From Nymphaea colorata (lineage: Eukaryota; Streptophyta; Magnoliopsida; Nymphaeales; Nymphaeaceae), in NCBI RefSeq assembly GCF_008831285.2, contig NC_045138.2:38555115-38619114 (forward strand): a stretch of DNA of 64,000 nucleotides. The letters are read 5' to 3'. The notes below the pieces were generated by a model. It was not told the origin of the DNA. It worked only from the letters and a program-made list of their open reading frames with translations, and searched no databases. Of the stretch, positions 1 to 64,000 are shown one piece after another. Within the stretch, counting starts at the first letter, position 1, and each line of letters starts with the position of its first letter. The position numbers and the translations under genes are program-made.

Positions 1-110
1 CTCTTTTTCCCAATTTTGTTGTAGATTGAGTTTCCCTTTTCCCTCTTTTTCCCAATTTTGTTGTAGATTGAGTTTCCCTTTTCCCTCTTTTTCTCAATTT
101 TGTTGTAGGG
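1..110. repeat. 42-bp tandem repeat cut by the window edge
   Basis: A unit beginning CTCTTTTTCCCAATTTTGTT recurs at about positions 1, 43 and 85, giving about 2.6 copies of a 42-bp period. The third copy carries a C-to-T change and then diverges. The array may extend left of the window. No coding function is seen. Confidence 0.85.
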
Positions 111-822
111 ACTTTGTCTTCTTTCTGTCGCTTGCCAGTTTCCCTTCCTCTCATACCACTGCCATTGCCTGACTTTTCATTGTAGATCAAATTAATACAT
201 TCGACCATCTTAGCTTTCACATAACCAACTTAAACAGTGACGTTGACTATCTAGAGTTACTCAGAGCGGGCGGCAGATCGATGATTGAAAGAAAAACATA
301 AAGAAAGGTAAGAACTAATAATATGAATGACAAAAATACTTATCTCTTTGTTTTTTTCTTAACCGCCATTCATGATAAAATTGATATATACTAAGAATTC
401 ATCAAAATGTACCCATCTCTCGCTATGACCAATTCCAACTGCTAAATTTAATCACAATGAATTTGCAAGAAAGTGAGCTTGAACTCAATAAAGTACAAGA
501 TTGTACCTTCGACAACCCTCTCCTTCTGGCTTCTGATTTGTGGCGGAATGGGTCTAGAAATAACAACAATAATAATAATAACGGAAACCCGTGGGGCGCT
601 ATCCTTTCAATGACGAAATTTCGTCGTGCTTGCTTGGAGGAAAGTTATGGTCTTTAGCGTTTACGCTGTTGAGAAAACGAGTCAAGGGACTCTTTTCCTT
701 CATAATGCATGTGACCCATTATGTCCCAACATTGGGCATGTTTTTGCTACATAATTTGGATTTAAAAACTGGGGTGCCAATATCCACTGTTTGTTTAAAC
801 AACGAGTCCACAAACACAAAGT

Positions 823-1620
823 GTGGATTTCATATCGACTTCATGTTTGAATTATAAAGTTATCAAACATAGCTTAAAATAAAGACGTAAAAAATAAATA
901 AAAAGAAGAATAGAGAAAAGGAATCGGGCGAGTTTGTGACTCTTGAGAGGAGTTGGAGGAGGTCGCTTTGGAGACAAAATTTCCTCGAATCTATGAGCTG
1001 CCCCACATCCCTCCATAGGCGGGCTCGGCCAGGTCTTCTACAAGGTGGAACCTCCACACCCTTTAGCATGATTGGTCTCTCCCTTCCCTTGGTATTACTT
1101 TTTCTAGTATAATTTATGACGGGATTGATTTTTCTTTGTTGTTTGAATTTTTTTGTGTTATAAAATTGTTTTCTTGTTGGATAATAAAGGACTTAGAAGT
1201 TGAAACTTGTCCAAAGGAGTCCAACATTTTTTACTTAATTGTGGATTTCATATCGACTTCATGTTTGAGATATAAAGTTATCAAACATAGCTTAAAATAA
1301 GTAAAAATTAAAATAAAGGCATAATAAATAAATAAATAAATAAAACAATAGAAAAAAAAGGGCATAGAATGTCTGCACCCATCGACAACTTGAGAGGAGT
1401 TGGAAGAGGTTGCTTTCGACACAAAATTTCCTCGAATCTATGACCCTCATGTCACAGCTACCCTTTGGGGCCCACATCTAAGTGGGTCCATTCTTCTACA
1501 TGATTGGTCTCTCCTTCGGTATTACTTTTTCTAGCGGGACGGGATTGATTTTTCTTTGTTGTTTCTTTTTTTTTTTTTTCCTGTGTTATGAAATTGTTTT
1601 CTTTTTCGATAATAAAGCAC
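823..1620. repeat. Diverged direct repeat of about 400 bp, two copies
   Basis: The block starting near 823 (GTGGATTTCATATCGACTTC) is repeated from about 1241 with the same order of sub-motifs: ATAAAGTTATCAAACATAGC, TTGAGAGGAGTTGGA, AAAATTTCCTCGAATCTATG, CATGATTGGTCTCTC and GGGATTGATTTTTCTTTGTT. The copies differ by substitutions and indels, so the duplication is old. There is no coding signal in either copy. Confidence 0.75.
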
Positions 1621-2724
1621 CTACCGAGAAAAGGGCGAAGGTCTCGCTATTCTCCAATTTAAAATATAAGGGAAAATGGTGCAAAGTTTTTTCCTTTTTT
1701 TCTGCTAGAAAGGACTCAAAATTGGATCTACGTTCATGCAATGTTTGACACAATATGAAAGTGAAAATGATGTGAAGTTTGTTGTTTTCATCACTAAAAA
1801 AAGACTCCTATTGACCTTTCATAGATAGCGCTTGCCAGATTTTAAAGAACAAAAGTGAAAATGGTGTAAAGCTTTTCCTTGTTCATCACTAAAAAAGGAC
1901 TCAAAATTTTCATCTTTTAGCTCAACAAAGCCAAACCAGAGAAGGAAAAAAAAGAGCAATTCCTGTTGACCAATTCGACATGTTGGTGGCGATTTCTTGT
2001 CGAAAGCGGACAGAGTTATGACAGTTTTCCTGATATTTTGTTTCTTTATGCCATTCTTAGTTTGACCAAAATCATTTTTCATATATTGAAATTAATTCGA
2101 GTTCAAACTTCAAACATGTTTAAAAGTATATATCTTATACTATGTGTTATAAGTTTGTCGAACATTTTTACCGTCGCAGGTGGAACGACAGAAAACACAA
2201 GTCACACTCTCTCATAGTTTTGTAACATAAAGTATAAATATGGACCATAAATCTATGGAAAAATACTACCTAGAATTGTATTTTAGTCTACATTGTAGGG
2301 AAGGATGGCCTTTTAAAATGATAAGGTGTGGACTTAATTTGACACTTCCACATCCCTTGACCAACCTGTTGATGATGTAAGCAGTCTGGACCCAGTGGCC
2401 CAAAGTTGACTGACTCTCAGATCCATTCTCATTATTGTCGTCTTTAAGAACCCATAATTGACTTTTCAAATCAAACACAAGATGGACTATCTTAAGAACA
2501 AAACTCTATATTGAATCGGGTCATGTCCTGCACTCAGCTTCCAACTCAAATGCAAAAACTGTATGTCAATTCAACTTTACGCTAGTCAGATCAGAGGTTA
2601 GATGTGAGCTTCGGCTCTCTATTGAGCAGTAGGTCTCCTTCACTCATCTGAAATTCAACTTTGAAGTTAAAAAAAAAAAACAATTTTACACTAAATGGCT
2701 TCAAATTAGAGCGTCATCGCGTTC

Positions 2725-2900
2725 TAAGGGGTTTGGCATAACTGGTTGAGCCAGTGACTGTAAAAAATGAGCTCCGGGTTTAAATTTTATGAGCACCAAC
2801 CTCTTTCATAAGCCAAAGCAAGCATAAGCCCTGAGAGTGCTAGTTTTAGGGTTTTACACTGTTAGACAAGCGATCAAAGTCTTTCGCCTTAACCACGATT
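2725..2900 (+). mobile_element. SINE-like (tRNA-derived) element, tentative
   Basis: TTGGCATAACTGGTTGAGCC near 2732 resembles a tRNA-type A box. GGGTTTAAATTTTATG, about 45 bp downstream, sits where a degenerate B box would be. This arrangement is typical of plant tRNA-derived SINEs. No clear A/T tail or target duplication was found, so this is a structural guess. Confidence 0.35.
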
Positions 2901-3151
2901 TCCTAGAAAGTAACTATTTTCTCAACTATTAATAAATTAAACTTAGCAAACTTGTTTGCATGATGGAATCTATTCCTGAAAAAGGTTTCAGTTATTAACT
3001 TATTATTTCTTTTCTCTATTGTTGGTCAAAAAGGTGCATTGTTTGGTTGGCTGGCTGTTAGCAGAGGGTCTCTTTCATCGGTCACCTTTTTGGATTGGAT
3101 CACTTTTTATCTACACGCATGTTCCAGAGAGAGAAAGAATCTTGGTGTGTG

Positions 3152-3154
<3 letters not shown>

Positions 3155-3182
<28 letters not shown>
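3155..3182. repeat. TA dinucleotide microsatellite
   Basis: An uninterrupted run of alternating T and A. Similar runs occur near 17674-17699, 20036-20057, 21187-21219 and 51500-51520. Confidence 0.9.
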
Positions 3183-3183
<1 letters not shown>

Positions 3184-3458
3184 TTTTGATAATCTCCGAT
3201 CGACTGGTGTTGGCAGTTGCTTATATGAACTCATATTCTTCATATTAGCTATCTACATAGTTTAGTTTATTACATGTTGGTGTCTTGATTTTTTATGTTA
3301 GTGCTTCTTAATAAAAATTTTTTTGACTTTGCCAATGTTCTAATGAATTGAAAATATAAATAGATGCACAATTGCTAAAAAACATATACCACACATTTAC
3401 TCTTGTGATAAATTCATACGAAAATACAAGGGTTGACTGCAAAAAAGGCTTGCCTTGC

Positions 3459-3610
3459 TAGGGATGAACATGTGGGTGCCTAATATACACTTGTTCGCCG
3501 GGCCTACCTACCCGCTTTAGGGTGCGGGTAGACACGAAAAATGGCCGAAATCTGGTTTGAGGATTCTGTCAAATTTTTATTAATGCCGGACCAACCCATT
3601 TGCAACCCTA
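3459..3610. mobile_element. Short hAT-like MITE
   Basis: The left end reads TAGGGATGAACATGTGGGT. The right end, read on the opposite strand, is TAGGGTTGCAAATGGGTTGG, so the ends form imperfect terminal inverted repeats starting TAGGG, as in many plant hAT elements. Length is about 152 bp. An exact 8-bp target duplication is not apparent. Confidence 0.5.
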
Positions 3611-4253
3611 GCCAGGTCTTTCGATGATAGGTGGAGCCCACACATCCAATGAGATGAAAGTTCAAAAACATAATGTGGTGAACTTTTTCTCCTTAAAAAG
3701 AGCCAACTGTCATGAACCCTACTCTCTACCTTATAAGGTCCTCCAATTATTTAAAAAAGGCAACATTTTTTTGTTTATATGAATTGCCATTTTTGGTCTC
3801 AAATATTATGAATGAAAACAAAAAGAAAGTGTTTGACATTGACCTCTTCTAAGAAGGCAACTTGGTTGTTACGGCATTCTACATGCAACGGTAGAATGCG
3901 TCAACCACCTTAACGCTATACGGCAGAAATTACATGGTAGAGCCGGGTTGAAGGTGCATTACATCGTCACATAGGTGGAATGCCATAATAAATAACTGAT
4001 CCGCTCTTTTAGTGGTAATGGATAAGGGCATACACAAATTCAGAAGTTCTCTAAGCATATGGTTGCAAATGTGCTAGTTGTAGGACATAGTACAATAACA
4101 ATTGAATTCACTGAATTTTAAAAATGCCAAAGCCCTCATACTGCATCTGACTCATTTCTGATCCTAGTTAAGTTTATAATGTGTAAGGATCAACATTTTT
4201 GCTTCTGCCATCAATACTTTGTTTTGCTGTTTTTAATCCTAAAACATGTGTTT

Positions 4254-4710
4254 AAGGATGTCAACAGATCAGATTAAATATATTTACCTGATATTTACAT
4301 ATTTAGATTCAAATACAAATCAAGAAAAATGTTATCGTATCTTAATTTAAATTTTAAATTTGAATTGGATCTGATTTCGACTTTCACATCCAAATCTAAA
4401 TCTTACTTTTGGATTGACCAACCTGGACTACATTATGATATGTCAAAAATTTGACTTTCAAAATGTATATATATTGAATAAAGGACATGTATTTGAATCT
4501 AAGTCCAAATTTAAACCGAAATCCAAATCCGGATAGACAATTACTTGAAAACGGGATTCAAACCTGAATGGATGTTATTACCCATCCAATTTTTTAATCG
4601 GATAATTAAATTTGTTTTTGGATGTTAAATTTCTTTTTCCATATCTGATTTTTTTTTAAAAATACTTCAATCAGATATTCTATCCAAATCCGATTTATCG
4701 ATGCCCCTGT
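4254..4710. mobile_element. Probable non-autonomous hAT remnant
   Basis: The left end, AAGGATGTCAACAGATCAGA, pairs imperfectly with the complement of the right end, ATCCGATTTATCGATGCCCC. The interior is full of degenerate GGATCTGATTTGGAT-like words on both strands, typical of plant hAT-derived repeats. Target duplication is not resolved and there is no transposase frame. Confidence 0.4.
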
Positions 4711-5149
4711 TGCAGTTTGTACCAAAAAATCGGTTACCATCCAGTGTATTAACTTATTACATGAAAGAAAATTCACCGAGAAATGCGGCAAAAAGAAGGG
4801 TGCTTCACGTTCCACTCGTTCCCTCGCGGCCCACTTTTACAAGGCCCCGCTCGTGTCGTGACGTCCGCCCACCGCCATTTCTTTTTCTTTTTCTTGGATT
4901 TGGACGACAAAATCATGCAGCTGATCCTCTGAGCAGGGGGCGTTATCATTTTCGACAAAAGGTGAAAAATTCGATTACGTTTGTTTGACGCCCATGATCG
5001 GCAGCTCTAAAAGTTAAAGCGCGTGGGACTTGTTTATATTTTATACACAGAAACTTTGAGGGACGTGGTTTGCCTGTGATCGTGTAGGGGGGCTCTCTTC
5101 TCCATATATTTCGTGTTCCTAGGCGCCTAGCCACTCCTAGGCAACGTTG

Positions 5150-6394
5150 GTAATTGGTAGTACTCGGGGAGGCGTTTCCTTTTCGTTTTCCTTGGCGGGT
5201 GGTGTTATTCGAGTGCGAGAATCTACCTGTCTAAGGATCGTAAGTACAATCTTCCCTCTTGTGTTGTTTAGATCTTCTCTGTGATTCTGTTCTTCGTTAG
5301 CAAACCACAGAACGCGTCGAGAGATCGAACTTGGTAGTCAGGTTTCTTTTCCTTTTCTTTTTTGTTCTTTCGGAATTCGTGTTCCTTGTTTCTTTTTTTT
5401 CTTTTTTAGTGATCGTGGTGATGTCTAAAGTAGAACCATGATGGTTTCTCACTTGTTTGGCTAGTTTTTGCTGTTCTTTTCTGTGATATGGGTTGTTTTT
5501 ATTGTGATTCACGGTGGTTTGTTTTGCTGAAATTTGAAGTTGGTTGGTCTTTGTATTGGATCTTTCCCTGAAAACAGGACGCCTTTCTAGGTGGTTAGAG
5601 AAGCAATGAACTTTGTACTTTATCTTGCTCTTTGCTTGGTTATTTTCAATGGTTATTCTGCCATTGTTGCAAGAGAAGGTTGTCAATTGTTCATTCTTAA
5701 CAATGAGCCTACGGCACCTTATCTAACCTTTCCTCTGTTATATATATCTATGTATTATATATGCACACACAGATAGTTTTCTACTTCATTAATTTTTGGT
5801 GCTGAACCGGTTGTCTTCGGTGTTGAGAAAATCCAAGGAAGATCGTGTAGTTTGTGAACGCAAATACAGCAAAACTCCACCACGGATGCGGCTCAAAAAT
5901 GGATATAAAGTTTATTTACTTCCATCATTTTGACATTGATGTTTGGAAAGCTGGCTACAGTTGCAGACGTTGGTGAGGTCACAAAACATAGAACCAAAAT
6001 TCCAGTAAAAAAGGAAGTTTTTCTTGTATATTCAGATTGGCCTTGTGACAGTAAATACCAAATTATGAACCAGTCACTAGGTTGAGCACAAACTAATTGC
6101 TAACTGTGTATCTTCAATATTTTGCTCAGTAGTTGTGTGTATGTCTTGCTGCTCAGATTCTTAGTGGGATTAGATTCATTCCACTCTCTTAAATCGTCAA
6201 GAATGGCAAGAGTACATTTACACTAAAATTTAAATTCTTTTTTTTCATTTGTTGACAAGTAACTAATGCCTTTCTGTGATTTGGTTCTAATATAATAAGT
6301 TCATCCTTATGCACTTTGAGCATTGATGCTTTCGTTTGAATGTGACTGCTTGACAAGTGTTCTAACTTAAGTGTCTTCATAGAATTTTTTGTAG
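5150..6394 (+). promoter_or_regulatory. Probable 5' leader and leader intron of the aspartate oxidase gene
   Basis: A good donor, GGATC|GTAAGT, lies at 5239/5240. A TTTTTTGTAG acceptor sits directly before the ATG at 6395. Together these suggest a leader exon ending at 5239 and a leader intron of about 1.15 kb. An internal acceptor (GAAAACAG at about 5578) precedes a short frame (5606-5776) whose N terminus looks like a signal peptide. That could mark an alternative leader exon or uORF. This is inferred from splice signals only. Confidence 0.4.
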
Positions 6395-9300
6395 ATGGCA
6401 AGTCTGGTGCTCTCTGGAAGTGTAAACCTGCGCCACACAGTTCATCTGGATTTAAATAATGATCAGAAGTTTTCTTCTCCAGTGTTTGGCACAAAATCCA
6501 AGAAATTCATTCAAGGGCAAAACATATGGTATATTATTATTTTTATCACATCTTTGATTAGTGAACCCTGTATTTAAGCGCAGAGAGTTTCACATCCTCC
6601 CACTCGCACAATAGTGTATGTGATTTCTTTGATATTTTAGGCCTATTACTACAGCATGGTTGGTAGGGTTTTTGGTCTGGTCTAGTTCCAGGCTTCCAGC
6701 ATCTTGTATTTGTGTCATTTGATTCAAATCTAAATTACAGGATTTCTTTTTTCTTCAACAATTAATGGCCACAAAAGTTTATATCTAAGAATTTGCAGTT
6801 CTAATTGTATTCCTGCTTTACTTTTTGCAATAAAAACATGTACACAGTGTGCAATCTAAATTTGAGTTGCTGTCCTAGTTGGGAAAAACTGTTGCAGATC
6901 CACTGTCCTAATATATTGCACTATCTTTAAAGTATTGTGCCTTTGGAAAGGCACCATAAATTCAAAATAATTCTTATTGACATGTTTTGTTACTGTACTT
7001 TATTGACATGTTTTGTTACTGTACTTGGGTCTGTTAGCAGCGCTGCTAGTGCAGATGCTTCAATCATATTATTTGTGAAGGCCCTATGAGAAGTTACAGA
7101 TTACACTTTACAGAATTATAGTGCAATTGTTTTTCATGTTTTTTCCCTCCAGGTTTCATCTAGAATTCTCACTGCACATTTGAGCCATTCCAAACTTTTC
7201 TGAATGTACGGTCTGAGTGTTACTTTGTCCATAATTTAATGCTTGGTATGTCTTTACAGGCTACATGGTGGCTGCAGGTTGTGGAAGGTTCAAGGTTATG
7301 GCCATCGAGTATCTTCTTTTCCTAACAAGAAACGTACAGTGATACAGTCAAGCATCAGAGAGAAAACAACCAAATTTTTTGACTTTGTAGTAATTGGAAG
7401 TGGAGTTGCTGGCCTTCGTTATGCCCTTGATGTTTCCAAATATGGCACTGTTGCTGTCATTACAAAAGCCGAACCTCATGATTGTAATACAAATTATGCT
7501 CAGGGTGGTGTAAGTGCTGTTTTAAGTCCTTCTGACTCTGTTGAGAACCACATGAGAGATACCATTGTTGCAGGGGCATATTTGTGTGATGAGGAAACCG
7601 TCAGAGTAAGAACCTATATCACTTTTATGCTTATATGTTGTTTCTTAATAAGGGCTTAAATATTTCAATAATTATGTGAGTTTTTGTTTGTCTGTCTTGC
7701 GCCTTCATATATGCTGGTGAAGACTCGGAAGGCTGCTGGGCACACATAGGGGCAATTTAGATGTCATTTGGTTGATCTTAGAACTGTGCCGGCTCACCTG
7801 ATCTGGTCCCTAGAAGTGGCAGTTGGATTACATTGTTTGTCACTTGTTCACCAATTCACATCCTGAATATATGATGACAATGTATAGCGAAAGGTAGTGA
7901 TGAACATAAACTTGGTAAATCTGCAAAAAGAAAAAAGAGCACATAATATAACAGATTAAAGAGCAAAGAGGACAATTAGAATAATTTTATTGGTTAAAAA
8001 AAACAGAACTATGTGCAATTTCTTATCTCTATTGATATACGTATGCATTATTTATATTGATATGTGTGTGTATGCATGTTGATACTAAAAATTCAGTAGA
8101 TTTTCTAGAGCAAAATCAGGTTGTCATCTATTTCACCATGCTATGTAGCCCAGCAACAAAAACCCTTCATCTGGTTGTCAATGTACTCTCATCAGTACAT
8201 TGGCTACTCTTACAGGACCAGACGTGTGGAGACCTGAACTCAATTCAATTTCAAACCCTTCTAATTTCCATGTAGCGAGGTTTTGTTTGTTTTGGCAGCA
8301 TGAATATGGTTCCTTTGTTTAATGTGCACATGATTACTTGTTTAGAAATGGTTGTGTAACTTTGACATATCAGAGCTGACAACTCTTTACCATCCATGCA
8401 AATGCGTTAGCATGCTTTTTGAGCTTCTATAAGTTTGTTATCTTTTGAATGTGTTAGCAGTACAGTCATGATCCTGGCATTAAATAGTCGTATTGAATGT
8501 CCAACCATAATTATATTGTCTGTTTAATAGAAAGTTGGAAACCACCCTTTGGAGTAATATTCTTTATACATGCAGGTTTCTCCAAGAACTTCAAAACTGA
8601 ATGGCCCGTGGTTTCAGATTTAGTCACAATGCAGCTGGCACCATGTGCATGCATTTGTCCAAAAAGCATATATAGATCAAGTTGTACAATATGAAGTTCC
8701 CTAGAGAGGTTGCGGAAGAGAGAGAGCAAAGTGGGGGGGGGGGATAGAGAGAGAGCAAGGGGGGAGTGAGAGAGAGAGAGAAAGAGAGAGGTGTAAAATG
8801 GAGGCAACTATTACATTTGGATTTTGTAAGTAAAGAGTTTCTGTTTTCTAATTAGGCTATTGATTAAGACACTTTGCTCGCTCTAAAAGGGAAGTTTACT
8901 TTTAAATTCTATAAAGAGGATGACCTGAGTAACTATTGGACTGATTATCCATGATAGTGGATATATAGGATTATGATTTATGTTGCATGAGCATGGTTTT
9001 GCAAGGTTTCAAAATCAAAGGCCTGAAATTGTTTATAAATTTCCAAGCCTCAAAGTGACATAGATTTAATTGACAAAACATGACCCAAACGTTGATTCTT
9101 AATGAGAACCATGCTCGCATGTACATGAGGCCATTTGCAAAATATAGGCTGAAAGAGTGTTGTTTGTGCATGGTGTTCATGGACAGTTGGTTCATTTGGA
9201 AATCAAACATAAATCAGCTAGATTAGTCACTTAGATAAATTTTAATGTAATTCAACGTGAGATAAGTTTGGCGTTCTAAGGTGATTAGCAAGGCTGTCAT

Positions 9301-12174
9301 TGCATTTAAGCAGATGGACTTGTACTGTCAATTTCAAAATGTTTTCAATTGGTTATTCTATTCATTTTCCTTTTAAGGTTGATGTATGCTTGCTTCTTTA
9401 TCTTAGTTGAAGTTGAAATTGGGTTTGGTATTTCTTTTATTAGGTTCTGCTCTTGTATCATCTTTGGGATGCTCTATATATTCAACAAGATTTTTCGTTT
9501 TAAATTTCCAAATATACCTTATTCTGCAGCTGTAAATCTATACTTACATGCACAATCTTCATTTAGGTGGTGTGTACTGAAGGTCCAGATAGAGTCAAAG
9601 AGCTAATAAATGAGTTTGGTGCATCATTTGACTATGGGGAAGATGGAAACCTACATCTTGCAAGAGAAGGCGGGCATTCTCATCGAAGAATTGTTCATGC
9701 TGCTGATATGACCGGAAGAGAAATTGAACGTGCTTTACTTAAAGCTGTTGATAATGATCCTAGGATATTTATGTTTGAGCACCATTTTGCAATTGATCTG
9801 CTGACCTCTCAGGTTTGTATTTCGAAATTACTTTGATTCTGCTTGATCTGATATGCTATTTATTCTGCTGTAATCTTACAAAGATAGGTCTACTAGCAGT
9901 CTCAAATGCGTTGGTGCATATTTGGTATCTGAAGGTTCTGTTTCCAAAGATCATGAAACTGTGGAAATGGTATCATGTAAAATGTGCCAAAAATTGTTGA
10001 CAAAAACTGAAATCAAACTACCTTCACGTATCTACTCGAGTGGTTGCTTCACTAATTAGTTAGCTGGAGTTGTCAAGCCAATGACTTGTGGATCATAGCC
10101 TTCTGAGTGAGCCGACCTTTGGATGTTTCTTTGATTGAACTTTTGTTCTGACTGCACCATGCTCATACTACATTGTCTTTGACTTTTGCAGAACGCCCAG
10201 GAGATTTCTTGTCATGGGGTTGATACATTGAACACTGAAACACAAGAGGTAAGGGCATGGTGTGAAAGGCACCAGCTATCATTCTGAGTGACTAGAGATG
10301 CTATTTGGATTACATATTCTTTATTTGAGGTTTTCTTCATTAGTCTTGTTTAATTTTCAGATTGTCCGTTTCATCTCAAAAGTAACCATGCTTGCTTCAG
10401 GCGGAGTGGGGCATATTTATCCCTCAACTACGAACCCATTGGTACGTAAACTTTACCTTCTTGGACATGTTTTAAATTACAGTATCTAAGAGGCCATAGT
10501 ATTTCGCTATGAAATCTGAGGAAGTTTAGTTTTTTCAAATGCTATGTTCTTGTTATAAGCATTTCTATCAAGTGAAACAGTTGGAAGGTCTTCAACAAAG
10601 ACTTTAATTTATATGTTTGGTTCAAACGTTTGCTGGAAAGTATTTGTTTTAACATAGATTCCCTACCTGTGATTTTGTTGTAAAATATTGCAAAGGATAG
10701 AGGTTGTGGTTGACTTTATTTTATTTGAGTGGCTTTCAAAGGTTTCTTGGAAAGTGTTTGTCTTGACATAGGTTCCTTACCTGTGATTTTGTTGTAAAGT
10801 ACTGTAAAAGATAGAGGTTCTGATTGTTGTCTTGGTGAGGCCCATTACAGGGGCGCGTCTTTCTTATTCCTTCTTTATCATTAGGCTTCTTTCATATTCT
10901 ATAATCTTATTATGCAATAATTTCTTTATTCATTCACTTCCTTTGCGTCTTACTCTCCACTTATTTCTTTAAAATAACAACCACATGTACATCAATCTTA
11001 TTTTCACAATTTACTACTTCTCAGGTAGCCACTGGGGACGGCATTGCAATGGCACACCGAGCAAATGCAGTCATATCAAACATGGAGTAAGCATTTCAAG
11101 TTCTTAGGAGACTTTAAATGCTTAATAACATAGTGCACGTTTCTCATCCTGCTCTTTATAATCAGATTTGTGCAGTTCCATCCCACAGCCTTGGCTGATG
11201 AAGGATTGCCTGTTAAACAAGAAAGAGAAAATGCATTTCTAATCACAGAAGCTGTTCGTGGAGATGGTGGAATCCTGTATAATCAATCTATGGAAAGATT
11301 CATGCCACTGTATGATGAACGAGCTGAGTTGGCTCCAAGGGATGTAGTAGCTCGATCCATAGACGACCAACTGAAAAAACGTGGAGAAAAGTATGTTTTG
11401 CTTGATATAAGTCACAAGCCAAGGGATCAAATTTTGTCCCACTTTCCTACTATTGCAGCGGAATGCCTCCGGAGTGGGTTGGACATAACTCGTGAACCCA
11501 TACCTGTTGTCCCTGCTGCACATTATATGTGTGGAGGAGTTCAAGCTGGTCTTCATGGTGAAACAGCTGTACGTGGACTTTATGTTGCTGGGGAAGTTGC
11601 ATGCACAGGCTTACATGGGGCCAACCGTCTTGCTAGCAACTCTTTGCTTGAAGCTCTTGTTTTTGCACAAAGGGCAGTGGGTCCTTCTGTTGATCATGTT
11701 TCCAAGTCAACCCATGGTCTTGATCTCAAGGCTTCAAGTAACTGGGTCCGTCCTGAATTGCCCTTTTCTCTTGGGCAAGACACCCTCAAAGCTATCAGAA
11801 GGATAACGGGATCTATGCGGAAGGAATTGCAAACAATTATGTGGGATTATGTGGGAATAGTGAGATCAACTCAAAGGTTAGAGATAGCTGAGGAGAAACT
11901 TTGGGAGTTAGAAAAATCATGGGAAGATTTCATGTTCTGTTCTGGGTGGAAAACTCACATGGTTGGACTTGAAGTATGTGAGATGAGGAACCTTATATGT
12001 TGTGCAAGGTTGGTTGTTAGTAGTGCTTTGTCTCGGCATGAGAGCAGGGGGCTGCATTTCACAGTGGATTTTCCTTATGTTGAAGACAGCAAAAGGCTTC
12101 CAACGATCATATTTCCTGGGACTTCTGTGAAGGTCACATGGAGCTCTCAACAGCTCCATAGGACCTATTCGTGA
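6395..12174 (+). CDS. AO: L-aspartate oxidase, chloroplastic (NadB-type)
   Basis: FAD-dependent oxidase that converts L-aspartate to iminoaspartate, the first step of plastid NAD synthesis before quinolinate synthase. Seven coding exons: 6395-6528, 7260-7605, 9567-9812, 10192-10248, 10361-10441, 11025-11086 and 11166-12174, giving 644 aa with every junction in frame. The first 45 or so residues are a Ser/Lys/Asn-rich stretch consistent with a plastid transit peptide. The dinucleotide fold follows ([13 protein letters not shown]), then [13 protein letters not shown], the [20 protein letters not shown] segment, [18 protein letters not shown] and LDISHKPRD. The active-site/FAD region reads PAAHYMCGG and [19 protein letters not shown]. 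The C-terminal helical domain is present, so the protein is full length for the plant family. Family membership is secure; transit cleavage is inferred. Confidence 0.96.
6974..7025. repeat. 26-bp tandem duplication in aspartate oxidase intron
   Basis: TTATTGACATGTTTTGTTAC followed by TGTACT occurs twice head to tail without a mismatch. Confidence 0.85.
10615..10825. repeat. Diverged tandem duplication (about 110 bp) in aspartate oxidase intron
   Basis: The words GGAAAGTATTTGTTTTAACA, CCTGTGATTTTGTTGTAAA and GATAGAGGTT recur in the same order about 110 bp downstream, with scattered substitutions. The duplication is intronic, between the exons ending at 10441 and starting at 11025. Confidence 0.65.
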
Positions 12175-13910
12175 GATAAACAGTTTCTGTTCTGTTCAAT
12201 CACAAGTGGGATATCCCTAGATAAGATGTGAAGGTCTGGCACCCATATTTATTAGAAACAGTTATGGCATCTTGTGTTGTCAAGGGAATACGTGCTTTGC
12301 TCCTGAAGTTTATGAAAACATTATTTGTGATTTTTGTTCTTCGGCATGACTACTTGAATAAAAGAGGAGAAGAAGAAAGGCTGAATGTGAACAGACGTGA
12401 AAAAAGAGAGAAAGAGAGAAGAGAAGGTGCAAAACTGTCGGGTTGATTTAGCAATTGTAGTTTGTTTTAGAATAGCAGCCTCGCGAAGCGAGCAAAATAA
12501 AACTTTGAAAGGTGTATGCTGGTCATTGTCGTGGTTATATTGAAAGTTTACGTTCTTGACATTGGCCAATCATCGAGTTGAACTTTTTATTCTTGATTCT
12601 TTTGTTGGGCAATCGTTGCTCTTTTGAGGACAGCCCAACCATAAAGTTACCTTTTTCTTGTTGGCAGAATGCCCTTCTTGCCTGCTACAAACATTTGCTA
12701 TTTTCAATGCATCTGCTAATTATTTTTTACATTCCTTTGGCTGGACATGGTGATTCAAACTCTTCTATACCTAATTAGTCGAAGATAAAACTAACAGCAT
12801 GCAGAACCACATGGTGATGGTGATCTCTTGTAATGTCGAAAAAATTCATAAATACAACGAAGGTGGTAACCGGTTTGCAACTATTTAGAGTTTCCCTTGC
12901 GAGGACCGTATCATGGGCGGGGCGAGGGTGCATGGGTGGGGAGATACTCAGTGAAGCTTTTTCCTTTTTTTTTTTTTTTCTCAAGTTCACCACCCATCAA
13001 CCAGGAAGAGATTTTATCAGTTTTAAAATTTTTCTTATTGTTATATTGATGCTTTGCAGTTACTAAAAACTGGCTCGATGGGGCCTGGTTTAGCCCGATT
13101 AATTTTTTTATTATTTTTATTTAATAATTATATATATATATATTATTATTTTTTATTTTAATCGAACCAGGCCCGGTATTAGGTATTTGATGCTCAAGCC
13201 TACCCCTTAATCAAAACAAGACTTTCATGGATCCACCAACAATTCGATCAGTTCCATCCTATATAGCCTATGTCATTTTCTATGTTATATCTATTTGAAA
13301 ACCTATTAGTATATGTTCTGACTAAGTTAAACATGTCAATAAAAATTCTCTTGCTTTTTAAAGGAATTTCAATGCTATATTTTTCTTACCATTTGCAAGC
13401 TTAGATATATATCTTTTTCCATATCTTCCTTGTAAGACTTGGCAGTTGAGACAAACTTTGGACAAGAGAAAAAAATGAGCCAACTTAGTAAGTTTGAGAT
13501 TATCTTCCAATAAATCTTTTTGAAATTAACTCTTGTATTTTCCGTTATATGGATTCGTCACAGCTGTCGGGCATAGGAACCACGGCTACTTCTCTTTTAA
13601 AATCCTTGCAGGTTATCGACAGGTTTGGGAGAAATTTCTTCCTGCTCACTCAAAATATACCATTTTTTAAATAATAAAAAATGCATTTATCTCAAAATTA
13701 CAAATCTCAAACACTGGCCAATTTAGTTCGAAGGAAGGGTTTCAAACCTTCAATTTCAGACAATACTCGGACAAAACGTACTTGAGGGACGCCATGCCAA
13801 CTGGGTTCGCTGTAGATCCGACCCAACCTTCTTAGAAAACCTCATTCAGGCTGCAGGAGGGTTTTAGAAAACAAGAAACCTATCTCTCTCTCGGGAAGAA
13901 GCAAAGGAAG
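12175..13910. other. Intergenic region between aspartate oxidase and the NFD6-like gene
   Basis: The first few hundred bases are probably the 3' UTR of the upstream gene. No conserved coding frame is seen. A foldback element lies at 13080-13190. The last 100 or so bases, ending in a CTCTCTCTC stretch before the ATG at 13911, are the likely leader and promoter of the next gene. Confidence 0.5.
13080..13190. mobile_element. AT-rich foldback / MITE-like hairpin
   Basis: GGGCCTGGTTTAGCCCGATT on the left is mirrored by TTTTAATCGAACCAGGCCCG on the right. The two are separated by a T/A-rich loop containing a TATATA run. The arms could form a long hairpin. No target duplication was identified. Confidence 0.5.
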
Positions 13911-16900
13911 ATGGCAACTGGTGCCTGTGCCAGGAGAGTGGCGCGTTCTTCGGTTGGCAACACTTTCAGGTCATTCATGTTAGGGAAGACTAAAACTAGT
14001 GTGGGTGTGCCTTCTTCCGCTCCACCCACACTTCCGTTCTCTTCCCTCCCAAAGCGCTGTCATGTCTCAAGGCCTGATTTCTCTCTTTCTCTATCTATTT
14101 TACCATGTTGGTTGTGCAAGAGTGTTTTGCCAGCTGCCCATTTTTATTTTCTTCTTCATTTCTCTGTCATTTCTTCTGTTAATCCGTCGTGTATGGTGTT
14201 TGTTGATTGGCGTTATCCTTTTGGTTGTTTTATCGTTTTTGAATCCGAAAAGTCATGATTATCCTTGTTTTGTAGTATGCGCTGTGTGAAGTTAAATGTC
14301 TGTGCAAGATATTGATTCTCCGTGTTGTTCCATAGTTGATTCGCCTCATTTTCACCCTTTTTGCTGCTCGAGTTTCCCTTGTATTGCATATTTGAAGAAT
14401 ATTATTGGTAATTTTGTATAAAAGAAATGGGCCTAGAGGCTCATTGTTCTTGGACAGGTCTTCGTAGCGTCTCTTAAGTGATTCTCCAATGTGGTTGGGA
14501 GAAGTGTTTGAGACTTTGATTTTGCATGTGGCGATTAATCGTGACAGTGGCTAACTATTGTGGTAGTGGAATGGATGAAAGGGAACTCTTTCTTGTGAAG
14601 CTTCGGGTGTTGGCATCTTCATTTTGGCTCTTTAAATGTACGGTGGCTTACAGCGTACTGATTATACCACATTTTTGAGCTCCAAGGTTAGAAAAAAGAA
14701 CCTGCGGGCGTTTTCCTGTTTTCTGGATGCTCCTTTCAGCTATAGCTCCCAATAACATGAAAATGGAGAGTAATAGTCTCATCCCTTGGGTGGTTATTCT
14801 TGGTTTTTCGATCAACCGTAGCATTGTTAGAACTGAGGATGGATTACCGCATCGCTTGGCTTGGTCAGAGAACCATGATTGTTATCTGTTTCAATTGGAC
14901 GTTAATTTTGTGTGTTTACTTATTTAATATTTATTCCTGTTTCTTAGGGACTCTTGTTCACCTGTTCACACTTTATGACTACATTTCTGAACTTGTTATT
15001 GCTTTTGTTGTTCATAGGTTGCCTAGGATCTTGGGATCTGCTGAATCTTTGATGCCACTCCACAGCGTTACTGCATCTGCTTTGCTGACTTCAATGCTTT
15101 CTGATAAATCTCAAAACTGGGGGTGGCTATCAGAAGGTACCGTCCTTTTACTGTGATCCCCTTTCCTATTATTTTAGTTCATCGTTTGTTCATTCATGTT
15201 TGCAATTCCTGCTTGCTTTTTTTCTTGATGAATAATTCTTGAACTTCCTTTTCTATTTTACTTTTGTGCTTCTTTTTTTAATTTTCTTCTTAGCATACTC
15301 GTCCAACATTTTAAATTTAAATATTTTAAATCGCATTTCAGAATAGAAAGGTACAGAAACACCAACTCCCCTGCCCTATTCCAAGTCCTCGAAAGACAGC
15401 ATCTTATAAGAATAATCCTGGACATGTTTCGGCCATGCCATTATCCTTTTTTGGTTTGAAATTTCTTCCTTAGTTTTCCATGTGAGAAAATATTGTTTCA
15501 AATTTTGTGCAAAATTTGCTTCAGAAGACGAAGTTCTAGGTGCTAGCAAATTTTTGTAACTGAATGCAGCTACATTCCCCCCTTGATTTGCAGTTGAGAT
15601 AATATTCTCGCACGTCATTAATGACTGGATCTGATATTTCTCATAAGCAGGAACATCACGGTCTAATTTTAACCTCTTTCGGCCTTAAGTATTAGGTCTG
15701 CCTTTTCAAGAATACAAACTTTTTCAGCTTAGATTGAGGGGAACAGTTGAAATATTGTTAAATTAATCTTGTAAGATCCTAATTCCAAGAACTTGCACCA
15801 TCACTTCACGGGTTTTACGTAAAGCACTAAACCACATGAATCTGGTGGATTGGGAGTCTACAGGACTTATGTTTTATTTTGATGGCAAACTCTGGTGAAA
15901 GCTTTTCCAAATCAAAAAATTGTATGATGGTTGAAAATGGAAAGTGCATGATTCTAGTCGATTTACTTGAAGCCCTAAAGAATTTGAATACAAGATGGTG
16001 CCTGTTGTATCATATGATGCATAATTACATGAAATAATACTATAAAAAATAGACAGATTATCTTACTGAATGTAACAGTTCTATGTCACCGATCATGAAA
16101 TAGTGCATATGATTTGTCTCCTTTCTATGCTAAAGTTGATATTACTAAGTAGTTAAGTTTTTAAGCCCCATACTGCACATATCAGGTGGTGCACTAAAGG
16201 GACCCTCGTAATGCGAAAGGAACAGAGCAGTAGGGAGATACATCCGTAGGCAAGGGCAAGAAAGAGGTATGCATATGTATGTTCACTTCCTTAAACGTGG
16301 GCATAGAAGGAAGAGTTGAACCAATCCTAAAGGCAGTGATAGGGGAAAATCTATGTTTACTGCTTCGACTAGTCGTTTCTTGCACTGCTCAATGGTGAAT
16401 GGGCTGCTTGAACTTAAACATCTTATTCTAAGCTTACACTCGGTAATCCCTAAAGCTTTTCCTTCCCCAGGGATTGCCTTAACTTTGACTCTCCGGTGAG
16501 ATGTATGTACTATACTTTTTGTTTCAGTTAACTTATACAGACCCACATTACCATCATGTAGCCTTTGCTTTCACTTAGGAAACCTAGTTTTGGTGGTTTT
16601 ATTGACATAACATGGATAGACAACTAGGCCCCCATTGAGGTGGTGCTTCACAAGCTACTTGGGGAATGCAGGTTTTTCTAATGTGCTGATTTGGGTTGTA
16701 GTTGCTTCATTTTCAAATTGCTGCAGAAACTGTGTCAAATTGTTTGCTGTTGCTAGTTTTCATGATTAAGTTGGGGATAGCCACGTACTTTAATTCATTT
16801 GCCATGATACATTGCATTTTTTGAGTTACATGAATTGGTTGTGTCATTGACATGTTTCGGTGCAGGAGTATATGATTAAGTTGTGGTTGTCTTTACAAAA

Positions 16901-16972
16901 CTAAGTGCTGGGAGAATACTTATATAACATGGTATTGTACTTTGTGTTGCAGGTTTTGCTACACCGCTATAA
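13911..16972 (+). CDS. NUCLEAR FUSION DEFECTIVE 6 / NOXY2-like small organellar protein
   Basis: Small plant protein of the NFD6/NOXY2 type, with an Arg/Ser-rich organelle-targeting N terminus and a conserved C-terminal block. The first exon starts at 13911 (MATGACARRVARSSVGNTF). The second, 15018-15136, encodes LPRILGSAESLMPLHSVTAS and then ALLTSMLSDKSQNWGWLSE. The third, 16953-16972, adds GFATPL and a stop. The SLMPLHSVTASALLTSML block is the family hallmark. The donor of intron 1 is unresolved: exon 2 begins in the last base of a codon, and several weak GT sites in exon 1 fit that phase (for example after 13969). Skipping the last intron would end the protein GTVLLL instead. Molecular function in the family is poorly defined; mitochondrial or plastid location is from family knowledge. 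Confidence 0.72.
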
Positions 16973-16993
16973 CAGGATGTGTGATGTGGAGGG

Positions 16994-17151
16994 AATGAGC
17001 TGAACAAGCGAATCTCGATTCCCGTTTTGGGTAATCGTTTTTATTTGTTGCAGTATAATTTTCTGGCTTCAGAATGAGCTGAACAAGCGAATGTCGATTC
17101 CCGTTTTGGGTAATCGTTTTTATTTGTTGCAGTATAATTTTCTGGCTTCAG
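16994..17151. repeat. 79-bp tandem duplication in the 3' UTR of the NFD6-like gene
   Basis: AATGAGCTGAACAAGCGAAT begins both units (16994 and 17073). The units differ by about one base (CTCGATT versus GTCGATT). Each copy contains TTTATTTGTTGCAG, which resembles a splice acceptor, so the transcript end has duplicated acceptor-like sites. Confidence 0.85.
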
Positions 17152-20100
17152 AAACAATTATTTTGGGTACTCGCATTCAAAGGCCATTTCTAGAACATTG
17201 ATGTTTGCTTCCTTTCTGTTGAGAAATCTAGGAAAGAATATTCCTGAGTACATCTTTTTGCTTGTCAGCTTTGCCATTCTAGCTCATGGACTCTTAAAAA
17301 ATTCGCCACCCCCAAGTCGGACACGACTCCAGTGCAGCAAACGAGATTTTGCATTTTTTTTTGTTGGGGTGTGTTAAATCTCATATAATATATATGTGTG
17401 TGTGTATTGTGCGTGCGCGTGCGTGTGCTGCATGCACACCAATGTTTCCTTTTTTGGGGAAAACGCCGCATATCTGCCCCAACACTGGCATCTGTGTGAC
17501 CATAGCTCCTGGTAGATGTGAAAATAATCAGGGTTGCTACCAATATGGATGATGAAACTTGTCATAAGAAACTCTCTCCCTCTGCCGGAGGGATGTCTGG
17601 AAGAAAAATTCAAAAAAAGTTAGAAGCGGAAAAAGAAGCATGGGGCTCATAGGTGAACCAAATAGCAACATTATATATATATATATATATATATATATAC
17701 AAGGCTCCATTTCAAAAAGTTAGATAAAAGTTTGGAGGGTAGCAGTTCCTTCTCCCCAACGCAGTCCTAATTTCGAACATCGATCTTCTGGCAGTCACCA
17801 CCAACCACCTTGTCATTTGTTCATACATGTTTTACCATACCTTATTCTCATCCTCTCCGTCTAAATCTTCATGTTTGCTATCCGGTGCTTCTGTCTAGTA
17901 AAAACTTTCTGAGGCCACAAGTCTAGGACGTGGGTGAATGATGACACCTTTAAGAAGGTATTGGGTAGGTGAGATGCACGTTGCGTGTCAAATGAGTAGT
18001 CATAGTTTCATACTTATGGGTCCCTCTCCCTGTGTAAGCTTAAGCTTGGTGCACCCGTTGGTCCATGGAGCACTTGTTGAAATTGTTTTTGGTCCTGCTG
18101 GCAGAAGAGGGGGCCATAGTTGTCGGACAGATTGTCCACCGGCTTCAAACAATTCTATGAGCCACTTCAATACAGCCTGTTAGCTATCACTGCCATTTGC
18201 AGGCATATATGCACTCGATCCTTTATAGGGATGCCCTCCTTATTAAGCAAACAATTTTTTTTCATTTGTATCTTCTTATTTTAATGTAAAGTCCACGAGC
18301 TAATAGATCCTTTTTCGCCTTTGTAAAAAGAATAAGATAGTTGATGAGTAAAACCTCGTAAACTATTCATTTAGAAAAAAAGAACCTTCTTTCTTTGCTG
18401 TAAATTTCTTGCTGAGTGAAAATGATCAAAAGCTCAACGTGGGGGTGAGACTGATGCAGCAAGCTTATGTTGGCAATGAGAACTGAATTGATCTATTACG
18501 GGGGTGTTCAAGCTCTGCTCATTTTCGGACTCGGCGGAACCAAAGTCCCGCCTATGATGTGTTGAAGATGGACTGAGCTCAAGCAAGCTTGTTGTTGGTC
18601 GGGTTGAAGTGGACTTCATTTTAAACACAGAGTTTGTCCTCTCCCTTTCCACTTTTCTAGTACTATGTGATGGATAATATGTAGCATACAACACAGGAAT
18701 TGAAAAATCCTAGTGCAAAAATGTGTTTGGAAAGACAGTCGAAAGTGAGAAGAAGGGCTTCAGTGGCATGTGATTTTCTTGTTAAAGGTATCCTTTTGCA
18801 GATAAAAGTGAGCCGGCTTCCTTGTCATTGTGGCCCTGTATGAATAAAGCATACAAGTATTGCTTGTGGGTGTGGACCAAAATGATGTTAAACTTCTTCC
18901 CTTTGCCAAAGCAAAGAATAAAGAATGTAAAAACTTCTGGCTTGGGCATGTCCAAGGCTTCAGAATATAGTGCTCCGGTACAGATCATGGTATCTTCGTG
19001 GAGATCCCACTTTGATTTTCTTTCTAATTTTCTTCTTTTTAACTATTGCTTTTCTACCCTTTTGCTTGCTTTCTTTTTTTTAAATTGGTGGCTTCTGTTT
19101 TGAGTAGGTCCTCCTGTATCGTATCTGCCGGCTGTTTGAATTAATATTGTATTGTGCCGATTGGTTTAATATATAATTTTTTAATTTAAACGCAAGTGTT
19201 AAGAAGGTCTTAACATAAAACTAATTTTTATGCAAATGACAAATAAAGATTTTAAAACAACTTCTTATTGAACTTTTTTTTTAATTGTAGAAAGGGTTAA
19301 TTTTCTTTTATTTTTAGTGCAAGTATGAAGTCACTTACGAGAAAAAAAAAGAAAATTCTTGTTTATGTTGCCATGTATACCCCCTTCCATGGCCCGAGCC
19401 TTTACTTTAGGATGTCTCCAGGTCCTCATTGTTCAGCACCAATGAACATTCTCACCTTCCTCACTAAGGAATCCACTCCTTTTTATTCGAGCACAGACAT
19501 CAAGGAGCTACTGAAGGATGTTTGTCTAAAAAGGGACCACCAATAAATCTTGCTCATGCAAAAACTCTGGAAAACCATATATTGATCATACTTCCAGATT
19601 GGGTTCATGTTGTTTTCTTCTTCATGATATATATATATATATACGGATTTTGCGTTTTGATATTGGAAATGCTTGGGCATCTCAGTAGTAAAATCTTTAA
19701 CAATACCAATAAACAAGAAAACAATAATTGCTGATGCTTTGTATACGTGGATCTAATGTAATTTTGTAACTAATGTTACGTGGGGCTTGGCCAATTTATA
19801 GTTATCGCTGTCGTCATTTACTTTCGTCCCAATTGCTTGACCCTGCTTTGTGATTGCTACTTCTCTCTACCTTATCGACAGCTGGGGGTCGGTTGCTTCC
19901 TTCGCTCAAGAATTATATGGTCGTCAATGTAGTGATGTTTGGAGTAACACGGCGTCGACAAGAAGAAGAGTGGTCCGCCCCGGCGGCTGTGTCCGTGACC
20001 ATCGGCCCAATTCAGTTTTAAATAAAAAGTTTAATATATATATATATATATATATATTAGGTCGAATCAGCCCGAGATTGTCGAGCCAAAGGCCATTTTC

Positions 20101-21184
20101 TGACCTGAATCTAGCCCGATGCCCACTCTTAAGTCTAAGGATATTCATGTTTTATGGACCACACGTTAACCCATTCTCAATAGACGTACTAAAAAATAAA
20201 ATGGAACTAAATATGTCAAAAGTATCATAGATTATTTAAGACAGCTGAATTGCATTTTGTAAGGGAAAAGAAATCTGATTAGTAATCGGATCCATGTTGG
20301 GTTTAAATAATTTTTTCGACTGGATGTAGGAGTGTTAATCTATCAAGTCAAGCTCATGGTAAAAGTGACAGCCCAAAACCGGGTTTTAGAGCGCAGGGTT
20401 TGAAGTGTGTTTGAATACCATGAAAAGGAAGTTTAGCGAAAACCTAGTTTTCATTGAGTTTAGTTCCCATAACAGGAGTAAATATTAAATAACTTATGTT
20501 TTAGGTGTGTTATCTAAGCACAAAAACCATCTTATTTAAATTCATTAAGAAACTTGGTTTTTACATAATCAATTTTTCCTACAAAAGGCCTCGAAGCAGC
20601 TCTGAACCCTAAAAACAAAGAGAGAAACGGGGAGGTTCCGACTCTTTAGACATCGCACACAAAATCAAGTTTTCACAAAATTGGGTTTTAAATCTATGAT
20701 CTAAATGACCCTAAAATAAAGTTCTCTAAATTTTGGAAACCCTCGCCACAATGGAGTTCAATTTGTTCAAAGGTTTAAAGCCGTAATCAACTCCAATTAT
20801 GCTAAATCCGTGAGCTCATTATATTAGTTATAAATTTAAAAACATGCACATCATATTTCTGATTTTCCCAATAGAAGCCTCACCTTTGGTGTTAATTGCC
20901 AAGGACCAGTCTTCAGTTAAATGATAATGCCTTGGAAGATGTAAAAGTTTATGCTCTCCAGCGTTGTCTTTTTATGTGAAATCCTATTCTTTATACTTTC
21001 TGTGAGAAGGAGAAGGCATATTTAAAGGGCGACTTGCTTCTTATGCCATTTTATTTTGTGGTCGCTGATGAAAGACCATAACAAATAATATGCTTAAGCA
21101 CCGTATTATTTTTCTTATTAAATAAAAATTATATCATGCCATATATATATATACACGAGAATATCCGACAACCAGTAAATTTTA

Positions 21185-21222
<38 letters not shown>

Positions 21223-21364
21223 GTGGTTTACTAGTAAAGGAGAAGCAAAATGGCATATAGGCAAACTCACACGATCACTCAAACTAGAGAGGGACAGGGA
21301 AGGAGACCTTTACAATGAAGAAAGAATAGAACAAGGGTGGAAGGAGGCCGCGACGTCGCCATCC
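17152..21364. other. Intergenic region without a supported gene
   Basis: No open frame here matches a family or joins into a convincing exon chain. The region contains TA microsatellites (17674-17699, 20036-20057, 21187-21219), a CA/TG-rich stretch (about 17390-17440) and diffuse repeat-like AT-rich DNA. A block at about 20360-20650, opening GACAGCCCAAAACCGGGTTT, could be retrotransposon-derived, but no terminal repeats were found. The last 100 bp before 21365 are the likely leader of the CASP-like gene. Confidence 0.5.
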
Positions 21365-23515
21365 ATGGACGCTGGCATGGCCGTCGGCGGAGGAGCAGCG
21401 TCTCCATGGAGAGGAAACGAAGAAGTGGATGAGCAAAGAGAGAAACCGACGGTGCCGCTCTCCCCTAAGCCGTCGCCACCCTCCTCCCATCGTCCACACC
21501 TCTCCGATCCCACCAACCTTGTTCGTTACTCTGCCACCACCGTCACCGGAGGAGGAGGAGGAGGCAGCGCTTCTCCCTGGAGAAGCAAGGAAGGGGCAGG
21601 GGAGAAGTCGACACTGCCCGTCGCTCCTTCCCCGCCTTCCTCGTATTCCAGCACCGCAAACACGTCCGCGATCGCGGTGAAAGGAGCGTCGCCTGTCGGG
21701 GGGTTCGCGGCGGTCAAGCCGGAGCAGGCGGAGACGCGTTTCTCGGCAGTAAGCGCGCCGGTGGTATCGAGGTTGGAAGCAGGAGGAGGAGGTGGAGGCG
21801 GCCGGGCGAGCGGGAGACCAGGAGAGGGGACGACGAGAGGTGTGTCGCCGCTAACGGCGCGGTGGAGGCAGGAGAGGCTGTTGGGGAGGGCGGAGTTGGG
21901 GTTGAGGGTCTGCGCTTTCCTCTTCTCCCTCATCTCCTTCTCTGTCATGGCCTCCGACAAGACGCAGGGCTGGAGCGGCGACTCCTACTACAGATACGGA
22001 GAGTACAGGTTCAACTCTCCCTCTTTGATCATTTTTTTTCTTCTTCCCTTTAAAAATTCTGTTATTTTTGGGATGCTAAACTGAGTCATAATAACAATCC
22101 GATTAATATTAATAATTAGTTGGTAATTGAGTTTCAGTTTTGATCTGATTTGGGTACCATATGGGGATGTGTTATTGAACTTTCGGATCCGAATCTGAAC
22201 CATTTACCGCTTTGCAGATGTCCCTTTTGGACATAAGTTCTGAAAAGTGTTGCTTGATGCATGCCCTCGCTTTAAACTTTAAAACTAAAATGAACAGAGC
22301 TCAATTTGCTTTTAGTAATTAAAAGTTCATATTTTATTTATAGGGTAAAATAAATTCCATCTAGTTGGGGCTTCTCGAATCTCAAGATGTCATCTTAGAT
22401 GCAGTGTCCAGGATACTTTGTCCTATCTTCCACACACCCTCATGTCTAGGGCACCTCATCCTCACTCTCAAAAAAAAAAATGTCCTTATGCATGTTTTCA
22501 CTGGACCCTGTCAGTGATCTCACTGTTGAAAGGGAGAGGACAAGAGGAGTACGCGATCACAACTGTGAACTAACTTGTTATATCGAATTTAAATCGAGCT
22601 TCTTGGAGCTCAACATAGAAGGAAGCCCACCTTTAGAATTGCTCAATATTCAATTGAGAATAGCAAATCAGATCAACACAAGAAAGATAAGAGTAAAGAT
22701 TAGGAAAGATGGGCATGAGCATTTCGAGTGGGCTCTTCCCTGGAAGATGAGATAAGTCAGTGGGCTCTTCGATCCATTACTGCATCTTATCTTCTTGCAG
22801 GCCTTGTCCTCAATAATTTGGATATTGATTTTAACTAAAGAAACAATCCAACTGTGTGTTCAGTTCAAATGAAACAATAAGTATGACCTGAGAGCACACA
22901 GATGGTAATCCATTATCTTAATCGAATGGAGTACGTTCAGTTCCTTTTCCACCAACTGGGACCTGTGTTTTAGAAGGTAGAGCGCACCTCTGGGCTGTCA
23001 CTGATCTTCACTCACTCTCAAGTAGCGGATGGCTGCAGGTACGTGGTGGGGGTGAATGTCATCGTGTTTGTGTACTCTGGGGTCCAGATCATGGCGTACG
23101 TTTACCGCTTTTCTGCCGGAAATCTCGCCCTCCGACGTTTCACCATCTGCCTCGGCTTCGCCGCCGACCAGGCAAGCTCCTTTCCGACTCTCTTTCCGTG
23201 GCTAAAAAAGATAGATTGCTGAGAAATAACCACTTATGTATTCATCACTTATTTAAAGTTGGTTTCTTTTTTATTGGATCATGTGCTCGAGTCTTTTGGA
23301 ATGAACAGTATTCGTTGCTGATGCAGATTCTGGCGTATTTGTTGATGTCGGCATCGTCTTCGGCAGCATCCCTTACAGAGGATACGCAGGCTCTGTGGGG
23401 GAAGGATCCCTTCACCAACAAGGCCGGCGGTTCAGTAGCCATCTCCTTCTTCGCATTCACAGCACTCGCACTGAGCGCCTTGACCTCTGGCTACCATATG
23501 TACAACTGTTTGTGA
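21365..23515 (+). CDS. CASP-like membrane protein (CASPL4 type)
   Basis: Four-transmembrane protein of the CASP-like/MARVEL-related family, which forms plasma-membrane scaffolds in plants. Exons 21365-22008, 23039-23171 and 23327-23515 give 321 aa in frame. A long disordered N terminus (about residues 1-175) is rich in Pro, Ser and Gly. TM1 (LRVCAFLFSLISFSVMAS) follows, then the extracellular loop ending YYRYGEYR. TM2 is VNVIVFVYSGVQIMAYVYRF, TM3 contains ILAYLLMSASSSAASL, and TM4 is VAISFFAFTALALSALTSGY. The WGKD motif after TM3 and the ASSSAA segment fit CASPL4 proteins. The exon 2 donor is CAG|GCAAGC, a GC-AG intron, which automated gene finders may miss. The coding GC of exon 1 is much higher than that of its surroundings. 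The exact subgroup is inferred. Confidence 0.9.
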
Positions 23516-26246
23516 TCATTTCTGCTTGTATATTAGTTTCTTTCAAAAAGTTCACACATATGAATAAGAGAGAGAGAGAAAGAGAGACCCTTTGTTGGGT
23601 AGTCAAGGATACTAAAAGAGCCTACGAATTTTGGCTTTATGTTGCCATAAATCTTCAACTGATTATTCTATGTAAATAGAGAAAGCAGTGTTTTGATACT
23701 GTGGCAAACTCTCTCTCTCTCTCTCTCTTTCTCTTGCATATATGTATATGCATCTAAATTAAACCATCAACTTTGCTATGAAACTCAATCTGAAGAAGTT
23801 GAAGCCTTGGACATGACTCGGCCAGTTAACATGCAAGCTGCCAATTTGGTGAATTGGCAAAAAACATTTAAAAAATAATTTTAAAAATAAATGAAAAATG
23901 TATAAATAATTAACTAATATAAAATAATAAATATATTAAAACCTCGAACTGATTCAAATTGAATCGATCTGCAACCTATTCTATCCGAATCCGCGAAGTT
24001 CAGGCAAAATGACCCCATTCTGATATTTTATCCTAGCCCAAGTCTGATGTGGGCGTTCAAAAAGGAAAGCTTGCGAAACATCATCAGAATTGATAATACG
24101 GTTTCAAAATTCATGTTGAGAATAGAGAATTTTTTGCTATAAATTTCTGAGAAACTACATATATGCGCAGAAATTAGATTGCTTGCAGCAACCAAACAAG
24201 TTTCCAGCAATCGATTTGTGTAGGTTTTACCTGAATCGAGTTAGGATTTTAGGTGTGATTTGAGTTCTGCTAGTGTATGCATCAGATAGATTAAACCAAT
24301 TTTGGCTCTCTTCATGATTGAGTCTCAGGTGGGGGTGATTTAAGCGTATCCCACACCCAAGAGAAACTTTCTTTCATCTTATTCGCAGTTACCTTATTAT
24401 GTCTAAGAGTTAAGGCCAAAGAGAAACAGGGCTTTTATGCATGCTGCATCAAGCTAAGAGACCAAGCACGTCAATGGGTGTTGCTTAAACTTGATATAAA
24501 TGCAAATCACAGACACGGATGGATGATATTTTCTTGTCTATGGATGTTATTTAAATGCCCCCTAAGTGATGGAAGGGGTTAAGGTAGAAGAAGACAAAGT
24601 GACAGCCATGGGGGTTGAAGGCAAAGTGGCAGCCATTGGAAATTGACAGTAGGCTAAGGGGCGTTTGAATGCCAGGGACAAACATCCATGGATAGAGATC
24701 CATAGAGTTTTTTTTCCATGAATGAAAATCCATGAACAAAAATCCGTGGACCAAAAAGTTCTCCGGTGTGTGATTTGCACTGGTATGTAAGTGCGGTAAT
24801 CTGTTTAATATAACATGGCTAAAAATTTTAAGTTGGCAGTTGAGAAGAGGAGTTGTCAACGGTAGCTGCGGAGCTAATCGAAGATTTCGATCCTTGATGT
24901 AAACTAGAAAACCCATGGAACCATTACTTCAATAATTTTGAGGCCCAACTCTTCTTCATTATATCAAATCTTGGTCTTTCAGACCACAATGCAACAATTT
25001 AGAATCTAAAAAAACCAACTACAAAAGAATCTCCATTTAGAGTTATGGTAGAGTTGGTTCCCTTTGAACTTCCAGGTTATCAAATTTTACGAATCCCCAT
25101 TCAGTTCTGTTACTCTGTAGGTGGCACTGAAAATAGAAATTTCTCATTATTGAACTGAACCGGAACACACATTTTTTTGGTTCGTCCGGTGCTAACCACT
25201 TGCAGGCACTTTGGTTATTGGCTTTCTGGCATCTTCTTCAGGCCTTTCAAGTAGGCCCCGATGAACCAGCATTCAGAATCAAAACAAGAGATTAGTTGAA
25301 ATTGAGTGTGCGTCTGAAGATGATAGTGCCTTTGTGTAAAAAACAACCAGGATCATCTGTCAAAAATCAGAGTATCACAAGCCTCAGCCACAATCTGATC
25401 CTGGGGCACCACCACAGTCTCTTTGGCCACCAAAGGGTTCGAGGAGCACATTCCCGATTAGCAGCCAGTCGCTGCGTGCCAAGGTGGTAGTCGGACCGGC
25501 GATGCAGCCTCGTGGCCGTCCTCGCCAGTTAAGAACTCGGATGGCGCCCTTCCTCCAACCACCATGATTAGAGGAGGTCGAAGAAGAGGGAAGGGCGGCT
25601 GCCGTTCCTGCTCCCTCTCTCTTTTCCGGCACGTGGGTAGGAGGCGATCTGCCCTCCCCCTGCCTTTCCACTCCACACGCAGAGGAACAAGGGTCGGGTT
25701 TCTAGCGGCTGCAGTTTCGGCTCCGTCCCTCTCATCCTCCATCCTCTGAGAAGGTGATGCTGCAACTGACCCCTTTTGAGACTATTGCACAGAATTGATT
25801 CTTTCCCCATTGCCAATTCCAGCCTTCATCTTCTTCTTCGATTTCGCCGGAACCCCATGTGAATCAGATGAACTCACCCTAAAGTCCTAAACGAGCGTTG
25901 ACGGTGGGAGGGCAATAGCAGTTGCTGCAGGTGAAGATGAGACAAGTTGCTTGCTCTAACGGTAATATTTTTTTGTGCGCCGATAAATATGGACCGGTTG
26001 AGGTCTGACATTTTATGCGGACAAACATCCGCGATTCTACTCTCCCGAGCAGATCAAACCGTAGAGCGATATACGATAAACAATCTGTTCGGTTTGGAAG
26101 TCGCCTAATGTCGTTGTATTTGTCATTTTCAATCTTGTTGAAATCATTAGCATAAGCAGATCAGATTTCTGCGATTGAAGCTAATCCAACTAAACTTGCT
26201 TATAAAATACATGGCGCTGCTTCTGTCTTGCAGAATACCTAAGTAG

Positions 26247-26378
26247 CTGAACAAGGATTAGATACGCTGATGCCAAGTCGTGCTTAGAGACTGAACAAGG
26301 ATTAGATACGCTGATGCCAAGTCGTGCTTAGAGACTGAACAAGGATTAGATACGCTGATGCCAAGACGTGCTTAGACT
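26247..26378. repeat. 44-bp tandem repeat, three copies
   Basis: The unit begins CTGAACAAGGATTAGATACG and continues CTGATGCCAAGTCGTGCTTA. It occurs at 26247, 26291 and 26335; the third copy has AGACGTG for AGTCGTG and ends early. The near identity implies recent expansion. Confidence 0.9.
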
Positions 26379-26668
26379 GTACACGTCGATTAGCTCCTGT
26401 TTAGACTGGATTAGCCTACAGATTACAGGTCTCTCACATATCGGGTCACCAAGAACGTACAAGCCAGAACATCGGCGAGGTGAAGAAACCGAGCTCAAGA
26501 GTGGCGGCACATCCCATTTATATGTTTCTCAAGGATCACCGCTAGTCTAAGGAACTAACTTAGAATGAGAATCCAAAATGTGTCTTCAAAATCATGGGTC
26601 TGCAAGCTTGCATGGATAAAACCCAGACAAGAAAACAACAATTATAGAAACAAACTGCAACAGCATTG

Positions 26669-26893
26669 AATGGCATGCCCACATATTCGATCAGATTGAG
26701 AAAAAGCACAGCAGACAGATGATGGAGCACAAGGTTCAGCAAAGAGCGAGGGAGGTGGACCTTTTCATGGTTGTGCAGCAACAGGAGAAGCGTCATCGAA
26801 AATTCAGTCGCACCATCTTTTTCCTACTTTTGTTTGAAGACCACAGTTCAACAAATCGACAAGAAGAAGAAGAAATGGTGTTGAGAGCCCCAT
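26669..26893 (+). pseudogene. Orphan coding-like segment, possible relic terminal exon
   Basis: From a plausible CAACAG acceptor near 26666, one frame reads IEWHAHIFDQIEKKHSRQ, then MMEHKVQQRAREVDLF and a Glu/Gln/Arg-rich tail, ending at a TGA at 26893. The charged, Gln-rich composition looks like a coiled coil rather than intron sequence. The frame closes just upstream (TAA near 26616) and no partner exon was found. I do not recognise the family. It may be a gene relic, or an exon of an unrecognised gene. Confidence 0.3.
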
Positions 26894-27179
26894 GAGGCCA
26901 CACCTTTTAGCGCTATACTCCACGAGAGTCCAAACCTGCGAAACCAAGAGACGAAGAAGAGAAATAAGAACAGGAGGAAGAAGCCTCTTCTTGAGAGAGA
27001 GGACAATCCAGCGGACTCAGGTAACCTGGGGGAAGTCGCCGGAGAAGTTGCAATGGTTTTCCACGAGAGCCGGGGTCGAAGTTGCAATGGCTTTCCAGGA
27101 CAAGTTGTCGCAAACATTTTGTTTGAGACAATAATAGACAAACGTGTCTACTGGATCTACGGGTCGGATCGGCAGGTTC

Positions 27180-28085
27180 ACAACGGCCCCCACTATTCTT
27201 TGTCGTCGGGCCCCTCTCGCGCTCTCGCTTTCTTCCCCTCCCTTCCCGTTGCGAAACCCAGGTTCGTGGCACCCGCCGGCTGCTGCACCAGCCGCTAACC
27301 GTGTAATTGGCTATCGAGAGCGCGTCAGAGGTGAGTGACCCAAGTCGATTTTCACTGAAAGCAGATGTTTACAGCTTCCGGGCTCTGCTTCTCCTCGCTG
27401 ATGCCTGTTTAATGTGTAATTATGTATGGAAGCGAGGTGAAACTGAGAATTGGATATTAGACATATTTTTGGGGTTTCTTGTGGTGGAAGCGCCTAAATT
27501 TCTCTCTGCTTCCGCAAAATCGTAATGTTCTTTTGAAATGTTAATGCATCTGAGGTTGTCTTGTTTATTTTACACCCACCTACAGATGGGGAAGTATCTG
27601 GGCGGATTACAATTGAAGCAATGACAAGGAAAACTTGGATGCAATGGTTGAAGCTAGATTTTTGTTTGTTTAATAATCTGTGATTGAAAAATATTGCTTC
27701 AACACATCTTGAGATAAGTTTGAAATGTCCGACGGCTTAGCTCGTGTGTTCCGATTGAGTTACAGGTCAAGACATTGTCTGCCATCACTTGCCTTCCTTG
27801 ATTTTCAAAGGCATTTTTCCCAGTGGACATATTTTCCTTGTTCCCGTTTAGTCTATTAAGTGCAATTTAAATGTACTCTCTTGTGATTGTTTCGATGTGG
27901 ATCTTTAGTGTGCGTTCTTACTGGTATTTAGCATGAAAGATTGATAACTAGGGTGTGTTTGGTTTTTTTTTCAGTTATGATGTTTTCTTGGGTTTTGTCT
28001 TTAATGCAGGAGCACTGATATCCAGTGTGTCAGGATCTGTGAATCATTCCAACTATTTTGGATTACCTTCTTGACTTTATTCAAG
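27180..28085 (+). promoter_or_regulatory. Probable promoter, leader exon and leader intron of the mS23 gene
   Basis: A GC-rich CpG-containing stretch (27180-27330) ends in GCGTCAGAG|GTGAGT, a strong donor at 27330/27331. The acceptor TTTAATGCAG at 28000-28009 lies 76 bp before the ATG at 28086. This gives a leader intron of about 680 bp, as is common in plant housekeeping genes. Inferred from splice signals only. Confidence 0.5.
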
Positions 28086-30525
28086 ATGTCGTTCATGAGA
28101 GGCGACCTGCTTACAAAGACAAGAAAACTCGTGAAGGGACTCGCAATAGCTGAACCTGTCTGGCTTAAAGCCATGGAACAGTACGTTTTTCTTCTGCATT
28201 ACCAAACATTGGGTGTATTGCAATTCGAAATTCATGATTGCGGTTTTTGTTTCCTGGGAATTGATTTATACAGGGCACCGCCTGTCACTTTCCCTCGAAC
28301 TGATGCAAAAATTGAGAAGATTACGCTTCCTGAGGATGTATACGTCAAGAAGTTTTTCAAGAAGCATCCTGATTCTAAATATGAGGATGCTATTAGGTTA
28401 GTTTTCTCCCTTTTTACAGTTAGAATATTATGTTCATCTATATTTTTTGGAGATTGTGGGAATGGGCTGGTTGGAAAGGTGAGGAAAGCCAAAACTGATT
28501 CTATACTTGAACAACATGATACTGATCTTTCTCCAAAGTTCAATATTAATTTTCCTAGGAACATGATGGTGAAGTGTACTTATCTATCAAACATACTTTA
28601 TCCTGAATGAATATTCTCACTCAGAGGGCTTAATGCAATAAAACAACGTGTATGTATGATACAAAATGAAAATAATCACAAATCAGTATATGCACTTCTG
28701 GAATATAAAAGATGAAATAAGCCTCGCACAACCAAAACAAACAGTCTAATCTTATATGCTTAGTAACCATCATCTTCCAATAAAAAGTTTTGTTTCCTAA
28801 CTTGTGTGCAACATAATGAAATGTTTTCCCATTTGCATAGTGATTCTAATCATGAGTAGGATACACACTCTCTCTCGCATTCATGAACTGAGACCATAAT
28901 CGATGTTGCTTTTGCTAGTCTAAATTTCTATTGACGTAGATATTGTTAGCAATGCATGAACAAGAACCTGCAACTCCTTATATGTAATATTTGATCAAAA
29001 TATGTTTTTTCTTGTGCATTCTAGCACTTAAGCCAATATGCACTACACTGACCCCCAATAAATCACTTTATATATATAGATATAACCACTGTTCTTCAGA
29101 CTAAGTACATCTGCTAGCTTTAGAGAATGTATACTTCTTTGATTGTTTTGCCTTATTAACTTGTAGCCAAAAATCAATCTTCCTAAAGAATGAACATGCT
29201 TCAATTAATCCTCAAGGCTCAGATTTTAGCTTTTGAGAATGTATTATTCTTTAATGATTTTGTCTTATCAACTTATAGCCGAAAACCTTTAATCTTTCTA
29301 AAGTTCATACTCCAACTAATCCGCAAGCTCAGACCTTACTGTTGGACAGATGATTATGTGTTCCACGTTAAGCACATGCTAGTAGACGTAGCTTTATTGC
29401 ACAGCCACTTGCACACATAACACAGATGGCATGCTCTGTGATCCTAGTTTATGTTGGTAACAATGTTGCTGGGTTTGATTTCTGATTCGGATGCTAGTCT
29501 TGCTGCATTTTCAACTGATTTTAACTATTATTTGAATCAATGAATCCATAGTCAATTCATATATATCATCTCTATTTTTTTCAATTGACATGTTATTAAG
29601 TTTGATTTGCCACTTATGTGTGCTGCTTAAGGAGGACCTCCTGGGAAAAGATCTGATATGAACCTAATCAAATTAAAATACTGTCAAATTGAACTCTTGG
29701 TCCAATAATGGTTTGGTTAATATATCTTAGGAATGAAGTTAAGTTCGGTCCAGAAAGGATGCCCATCCTGTCTGATCCATGAGCATCATCTATCTACTCT
29801 TTTGTGATGCCTCTTCTGACTAGTTCAAACTTGAAAGACTTATGGTTTCGCATCTGGTTTCTCCATCTTCTATGAGGCTTAACTTCTTGTTTTTTCCGTC
29901 AATAGAAATCCCCTTCTTTAAATGGGATTTTTGTCTTGCTGTTTTCTTATTTAGAGTCAAACTCTCTGATACTTTATCCAGTTTGGTTCTTCCTTACATT
30001 AGCGTTTAAAAGCTCTGTAGGTTTAATGGTTTCGATCCTCCACCTGCACGGGTTTTTGGCTGGCGTGTGCTCGAGTTAAAAGAACAAGGAGTTGGTGAAG
30101 AGGAAGCAATGGCAGTCGCTGATGTATGTGACTCTTTTCCAAGTATTAAGTATTTCCTTCTAAGATGGTTCAGCTGTTTTTTGGTCTTTTCAAGTATGCA
30201 ATTGCCTTATTTTGTTTGAGGACTTTCCATTCATTTAACCATGAAGTTGATTAAGCATATAATTACAAAGGTCTAACTATGTGAAAAGTATTTTTGAGAG
30301 TTATCTGTTGCATGGCATGCATCTATTTGGTAACCAATCATTGAACTATTTTGATCCAACAAGCTGATTAGTAAAAGAGACATGTGATTTCATTTATGAG
30401 AAGCAATCAATATTGTTCATGAAGGATTTACATGAAAATCTCCATATAATTCAGACGGGTATTTATTTATAAGGCATTACCAAAGCCTGTGCTGGGCTTC
30501 AAATTTGTGTATTCTCTACATAATG

Positions 30526-30557
<32 letters not shown>

Positions 30558-31493
30558 ATTTGTTATAGGCTATTGCTATGTCGTTGGACCTCCAGTACTA
30601 TTTATTTGATTCTGCAGTAGCTCGATGCAAAAAGGATTCCAAAAAATAATTTAATAGGTTTAGTTCCAGGTTGATACAAATTGTAGATTTTTTGTTGGTA
30701 CTGAATATAACCTGGCATGTTTCCATCCCTATCATCAACTGCTAAAACAGAGTGTTACTGAAGTTTTGAGTCAGCGGGCAGTCCTTTTATACTGAATATA
30801 CTTTGCTGCGTGATCACCCTACAGTATTCCTGTGAACTCTAAAATTTGACAAACCATGTAATAATCTTGTGGATGATTTTCTGCACACGTTATAAGCCAA
30901 CCAAATCATGGACCCCAGATATTTTTAGTTTTAATTATTTGGATGCTTGTAATTTGTAAAGCTTATCAAATCAGGTAAGGAAAATGCATTAACCACTGAA
31001 CCATGACACTCCTCAAGCATAACACTTTGACATTGATCCAAATTGTCTTTAACATTTCAATAACAGTTTCATCAACTGTTTCTGACCTTCTCTTTCCGTT
31101 TTGAGCCCCAACGGTAAAAAAAAAATTCCATGTTTGATGAAACTGTAAAAATTTTGAAAATTTGAATTACATTTCTTGTGCTACAGTAAAATTCCAGCCT
31201 ATCAAACGCTACCTTAGTGTTAGTCTGAGGCACTTTCCTGTTGCTCACAGATGGAATACCGTGCTGAGAAGAAAGCAAAGAAGAAGGCCTACGTCAGACT
31301 GAAGCAACTTGCACGCCTTCAAGGGAAGAAACCTCCTCCAAATCCATATCCCAGTGCTGTCAAGGAAATCCAAGCAGAGGAAATGAAGTATGTCCGTGAT
31401 CGTTTTACCAACCCGAAGATTCTTGACATTGTGAAGAAGATGAAGGAAGAGAAAGCTGCGAACATGGCTGAAAGGCGGCAGGGTGGCTGGTAG
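28086..31493 (+). CDS. Mitochondrial small-subunit ribosomal protein mS23
   Basis: Component of the mitochondrial ribosome small subunit. Exons 28086-28180, 28274-28396, 30021-30123 and 31251-31493 give 187 aa, all in frame. The N terminus, MSFMRGDLLTKTRKLVKGLA, leads to the conserved PPVTFPRTDAKIEKITLPED block and KFFKKHPDSKYEDAIRFNGF. Next comes PPPARVFGWRVLELKEQG. The C-terminal half is a Lys/Arg/Glu-rich helix (MEYRAEKKAKKKAYVRLKQL) consistent with rRNA contact. I chose the ATG at 28086 because the frame upstream has no other ATG and the acceptor lies just before it. The length fits plant mS23. The large third intron (30124-31250) contains a CT microsatellite and a possible MITE near 31040-31210. 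Confidence 0.88.
29110..29345. repeat. Diverged tandem duplication (about 115 bp) in mS23 intron
   Basis: GAGAATGTATACTTCTTTGA and its follow-on (TTATTAACTTGTAGCC, AATCTTCCTAAAG) recur about 115 bp downstream as GAGAATGTATTATTCTTTAA, TTATCAACTTATAGCC and AATCTTTCTAAAG. It is an old, intronic duplication. Confidence 0.6.
30528..30555. repeat. CT microsatellite in mS23 intron
   Basis: An uninterrupted (CT)n run of about 28 bases. Confidence 0.9.
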
Positions 31494-33027
31494 CAGGATA
31501 TATGCAAATTAGCTGGACATGATACGAAGGTTTTTGCCATTTTTTGGCTGCACTAGATTGTGTTTCACCCCTCTTCTCGAAGTTTTAGATGTCGGATTCG
31601 GATTCAATTTTTGCCTTTAAAAGTCGGATAACAGTGTTCTCGTGAAGATGGAAGCTCTTTGTGTCTAGAAAATCAATACTTTTCTATAAGGTTCACCCAT
31701 AAGAACCCCAGATCATATTTTGTACGATCGACTGCGGTTTTATGTGCTGATAAATCTAAGATAGTTGATTTTGGAATTAGCTGTATCCTTTATGATAATT
31801 AATTTATTGGGATTCAAAGGTAAATGAAGAAAAGTATACAAATCTAACTCTTAACGGCTGAATTTGAGTTCCGATGCAAATTCACGGGGAGGAAACTTTT
31901 AAATACAATTTGAATTGTATTATTAAATATTAAATATAACATTCAAAATTTACGAATATTGAATATAAGGTAAACCGAATCTGAATATGACCAGATGTCT
32001 TTTTAAATCTGAATCTGATCCAAGCTTTTAGTGAGATGTCATATATATATATATATATTGAAGCAATATTCGATTACATATCTGGTCTCGATCCAATTGA
32101 ATGCACCTGCCCACGGATGAAATTCGACGAAAGCTTTTGTCGGATGTCTTATCGTCCGCCCTTATCTCTCTGGGTTTTGTTGCTTACCGTGGATTTAATG
32201 CTGAAATTTAGAATTGTGCACAATCAATTGTAAATGATTTTTCAAAGAAATATATATATCGCCCATTTTCATTGGCCGCATAGTGAATCTGGATGATGCA
32301 ACTCAAGGCTTTTAGTTCTTGGATTGCATCTATTGATCTAACGCGTAGGAATATGCTGTCAGAAAAGGAAAACATTTTGTTCAGGGATCAAGTTGATCTG
32401 CTGAATCAAAGCCCCCCCAAAGCAAACATGGCTTTTGAAAAGAAAAAATTCAGCCTTCGGAGGCCTGTAACTTGGTAGAAGTGATTTGTCAACGTCACAA
32501 GCTACTGGAATATAAAAGAAAAGAGAAAACTTCATTTTGTGGAACCTTCAGTTAATAATTTTTTTTTTTTAAAAAAAAAAGAGAATGGCAGCGACAACTT
32601 ATTTTTCAATATCATTACATTGTCACTATCTTTGCTAATAACTTTGGGTTTTCAGGTTAGCAAAAAGTGTACTCTAAGCAATTATTTACCAATTATTCTA
32701 AAAAAATATAACCCCTCTTCGAAAAATTATACTGGCATATGAATGATATGAACCTTAACTCAATAACCTGATTTTACAAACTGTTCAGACTCCGCTTGAG
32801 TCAAAACTGAAGCAAATGCACGCTAACTCACAAATCTCCTAGCCATTAGAGAGACCGTATTCTTTTATTTCCTACAAAGTCACGGATGCAAAGATTACAA
32901 GAGCATTGTTTGCACCGGAAGGAATATCAGACCACCAAAATGGTCAAAACAAAAAATGAGAGAGAGAGAGGGAGAGAGAGCGCAAGCCTTTACAGGCTCA
33001 AAAAAGCAGAAAAGAGACCTGCATATA
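31494..33027. other. Convergent intergenic region between mS23 and SIS3
   Basis: It contains the 3' UTRs of both convergent genes. The AT-rich block 31800-32060, with repeated GAATCTGA-type words and a TA run, resembles hAT-derived debris. A pure T/A stretch lies at 32565-32580 and an AG-rich stretch near 32955-32980. No coding frame is supported. Confidence 0.5.
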
Positions 33028-36000
33028 TCAGAAACGAGATGGAGGAGATTGATCAGCAGACAGACGCATATCTGGAGTGGTGGTGGCTGATGATCCTTGA
33101 TTATGACCACCGCTGCCAACCGCATCTGGCTCCCCTCCACCACCTGTAATGACCCCAATCTCTATATCCCCATTGAGACCACCATTCTCTGTGCGAGCAG
33201 CAGGAGGAAGCACACCATGCAAGCCCAGTACGTTGCTAATTTGCGACGCAGATGTTGCAAGCCCATAACGTGCACTTCCATTGATCACAGTGCTCCCAGA
33301 AGGTCGACCAGAATCAGCACGAATGTTGTTCAATGCACTTAGATCAAGATTGGGGAATACAGAGCAACGACACCGTGGGCATTTCACATTCAGGCGAAGC
33401 CACTGATCAATGCACTCCATATGAAAGTTGTGAGCACAGGGTAGTCCACGAACCTGCATTTTACATCCAAATAATTCAAACAGAACATCTCTTTAAACAG
33501 GAAAAAACAACTCGGTGCACAAATACAAGACTATGGGCACCAGCATTTTATATTTTTCTTCTGAAAGTGAATACATGTTGATCTATGAGCAACCAGTAGC
33601 CAAACCATATTCAATGCAGAACCCAACAGCTTATGCGATTACATGCATCAAGGTTCTCGAATAAAAGGGAGAACCACCATAACTCGTTCGTTTGCTGCTT
33701 TTTTAATTTATTTTGCTCCTGTTCGTAGAAAATCCTGTAGGTCATTAAAATATCCTCTTTCTCGCTTACCTTTTTTTTTTCAGCTTATTTTGTCTTTGTA
33801 AGTTGAAGATCCTGTAAACCATTGCAATAATCTTTCCAACGAAAATGAAAAAAAAAAAGGTGGATATGCCATGGATATCCGTTCAGAGCATTTATAAGAA
33901 GTGTAGAATCAGTAGATAACTATCACAAGTACATTAGATTCTACCTCATTACCAACACGAAACTCTTCAAGGCAGATTGGGCACTCGCTGCAATCTGTGG
34001 GGACAGCCTTCAGCCGGAACTTGGGGAGTTCTTGAATAAGTGCTTCCACAGCTTCTCTCTGTCCAAAATAATTCTTGTTATAATTGGCGCAATCAATGCT
34101 TGTATCAACAATTTATAATCAAAGTTTGTATCAACAATTATTAGTATAGAATCGGCAAAAATGTTCATCAGGAAAAAGGTCTTAGAGCCATTGAACATCA
34201 ATAAACCAACTATTGAAAACCTGTGTTGTGCTCAAATACAATCCAGGATGGTAGGCAGCTGCATCTTGACCCATTCCTCTCAATTCCTGGCCAGCAGCCT
34301 CAAATGCCCACTCGGGAACGCGGATCATATCTACCAACACCTGAGATGAGATGACAGAGAGACAACAGTGAATATGGGGGACTGACTCCAGAGAGCAATA
34401 ACCAGTTTCGGTGTCGAGGTAAATCATTTCAAAGAAAATTATGGAGAGAACAAGAATGTAATGTCTGCAATAAATCCTCGCGAAGAGATATCCTCTAAGA
34501 GCCTTTTTAATCATGTTTTCAAATTTTATTTCTTATTTTTAGTTAATAAGAACTGAACAGCCTAAATCAGCAGAACCAGACAAATTCGCAAACTGTGTTC
34601 AGTTCCTGTGCTGCTATGGTAAAAGCCCAAAACGAAGTGCCTCAGCCAATACAGGCCCATATGCATTGATACTGACAATATTACTTTCAAGTGCACACTA
34701 CCAAGGAATCGGCCTTGAGTTTTACAAAAGCATACAACAAAAAAGAAAATATAAATTCTACATCCAAATTGCATTCAGGTTGCGCTTGCTTCTCAGCTAT
34801 GATATCAAAGCAAACCTATGAAGCTTTACCATTGTTCCTTTTTCTCCTGGAGCTCTTTCAGTTCTGAAGGAAATGAAAGTCTACCACATAATTGTCACAG
34901 AAAACGCGTTTTTTTCGAAAAAAAAAAAACAAAAAAACATGATAAATTAAATGGCCGTTCAAAATTTTAAAAAAAAACGTGTTTTTTTTTTAAAAATGTT
35001 CAAAACGAAGAAAACACGTTTTTTCACATTTTTCACGTTTTTTTCACGTTCTTTTCAAATTTTTTTCACTTTTTTCACTTTTTCAGTTTTTTTAATGCCA
35101 AACAGTTTTTTTTTTCATTTTCTATTTTTTATTTGTTGCAAATCTCCTTATCTTTTGATGTTTGTGTTATTACTTTCTCACTTATTTTATTCTTTCCCCA
35201 TTTTTAGTTTTTTAAAATTTTTAAAAATTTACCGTATTTTTGCTTTTTTTTCAAACTCGCGGTATTATACCCAAGAAAAACCTCACCGTTTAAAACTCCG
35301 AGATGTTATTTGTGACTATTAACTCGTGACGTTTAAACTCAATCATAGTAGAACATTTCATGAATTTATGAGGTGTACAATGTGCAGCACCAAAGTGATC
35401 TTACAACAATATGTATAACACAGTAGAACTTACACCATATTCTGAAATTGGAATCCCCTGTTGGGCACGTTGTAGATGAGCTTGCCTTCGTTTCAGCCAC
35501 TACAAAGAAAACTTATAATTAGAGTGGTAAAAAATGATAGCTTGTACACAGATTTCTCAATGAGCATTTGCAGTTTGAGTAGGGATGTTCAATGAGTGGA
35601 GCCAACTTGGGCTCGACTCGAACTCGCTCGTATAAGCTCCACTCGAGCTCGACTCGTTTACTAAACGAGTCGAGTTCGAGTTTAAATTAAAATCCGAGTA
35701 ATAAAATGAGCCAAGTTCAAGTTTTAAGAGCTCGACTCGTTTAAACTCGACTTGGCTCGCATACGCTTCATTTTCATTTCTCGTGTTCTCTTTTTTTTCA
35801 TTTTTTATTTCTCCTTCCCTCCCGCTCTCTCTCTCACTCTCCTTCTTTTTCTTCTTCCCTCCTTTTCTTGTGCTGCAACTGCACCTCCTCTCTCCCTCTT
35901 GCTTTCTCTCATGGGCTGCAACGGCATGTTGGAGGACAGAAGGAGGCACTTCCCTCTCACTCTCTCTCACATCTGTCTCTTTCTATCTCTCCTCCTCCTT

Positions 36001-39000
36001 CTCTTCTCTCTCTCTTGTTGAGGGTTTCTACAATCCTTGACCAGGTTGAGGGTTCCAGAAACCCATTTCAGCATAGGAACCCTCGACCAGGTCGAGTGCC
36101 CGCCTGCACAGCACAATGCTGTGATATGTAATCTATTCCTCCACTGAGAAACCATGGTTTCTTTTTGGTCTTGTGATGTTTAGGGAGAAGGTGAGCATTC
36201 CTGCGACGAAAGCTTTCATAACGCTGGAAGGGTTAGGTGCGGATGTGACGATGGTGCAATGGGGAGACATAGTTCAAACGCTAGGACCAAATGGGCACCC
36301 CCTTGGGACCTTCAACTCTGCAACTTTTGCTGTCAACTCCGCTTACTTCATGGCCAGAAACATGTATATTACGACTCACAAACACATACATTTTTAGCTT
36401 AGTTGATGATTTTTTTTTTATAACAAGAAGATGATGATTACTCGCTGACGAGCTTAAACGAGTCAAGCTCGAGCTCGCACTCGATTAACCATGTCGAGCT
36501 CGAGCTCGAGCTCGCCTCGTAAAGCTCGAGTCGAGCTCAACTCGAGCAATATGTGAGTTTGAGCTGGTTAAGCTCGGGCTCGACTCCCTCATTGAACATT
36601 CCTAAGTTTGAGGGAACCAAATTTTCAGCATGAACCACTAGGATCACTAAACTATTCTGCTAAACAAAAAGTGACATGGTCAACTTGTGTGAATTTTTTT
36701 AGTGATTTAATAAAACAACAAGAAACAAATTATATTAGAAAAGAAATGGAAGATTAACCAAGAAATGAATCACAAGAAGTCAAGAAAAGGATAGAAAAAG
36801 GGGGGAGGGTGGGGTACTCAACTCCCTCATTGAACATTCCTAAGTTTGAGAAAACCAAATTTTCAGTACGACCCACTAGGATCACTAAACCATTCTGCTG
36901 AACAAAAGGTGACATGATCAACTTGTGTGAATTTGTTAGTGATTTAATAAAACAACAATAAACAAATTATATTAGAAAAGAAATGGAAGGTTAACCAAGA
37001 AATGAATCACAAGAAGTCAAGAAAAGGAAGGAGTGGGGGGAGGACTGGGGAGGCTGGAGTGGGGTGGGGAATAGGGGGAGAGAGAGAGAAAAAAAGATGG
37101 GAACCTGGCTCAGAGGCACCTACACTTTTCATTCTTTTAGTGTTTTGAAACACAAATGAATGTGATCCTCTTACATTTTCGGAATTATTAAAAAGGGATC
37201 TTTTTTTTCTTGTGAAAGATCCAAAATAAAACTGAGTTAAACAAAAGTTTATGTATGTATGTGTGTGGGTGTCTGACACTTGGTACCATACAGCGCCTAT
37301 GTAACATACTACATGGCTGAGACCCAAGTTATGTCATGGAGTTTAGTGAAGTTCACATAAATTTTCAAATGGGCAGTTTAACAACTATGTTATGTTATGA
37401 CATAATTCTATAGAGAAAACCTTGTAGATAACCAAGCGAGAGAAATAGCTATAAACCTGCCCTGTAGACAGGCAAGCAATGCAGATGAGTCCACAATAGC
37501 TGAAAAGCAACCAGATAAGGAAACCCCACTTTTGGCCTTCTTCCGGTAGCTACAAGTATTTCAAATTAGAAATGAATATGAGTCAGAAAAAGAAAATCCA
37601 GAGAAAGGAAAAGAAAAAGAAGGCAAAAAAGGAAGAACTCAGACTTACACAACTTCTCGCCCTAGAGAACCACAAACTACCAATTAGAGTCCACACCCAC
37701 AGAAAAGGGTAAAGAAGTAAGGACAGAATTGACAATACAATGATCCTTCCACAGAACCGTGCATATCTTTGCTGCCAACCTAAATCCCTGAAAATGCATT
37801 AAGTAATGAAAATAAATGGCATATAAACAATCAACTACTTGCAGCTACTTGATCAAAATACTGGTGGAAAGTACAAAACCTCTTGCTAGAAATTATGAAA
37901 AAACTCCAACACAGAAACAATGCACATTTATCTGTGCACTTAATATGAACGCAAACTCAGCATCTACACACACACACACACATATGTGTGTGTGTCTGTT
38001 GCAGTCTCGTCACCTTTTTGCATACAGCAACCATATGGCAGACATTTAACAATCGCCTTTGGAGTAAAAAACAAGTGGAAATTCACTGTACATAATTTAG
38101 ATGGCATGCACATTAGAAAGTGGTCACCTATTAGTCCATACGCCTTGTCAAATCCCCTCAGTATGGAAGCTTGATAGAAACATAAATCAGCTTCCTATTT
38201 CCTATACAATTGGAATACAAACAGAGAGGCAGATTCTTCTCTTAGGAAAAACATAAAAAGGCCATTAATATCCAAACTAGAAGTTAAATATCTCATACAA
38301 CTCATCCAAGTAATTTCTGTGTTTCAGAATTGAGGCGATCAAACCTTGTTCATTTTTTGAAAAATCAGGGGCAATCGTAAAACCTGATATGACCTTAAGG
38401 ATATAACCTTCGGTTAACTTGCAATAAGATCTCAGGAAGAAGATACTTACAAACCCATTCCAGCAGCCAGGCCATTGTCGACGAACATCAATACCCGAAA
38501 AACAAAAACAGCAGTGTAGTCAACCTTGCAGAAGATTGTAAACATAATTCAGCTACACGTAAAGGGTATATTTTAAAGCACAAGAAGTGTAAATGAATAT
38601 CACAGAAGAAAATTTAAAGGTTACCACTATCCAAATGTGCAAGGGGTACATGCACAGATCATACCGCCTCCAGTTTATGGAAACAATGATCCTAGAATTG
38701 GTCAAAGAATATACACACATAAATGTTCAAAGGTGGCAACATAGGCAAAACTACTGTATTTATCACAGAAGACACACGCTATGCACATGATAATGCATGA
38801 AATCAATTAAGTTGTGGCTTGCAGGGCAGCAGATGAAATATGTGAAATATCTGAACTAAGTATTGGAATCCCTCAACCGAATCTTAGTCTGGACTAAACT
38901 GCCATATAATGTGATTCTGAGATCTCAACACCTTGTGTTTGGAGGGAACTCCAAGAGCAGAATCATGGTTGAAAAAACAGAGAATTGCAAAGTGAGAAAA

Positions 39001-39861
39001 ATATTTGGGTCGACACTAAGTCCACCCTTAAGCAATGTCGTCCAGCCATGCACTAACTCATCGCCTAGGATGCTGGTCAACTGAACCAATCACTGCCAAG
39101 AATGTATCCAAAGATTTAAAGAACACCAACTAAATCTCAGTGTGGATATGGTCAAGATATCATCATGTCATGCCGACTTGTAAGCCACTCCATTTTTTTC
39201 CACTCATGTCATAGGTGAAAGCTCCTCCGACCAAAGGTCACTCAATTCTTTTTCTTGCTTCATATTAACACAACCGATCAGCAGTACACCATGCAATATC
39301 GAGGAGACTTTGATCACCACCACTCATAATTAAAGAACACAAAACTGGTGCCAAATTCAACTTCAGAACTACTTTGTCCAATTTCCCAACCGAGCGCCTT
39401 CGTAACCCTCTAAACGATCTTAATATAAGAATGTCAAAGCTAACTCATACGGAGTGCACACAGACAGTATCTCAATACCCAATAACCGCAGCTAATGCCA
39501 CTACATGAAATACAACAAATTGAGATGACCAACTTCATAGATTCAGAAAGAACACAAACAGACAGACCATATGCGCTCTTTGCAAAAGCCACAAACCCAT
39601 AGAAAGCAATAACTCCTTAAGATCCTACTCAACACACCCTAAAAGCAAAAAGAAAAGGGAGACAAAATAACAGAGAGAGTGGGGAAGGATACGCGCTTGT
39701 CGCGAGCATCGACAAGAAGAATCCATCATACCTATCCAAAAAAAAAAAAAAAACAAGAGAAAAGTTAGTATAAAACAAAATAAAAATACCACAAAAAAGC
39801 GGAGGAAAGAAGTGGTTTAGAGGAGTTCATACCACTTGAAGTCAACCCCTCTGATTGCCAT
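33028..39861 (-). CDS. SIS3: E3 ubiquitin-protein ligase SIS3 (SUGAR INSENSITIVE 3)
   Basis: Membrane-anchored RING-H2 ubiquitin ligase; in Arabidopsis SIS3 is a positive regulator of sugar signalling in seedlings. Ten exons, 5' to 3' on the minus strand: 39861-39833, 39731-39693, 38691-38625, 38524-38451, 37787-37649, 37549-37457, 35499-35434, 34340-34221, 34058-33945 and 33453-33028, giving 388 aa in frame throughout. The N terminus is [20 protein letters not shown]. Hydrophobic segments follow ([59 protein letters not shown]). After [20 protein letters not shown] comes the RING (about residues 235-275): CPICLEEF, then [15 protein letters not shown] and [11 protein letters not shown]. All eight zinc ligands are present. 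The tail is Gly/Ser-rich. Introns carry transposon insertions. Confidence 0.96.
34900..35330. repeat. T-rich low-complexity block in a SIS3 intron
   Basis: Irregular repetition of CACGTTTTTT / TTTTTCAC-like words within long T runs, between SIS3 exons 34340-34221 and 35499-35434. Open frames here are runs of Phe/Leu/Lys and are artefacts. It is probably transposon-derived low-complexity DNA; no terminal repeats were resolved. Confidence 0.5.
35572..35579. repeat. Left copy of 8-bp target-site duplication
   Basis: AGTTTGAG immediately precedes the terminal repeat of the element that follows; the right copy is at 36605-36612. Confidence 0.85.
35580..36604. mobile_element. Non-autonomous hAT-type element with captured pectinesterase exon
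   Basis: The left terminus is TAGGGATGTTCAATGAG. The right terminus is CTCATTGAACATTCCTA, whose reverse complement, TAGGAATGTTCAATGAG, differs by one base. Exact AGTTTGAG copies flank both ends. TIRs opening TAGG and an 8-bp duplication define hAT. Subterminal regions are packed with GAGCTCGA/CTCGACTCG words on both sides (35600-35770 and 36450-36590). There is no transposase frame. The cargo includes a complete pectinesterase exon (36184-36363). It is inserted in the SIS3 intron between exons 37549-37457 and 35499-35434. Confidence 0.85.
36184..36363 (+). pseudogene. Captured pectinesterase exon fragment
   Basis: One 180-bp exon of a pectin methylesterase (carbohydrate esterase family 8). 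It reads [20 protein letters not shown], then [20 protein letters not shown] and [19 protein letters not shown]. This matches the early beta-helix part of plant pectinesterases, before the catalytic Gln and Asp residues. It keeps its own flanking splice signals: TGATGTTTAG before and CAT|GTATAT after. It has no start, no other exons and no active site, so it is not a functional enzyme. It lies on the strand opposite to SIS3, inside the hAT element. Confidence 0.82.
36583..37055. repeat. 238-bp tandem duplication spanning the hAT right end
   Basis: The block from 36583 (ACTCCCTCATTGAACATTCC, then TAAGTTTGAG) is repeated from 36821. Shared downstream words include CCACTAGGATCACTAAAC, TCAACTTGTGTGAATTT and AAGAAATGAATCACAAGAAG. 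Differences are few. The second copy includes the last 22 bp of the transposon, so the duplication happened after the insertion. Confidence 0.85.
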
Positions 39862-39871
39862 TCTAGCTACA

Positions 39872-39880
39872 AAACCCTAG
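39872..39880 (+). promoter_or_regulatory. telo-box-like AAACCCTAG upstream of SIS3
   Basis: AAACCCTAG lies about 10 bp upstream of the SIS3 start codon, on the strand opposite the gene. Telo-box-like words are common in the leaders of plant housekeeping genes. Function here is inferred from the motif only. Confidence 0.3.
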
Positions 39881-40380
39881 CTCCCTGAACAGACGACCAT
39901 AGATTCCCGACCTCCCCAAGGGATTCAACCCAAGAACGGACCGCTTCTTAGTACTTCCTCCAAGTTCGTACCCCCAATCACGGCGGAAGAGAAAATTCAG
40001 CCATCAGGATACCCCGAAAGGAAACAAAATGGAGATAACCAAGAACGCCACCGTGACGGCAACAGGGTGATGACTCGAAAATGGGAAATTCAGACCTCCC
40101 AACCGGAAGCAATCAGGACCCGAAAATGGGGAAGGAGAGCATCGGCGGTGCTAAAGGCCAAAGCCGGGAAGGCGAGAGAGAGAGGAAAGGCGGGGACTGG
40201 GAGACGAAGTTTTCCGTTGCTGAGTCCAGCGTGGCGCTGGTGTCCCTGCATCTATATAGATATCTAAATTAAATAAAGTTAAATGTAAACAATGCATACG
40301 TATTTATTGCTTCAATTTCAATAAAAAACTAATGCTAAGGATCCCCTTCACTGAATTTCTTGATTTTAATCAATTCTTTT

Positions 40381-40441
40381 TCACAGTGAACAAGAAAGAA
40401 TATGCTGCCAAGAAGGGTATTGCCAACAAGAAAGGGCGTTG
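40381..40441 (+). pseudogene. Orphan lysine-rich terminal exon fragment
   Basis: After a good polypyrimidine tract and acceptor (CTTTTTCACAG, ending at 40385), one frame reads VNKKEYAAKKGIANKKGR and stops at a TGA. The basic, Lys-rich end looks like the C terminus of a nucleolar or ribosomal protein, but I do not recognise it. No upstream exon is visible between the SIS3 leader and here. It is possibly the last exon of a decayed or displaced gene. Confidence 0.3.
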
Positions 40442-41263
40442 ATCAAGTGGAAGGATGTTTAAAACTGACTATCTTGGGGTTCATCTTTCTGGAACATATA
40501 AAAGAAACAGAAACTTTTTATTTGTAACATAAAGATATTTGAGATACTACTACACAGTTTGCTACCTATTAAAGGTCTTAAAAGGTAAACATTTAACTTT
40601 AAATATATCTTAATCGCATCTAAAGCTTTTGGACCTTTGACTCTACCGTACAAGGGGGGAAGTGGGAACCTTTTGTTTAGCAACACTCCCCACTTCTCTC
40701 TCTGAATTTCTTGCCTGGTGCAACGATCCTTTGAATCTTATGATTTCGTCTTTTTAGTGTTTGCGGGCGGAGATCTTTTTGTTTTGGCTTTTTATAGAAT
40801 GGCGACCGCCTTTATAATTGGTTCTGCAAAATAATGCTCGCCTCTTTGTTAACTCACTTGGAAAAGGGCCTTGGAATTCATAAGCGCGCAGCAGCCCCAA
40901 CATCAGTGGTTAAAACAATGTAAATTGTCAGACTTTCATCCACCCAAATGGTAATAACATGAGAAGAAATATTCTTTCCGACTGATGCGGATGTGGCTGG
41001 AAAAGAAAGGCGTGAACCTTTCTTCTGTAGTTTTTTGCAGCGATGCAAGAACTATTTTGGAGACAATGCCTTTGACATTTTCTTTTTAAATGAATCAGTT
41101 GATATTATCGGTAGGTAATTCATTTGGATTACTTTTACAGGAATGGTAAAACTCTAAGTGCCCATATGAATCATATCCTAAATGCGCCCTAAGCGAAAGG
41201 GTTATTCCATCACTTGGGTGAAAGCTGAAGCCTTCTCACCCCCACTCCACCTTGCCTTTAAGG

Positions 41264-41339
41264 TTCAGAGCTGTGTTGGTACTAAGTGGTGAGATCTTCG
41301 TGTGCTTCAGAGCTGTGTTGGTACTAAGTGGTGAGATCT
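41264..41339. repeat. 42-bp tandem repeat, two copies
   Basis: TTCAGAGCTGTGTTGGTACT followed by AAGTGGTGAGATCT occurs at 41264 and 41306. It overlaps the left border of the 587-bp duplication. Confidence 0.85.
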
Positions 41340-42464
41340 GAAGGGATCCACACCCTTACAGTATAGGAGCATAGCCGTCCTCTCATTCGGACTGTAGACA
41401 TGACTCCCATGCACCTCAAGTCTGAGTTATGCTCCTCAGAGTTAATGTGAGGAAGGTTTTAAAAACAGTTATAGATCTAAAATTTTCAAGAGTTTGTACG
41501 CTTTTGTGTCATACTGCTGCTTGTTCTGATTCACAGCCTTTTGGTATTGTGATTAAAGCAACTAGAAAGCAAGTTGGATTCCAAGAGATGGGATGCTTGT
41601 GTCAATTTGGGTTCAATTATTATAATTGGTATCAGAGCTTTTTGCACAGACGGACATGTGTGCCTTACAAGTGAAAATGTAAATTGTTCCGATTCTTTTC
41701 ATATCAAACCTTTACTAAATTCAAATAGTTGGATTGTGTACAGCTAGACTCCAACTTTGACTACTTTTTTCTAAAACCAAATTGGAATCCGACCAGCACA
41801 AGTACCAACCTTTACTTGTAGTTGGGTTGGATCATTATATTTTCCCCATCAAATATCAGATTCTATTTCGGATGCAAGAGATCTTCGTGTGCTTCAGAGC
41901 TGTGTTGGTACTAAGTGGTGAGATCTGAAGGGATCCACACCCTTACAGTATAGGAGCATAGCCGTCCTCTCATTCGGACTGTAGACATGACTCCCATGCA
42001 CCTCAAGTCTGAGTTATGCTCCTCAGAGTTAATGTGAGGAAGGTTTTAAAAACAGTTATAGATCTAAAATTTTCAAGAGTTTGTACGCTTTTGTGTCATA
42101 CTGCTGCTTGTTCTGATTCACAGCCTTTTGGTATTGTGATTAAAGCAACTAGAAAGCAAGTTGGATTCCAAGAGATGGGATGCTTGTGTCAATTTGGGTT
42201 CAATTATTATAATTGGTATCAGAGCTTTTTGCACAGACGGACATGTGTGCCTTACAAGTGAAAATGTAAATTGTTCCGATTCTTTTCATATCAAACCTTT
42301 ACTAAATTCAAATAGTTGGATTGTGTACAGCTAGACTCCAACTTTGACTACTTTTTTCTAAAACCAAATTGGAATCCGACCAGCACAAGTACCAACCTTT
42401 ACTTGTAGTTGGGTTGGATCATTATATTTTCCCCATCAAATATCAGATTCTATTTCGGATGCAA
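41291..42464. mobile_element. 587-bp tandem duplication of an LTR-retrotransposon LTR/PBS junction
   Basis: Unit 1 (41291-41877) and unit 2 (41878-42464) appear identical base for base. Each holds TGGTATCAGAGC (41627-41638 and 42214-42225), the primer-binding site complementary to plant initiator tRNA-Met that follows the 5' LTR of many Copia and related elements. Because the site sits at the same internal position in both units, these are not the two LTRs of one element. They are a tandem copy of an LTR end plus leader. No gag or pol frame is present. Confidence 0.8.
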
Positions 42465-43148
42465 TTATTCATCGCATATAGAACAGGAATCTAATTAGTA
42501 GTTGGATCCAAATTTCTTTAGCCCAAATCTGCCTAAATGGCTCTGAAATTGAATTTGATTGGACGCCAGATATATTTGATCCATGTACAAATTTTCGAAC
42601 ATGCTTATTGGAGCCCCAGTCACATAGAAGTCCAAACATATGCATCGATCGGCTATGTACAATGCACCCCAATATGAACTTTTCAGGCCGGCGCACGAAA
42701 ATCAACTTTTCAGAAAACGAGGAGTTGAACTTCACAGAGTGACTTTTGTGACTTTTGACGCAACAGGTTACGCCACCTGAGTAGAATGTTAAGACGGCTC
42801 AGAGAAGCTCATCCGAGTTCAATTTCTTCATAGAGAACTAATTCTACCAGCGCGTGAACACGAGTGAAAGCAAGCAAGATTTGGAGAAATACAAAAAACT
42901 GCTTTCTTCGTTCTATGTAAGGATCCTTGTAGGATGTCAGCATTCATCTTCGAAACTCAGGGTCTCATTTTTTTCATTTTCTAAATTACACATCATTCCT
43001 AATGCATCTACAAAACATAAAATTAAATGATCAGAAAGAAGGAGAACTGTGCAAACTCCAGTAGTCAAAATAAAACCAAAATTTTTTCGACCACAGACAC
43101 ACATGAATACCACTCTAAAAGAATTCTTGTAAGCAAACTCCCCCTTCT

Positions 43149-46100
43149 CTATTCTGCAAGCATCTGCTCATTGTCTGCATCACCTTCTTGTTCAATTTGA
43201 GGCTTCGACGGTGCTTGGCCGGCTCCTGGAGCTTGCTTTTTCTTGATGCCACTGACAATGTCATCAATCCTCAGAAGCATGCAAGCTGCCTCGATGGCAG
43301 TCTTAAACGTCTGTACTTTGACATTATAAGAATCCCATATCTAATCCAAGGAACGGAAACCAAGGACCATTGTCAATTCCAGAAATAATTTGAATATGAA
43401 AAAGCAAGCACAAGTTATAAAATCACGTCCATTACCTTACGCTCGTTCATGTCTGCTATTACACCTGTATTTCCGTCTATGCCAGTCCATGCATTCTCAC
43501 CATTAGCATGCTGCCGCAGAAGAGACAGAAAGCATTTAGGAAACAGAACATGGATGGATAGAACTGGGACTGATCCCACGAATGCAAACAACTAGCCAGT
43601 ACCAGGAGACAGAAAGCATTTAGGAAACAGAACATGGATGGATAGAACTGGGACTGATCTCACGAATGCAAACAACTAGCCAGTACCAGGAGACAGAAAG
43701 CATTTAGGAAACAGAACATGGATGGATAGAACTGGGACTGATCTCACGAATGCAAACAACTAGCCAGTACCACTATTTTTGAACCCAACACCTTCAAGAG
43801 CTTCCTTATCCAGGAAAAAAGAAACGGCTAATATATAACAGTAAGTGGAAAAAATAGTTTCCAAATAAAAATGCCACTCATGGAGTTAACATGATTTCCA
43901 AAATTTCAGAATTTCTCAGTTCTCAGTTCTCAGTTCTTTAACTAAAATTTTGTTATTATTAGTTCATTACTAATATCTACCTTATGAGAACACAGCTGCC
44001 CTTAAACACATGAGAAAACCACAGATAAATAAATCAAGTTAACCAACCATCCATCAGGCTTCATAAACCAAGTTTAATATTTAAAAAATGGATCCATGGC
44101 ATCTTACTTTTCCTTGCAACTCAGTCATTGTTCGAATCACATTTACTCCACAGTTCTGCGCAAGGGTACGTGGAATTGCCTCAAAAGCAACTGCAGCAGC
44201 TTCATACGGCCACTGTAATATAGTAACATGGACAGCCAAATGAGTGAACTCATCAAATTCTTCTATAGGCAAACCCAAGGACAAAAAATTTAAAAAAAAT
44301 CCTACTTTTTCAATCCCTTCTATCGATGAACTCTTCTGCTTTAGTGTAGCAGAAACAGTCAACTCAGATGCACCACCACCAGGAACAAGCTTTGGATTCT
44401 TGATAATGTTCCTTGCAACAGACATTGCATCCTGCAAAAGTTGTATTCATAGTTGAGACGATGAGAAAACATGTGAAAAATGTATTGATAAATTAACTTC
44501 TATTAAAATGATTGTGAGCCACAAAAGGTGTGGCGCTCAACTACAGCTGATGGGACTAAAATAACTATAAAAACAGTATTCTAGAGCTTCCTTTAGGTGG
44601 ACTTTAATTCACAAATAAAACTCGGGGATCTAAACCTGAGGACTGGATAAAAAAGGCAAATGAAAGATTAGCAAAGGACCAAAGAATTAGATTGTGAACG
44701 GACTAATAAGCATGCCTTGTGGTCACATAGGTCATGGTTGTCACGTGCAGCTTTGCAGAAGGGGCCTTACTTGATGCTCAAAAGCTTTCAATATTTGCTT
44801 TCTCTCAAAACTATGTCTAGAACTGGATAAAACCCAAATTACACAGGAGGGAGGTAATGGATACAAAAGAGAACATATGGGATATGTGGAGCAAATTTTA
44901 GAAGAGCTCGGGACATTCAATAAGCAATGATGTGGGCACAAACCACCTAAACCAATAACCCCATTCCTCTCCCCCTAACACCCCTCACCCCACCCCCCAC
45001 AAAAAAAAAAAAAGGAAAACAAACAAGAAGAAACGCAGAGAAAACTCAAAAACAGCAATCATTTACCTGCAAATTTCTCTCAACTTCATTCAGGAAGTCC
45101 TTGCTTGGCCCTCTTAAGAGAACTGTACATGCCTTCGGGTCTTTGCATTCCACAATGAAAGAAAAGAACTCATCGCCAATCTTCTTAACCTCAAATAGCC
45201 CAGCCCCTGTTCCAACATCAGATTCTTGTAGCTCATCTGGCCTGTTGACTATGACAGCGCCAGTAGCCTTTGCAATCCTGTTATTATCAGTCTTCCTTAA
45301 TCTTCTGATTGCACTTACTCCAGCCTTACTGAGAAAGTGGCAGGCAAGATCACTTAGTCCTTTTTCTGTGATCACCAGATCAGGTTTGAACTTCAATATC
45401 TGAGAGCATAGATCCTGAATGTATTCTTCTTCCATTCTCAACAAAGTTGCCCTGTCAGATAGCGTATCAGTCCATATACTAAATGGTCGACGGAATTGTC
45501 TTGCATAAACTGACAATGAGACGAAAAAGTGGTCCCTAACTATATGAATGGTATACCAGGTTGTCACATTCATCCATAAGAAAAAAAAAATCTTTCTCCT
45601 TTTCTCTGTTTGTTTGGACATGTAGAAGACCAGGCAGATAATAAAAAGAAACAGAACAAGTTTAATTCAACATGCTATATATATAAAGAAAATAAGCATA
45701 AAAATACATAACTCAATGGCAGTTAGAGCATCTTACCAATCTTCCTCGTTCGCTAATTCAGCATTTGTTTGGTTCTCTCCTTTCTTGTATTCTAGAGGAC
45801 AATCTAAAAGAATAATGCGAGGGTTTACTATTCTCCTCTTCATTTTCCCAGGAGCAACAACATCTTTGTTTATCATTACTCCTCTTAAAACTGTGGAATC
45901 TTCCAACTGACCACCAGGAACCTTCTCAACTTTAATATATTTTTTAATGTCAACTTCTCGTAGCCCTTGCCCAAGGTCCACACCAACAATAGTCGCAGCA
46001 TCAAGTGCCATATCCTGAACGTGAGAGAATGAAGAAAAGGGAGATCAGGTTCAATACAAAACATAAAGGATGCAACACTAAAACCATCAGATGGTGGAGA

Positions 46101-49100
46101 ATCTGGAGATACAGCCACAAGCTTAAAGAATGCCGAATGTCACAGACCAACAAGAACACATCATACGTGACTTGAATAAGCTAGCAAGCTAACATGATTT
46201 TAGTTTACCAAGAAAACATAGTTAACTGCACATGAACAGGAATAAACCAGCCAGTGCAAAAGAAGATAAGCTTACAGCAAGAGGGTAAATAAAAACTAAA
46301 TAGAATTACAACAGAACCAAAAGACAGGAATTCTGGTTGCTTTCGCAGTATAACAGGCCAACGGTATGTTGCTTCTACATAGTATATTTTCAAGGACAGA
46401 CCAAAATATAGTTTTGGATTACACAAAGTTATTCAGTATTTTCCAAACCCCAACAAAGGCAACTTCGACCAAGTGATAGAGTGCACTTAGGCTCAAGCTC
46501 AAGAATACTACCCATTCATCAAGATCCTAAGCATTCATACTCAAGTCTAACAAAATAAACCTTGGAATATCACAGGCCTTAAGTTATGAACAACTGCAAA
46601 TTCTAGAGGAATACCAGATATCATATGTCCAAGACTGGTGAAAAACACGTACTGGCTTTGTGGGCCTTTTGAGTCCCCTAGTCCATTTATCAATGACACA
46701 TGCTGGGATTACCATGAAGCTTGGGTGTTCTTGAGAGAGTTGAAAACATCACAGGCAGCAAAGAACATGCAATTGGAACGAAACCAGAACAATTTTCTGT
46801 TCGACAGAGAACACCGAAGAGTTGGTGTTCGTGTGTGTGAGCACATGTTCTTGTGTAGGGTCTCCCTTGGAATTTGACCAGTAAACAAACTGCCATGACC
46901 AGAAAACCTTCACTACAGATATTGTGCTAGTTCCACAGCAATACAAGCTTTGCGCAACCAAGAGAGCCATAAAGACCAGAGGCTACCAAGATAAGACACA
47001 CACCGCAATGAGATTACCAAACTGGCTTGTAAACTTTGTGCCAATAGAACTTTTGACCAAACCCAACATTGCAGATCCTGCAAAACACAAAAAAAAATCA
47101 ACTAAATACTTCAAAAATAAAGGGAAAATCCAAAGAGAGAGAGAGGGAGGTTTGCATCCTTCTGGATGTCTATCAAGGCATACAAGTTGCAACTCAACCA
47201 TGACAAAGGAAACAAAAACTAAGACCACCACAAACCAAGAGCTGAGCATCTACTTTTAGGGGTAGGGAACAGGTAATAACAGTGGAACTGTTTCATTTAG
47301 AAGAAATACAAGTACTTGAGGAACTTACGATCATTGACATCAACAGACATAGAAATCTTATCTAATACTGCAATAGCATCCTCCAGGGCCTTGTTGTAGG
47401 CTGTGAAATCACAAAAAAGGAAAACTATAAATTAAGCAAGAAGCCAGTTTCTGGTACCACACTTTGTATTGCCTTCAAATAAAAAATTCTACGATTTACC
47501 TCGGCATATTACTGTAGGGTGAAAGTTCTTGTCAATAAAAGCTTGAGCAACATGCAGCATCTCACCAGCTTCAATGTTCCAGTACAGTATCGTCATTATC
47601 AGCATTAACTTAGACAATCAAATTTAGTGGTATAACTTGAATCATTGCAAGCTATATCATTGTACTTGCAGTTGATTCGACAGAAATCTATGTAAATGTA
47701 CTGAACATAGCACATAAGAAAATGAACAGGCTTGCTTTAAAAGTTTAACCTAAATAAGAGTACGAAACAGTATATTATTTACAACCAGAAAAGCTGCAAT
47801 GCATACCAAGAACAATTACAGATGTTGTTCCATCACCAACTTCTTCATCTTGTGTACGACTCAATTCAATCATGGACTGTCAGCAATACAACATACATCA
47901 GATAAGGAAAGAGAAATAAAAATTTGAAGCGTCGAATATGTCTCAAACAGTTCAAGCATAAAATAGTATGCACCTTCGCCGCTGGGTGTGCCAGATCAAG
48001 CTCGCGCAAAATGGCATTTCCATCATTTGTTACCACTATTCCTGTTAAGAGGCAAAAACAGTACACTTGTCATTAAAGGAAATCAAACATACAAACCCAC
48101 TCAAGGACATCCAGAACTTAGCAAAGTCAACAAAAAACATAACACCTCTATAAAACTAAAATCAGAATTAGGTTTGTTATCTTAGTACCCTAAAATTCAA
48201 AATGGAATCAATAGAAGAATAGATCCCCTAAATGGAAGAAATAGCAACCATGATAGCTATTAAAAATTGAAACTAAGTAACTGCCAATGTTTGTGACAGC
48301 CCCGAACAAAAGTGCCTAAAAATCACACCAAACATGAAGACCTTCCTTAAGTAACGGAGTCTTGCTATTATAATAATCAAAAGGGGCGGTTATAAGTTCT
48401 GGTATGCATATTGAAGGAAATAAAGCAGGATATTTGTGTTTCAGGCTAATTGGGATATTTTTGGACCAAGTCCGTATTTTTTTGTGCTGATATTATAGTG
48501 TGAACTCCATACAGCAGGCCATACTAACAATGGCATCATGTGCTCAAGTCATAAGTGCTTGAGAATATATCAATGAACTTCAAGAGAAGAAGCATGAACA
48601 GCATTAATCAGAACAAAGAAAAGAATTCAGTAAAAGAAACTTTACCTCCACTAGCATCAAGAAGCATTTTCAACATGGACCTAGGACCCAATGTAGTACG
48701 TATTATGTCAGCCACGGCCTGCAAAATAACAAAATTATAAGCAAAGTACTGCCCTACATTGCACTTTGTACATGTACACATAAACAAAACCACTATTGAC
48801 CAATATTAGCAGTTATCCCTGAACATTATGGATTCCAAGAAAGGATCCACTACAATGTCAGAGGCAATTCCATTAACAAATTTTCCAATTAAAACAACTA
48901 ATGCAAAATGAACCATATGAACTAATGTGGAAAAGAATACTACCTTTGATGCTTGAATGTTTGCATGGTGAACCTTGGTTCCAGATTCCCGTTTCAAAGA
49001 ATCCTCTAAGAAGAACACATGACAAGAAAAGAAGTTCAGAAATTGAACAAATGACAGAAGAAAGCTTTGCAATTGAAAATTATGCTTGATGTAAAAATTG

Positions 49101-50445
49101 CATTTAACCCAGAAAATGCAAATCAAAATAACTTTTTTTTGCAGAATGTTGCAAAACAGCTTAATGGATGCATCAGCAACAATAATTAATTCATTATATT
49201 CAAATTTTTCTCTACATAATGCATAATCAACAGCATGGCATAGCTTCTTTCCACCTCTCGTATTCTTCATCTTAATGGTTTATTTTTCTCCTTACTTTGT
49301 TATATAACTTGTTATTTGCGTACGTAAATTTATATATCCCTGATTGGAAGCCTCACAGTGTATGCAGTACGGCTATGGATTGTGAAACTTTTACGTGTAA
49401 TGGTTGCTATTTTTATGTACCACAATTTAGATTCTGTAAATAATCCCACCTACTGCCCGACCAACAGATCCCATGGGGCGTATATCTTATCCCCATGAGC
49501 CGCATTCGTATGGAACAAATCCTAGGGTTAGGTCTTCCTTGGATTTACTATTAAATACCACTTGCCAATAAAAGCTTCTCTGAATTCTCTAAAGTTTGTT
49601 CTGTCCTTTTAATTTGAATTTCAGATCATGATAAAACCTTTGAAGGAATAATGTGGTAATCATATAGCAAACAACGGGTTTGGGGTTTGAATTGTAACAT
49701 TTGCTCTAACCCATTGTTGGTTATGTCGCACGGACAAGGAAATTTTCACGAGACGACACTGCCAACGTATACATGGCATTCGTATAGGTATGGGCGTGTG
49801 TTTCTTTGTGCATCTCTGTGGGCATTTTATCTGCCATTAAGGCTGTCATGCCCGCCACACCACAGGAATCATCACGTTGCACATGAAAGCTCATAGCCCG
49901 CTGATTATCGGAATTGAGTGATGGACTATCCATTAAGTCAGAAGTCGCTAGGGCAAGCACACATAGCGGTGGAACTCATCGCCTTAAGAATCACCCGATC
50001 CTTACCACTGGCGATCTCTCTCCAAGACCAAAAAAGCAAAAAACCAGCGTACGCTTCTGAGGCAACCGGCAAGACGCAGTGATTAAGAAACTCCCAGAAA
50101 TGGCCAGCCCTCAAAAGCCCAGGAAGATCCGTCATCCGTCAGCAATACTTCGCGACAAGGATTTGATTGGGATCTAGCTAACCACTAAAGCTCATTATCA
50201 CCAGACACAGGAGCAATGTCAACAGGTAGTATATAGATAGTGATAGAGAAAGCAAAGGGCGTTCATCTATAACGCTGCAGATCAAGCAGCTTGAGGGGAA
50301 CATAGATCGACAAGTAAAAGAAGATGCAAAACCAAGAAATGATGAAACGAGTAATGGCCCGAAACAGATTCATGCCGCGAGGAGAAAACAAGAAAGAAAA
50401 TGAGAAAGACGGTGGCTTACTGAGGACAAGGACCGGGGCGTGCAT
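43149..50445 (-). CDS. CCT3: T-complex protein 1 subunit gamma (CCT3)
   Basis: Gamma subunit of the cytosolic chaperonin TRiC/CCT, which folds actin, tubulin and other proteins using ATP. Fourteen exons, 5' to 3': 50445-50421, 49005-48944, 48718-48646, 48041-47974, 47876-47807, 47568-47500, 47400-47329, 47077-47004, 46014-45737, 45451-45067, 44431-44306, 44212-44108, 43510-43436 and 43340-43149. They give 557 aa, all junctions in phase. The start is MHAPVLVL. Nucleotide-binding motifs are TTLGPRSMLKMLLD, VVTNDGNAILREL and GDGTTSVIVL. The apical domain contains VDLGQGLREVDIKKYI and RIILLDCPLEYKKGENQ. The equatorial return has VPGGGASELTVSATL and WPYEAAAVAFEAIPRTLAQN. The C terminus, DDIVSGIKKKQAPGAG, runs into an acidic tail ending EQMLAE. 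The length is normal for the family. Confidence 0.97.
43523..43774. repeat. 84-bp minisatellite, three copies, in CCT3 intron
   Basis: Units start AGACAGAAAGCATTTAGGAA at 43523, 43607 and 43691. Each continues through ATGGATGGATAGAACTGGGA to CTAGCCAGTACCA. Unit 1 has GATCCCACG where units 2 and 3 have GATCTCACG; otherwise they look identical. The array lies 13 bp upstream of exon 43510-43436, in the acceptor region of the intron. Confidence 0.92.
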
Positions 50446-50531
50446 CTTTGGGACGAGGAATGGTGAAAGTTCAGAGTGATGCTGATGGAGAAAGACTCTC
50501 TGCTTGTCCCTCGCTTACTCGCTCTCCCGCC

Positions 50532-50542
50532 TTTTAGGGTTT
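50532..50542 (-). promoter_or_regulatory. telo-box upstream of CCT3
   Basis: AAACCCTAAAA on the minus strand, about 87 bp before the CCT3 ATG. It matches the plant telo-box AAACCCTAA found in promoters and leaders of growth- and translation-related genes. Whether it is in the promoter or the 5' UTR is unknown. Confidence 0.5.
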
Positions 50543-50559
50543 CACAGGGTTTTCTTCTT

Positions 50560-51999
50560 CTCTTTTCCCTCGCGATCGGTCCACTCCCTAACACAACTGT
50601 GTTGCCACTCGAACTCACTAGAACCCACGTTGTGTCTTCCTCGGTACCGGACGAGTCACTCAATCCCCTCTATTTATTTAAAAGCTTCGGTCATTATCCC
50701 GTTAGAGCTCGGACTAAGTACCGTTATCACGTTATGGCCCGACCTGGATTTGGTACTTGAAACCTAAACACCAAACCCAATTAAATATTCAGGTCTCCAA
50801 CTTGAGTTAACCGGTAGGATCCATTCTTTGACTAATATTTGAAATTTTTGATTAAGTATGATTTAAATTAATAATAATGAGTATTGACAACAATAACAAT
50901 TATCATACGCCAAATACTCCTTAATGAGCCGAGTTCAAATCGGTATTTTATAACTGGTTTTAGCTTACGTCAAGCTTACTTTGTTCTAATCAATGTCGGT
51001 TTGAGTTTAGACATGTTGAGCCCATCCCAAACCCAGTATTATAAAGGTTGGTTGTCTATGCAACCAAGCCAGCCTTTTCTAAAATTGCTTGACAATTCAT
51101 AAACAAGTGATTGCATTTTTATAATAAAGTTACTAAATGCTTTGATTGAAAGCAATCACATACAAAGGAGAGGACATTGATAAATGTGCTAATTTACAAT
51201 CTCATAGAGCCATGACTAAGGAGGTAAATGATCCCGACCTAAGTTAGGTCGGTACATCAATAAGATTCCCATCTTCATGTCACCATGCCATCACAGCAAA
51301 CCAACCGAGTACTTGGACATACCGAGTACTTTTTTGATTGAAACTGATTCAAACTATTAATTTTTAATTTTAACTTGTTTTTAACTCATTTTCATAATGT
51401 TTTTGCGAGTTATTGACCATTACCATGTTACCATGTACTATTTTTATTTATATTACGTGTTTATTGAAGTGTTGCTTTTATTTTGAACTTTTTGTACGCA
51501 TATGTATATATATATATATACACACCATGCCATACTCTATACTTGTATTTTATAAAGTTGTTGTGTCTATAGTGCATCTTCATACTTGTACCTGTTTGAT
51601 TGGATTCATCTTAATTGGCTTCGATTCTAAAGTGGAATTCATAACATATTTTCTAAAACTGATTTGGAATCTGGCTAGCAAATCATCCCTTGTTATACAT
51701 ATAGATTGGTCGGATCTTTTATCTGATCTAAGACGACACCGACTTCAGGTTTGGATGCAATTATGAAGCTGCATGCTGAATCTGATTTCGAACTAGATTG
51801 GATCAACATTTGTTTTAACAGCTTCTTCCAAATGGCGTTTAAACTAGATCAGTAATCAGATACAGGTGACTATTTCAACCTTAGTTCACGACAAGACGCA
51901 CAAGATGGACTCGTCGAACCTGTTTAGAAACTGGATCGAATTGTCCAGACACGACCCGTTTTTAGTGGTGCCAGCATTGATCACGAAGATATTTTTCAA
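50560..51999. other. Divergent intergenic region between CCT3 and the PGM-like gene
   Basis: The part nearest CCT3 is its promoter. The middle is AT-rich with a TA run (51500-51520) and hAT-like degenerate words (GGATCTTTTATCTGATCTAA near 51712). No gene is supported. The divergent layout means the two promoters lie within about 1.5 kb. Confidence 0.45.
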
Positions 52000-54900
52000 A
52001 TGGCGGGAGTTATCCGTTGGCCAAAGCGCGGCAGCACCAACCCGGGTGCATGGCTGACGCTCTTTAGCGAGGAGAAGCAAATGAGCTCCTCCTTTTGCTC
52101 CGCGGCGGCGGCGGGGCGGTTCTCCGCCGCTCCATCTGCCTCCTGTCTGAGAGGCGGTGGTGGAATAAGGCCACCCCTTTTCCTTTCCCGATTATCCCGT
52201 GAGCCCGCCATTCCCAACGTCAACCAATCGTACCCAGCTTCTAGAATCCTCACCTTCCTCACTGCCACTACCTTCATTCTTTTTCCGCCTCTTCTCGGGC
52301 CAATTCCGTCAATTCTGCCTCCATTGGATGCTCCAATTGCGAACGCTCGAGGCCTGTTTCAGATGCCTCCTTCCCGCCTCGTCAACAGGTTGGCCTCTCT
52401 TATCTTCCTCTTTTTTATCCCTTCAATTTCGTGCAAGTACAAATGGTCTGATACCTGTGATGACTGTTTCTGGTTTCAGGTACTTTTTGGTTAGGGCCGG
52501 GGAGTCAGAGACGGAGCATCTAGGGCTCATCAGGACGAACCCCGTGGAGAAAACCTCGGTTGATAGCGGATTGTCGGAAGAAGGTAAGAAGCAGGCAGTG
52601 GAGGCAGCCTTCGAGATCAAGAAAATGGGTGCGTGTGATGGTAATTGCTGGATTTGGCCGTCTATTACCCAGCGCTCTTATCAGGCCGCTGAGATTATCG
52701 CTGCCGTGAACAGCATTAGCCGGAGGTGCGGCCATGTTTTCTTCGTTTTTGTTCACCTTCTGCATGTAGGTGTGCTAATTCACGTGTTCCTTAGGGTTCT
52801 GGTTTATCTTTGGCTTGGCCGATCGGAACCGAGAAGTTGTAGGATGTAGTTTTTCTCGCATTGCCTTGACATAGAGTGGCAATGGCCGGCAAAAGAAGGA
52901 AATCGTCATAATGGTCTAGCACTTCGCACAAAAAACTAGCAAGAAGCAAGCCTTCTATGGTGAAGGCATCACAAGAGACGCTCTAACTCTTGGATACTAG
53001 ATTTACATGCCAGTTCATTGTGGTGGTTTAGTACCATATTGGACCGTACACACGCTTTGTTTGTGTGCGTGTGTGTGAGCCTGTGAGGGAGAGAAAGAGA
53101 GAGAGCGGTTGTCGTGTTCACCTTTATGAATGAACATATGAGTTTTATGTTGTCGCAGTCATATTGTTCCAGAGTATAGCTTCTTGGATGCTCGCGGCTT
53201 GGGTGCATACGAGGGAAAGAAGCTGGATGTTGTCAACGAGGTAGCGTACAACTGGAGTTTGATCTGTTTACAGTCTTATGTCCATTTCTTCAGCTAGTTC
53301 TGCATCTTGATATGAAAAAACTGAATTATGTTGAATTGTATCATCTAAGAAACTTCTCTTGATATGGAATGGTAACTCATATCAGAATCATGGATTGAAA
53401 CTCAAGCAAGTTGTACAAGATCTGCTAAATAGAAAAACACAGAAGGCACTCGTAACTTGACCTTTAACGTTTAGTTTCTTTTTTTTTTTCGTCCATCTTT
53501 CAAGTGGTATCCATGCTGCCGCTTGCCAGAGCGAAAAGTAGCAAAACTGAGAAGATTGTGGAAAATGCTGAAATCGTGATTTACAAGTTTGTGCAAGTTC
53601 TCATTGAAAGCATATATATAGAAAGCAAGAGAACATTTCAGTTGTCAAAGGTCACGACGGCCTAATTTGCTACTTTGAAGGATAATTCATGCGTCGCTTG
53701 CAAGTTATCAAACAACAAAAGAATAATTCATGTGTTGCTTGTGGTAATTTTCTTCAAATCCATTCATTAATATGTCTCCTGTTGCCCTTGTATCCACTAT
53801 ATAGTTTTCCCTTGCCATTAGGGCCTGGTAGCCTGTTTAACGTGAACTGCTTCCAGTCTTAGTATCGGTTTATTCAGTTTTAGAACTCCAGCTTTCTTTT
53901 CTTTTTTTTCTCCTTCTGACGTCTCCCCTTCATGTCCCCTTCTTTAGACTTCTTTTTTTTTTCCTTGGGTCGTAAATGAGAAGGTTTGAGGCCTAGGGTC
54001 TATAATTGAAAGATCCAATCTGTGGGTGCTCATGAGAGTCTTTATGCCAATGTGCTCATTTTTGCTGAAGGCCCTTCAAGAAATTCATATAGTTTGTCAC
54101 ATTGTTTGTGTTCGAGGTTTTGGAACTGTATGAAGTCACATGTTGTTTTAGGAGTTTTCTGCCAAATATGAATATTTGGCACATCTTTGTTTGGTCAAAG
54201 GTTGACTTGTTGAGGAATCACAGGAATACACCTGAACCATCACAGGTTTGAAGACCCTTTGGCTTTAACAAATTGTTCTTAAGAATTATTTGCTACAGCA
54301 ATCTCCCATCTGTACTTCATGATTTTTTGTTGCTTCTGATGCAAAAACCACAAGAACCATTGAATGACAAGGAAGGAAAGGAAAAGGAACAATGCCACTG
54401 AAGGTGAATGGTATTAGGCATTATACCGAATGTCGGAAGGTGATAAACTGTTCATGCATTAGTTTCTAGCGGAAGTTTCCATTTGAAGTGATCAATACTT
54501 GAAGAATAGGGGTTTCTTTGACATTCAGGACAAAGTTAAGGCATTTTAATCTAAGAGAACTGGCATTTAATAAAAGTATTGAGGTGGATAGTCATGAAAA
54601 GTCATGATGCTGAAAGTTCTTGTTACATTATCAATGACCAAGGCTGTCAAGTAACAACACAGAATTATGCAAAACTTTCATACATAAAGTCACTGATAGT
54701 GCAAATGGAAGACCAGTGGGGTGAAAGACACTCATATTTATAAAACTAAGTGCACAAAATATCTCCGCCAAATAGCTCACCTAATCTATAATCTGCATGT
54801 TGAAGAAATTAAGATGCTTGGACATTACTAAGGGGGAGATTGCAGCCATTGGATATGCACATATGACAAAGATAAAGCACCAACTTCAAGCTCAATCGGT

Positions 54901-56197
54901 AGCAATCTTCTCCTTTGAGACTTGTCGATATCTTGAACCAAATAGAGAAGATGAGAAATAAATCTTGGTCGTTGATGCAGTCTGGTTGACGTTAGCTATT
55001 TTCCTTTATGGATGAGCTCAATTCAGTTGGTAAATAAATTACAACCTCACTGTACTGCTGGTACCTTACATTGATATCACAGTCTTGGACCCAGAAGGCA
55101 TGGGAAAATCTGGCGTCTTTGGCCCCCTAAGAAAATGAAAAAAGAACATTGATACCTTGACTGCATTATGGATCTAGCTAGGTCCATCTTTCTTCCCATA
55201 TCTGCAATGCTATGACATAGAAACTCATGGACAATTTTTTTTCATACGAAAGAACCAAAGAAGTTACAAGCATATGCTACTATATTGTAACAACTGTAGC
55301 TCTCTGTGTATGCTATTTCATAGCAGATTGGAAGGACAGGGACTACAAATGAGGAATACTTCTTTTTTATGCTTTTGTAAGCTAGTTACTTTTGAGTCCT
55401 GGCAACAGTTTGCCTTTATTGTATTATTTGCATTTCTGAGTCTTTCGTGAAAATCATGCCTTTGTTCATCTACTTGATTATTTCTGCTAATCGTGTTTAG
55501 TAGAAGAATTGGACTTTGAGGTTTCATTCTTGTTGGATATTCATGCTCCTGTCATTATGTTATTAATCTCTTAAATGAATCTGAAGGTCTATGATTCTGA
55601 TAGAATTTCTCCTAGCACCAAACCACCTCCTATTGATGATGGGACGCCAAATGAGAGTGTTGAAGATGTATTTGTTCGTGTTACACAACTGATGTCAATT
55701 TTGGAGACCCAGTACGCGGGTGATAGCATTGTCATTGTCTCACCTGATTCAGACAACTTATCGGTCCTTCAAGCTGGTCTAGTAGGACTTGATCTCCGGA
55801 GGTAAGGGCTATTGCTTCCAGTTATTTAATTATTTCATGAACATGGATGAGGATTGCTCAATGAAAATTGGCCAGACGTTGGGTGCATGTTGCTTCAAAA
55901 CTTCGATCTGGGTTCGTTGCCAGATTAACTTGAAGATGTTTATGGGCTGGTCTTGGCTGCCTTTTACCAATTTTGTTTTTGTTTTTACACGTCACCCACA
56001 TCAGTTTTGTTGCTTTATGCATCTTCATTTGACCCATTAAGTAATTAAAGTTTTGATGGTGTTGCTTCTGTTATAGGCATATGGATCTCTCTTTTGTTCC
56101 TGGAGAAGTCAGACGTGTGGATGTAGAGAGCATTCCTGCTTACAGGCAGCCAGCTTCTGCTGTCTACAAGTGTCTCAATCCCCCATCATGTCGGTAG
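52000..56197 (+). CDS. Phosphoglycerate-mutase-like (histidine phosphatase superfamily) protein, catalytic His replaced
   Basis: Plant protein with a histidine-phosphatase fold. Exons 52000-52388, 52480-52725, 53159-53240, 55587-55801 and 56077-56197 give 350 aa in frame; the in-frame ATG at 52081 would give 323 aa. The N-terminal 120 or so residues contain a hydrophobic stretch (LTFLTATTFILFPPLLGPIP), possibly a membrane anchor or targeting region. The fold begins RLVNRYFLVRAGESETEHLG: the superfamily signature RHG is RAG here, so the phospho-accepting His is absent. Later blocks are GLSEEGKKQAVEAA, CWIWPSITQRSYQAAEIIAA, FLDARGLGAYEGKKLD, NESVEDVFVRVTQLM, IVIVSPDSDNLSVLQAGLVG and QPASAVYKCLNPPSCR. 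I recall Arabidopsis relatives with the same RAGE, so this is probably a fixed family trait and not a pseudogene. The biochemical role is unknown. Confidence 0.88.
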
Positions 56198-57429
56198 AAT
56201 ACGTTAGTTCCGTTTGTATAAATATAATAAGTTTGCTTACATGGCGGCTCAGTTTTTTTGTTTAGTCCCTTGAAAGCCACATTCGTTTTCTACTGCTTGC
56301 CCGTCTGGCTGCTTCTGCGTTTCCTTCCATCGCTCTGTAGTTGCATGTATGAGTGATCACTGTGGCTGAGCAGAATAAAAGATGCGCGAATCATGAAGCT
56401 AACTTGTACTTAAATGAGTGTCAAAATATTTGCTTCTGACAGACAGCTTTCTACCTAATTTTCCAGATTTTACTATATGGCTTGCTGCCTTGCAGTTGGC
56501 TTGCGTGCACCGAAATGGTAGTTTGGTGTTCTGTGTGGGTGACAGTTTAAACTGGATGCATGAAGGCAAGTGTTGTGCATTGGCATCAATAAAAGTGTTT
56601 AAGTTAAATTGGCACCACACTCGCGTAAAAATACCACCATCAACCAAATAAGCTTTAGGAAGGGCTGGCTATGCTTTTCTATGGTGGATAGTTAATGAGT
56701 TTACTTGAGCATTTATACACATGAAAAATACGAGATTATCGACTTTCTTCCGCATAAAAGTTTCAGAATGTTTGGATTGATAAGGTATAGATCAACTTAG
56801 AGTTTTCAATTTTAAAGTTCTTTTTATAAATGTTATACAATTCAGAGATCATTTAATCTGATTTAGCAGAACAATGCAATGTGCTGTTCACAATATGGTT
56901 TATACTTGTGCAGAGTATTACGTAAAAAAAATGAATTTAAATTGAATCTGAATCTGAATCCATGGAGTCAAAGTTCTCATCTGAATATCTGGCTTAGTAT
57001 CCATTCAGGTTAATACATATTATGAATGCTCTGGTCATTGTCAAATTAGGTGTGTTATTCCTTTAAGATGCAAATGTTGATAAGGGCGACGCTCGAGTTG
57101 AAAGGTATATTGTAGTCTACCCAGGCCTCTCCATGTACAGCCAGCTGATGCATTGCATAGCCTTCTGCATGCGGAGCTTTCTATTTTCAATATGTATTTC
57201 TATGTCCTTCAGTGCATGTCGCAATGCTTTCTGCCATCAAAAGTTACTCAAATACTAAGAATTTGAGTGGATTCCCCACTAGCAGTAAAACAAGAAAATA
57301 CAAATGAGGAAACCCAGCAGGAGCTTGAGTGGATTCCCCACTTGCAGCAGAACAAGAACGTAGAAGTGAGGATACCCCTGCAACTTGGTCTTTTGTACAA
57401 CTTGCACCAGTGACCGCACATGGTCAGAG

Positions 57430-57895
57430 AGGCGCATAGAATACCAATTAAAATGTGGTAAAAAAAAAAATCAATACCAACTATAACTTTTTATATATTT
57501 ACTGAAAATGGATATACGAAATATATTTTATATTTATCTATTTTGTTATCCTTTTCACTTTTTTTTTTCTTGTGGAATATAATCTTGTAATCTTCTTCGA
57601 TACTCATAGATGGTTTGCATTTTCCAGACATTTGATCAATCATCCACTTAGTGAAGCGCCGGGCCACATAGAATATCAATTAAAATGTGGTTAAAAAATT
57701 TCAAAATCAACTATAACTTTTTATATATTTACTAAAAATGGATATACGAAATATTTCTTTATATTTATCTATTTTTATCATTTTCACTTTTTTTTTCTTT
57801 TGGACATCACATATTGTCATATAATCTTGTACTTGTCTTCGATACTCATAGATGGTTTCCATTCTCCAGACATTTGGGATAGCTGGGGCCTGCAC
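57430..57895. repeat. Diverged tandem duplication of about 230 bp
   Basis: Copy 1 (about 57435-57655) and copy 2 (about 57666-57890) share CAATTAAAATGTGGT, CAACTATAACTTTTTATATA, AATGGATATACGAAATAT and CGATACTCATAGATGGTTT in the same order. Both copies end near CCAGACATTTG. Confidence 0.75.
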
Positions 57896-60109
57896 GTCCA
57901 GCTCATATCCTGAACTTATGTCTAATTATTTGTTAGGTATTCTTGGCAGGTTCGGTCATGGAGGCTTTCAGCTGTTCATCAATGGATACAGCGTGTATGA
58001 TGCATTGGACACGTTTATCTGAGCAATTATCCCCAGCATACTGACAGAAGTCATGAACAGGTTTCAGTTTCATCATTCATGTGAACCTCGAGCCTTTTAA
58101 TTTATTTTAGAAACTCCGTATGGATAGTTTCAGTTTTTTTTTTTTTTTAACTTGCATTTTCTGAAAAAAACTATTAGTTTAACCAAAAGAAAAATAATCA
58201 ACTTGGGAATTGTGCTTGCTGTGTACCTCCATACCCCTCATGGTGGTATATGATGTTCATCTGTAAGTAGATTTAATTTCTTAAGTCAGAAATTAGCAGT
58301 CTGATTATGTTTGACATATTCTCTCTATTGGCTGCTTTTGTATCTTAATGGCGACGCCGAACAGCCTGTTGTGTTTTATTAAAATCAAATTTTTTTTTTA
58401 ATCCATAACTTGAAAGCCGGATCTTGTGGCCGATTGCGTATGCTGTTATCCTATTAACATAGTAAACATGCCAAAATTAAACACATGTTTCATCCAAATA
58501 CACAACCTACGTGTCTGAAACTGGTGCGGGTGCACATACACACACAAAAACATGTCTTGTGCAAAAAAAAAAAAAAAGTGGTGTATAAACAAAACATGAA
58601 TGCAGACAAACACATATAAAAAGTTGCAAGCTAGAAATCTTTGGCTGAAGGGAATTAATCATTCGGAAGTCGAATTGCAAATGCTGAAAGAGTTGAGGAG
58701 CTAGAAACTTTGAACTGAAGAACATTAATTGCCCATAAGTCGAACTGCAAAGGCTGAAACATTTTTTTTCATTGTCGTGGAATGGAGTGAAAGGACACCA
58801 GTCCAAGACCGAGACCAAGGGAGAAGGGAAGACGTTTGGCTCCTGACACAAGGCCTTAAAAATTAGGCATGGACTAGGGGGACCAAATTTTGTCAAGGGC
58901 TCATTAATTTTCTTATAAGGACATTACTAAGGTAATTTTTGTTGGATCTACATCATTAGGTGTCTATCATGTTATTATTATTTTTTAAGGACTTGTTACA
59001 TAAGAAAACATGGCCAAGGGCCAAAAAAATATCGTGGCTAACGCATTTTCCCCCTCCCCCACTCTTTCTTGGGCTTACACATGCTTTGGCTTTCGTGAAG
59101 GATCTGCTCATAGTCATAGAGCTTGTACACCATGGTAACCACATTCGAGACGTGTGTGTTATTGCTTATTCACTAGAATCTATGCATTTGATTGAACTTA
59201 TTTTACAACAGGAAAAGTTATTGCTTAATTCTAGTGCCACCCAGGTCAAGATTTTTCACCTCTTAAGAAACAATGAAAATGCCTAATCTAATACATAAAA
59301 AATTATATATATAGATATCTAAAAGCATCAAAAGGGACACCTCCAAGCATGCATTCTACCGCGGCTTAAGATGGGACCTAAGATGTACACTTATATGTAT
59401 ATATATATTATCCGGAAGAGACACTGGATGTTAATATTAGGAAGCCAGAAGAGGTACCGTCTTCCAACATCTTGTAATAAAATTCTATCTAGGTTTCCGT
59501 GCTTCGTAGTACACTGTTGAGGCATTTAGTTATGTCAGTTGCAGAGAGACCGATAAGTTTACATCTCAATTATGTCATTGCCAGAGTCCTCCTTCGTGGA
59601 GCAATGATTCGAGGGCTGCAGCGTCAGAAACAAGCACACCTCATGTCTATAAGTTTGGTCATACGACAAATTTGAAAATGTTGAAGAAATGGAATCTTTG
59701 TTCAAACATCTGAGACGGTTTAAATGCACGATGAGATGCGTCATTGAAAAGGGTCTGTGATCAAATTACATGGCTCAGATGATCTGCAGACCTCTTCTTG
59801 ACAGCCTGCGTCTCTAACTTCAAATTCAAGGGATTCAAGCCATAGTTATCAGAAAAATCACTTTCTTTCTTAAATCTGATTCCCTGCGTCTTTCTCGCGT
59901 AGTTTTTCTTGTTTTCAGCTACAGATGAGTATGGTTCAAAATCCAGGCGCAGCAGGGAGATTTCTTTACACCGATCCATGGGAAGGCAACCTTCCATGAC
60001 AGAGAGATCCCAACAGACAAATTGCTTGGCAGGAAGGGCAGGGCACAGAGCCCATTTGAATTAGAAAATGGCTTCGCCATTTAATGGGTGCTCCGCTGTC
60101 TGCCCACAA

Positions 60110-60197
60110 GCGTTTGTTTCGCATATAGTTGAGAAAGACAAAGGCACCATTTCCATGAAAGGGAATTTCTTTCACAGGAAAACGGACAAACAAACGC
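60110..60197. mobile_element. Short MITE-like inverted repeat
   Basis: GCGTTTGTTT at 60110 is mirrored by AAACAAACGC ending at 60197. The termini resemble the GCGTTTGKTT ends of common plant MITEs. Size is about 88 bp; no target duplication was verified. Confidence 0.4.
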
Positions 60198-60318
60198 CCC
60201 CTCAAGAAAAAGAATAAATACCTTCTGTTGTCACACTCGAGAAAATTCTCTTCCCCATTTAATGCAAGGGAGGTAGTTGTTGCCCCCCATCTTCTCAGTG
60301 TCACATGCCTGACAGTGC

Positions 60319-60345
60319 CTCTCTCTCTCTCTCTCTCTCTCTCTC
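60319..60345. repeat. CT microsatellite
   Basis: An uninterrupted (CT)n run downstream of the BURP gene. Confidence 0.9.
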
Positions 60346-60710
60346 CCGTTTCTCGTCCACTACGTAACGAAAAAGGCAGACTCACATGTGACAAACTTCG
60401 CAACAAGATTTTGCAGCAGACTGAAGAAAAGGAAAAAACCAAGGAAATGAAAAAGGCCATGACCATTCTTGTTATTGCTAACGATCTGCATTTCTAAACT
60501 GGACTACTCCCTTTGGAGCAGGTAACATCATCATCATCTTCATCAATCTTCTACTGTTCTACAACAGCTTTCTCCCCTTCTCCTGGCCCCCACCCTTCTC
60601 CCCAAAGGCCAATCAGAGAAAGGCATAAAGCAGAGTTACCCAATAGAATAGATAGCACAAGGACATCTACACCCACCCCTTTCTTCCCAGTCGGGTCCTA
60701 CCAATGGGAC

Positions 60711-62656
60711 TCAACCAGCTCTCACCCAAATCATATCGTTCTCAAAGATCCAATGGCACACCTCAATTTCCCCTGGCTTTGAGCCCAATGCAACGAAGGC
60801 TCCATTGCCAGGCCCCCATGCACTGGTGTCCAGGTGACAGATTGCCACTCCATGGTTGATCTTCTTCTTGCTCTTGACGTCCAGGATGTCAGCCTCGTAG
60901 ACCCTCACAATGGGCACTGAGTGACAGTAATAGACTAAGTAAGGGAACATGCTCTGGTGGCAAGAAACAGACCTGGTAATCCTCCCACCATCTAGCCCCT
61001 TCACCTCCCCAATCTCCACATTCTTCCCCCACCCCATTGTTGACTCAGTGGACCTCAATTGCACGTCCCTTCCGAGCATAGACGTCGCAAAATCGATCAT
61101 GTCCTCGATCGAAGTCACGCACCTCTTTGTCTCCCCCTTGCTGGGCTCCCTCTCGCACTCTGCCAGGGTATTCTTCATCAGCCGTTCCATGCTGGAATTC
61201 TCTCTGGCGTGGAACACCTTCTTCAGCTCCCCGAGTTTCGAGCTCGAGAAGGGCAGCCTCTCGGCGATCGACCGCGGCAGGAATGATCTCGGCGGCATCC
61301 GGTCCCGGAGGTCCGGCATTGGCATCACGGTCCCGGCTTTCATCATCTTCTCCCTGAAGAATTTCCCTGGCTCAACAGCCCACTTGGTGCTGGAAAGATT
61401 AGAGGCGGTGCTTGGAGAGGTGTAGGCAGAGAAGGTGACGCTCTTCTTGTCACCGTAGTTCCCAAACGTGTTGTTGATCCCATAAGTTTTGAAACCAACT
61501 TGGGGCTTAAAAGCACCTTCACCATAGCTCTTGAACTTGTCAGTGCCCACATTGGCCGATTGACCATAGTTGATGAAATTCAGCTTGGGGGAGATGCCGA
61601 GCTTGCCATAGGAAGTGAAGGAGTCATCACCAACATTGGCGGAGTCCCTGTAATTAGTAAACGTATCAATGCCGTCGTTGCCGCCGGTGCCGTAGGTTCT
61701 GAAGTTGTCCTCTGGCCCGTTTCCGTTCAGCCCGTAGTTGGTGAAGGAATCATTGGCACGAACGCCATCCTCACCGTAGTTGCTGAACGTCGAGCCGATG
61801 ACATTGCCGCCCTCGCCGTAGTTGACGAACCCAGATGGGACGCCCTTGCCTTTCCTGCCGTAACTGACGAAGGATTGGTCTCCGGCGTTCCCCTGGAAGG
61901 AGTAGGCCCGGAAGTCCCGATTCCGGCCGGCCGCGTCCGTCTCGTACGTGGAGAACCTGAGGCCCGGAACGTTGATGTTGTCCGCGTAGCTGCTGAACTG
62001 GCCAGAGCCGCCGGAGGCAGCGACGCCGTAGCTCAAGAACTCGCTGTCGCCGACGTTCACGTCCGGCACATAGGACGAAAACGAATCATCGTGGCGGGAC
62101 GAGTCGCGGCTGTACCGCGTGAAGGAATTGGCGGCGACGTTCGCGTTCTCGGAATACTTCTTGAACGAGTCGATTCCGCCAGTGGAGCCGGACCGGTAGT
62201 TTGAGAAGTTACGGCCAGAGTAGGAGGTGAAATCGACATTAGACTCGTGCTTCTCAAGGCTGGGGGAGGGGTCCGGGAAGCAGAAAAGGTGCGCGGCGTC
62301 GCACAATGTGGGGAGATGCAAGGCGAGCGAGCTCTGCTCGGCGTAGCGCCGGAGAACAGACGAGTGGAGGGCGTCGAGAGGGGAGGCCTTCTCCATCAGA
62401 AACGCCGGTTTCGGCGTGTTGGGTATGTGCACGTTCCAGTAACGGAGAACGGAGGCCTTCGCAGAGAGAGGGTTCAGGCCCGGAACCCCGCCGCTTCCCG
62501 AGGCGATTGCCTGCAAGACCAAGAAAAGGATGAGAGAAATCTTTGTGAGAGAAGCAATTCTGAAGACTACCCAATTCAGGAAACGGGGAAAATTCGAGAA
62601 CCCACCATGAGAAATTGCAGAAGGAGAAGCAGAAGCCAAATGCTGAGGGCCGCCAT
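60711..62656 (-). CDS. Polygalacturonase 1 beta-like protein (BURP domain, FxxY repeats)
   Basis: Secreted cell-wall protein of the PG1-beta (AroGP) branch of the BURP family. Exon 1 is 62656-62606 and exon 2 is 62510-60711, giving 616 aa. I chose the ATG at 62656 because it yields a signal peptide (MAALSIWLLLLLLQFLM) that joins in frame across a 95-bp GT-AG intron to AIASGSGGVPGLNPLSAKA. An uninterrupted frame from 62726 instead gives an Arg/Glu-rich N terminus made from a GA repeat and is wrong. Residues about 108-380 carry 21 FxxY units (FTSY, FSNY, FKKY and so on). The BURP domain (from about residue 397, FFREKMMKAGTVMPMPDLRD) has all four Cys-His pairs: SCHQS, YYCHS, AICHLD and EVCHWIF. 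In tomato, the founding member binds polygalacturonase. Exon 2 is strikingly GC-rich. Confidence 0.93.
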
Positions 62657-62770
62657 TGATGGAGCTCCCTTTCTCTCTCCTCTCTCTCTCTCTCTCTCTC
62701 TGTAGCTTCCTTTCTCTCTCTTTCACGAGAAGGCGAGTGTGTGGAGAGGGAGGTGGAGGGAACTAAATAG
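62657..62770 (-). promoter_or_regulatory. GA-rich leader of the BURP gene
   Basis: Directly upstream of the start codon, the coding strand carries a long GAGAGA run (62675-62725). A weak TATA-like CTATTTAG lies at 62763-62770. GA-rich leaders are common in plant genes. This purine run is also what creates a false N-terminal extension. Confidence 0.4.
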
Positions 62771-64000
62771 AGTGACTGAAGGGGTTTTGTTTTTGTTTTT
62801 GTTTGATTTGAAATTTTTCACTGCCTTTTTCAAATACTCATCTTAAAAACGGAGAGAAAGTGATGAACAAATAGTTTAAGAAGAAGAAAAGGTCAAAATT
62901 ACCCTTGATTCTTTTCTTAAATGACATCTATGTTTCCCAATCTTTTCACTTAAGTGACCAGTATACCCTTCAAGAAGCTGATTTTTTGACGTCTTTTGAA
63001 AATGAATGTAAGACATCTGTATTACAATTTCTGCAAGAGTCAATAATTCTTTGCTTTTAAGATGTTCCTTTTCAGTGAGAAGCTTTTGAAGATTCTGAAG
63101 TTAGAAACAATGCTCCCGTTTGATATATCTTACTTGGAATAGCATCTTGCATTTCATTTTTTCTTTGGAACAATTCAACTACTCGTCGGAGTGGAAGCCA
63201 GTGATGTTTTTTCTTGTTTTTTTTTTCTCTTTTTTTTTATTAGAAAGCTGCAGTTAGACAGACCTCTACTTAGATGACGCCAAAAGATGTGCAGTCCCAA
63301 TATTATTAAGCTATTGACCTTCAAATTGAAAGTTTTAAGACTAACCCCTCAGCCAAGTCGACAGAGATTTTGCGGGCGGAAGCCATGATACATCAGGTTT
63401 GAATTGTTCTTTCATTAGTTCAGACAGTCTCTGATCCTGGTGTACTCCAAGTGCAGAAAGACCAGTCAGGCCTTCAAAGTTGATGGTGGAAAGTTTTCAA
63501 GATTAAAGAGATCGAAGGCTTTTGGTGGGAACAAAAGGACTAGAACTGTACATATTCCATGGTGAAAAACTAAAATGTTTCAGGAAGAGTTCCCCAGCTT
63601 TTGACGCCCCAGTGTGCGGTAGAGAGAGACTTCTCCAACCAAGAACACCTCAAAAACTTTTTCCTATTCATCAAACACAATAATTAAGGATGGCAAACTG
63701 GAAAGCATGCTGGAGCTTGAGCTCATAAGTGAATGGTGAAGCAGCTTTGAATTCTCTGGCAGGCAAAGGGCACCTGAATCTTTGCACTCAAGGAGCTTAT
63801 TGCTGCTTTTAGAGAAGGTTCAGGTTCGATTTTCCTTGTCGTCCCACTCATTTTGAAAGAATTGGGAACCTGAGTTTTCATGGCAATGTCTTGATCGGAG
63901 AGACAGCCTTTCCAATCTACCCAAAAAAAAAAAAAAAAAAAAGGAAAAAAGCAAAACCGCAAATGAATCAGAACTATGGTGGGGATTTTGCCATCCACTT
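62771..64000. other. Upstream region of the BURP gene, no gene seen
   Basis: AT-rich DNA without a recognisable coding frame. A poly-A run lies at about 63922-63942. The small minus-strand frame at 63723-63998 runs through that homopolymer and has no family resemblance. Confidence 0.5.

Follow-up and report, generated by a model that had tools for sequence, protein, structure and literature searches.

The window analysed here, a stretch of 64,000 nucleotides from Nymphaea colorata that is nuclear DNA of a plant judging from its gene content, carries a SIS3-like RING gene on its minus strand, the exons of which were mapped by tblastn with the Arabidopsis SIS3 protein as the query. The matches lie at 39861-39826, 39730-39695, 38705-38562 and 38536-38450, then at 37786-37457, where a single match crosses a short intron with stops, and finally at 35499-35431, 34340-34221, 34100-33936 and 33486-33322; all other matches to SIS3 in the window were weaker (E 0.025 or worse). 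When three pieces of the gene were compared with Pfam, the piece at 33028-33492 matched RING profiles and the other two matched no Pfam family. Between the minus-strand exon that ends at 37457 and the next one, which begins at 35499, lies an intron of 1,957 bp (35500-37456), with the borders CAG/GTTTAT and TTTGTAG/TGG on the minus strand (the slash marking the exon-intron junction). In the SIS3 protein used as the query, the two flanking exons follow directly on each other, at residues 147 and 148, and the reading frame is kept across them. Elsewhere, the window contains a large open frame with a BURP domain on the minus strand (60711-62762; Pfam PF03181, E 3.5e-69) and an open frame at 11134-12174 with FAD-binding and fumarate-reductase C-terminal Pfam matches, probably an L-aspartate oxidase.

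The SIS3-like intron holds a mobile element of 1,025 bp (35580-36604) together with a tandem duplication that involves the right end of this element. The initial annotation had described a complete hAT element with near-perfect terminal inverted repeats (TIRs) and exact flanking duplications inside this intron, and in these points the anatomy agrees with it. The 17-bp TIRs, TAGGGATGTTCAATGAG on the plus strand at 35580-35596 and TAGGAATGTTCAATGAG on the minus strand at 36588-36604, differ by one mismatch, and the exact 8-bp target-site duplication (TSD) AGTTTGAG lies directly outside them at 35572-35579 and 36605-36612. The TIRs are the outermost part of a longer, imperfect inverted repeat, in which the left arm (35580-35680, plus strand) pairs with the right arm (36499-36604, minus strand) with 70.9% identity over 110 alignment columns, and the motifs GAGCTCG and ACTCG are present in both ends. 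The element is structurally complete, though non-autonomous, and the earlier picture was itself incomplete, since the duplication of the right terminus had been overlooked.

A chance origin of this combination of TIRs and TSDs was ruled out by scanning the window for exact 8-bp direct repeats directly outside 17-bp inverted repeats, with a span of 200-6000 bp, and by comparing the outcome with 60 shuffles of the window. With at most two mismatches, and with (TA)n runs excluded, the scan returned only the element at 35580-36604 and the combination of its left end with a second right end (35572-36850), besides many matches within (TA)n microsatellites near 17.7, 20.0 and 21.2 kb. Dinucleotide-preserving shuffles, which lose the microsatellites too, gave no such structure with at most two mismatches (0/60) and two with three mismatches (2/60). 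No sister copy of the element was found within the 64-kb window.

The exact 8-bp TSD at 35572 and 36605 and the short TIRs of hAT type, 17 bp with one mismatch, place the element in the hAT superfamily, the hATs of grapevine having TIRs of 8-23 bp (PMC2528002). A hAT transposase is expected of autonomous members only, non-autonomous ones being exempt, and none of the seven open frames of at least 70 codons overlapping the element has a transposase-like Pfam match: six have no Pfam match at E <=0.1, and the seventh is the pectinesterase frame treated below. In its left end the first eight bases are the same as those of the Ac/Ds end C/TAGGGATGAAA, as quoted in the maize Ds paper (PMC3260210). 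Membership in Ac/Ds proper is excluded by the TIR, since the 11-bp left end departs from that of Ac/Ds in its last three bases (positions 9, 10 and 11) and the right end has mismatches at positions 5, 9, 10 and 11. The Pack-hAT kind is marked by host-gene coding DNA between the TIRs, and such DNA is found here in the form of a match to Pfam PF01095 that lies close to the cut-off. With a probability of roughly 85%, we regard 35580-36604 as a Pack-hAT, old and non-autonomous, into which an exon was copied and one end of which was duplicated later.

The coding DNA in question is a stop-free, pectinesterase-like exon fragment of 180 bp on the plus strand (36184-36363), preceded by AG at 36182-36183 and followed by GT at 36364-36365. 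The exon is symmetric, since both borders are in phase 2, and 36185-36364 can be read in the pectinesterase frame as 60 residues with no stop, the last codon being split by the predicted donor. The bare 60-residue exon falls below the PF01095 cut-off of 27 bits (22.9 bits, E 4.3e-5; profile positions 41-94 of 298), and the 90-residue open frame that contains it (36125-36394) passes just over it (27.5 bits, E 1.7e-6). A search of the PDB with the exon gave weak matches only, to two pectinesterases, with E values of 0.0087 and 0.32, and to a protein of another kind at E 0.87. The initial claim of a 180-bp pectinesterase exon with its own acceptor and donor holds for a pectinesterase-like stretch, with an open frame, AG and GT borders and a profile score that is below the cut-off for the exon and just above it for the longer frame; judging from those borders, the exon may also be spliceable. 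Its position antisense to the minus-strand SIS3-like gene was likewise read correctly.

Openness of the exon was rejected as a sign of constraint, given that a neutral copy often remained free of stops in a simulation restricted to substitutions, with no indels (84% of runs at a distance of 0.04 and 70% at 0.08). Since neutral copies mostly stay open at the distance of about 0.04 per copy accumulated since the duplication described below, a function cannot be argued from the open frame of the exon. In pectinesterases the catalytic residues are located downstream of the region that the exon covers, and the piece would thus not be an enzyme. Outside the plants, 148 pattern matches to the exon in prokaryote genomes yielded two loci upheld by tblastn, both aligning to residues 1-60 with 40% identity (or 41 and 48% when all three sequences were aligned together), and these bacterial loci were rejected as donors of the exon; none of the 10 pattern matches in viral contigs was upheld.

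We infer that the exon was captured from a pectinesterase gene, as it lies wholly between the TIRs, with the TSDs directly outside. No other pectinesterase-like stretch was found in the window (best other match E 0.60), which, like the position of the exon, speaks against the pectinesterase stretch having entered an element that already resided in the intron, or the element having been built around a pectinesterase pseudogene. Such an order of events can still draw on the fact that a single copy does not set the order, and that about half of the element interior (35770-36183) has no known source, and we hold it to be quite unlikely. Under the preferred reading, capture before insertion, the exon would have entered the interior of the element together with bits of its two introns, copied there either through a template switch in the course of gap repair or because neighbouring elements were mobilised jointly. 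Joint mobilisation of two adjacent elements has been put forward as a capture route in two papers (PMC8903248; PMC13317346), and a third, on animals, proposes gap filling, or fork stalling combined with a template switch (PMC8277862); one copy cannot discriminate between joint mobilisation, gap filling and fork stalling. A transposase acting in trans would then have moved the packed element, which may have come to lie 72 bp from the 3′ splice site of the SIS3 intron.

The right TIR and its TSD are present twice, at 36588-36612 and at 36826-36850, within two tandem copies separated by a two-base filler at the junction. In the first copy (36579-36814, 236 bp), the last 26 bp of the element are followed by the TSD and by 202 bp of adjoining intron, and the second (36817-37050, 234 bp) includes an extra TIR at 36826-36842 and a third TSD at 36843-36850. 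Since both copies contain the end of the element, the insertion predates the duplication. Of 233 sites compared between the two copies, 17 carry a substitution (12 transitions and 5 transversions), and the alignment has 4 gap columns; the K2P distance is 0.077 with an approximate standard error of 0.018, and therefore about 0.04 per copy since the duplication. With substitution rates of 5e-9 to 1.3e-8 per site and year, the duplication would date back some 3 to 8 million years, or about 19 million with a rate of 2e-9, and the insertion, being older, is probably millions of years old. The duplicated end thereby provides a built-in relative clock, according to which the packed element has been in the SIS3-like intron since before the duplication.

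That the extra right end was produced by the assembly is hardly credible: tandem repeats are common in the window, one of them being 100% identical over 587 bp, but the differences between the two copies are too many for duplicated reads. As for a mechanism, a G-rich tract (37035-37078) lies at the end of the second copy, and slippage or template switching between this tract in the flank and the right end of the element could have duplicated the end, the TSD and the flank. The tract is quadruplex-like with loops of up to 12 bases, as one of seven such runs on both strands of the window, and is not among the four runs found with loops of up to 7; since it is quadruplex-like only with the longer loops, slippage or template switching at the tract is weakly backed.

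Tandem duplications were also observed at other places. The stretches 41291-41877 and 41878-42464 form a perfect 587-bp tandem duplication, 100% identical and thus either very recent or an assembly artefact, and 43522-43772 consists of three copies of an 84-bp unit that are 98.8-99.4% alike. Five further stretches contain local tandem duplications, roughly 60-400 bp long and 70-98.8% identical (819-1623, 10600-10826, 16993-17153, 26247-26393 and 57435-57876), and local duplication is therefore common in the window.

The left end and the outer right end together delimit a stretch of 1,263 bp (35580-36842) with the same 8-bp TSD outside, and some 230 bp of the SIS3 intron lie within it. The duplicated right end might on that account be a frozen intermediate of a second capture, an idea that we consider unlikely. 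If it were true, a hAT element could take up its flank through a terminus copy made by slippage and would need no second transposon to insert nearby, which sets this route apart from the one proposed for Pack-TYPE elements. Should a transposase be able to use the duplicated end, this would be a simple and testable route to the uptake of flanking DNA that needs no second insertion.

In regards to its present role, the element most likely has no gene function and is a passenger that leaves with the spliced SIS3 intron. The two arms, folded as separate RNA strands in the SIS3 sense, gave a duplex of -111.1 kcal/mol, and 300 shuffles gave a mean of -49.2 kcal/mol (sd 5.1, lowest -64.1). Since the arms are inverted repeats their pairing is expected, and no more than the possibility of a stem follows from it; in the SIS3 pre-mRNA the ends could pair into such a stem, and this might be a source of small RNAs. 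From the sequence, one could propose that the element is a regulator, with the antisense pectinesterase exon in the loop of the stem giving rise to small or antisense RNAs that would act on pectinesterase transcripts or on SIS3; the initial annotation had already raised antisense RNA and pairing with the pectinesterase mRNA as possibilities. The antisense orientation of the exon and the fact that the ends can pair in the strand with SIS3 sense are compatible with this proposal, and an antisense capture has been suggested as potentially regulatory for a CACTA element of grapevine (PMC2528002). Such a role is very unlikely, given that no Rfam match was found in 35000-37500 and that any element with inverted repeats of this sort would have ends able to pair. 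The passenger reading is the one that we retain.

Gene-fragment capture by hAT elements, to which the initial annotation had alluded as known, is indeed documented in three papers: maize Ds2-22, Ds-l4-354 and others contain gene fragments, which is called a rare feature of hATs (PMC3260210), Hatvine-6 of grapevine is a hAT with gene pieces (PMC2528002), and among the Pack-hATs of maize one extends an exon of its host gene and gives a new splice donor (PMC8903248). Since hATs with gene fragments have already been published in maize and grapevine, the Nymphaea element is a further member of a described kind, and it adds a probable exon capture to a superfamily where, as stated in the maize Ds paper (PMC3260210), this is rare. 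The literature matches listed for pectinesterase, hAT and capture mention pectinesterase once, SIS3 is absent among the matches listed for SIS3, intron and transposon, and five TIR-like strings had no match in the literature searched.

The element shares with the Pack-hATs (PMC8903248) a non-autonomous hAT structure, TIRs, an 8-bp TSD and coding DNA inside, and differs from them in that the exon piece is antisense to its host gene and intronic, and in that one end is duplicated together with the flank. Hatvine-6 (PMC2528002) resembles it in having hAT ends and a variable interior that often looks like genic introns and exons; in contrast, Hatvine-6 elements have a common transposase coding sequence, and here there is no transposase match. 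The Ds-l4 elements of maize (PMC3260210) are alike in their size of about 1 kb, their 8-bp TSD and ends that start with C/TAGGGATG, and a few of them contain pieces of host genes, from exons as well as introns. One of them, Ds-l4-483, likewise has a second copy, which is truncated and brings an extra TIR and a further copy of the TSD; whereas its second copy lies around unrelated trapped DNA, the extra end in Nymphaea arrived together with a second, tandem copy of the flanking DNA. The new detail with respect to the known elements is that one end was later copied along with the adjoining DNA.
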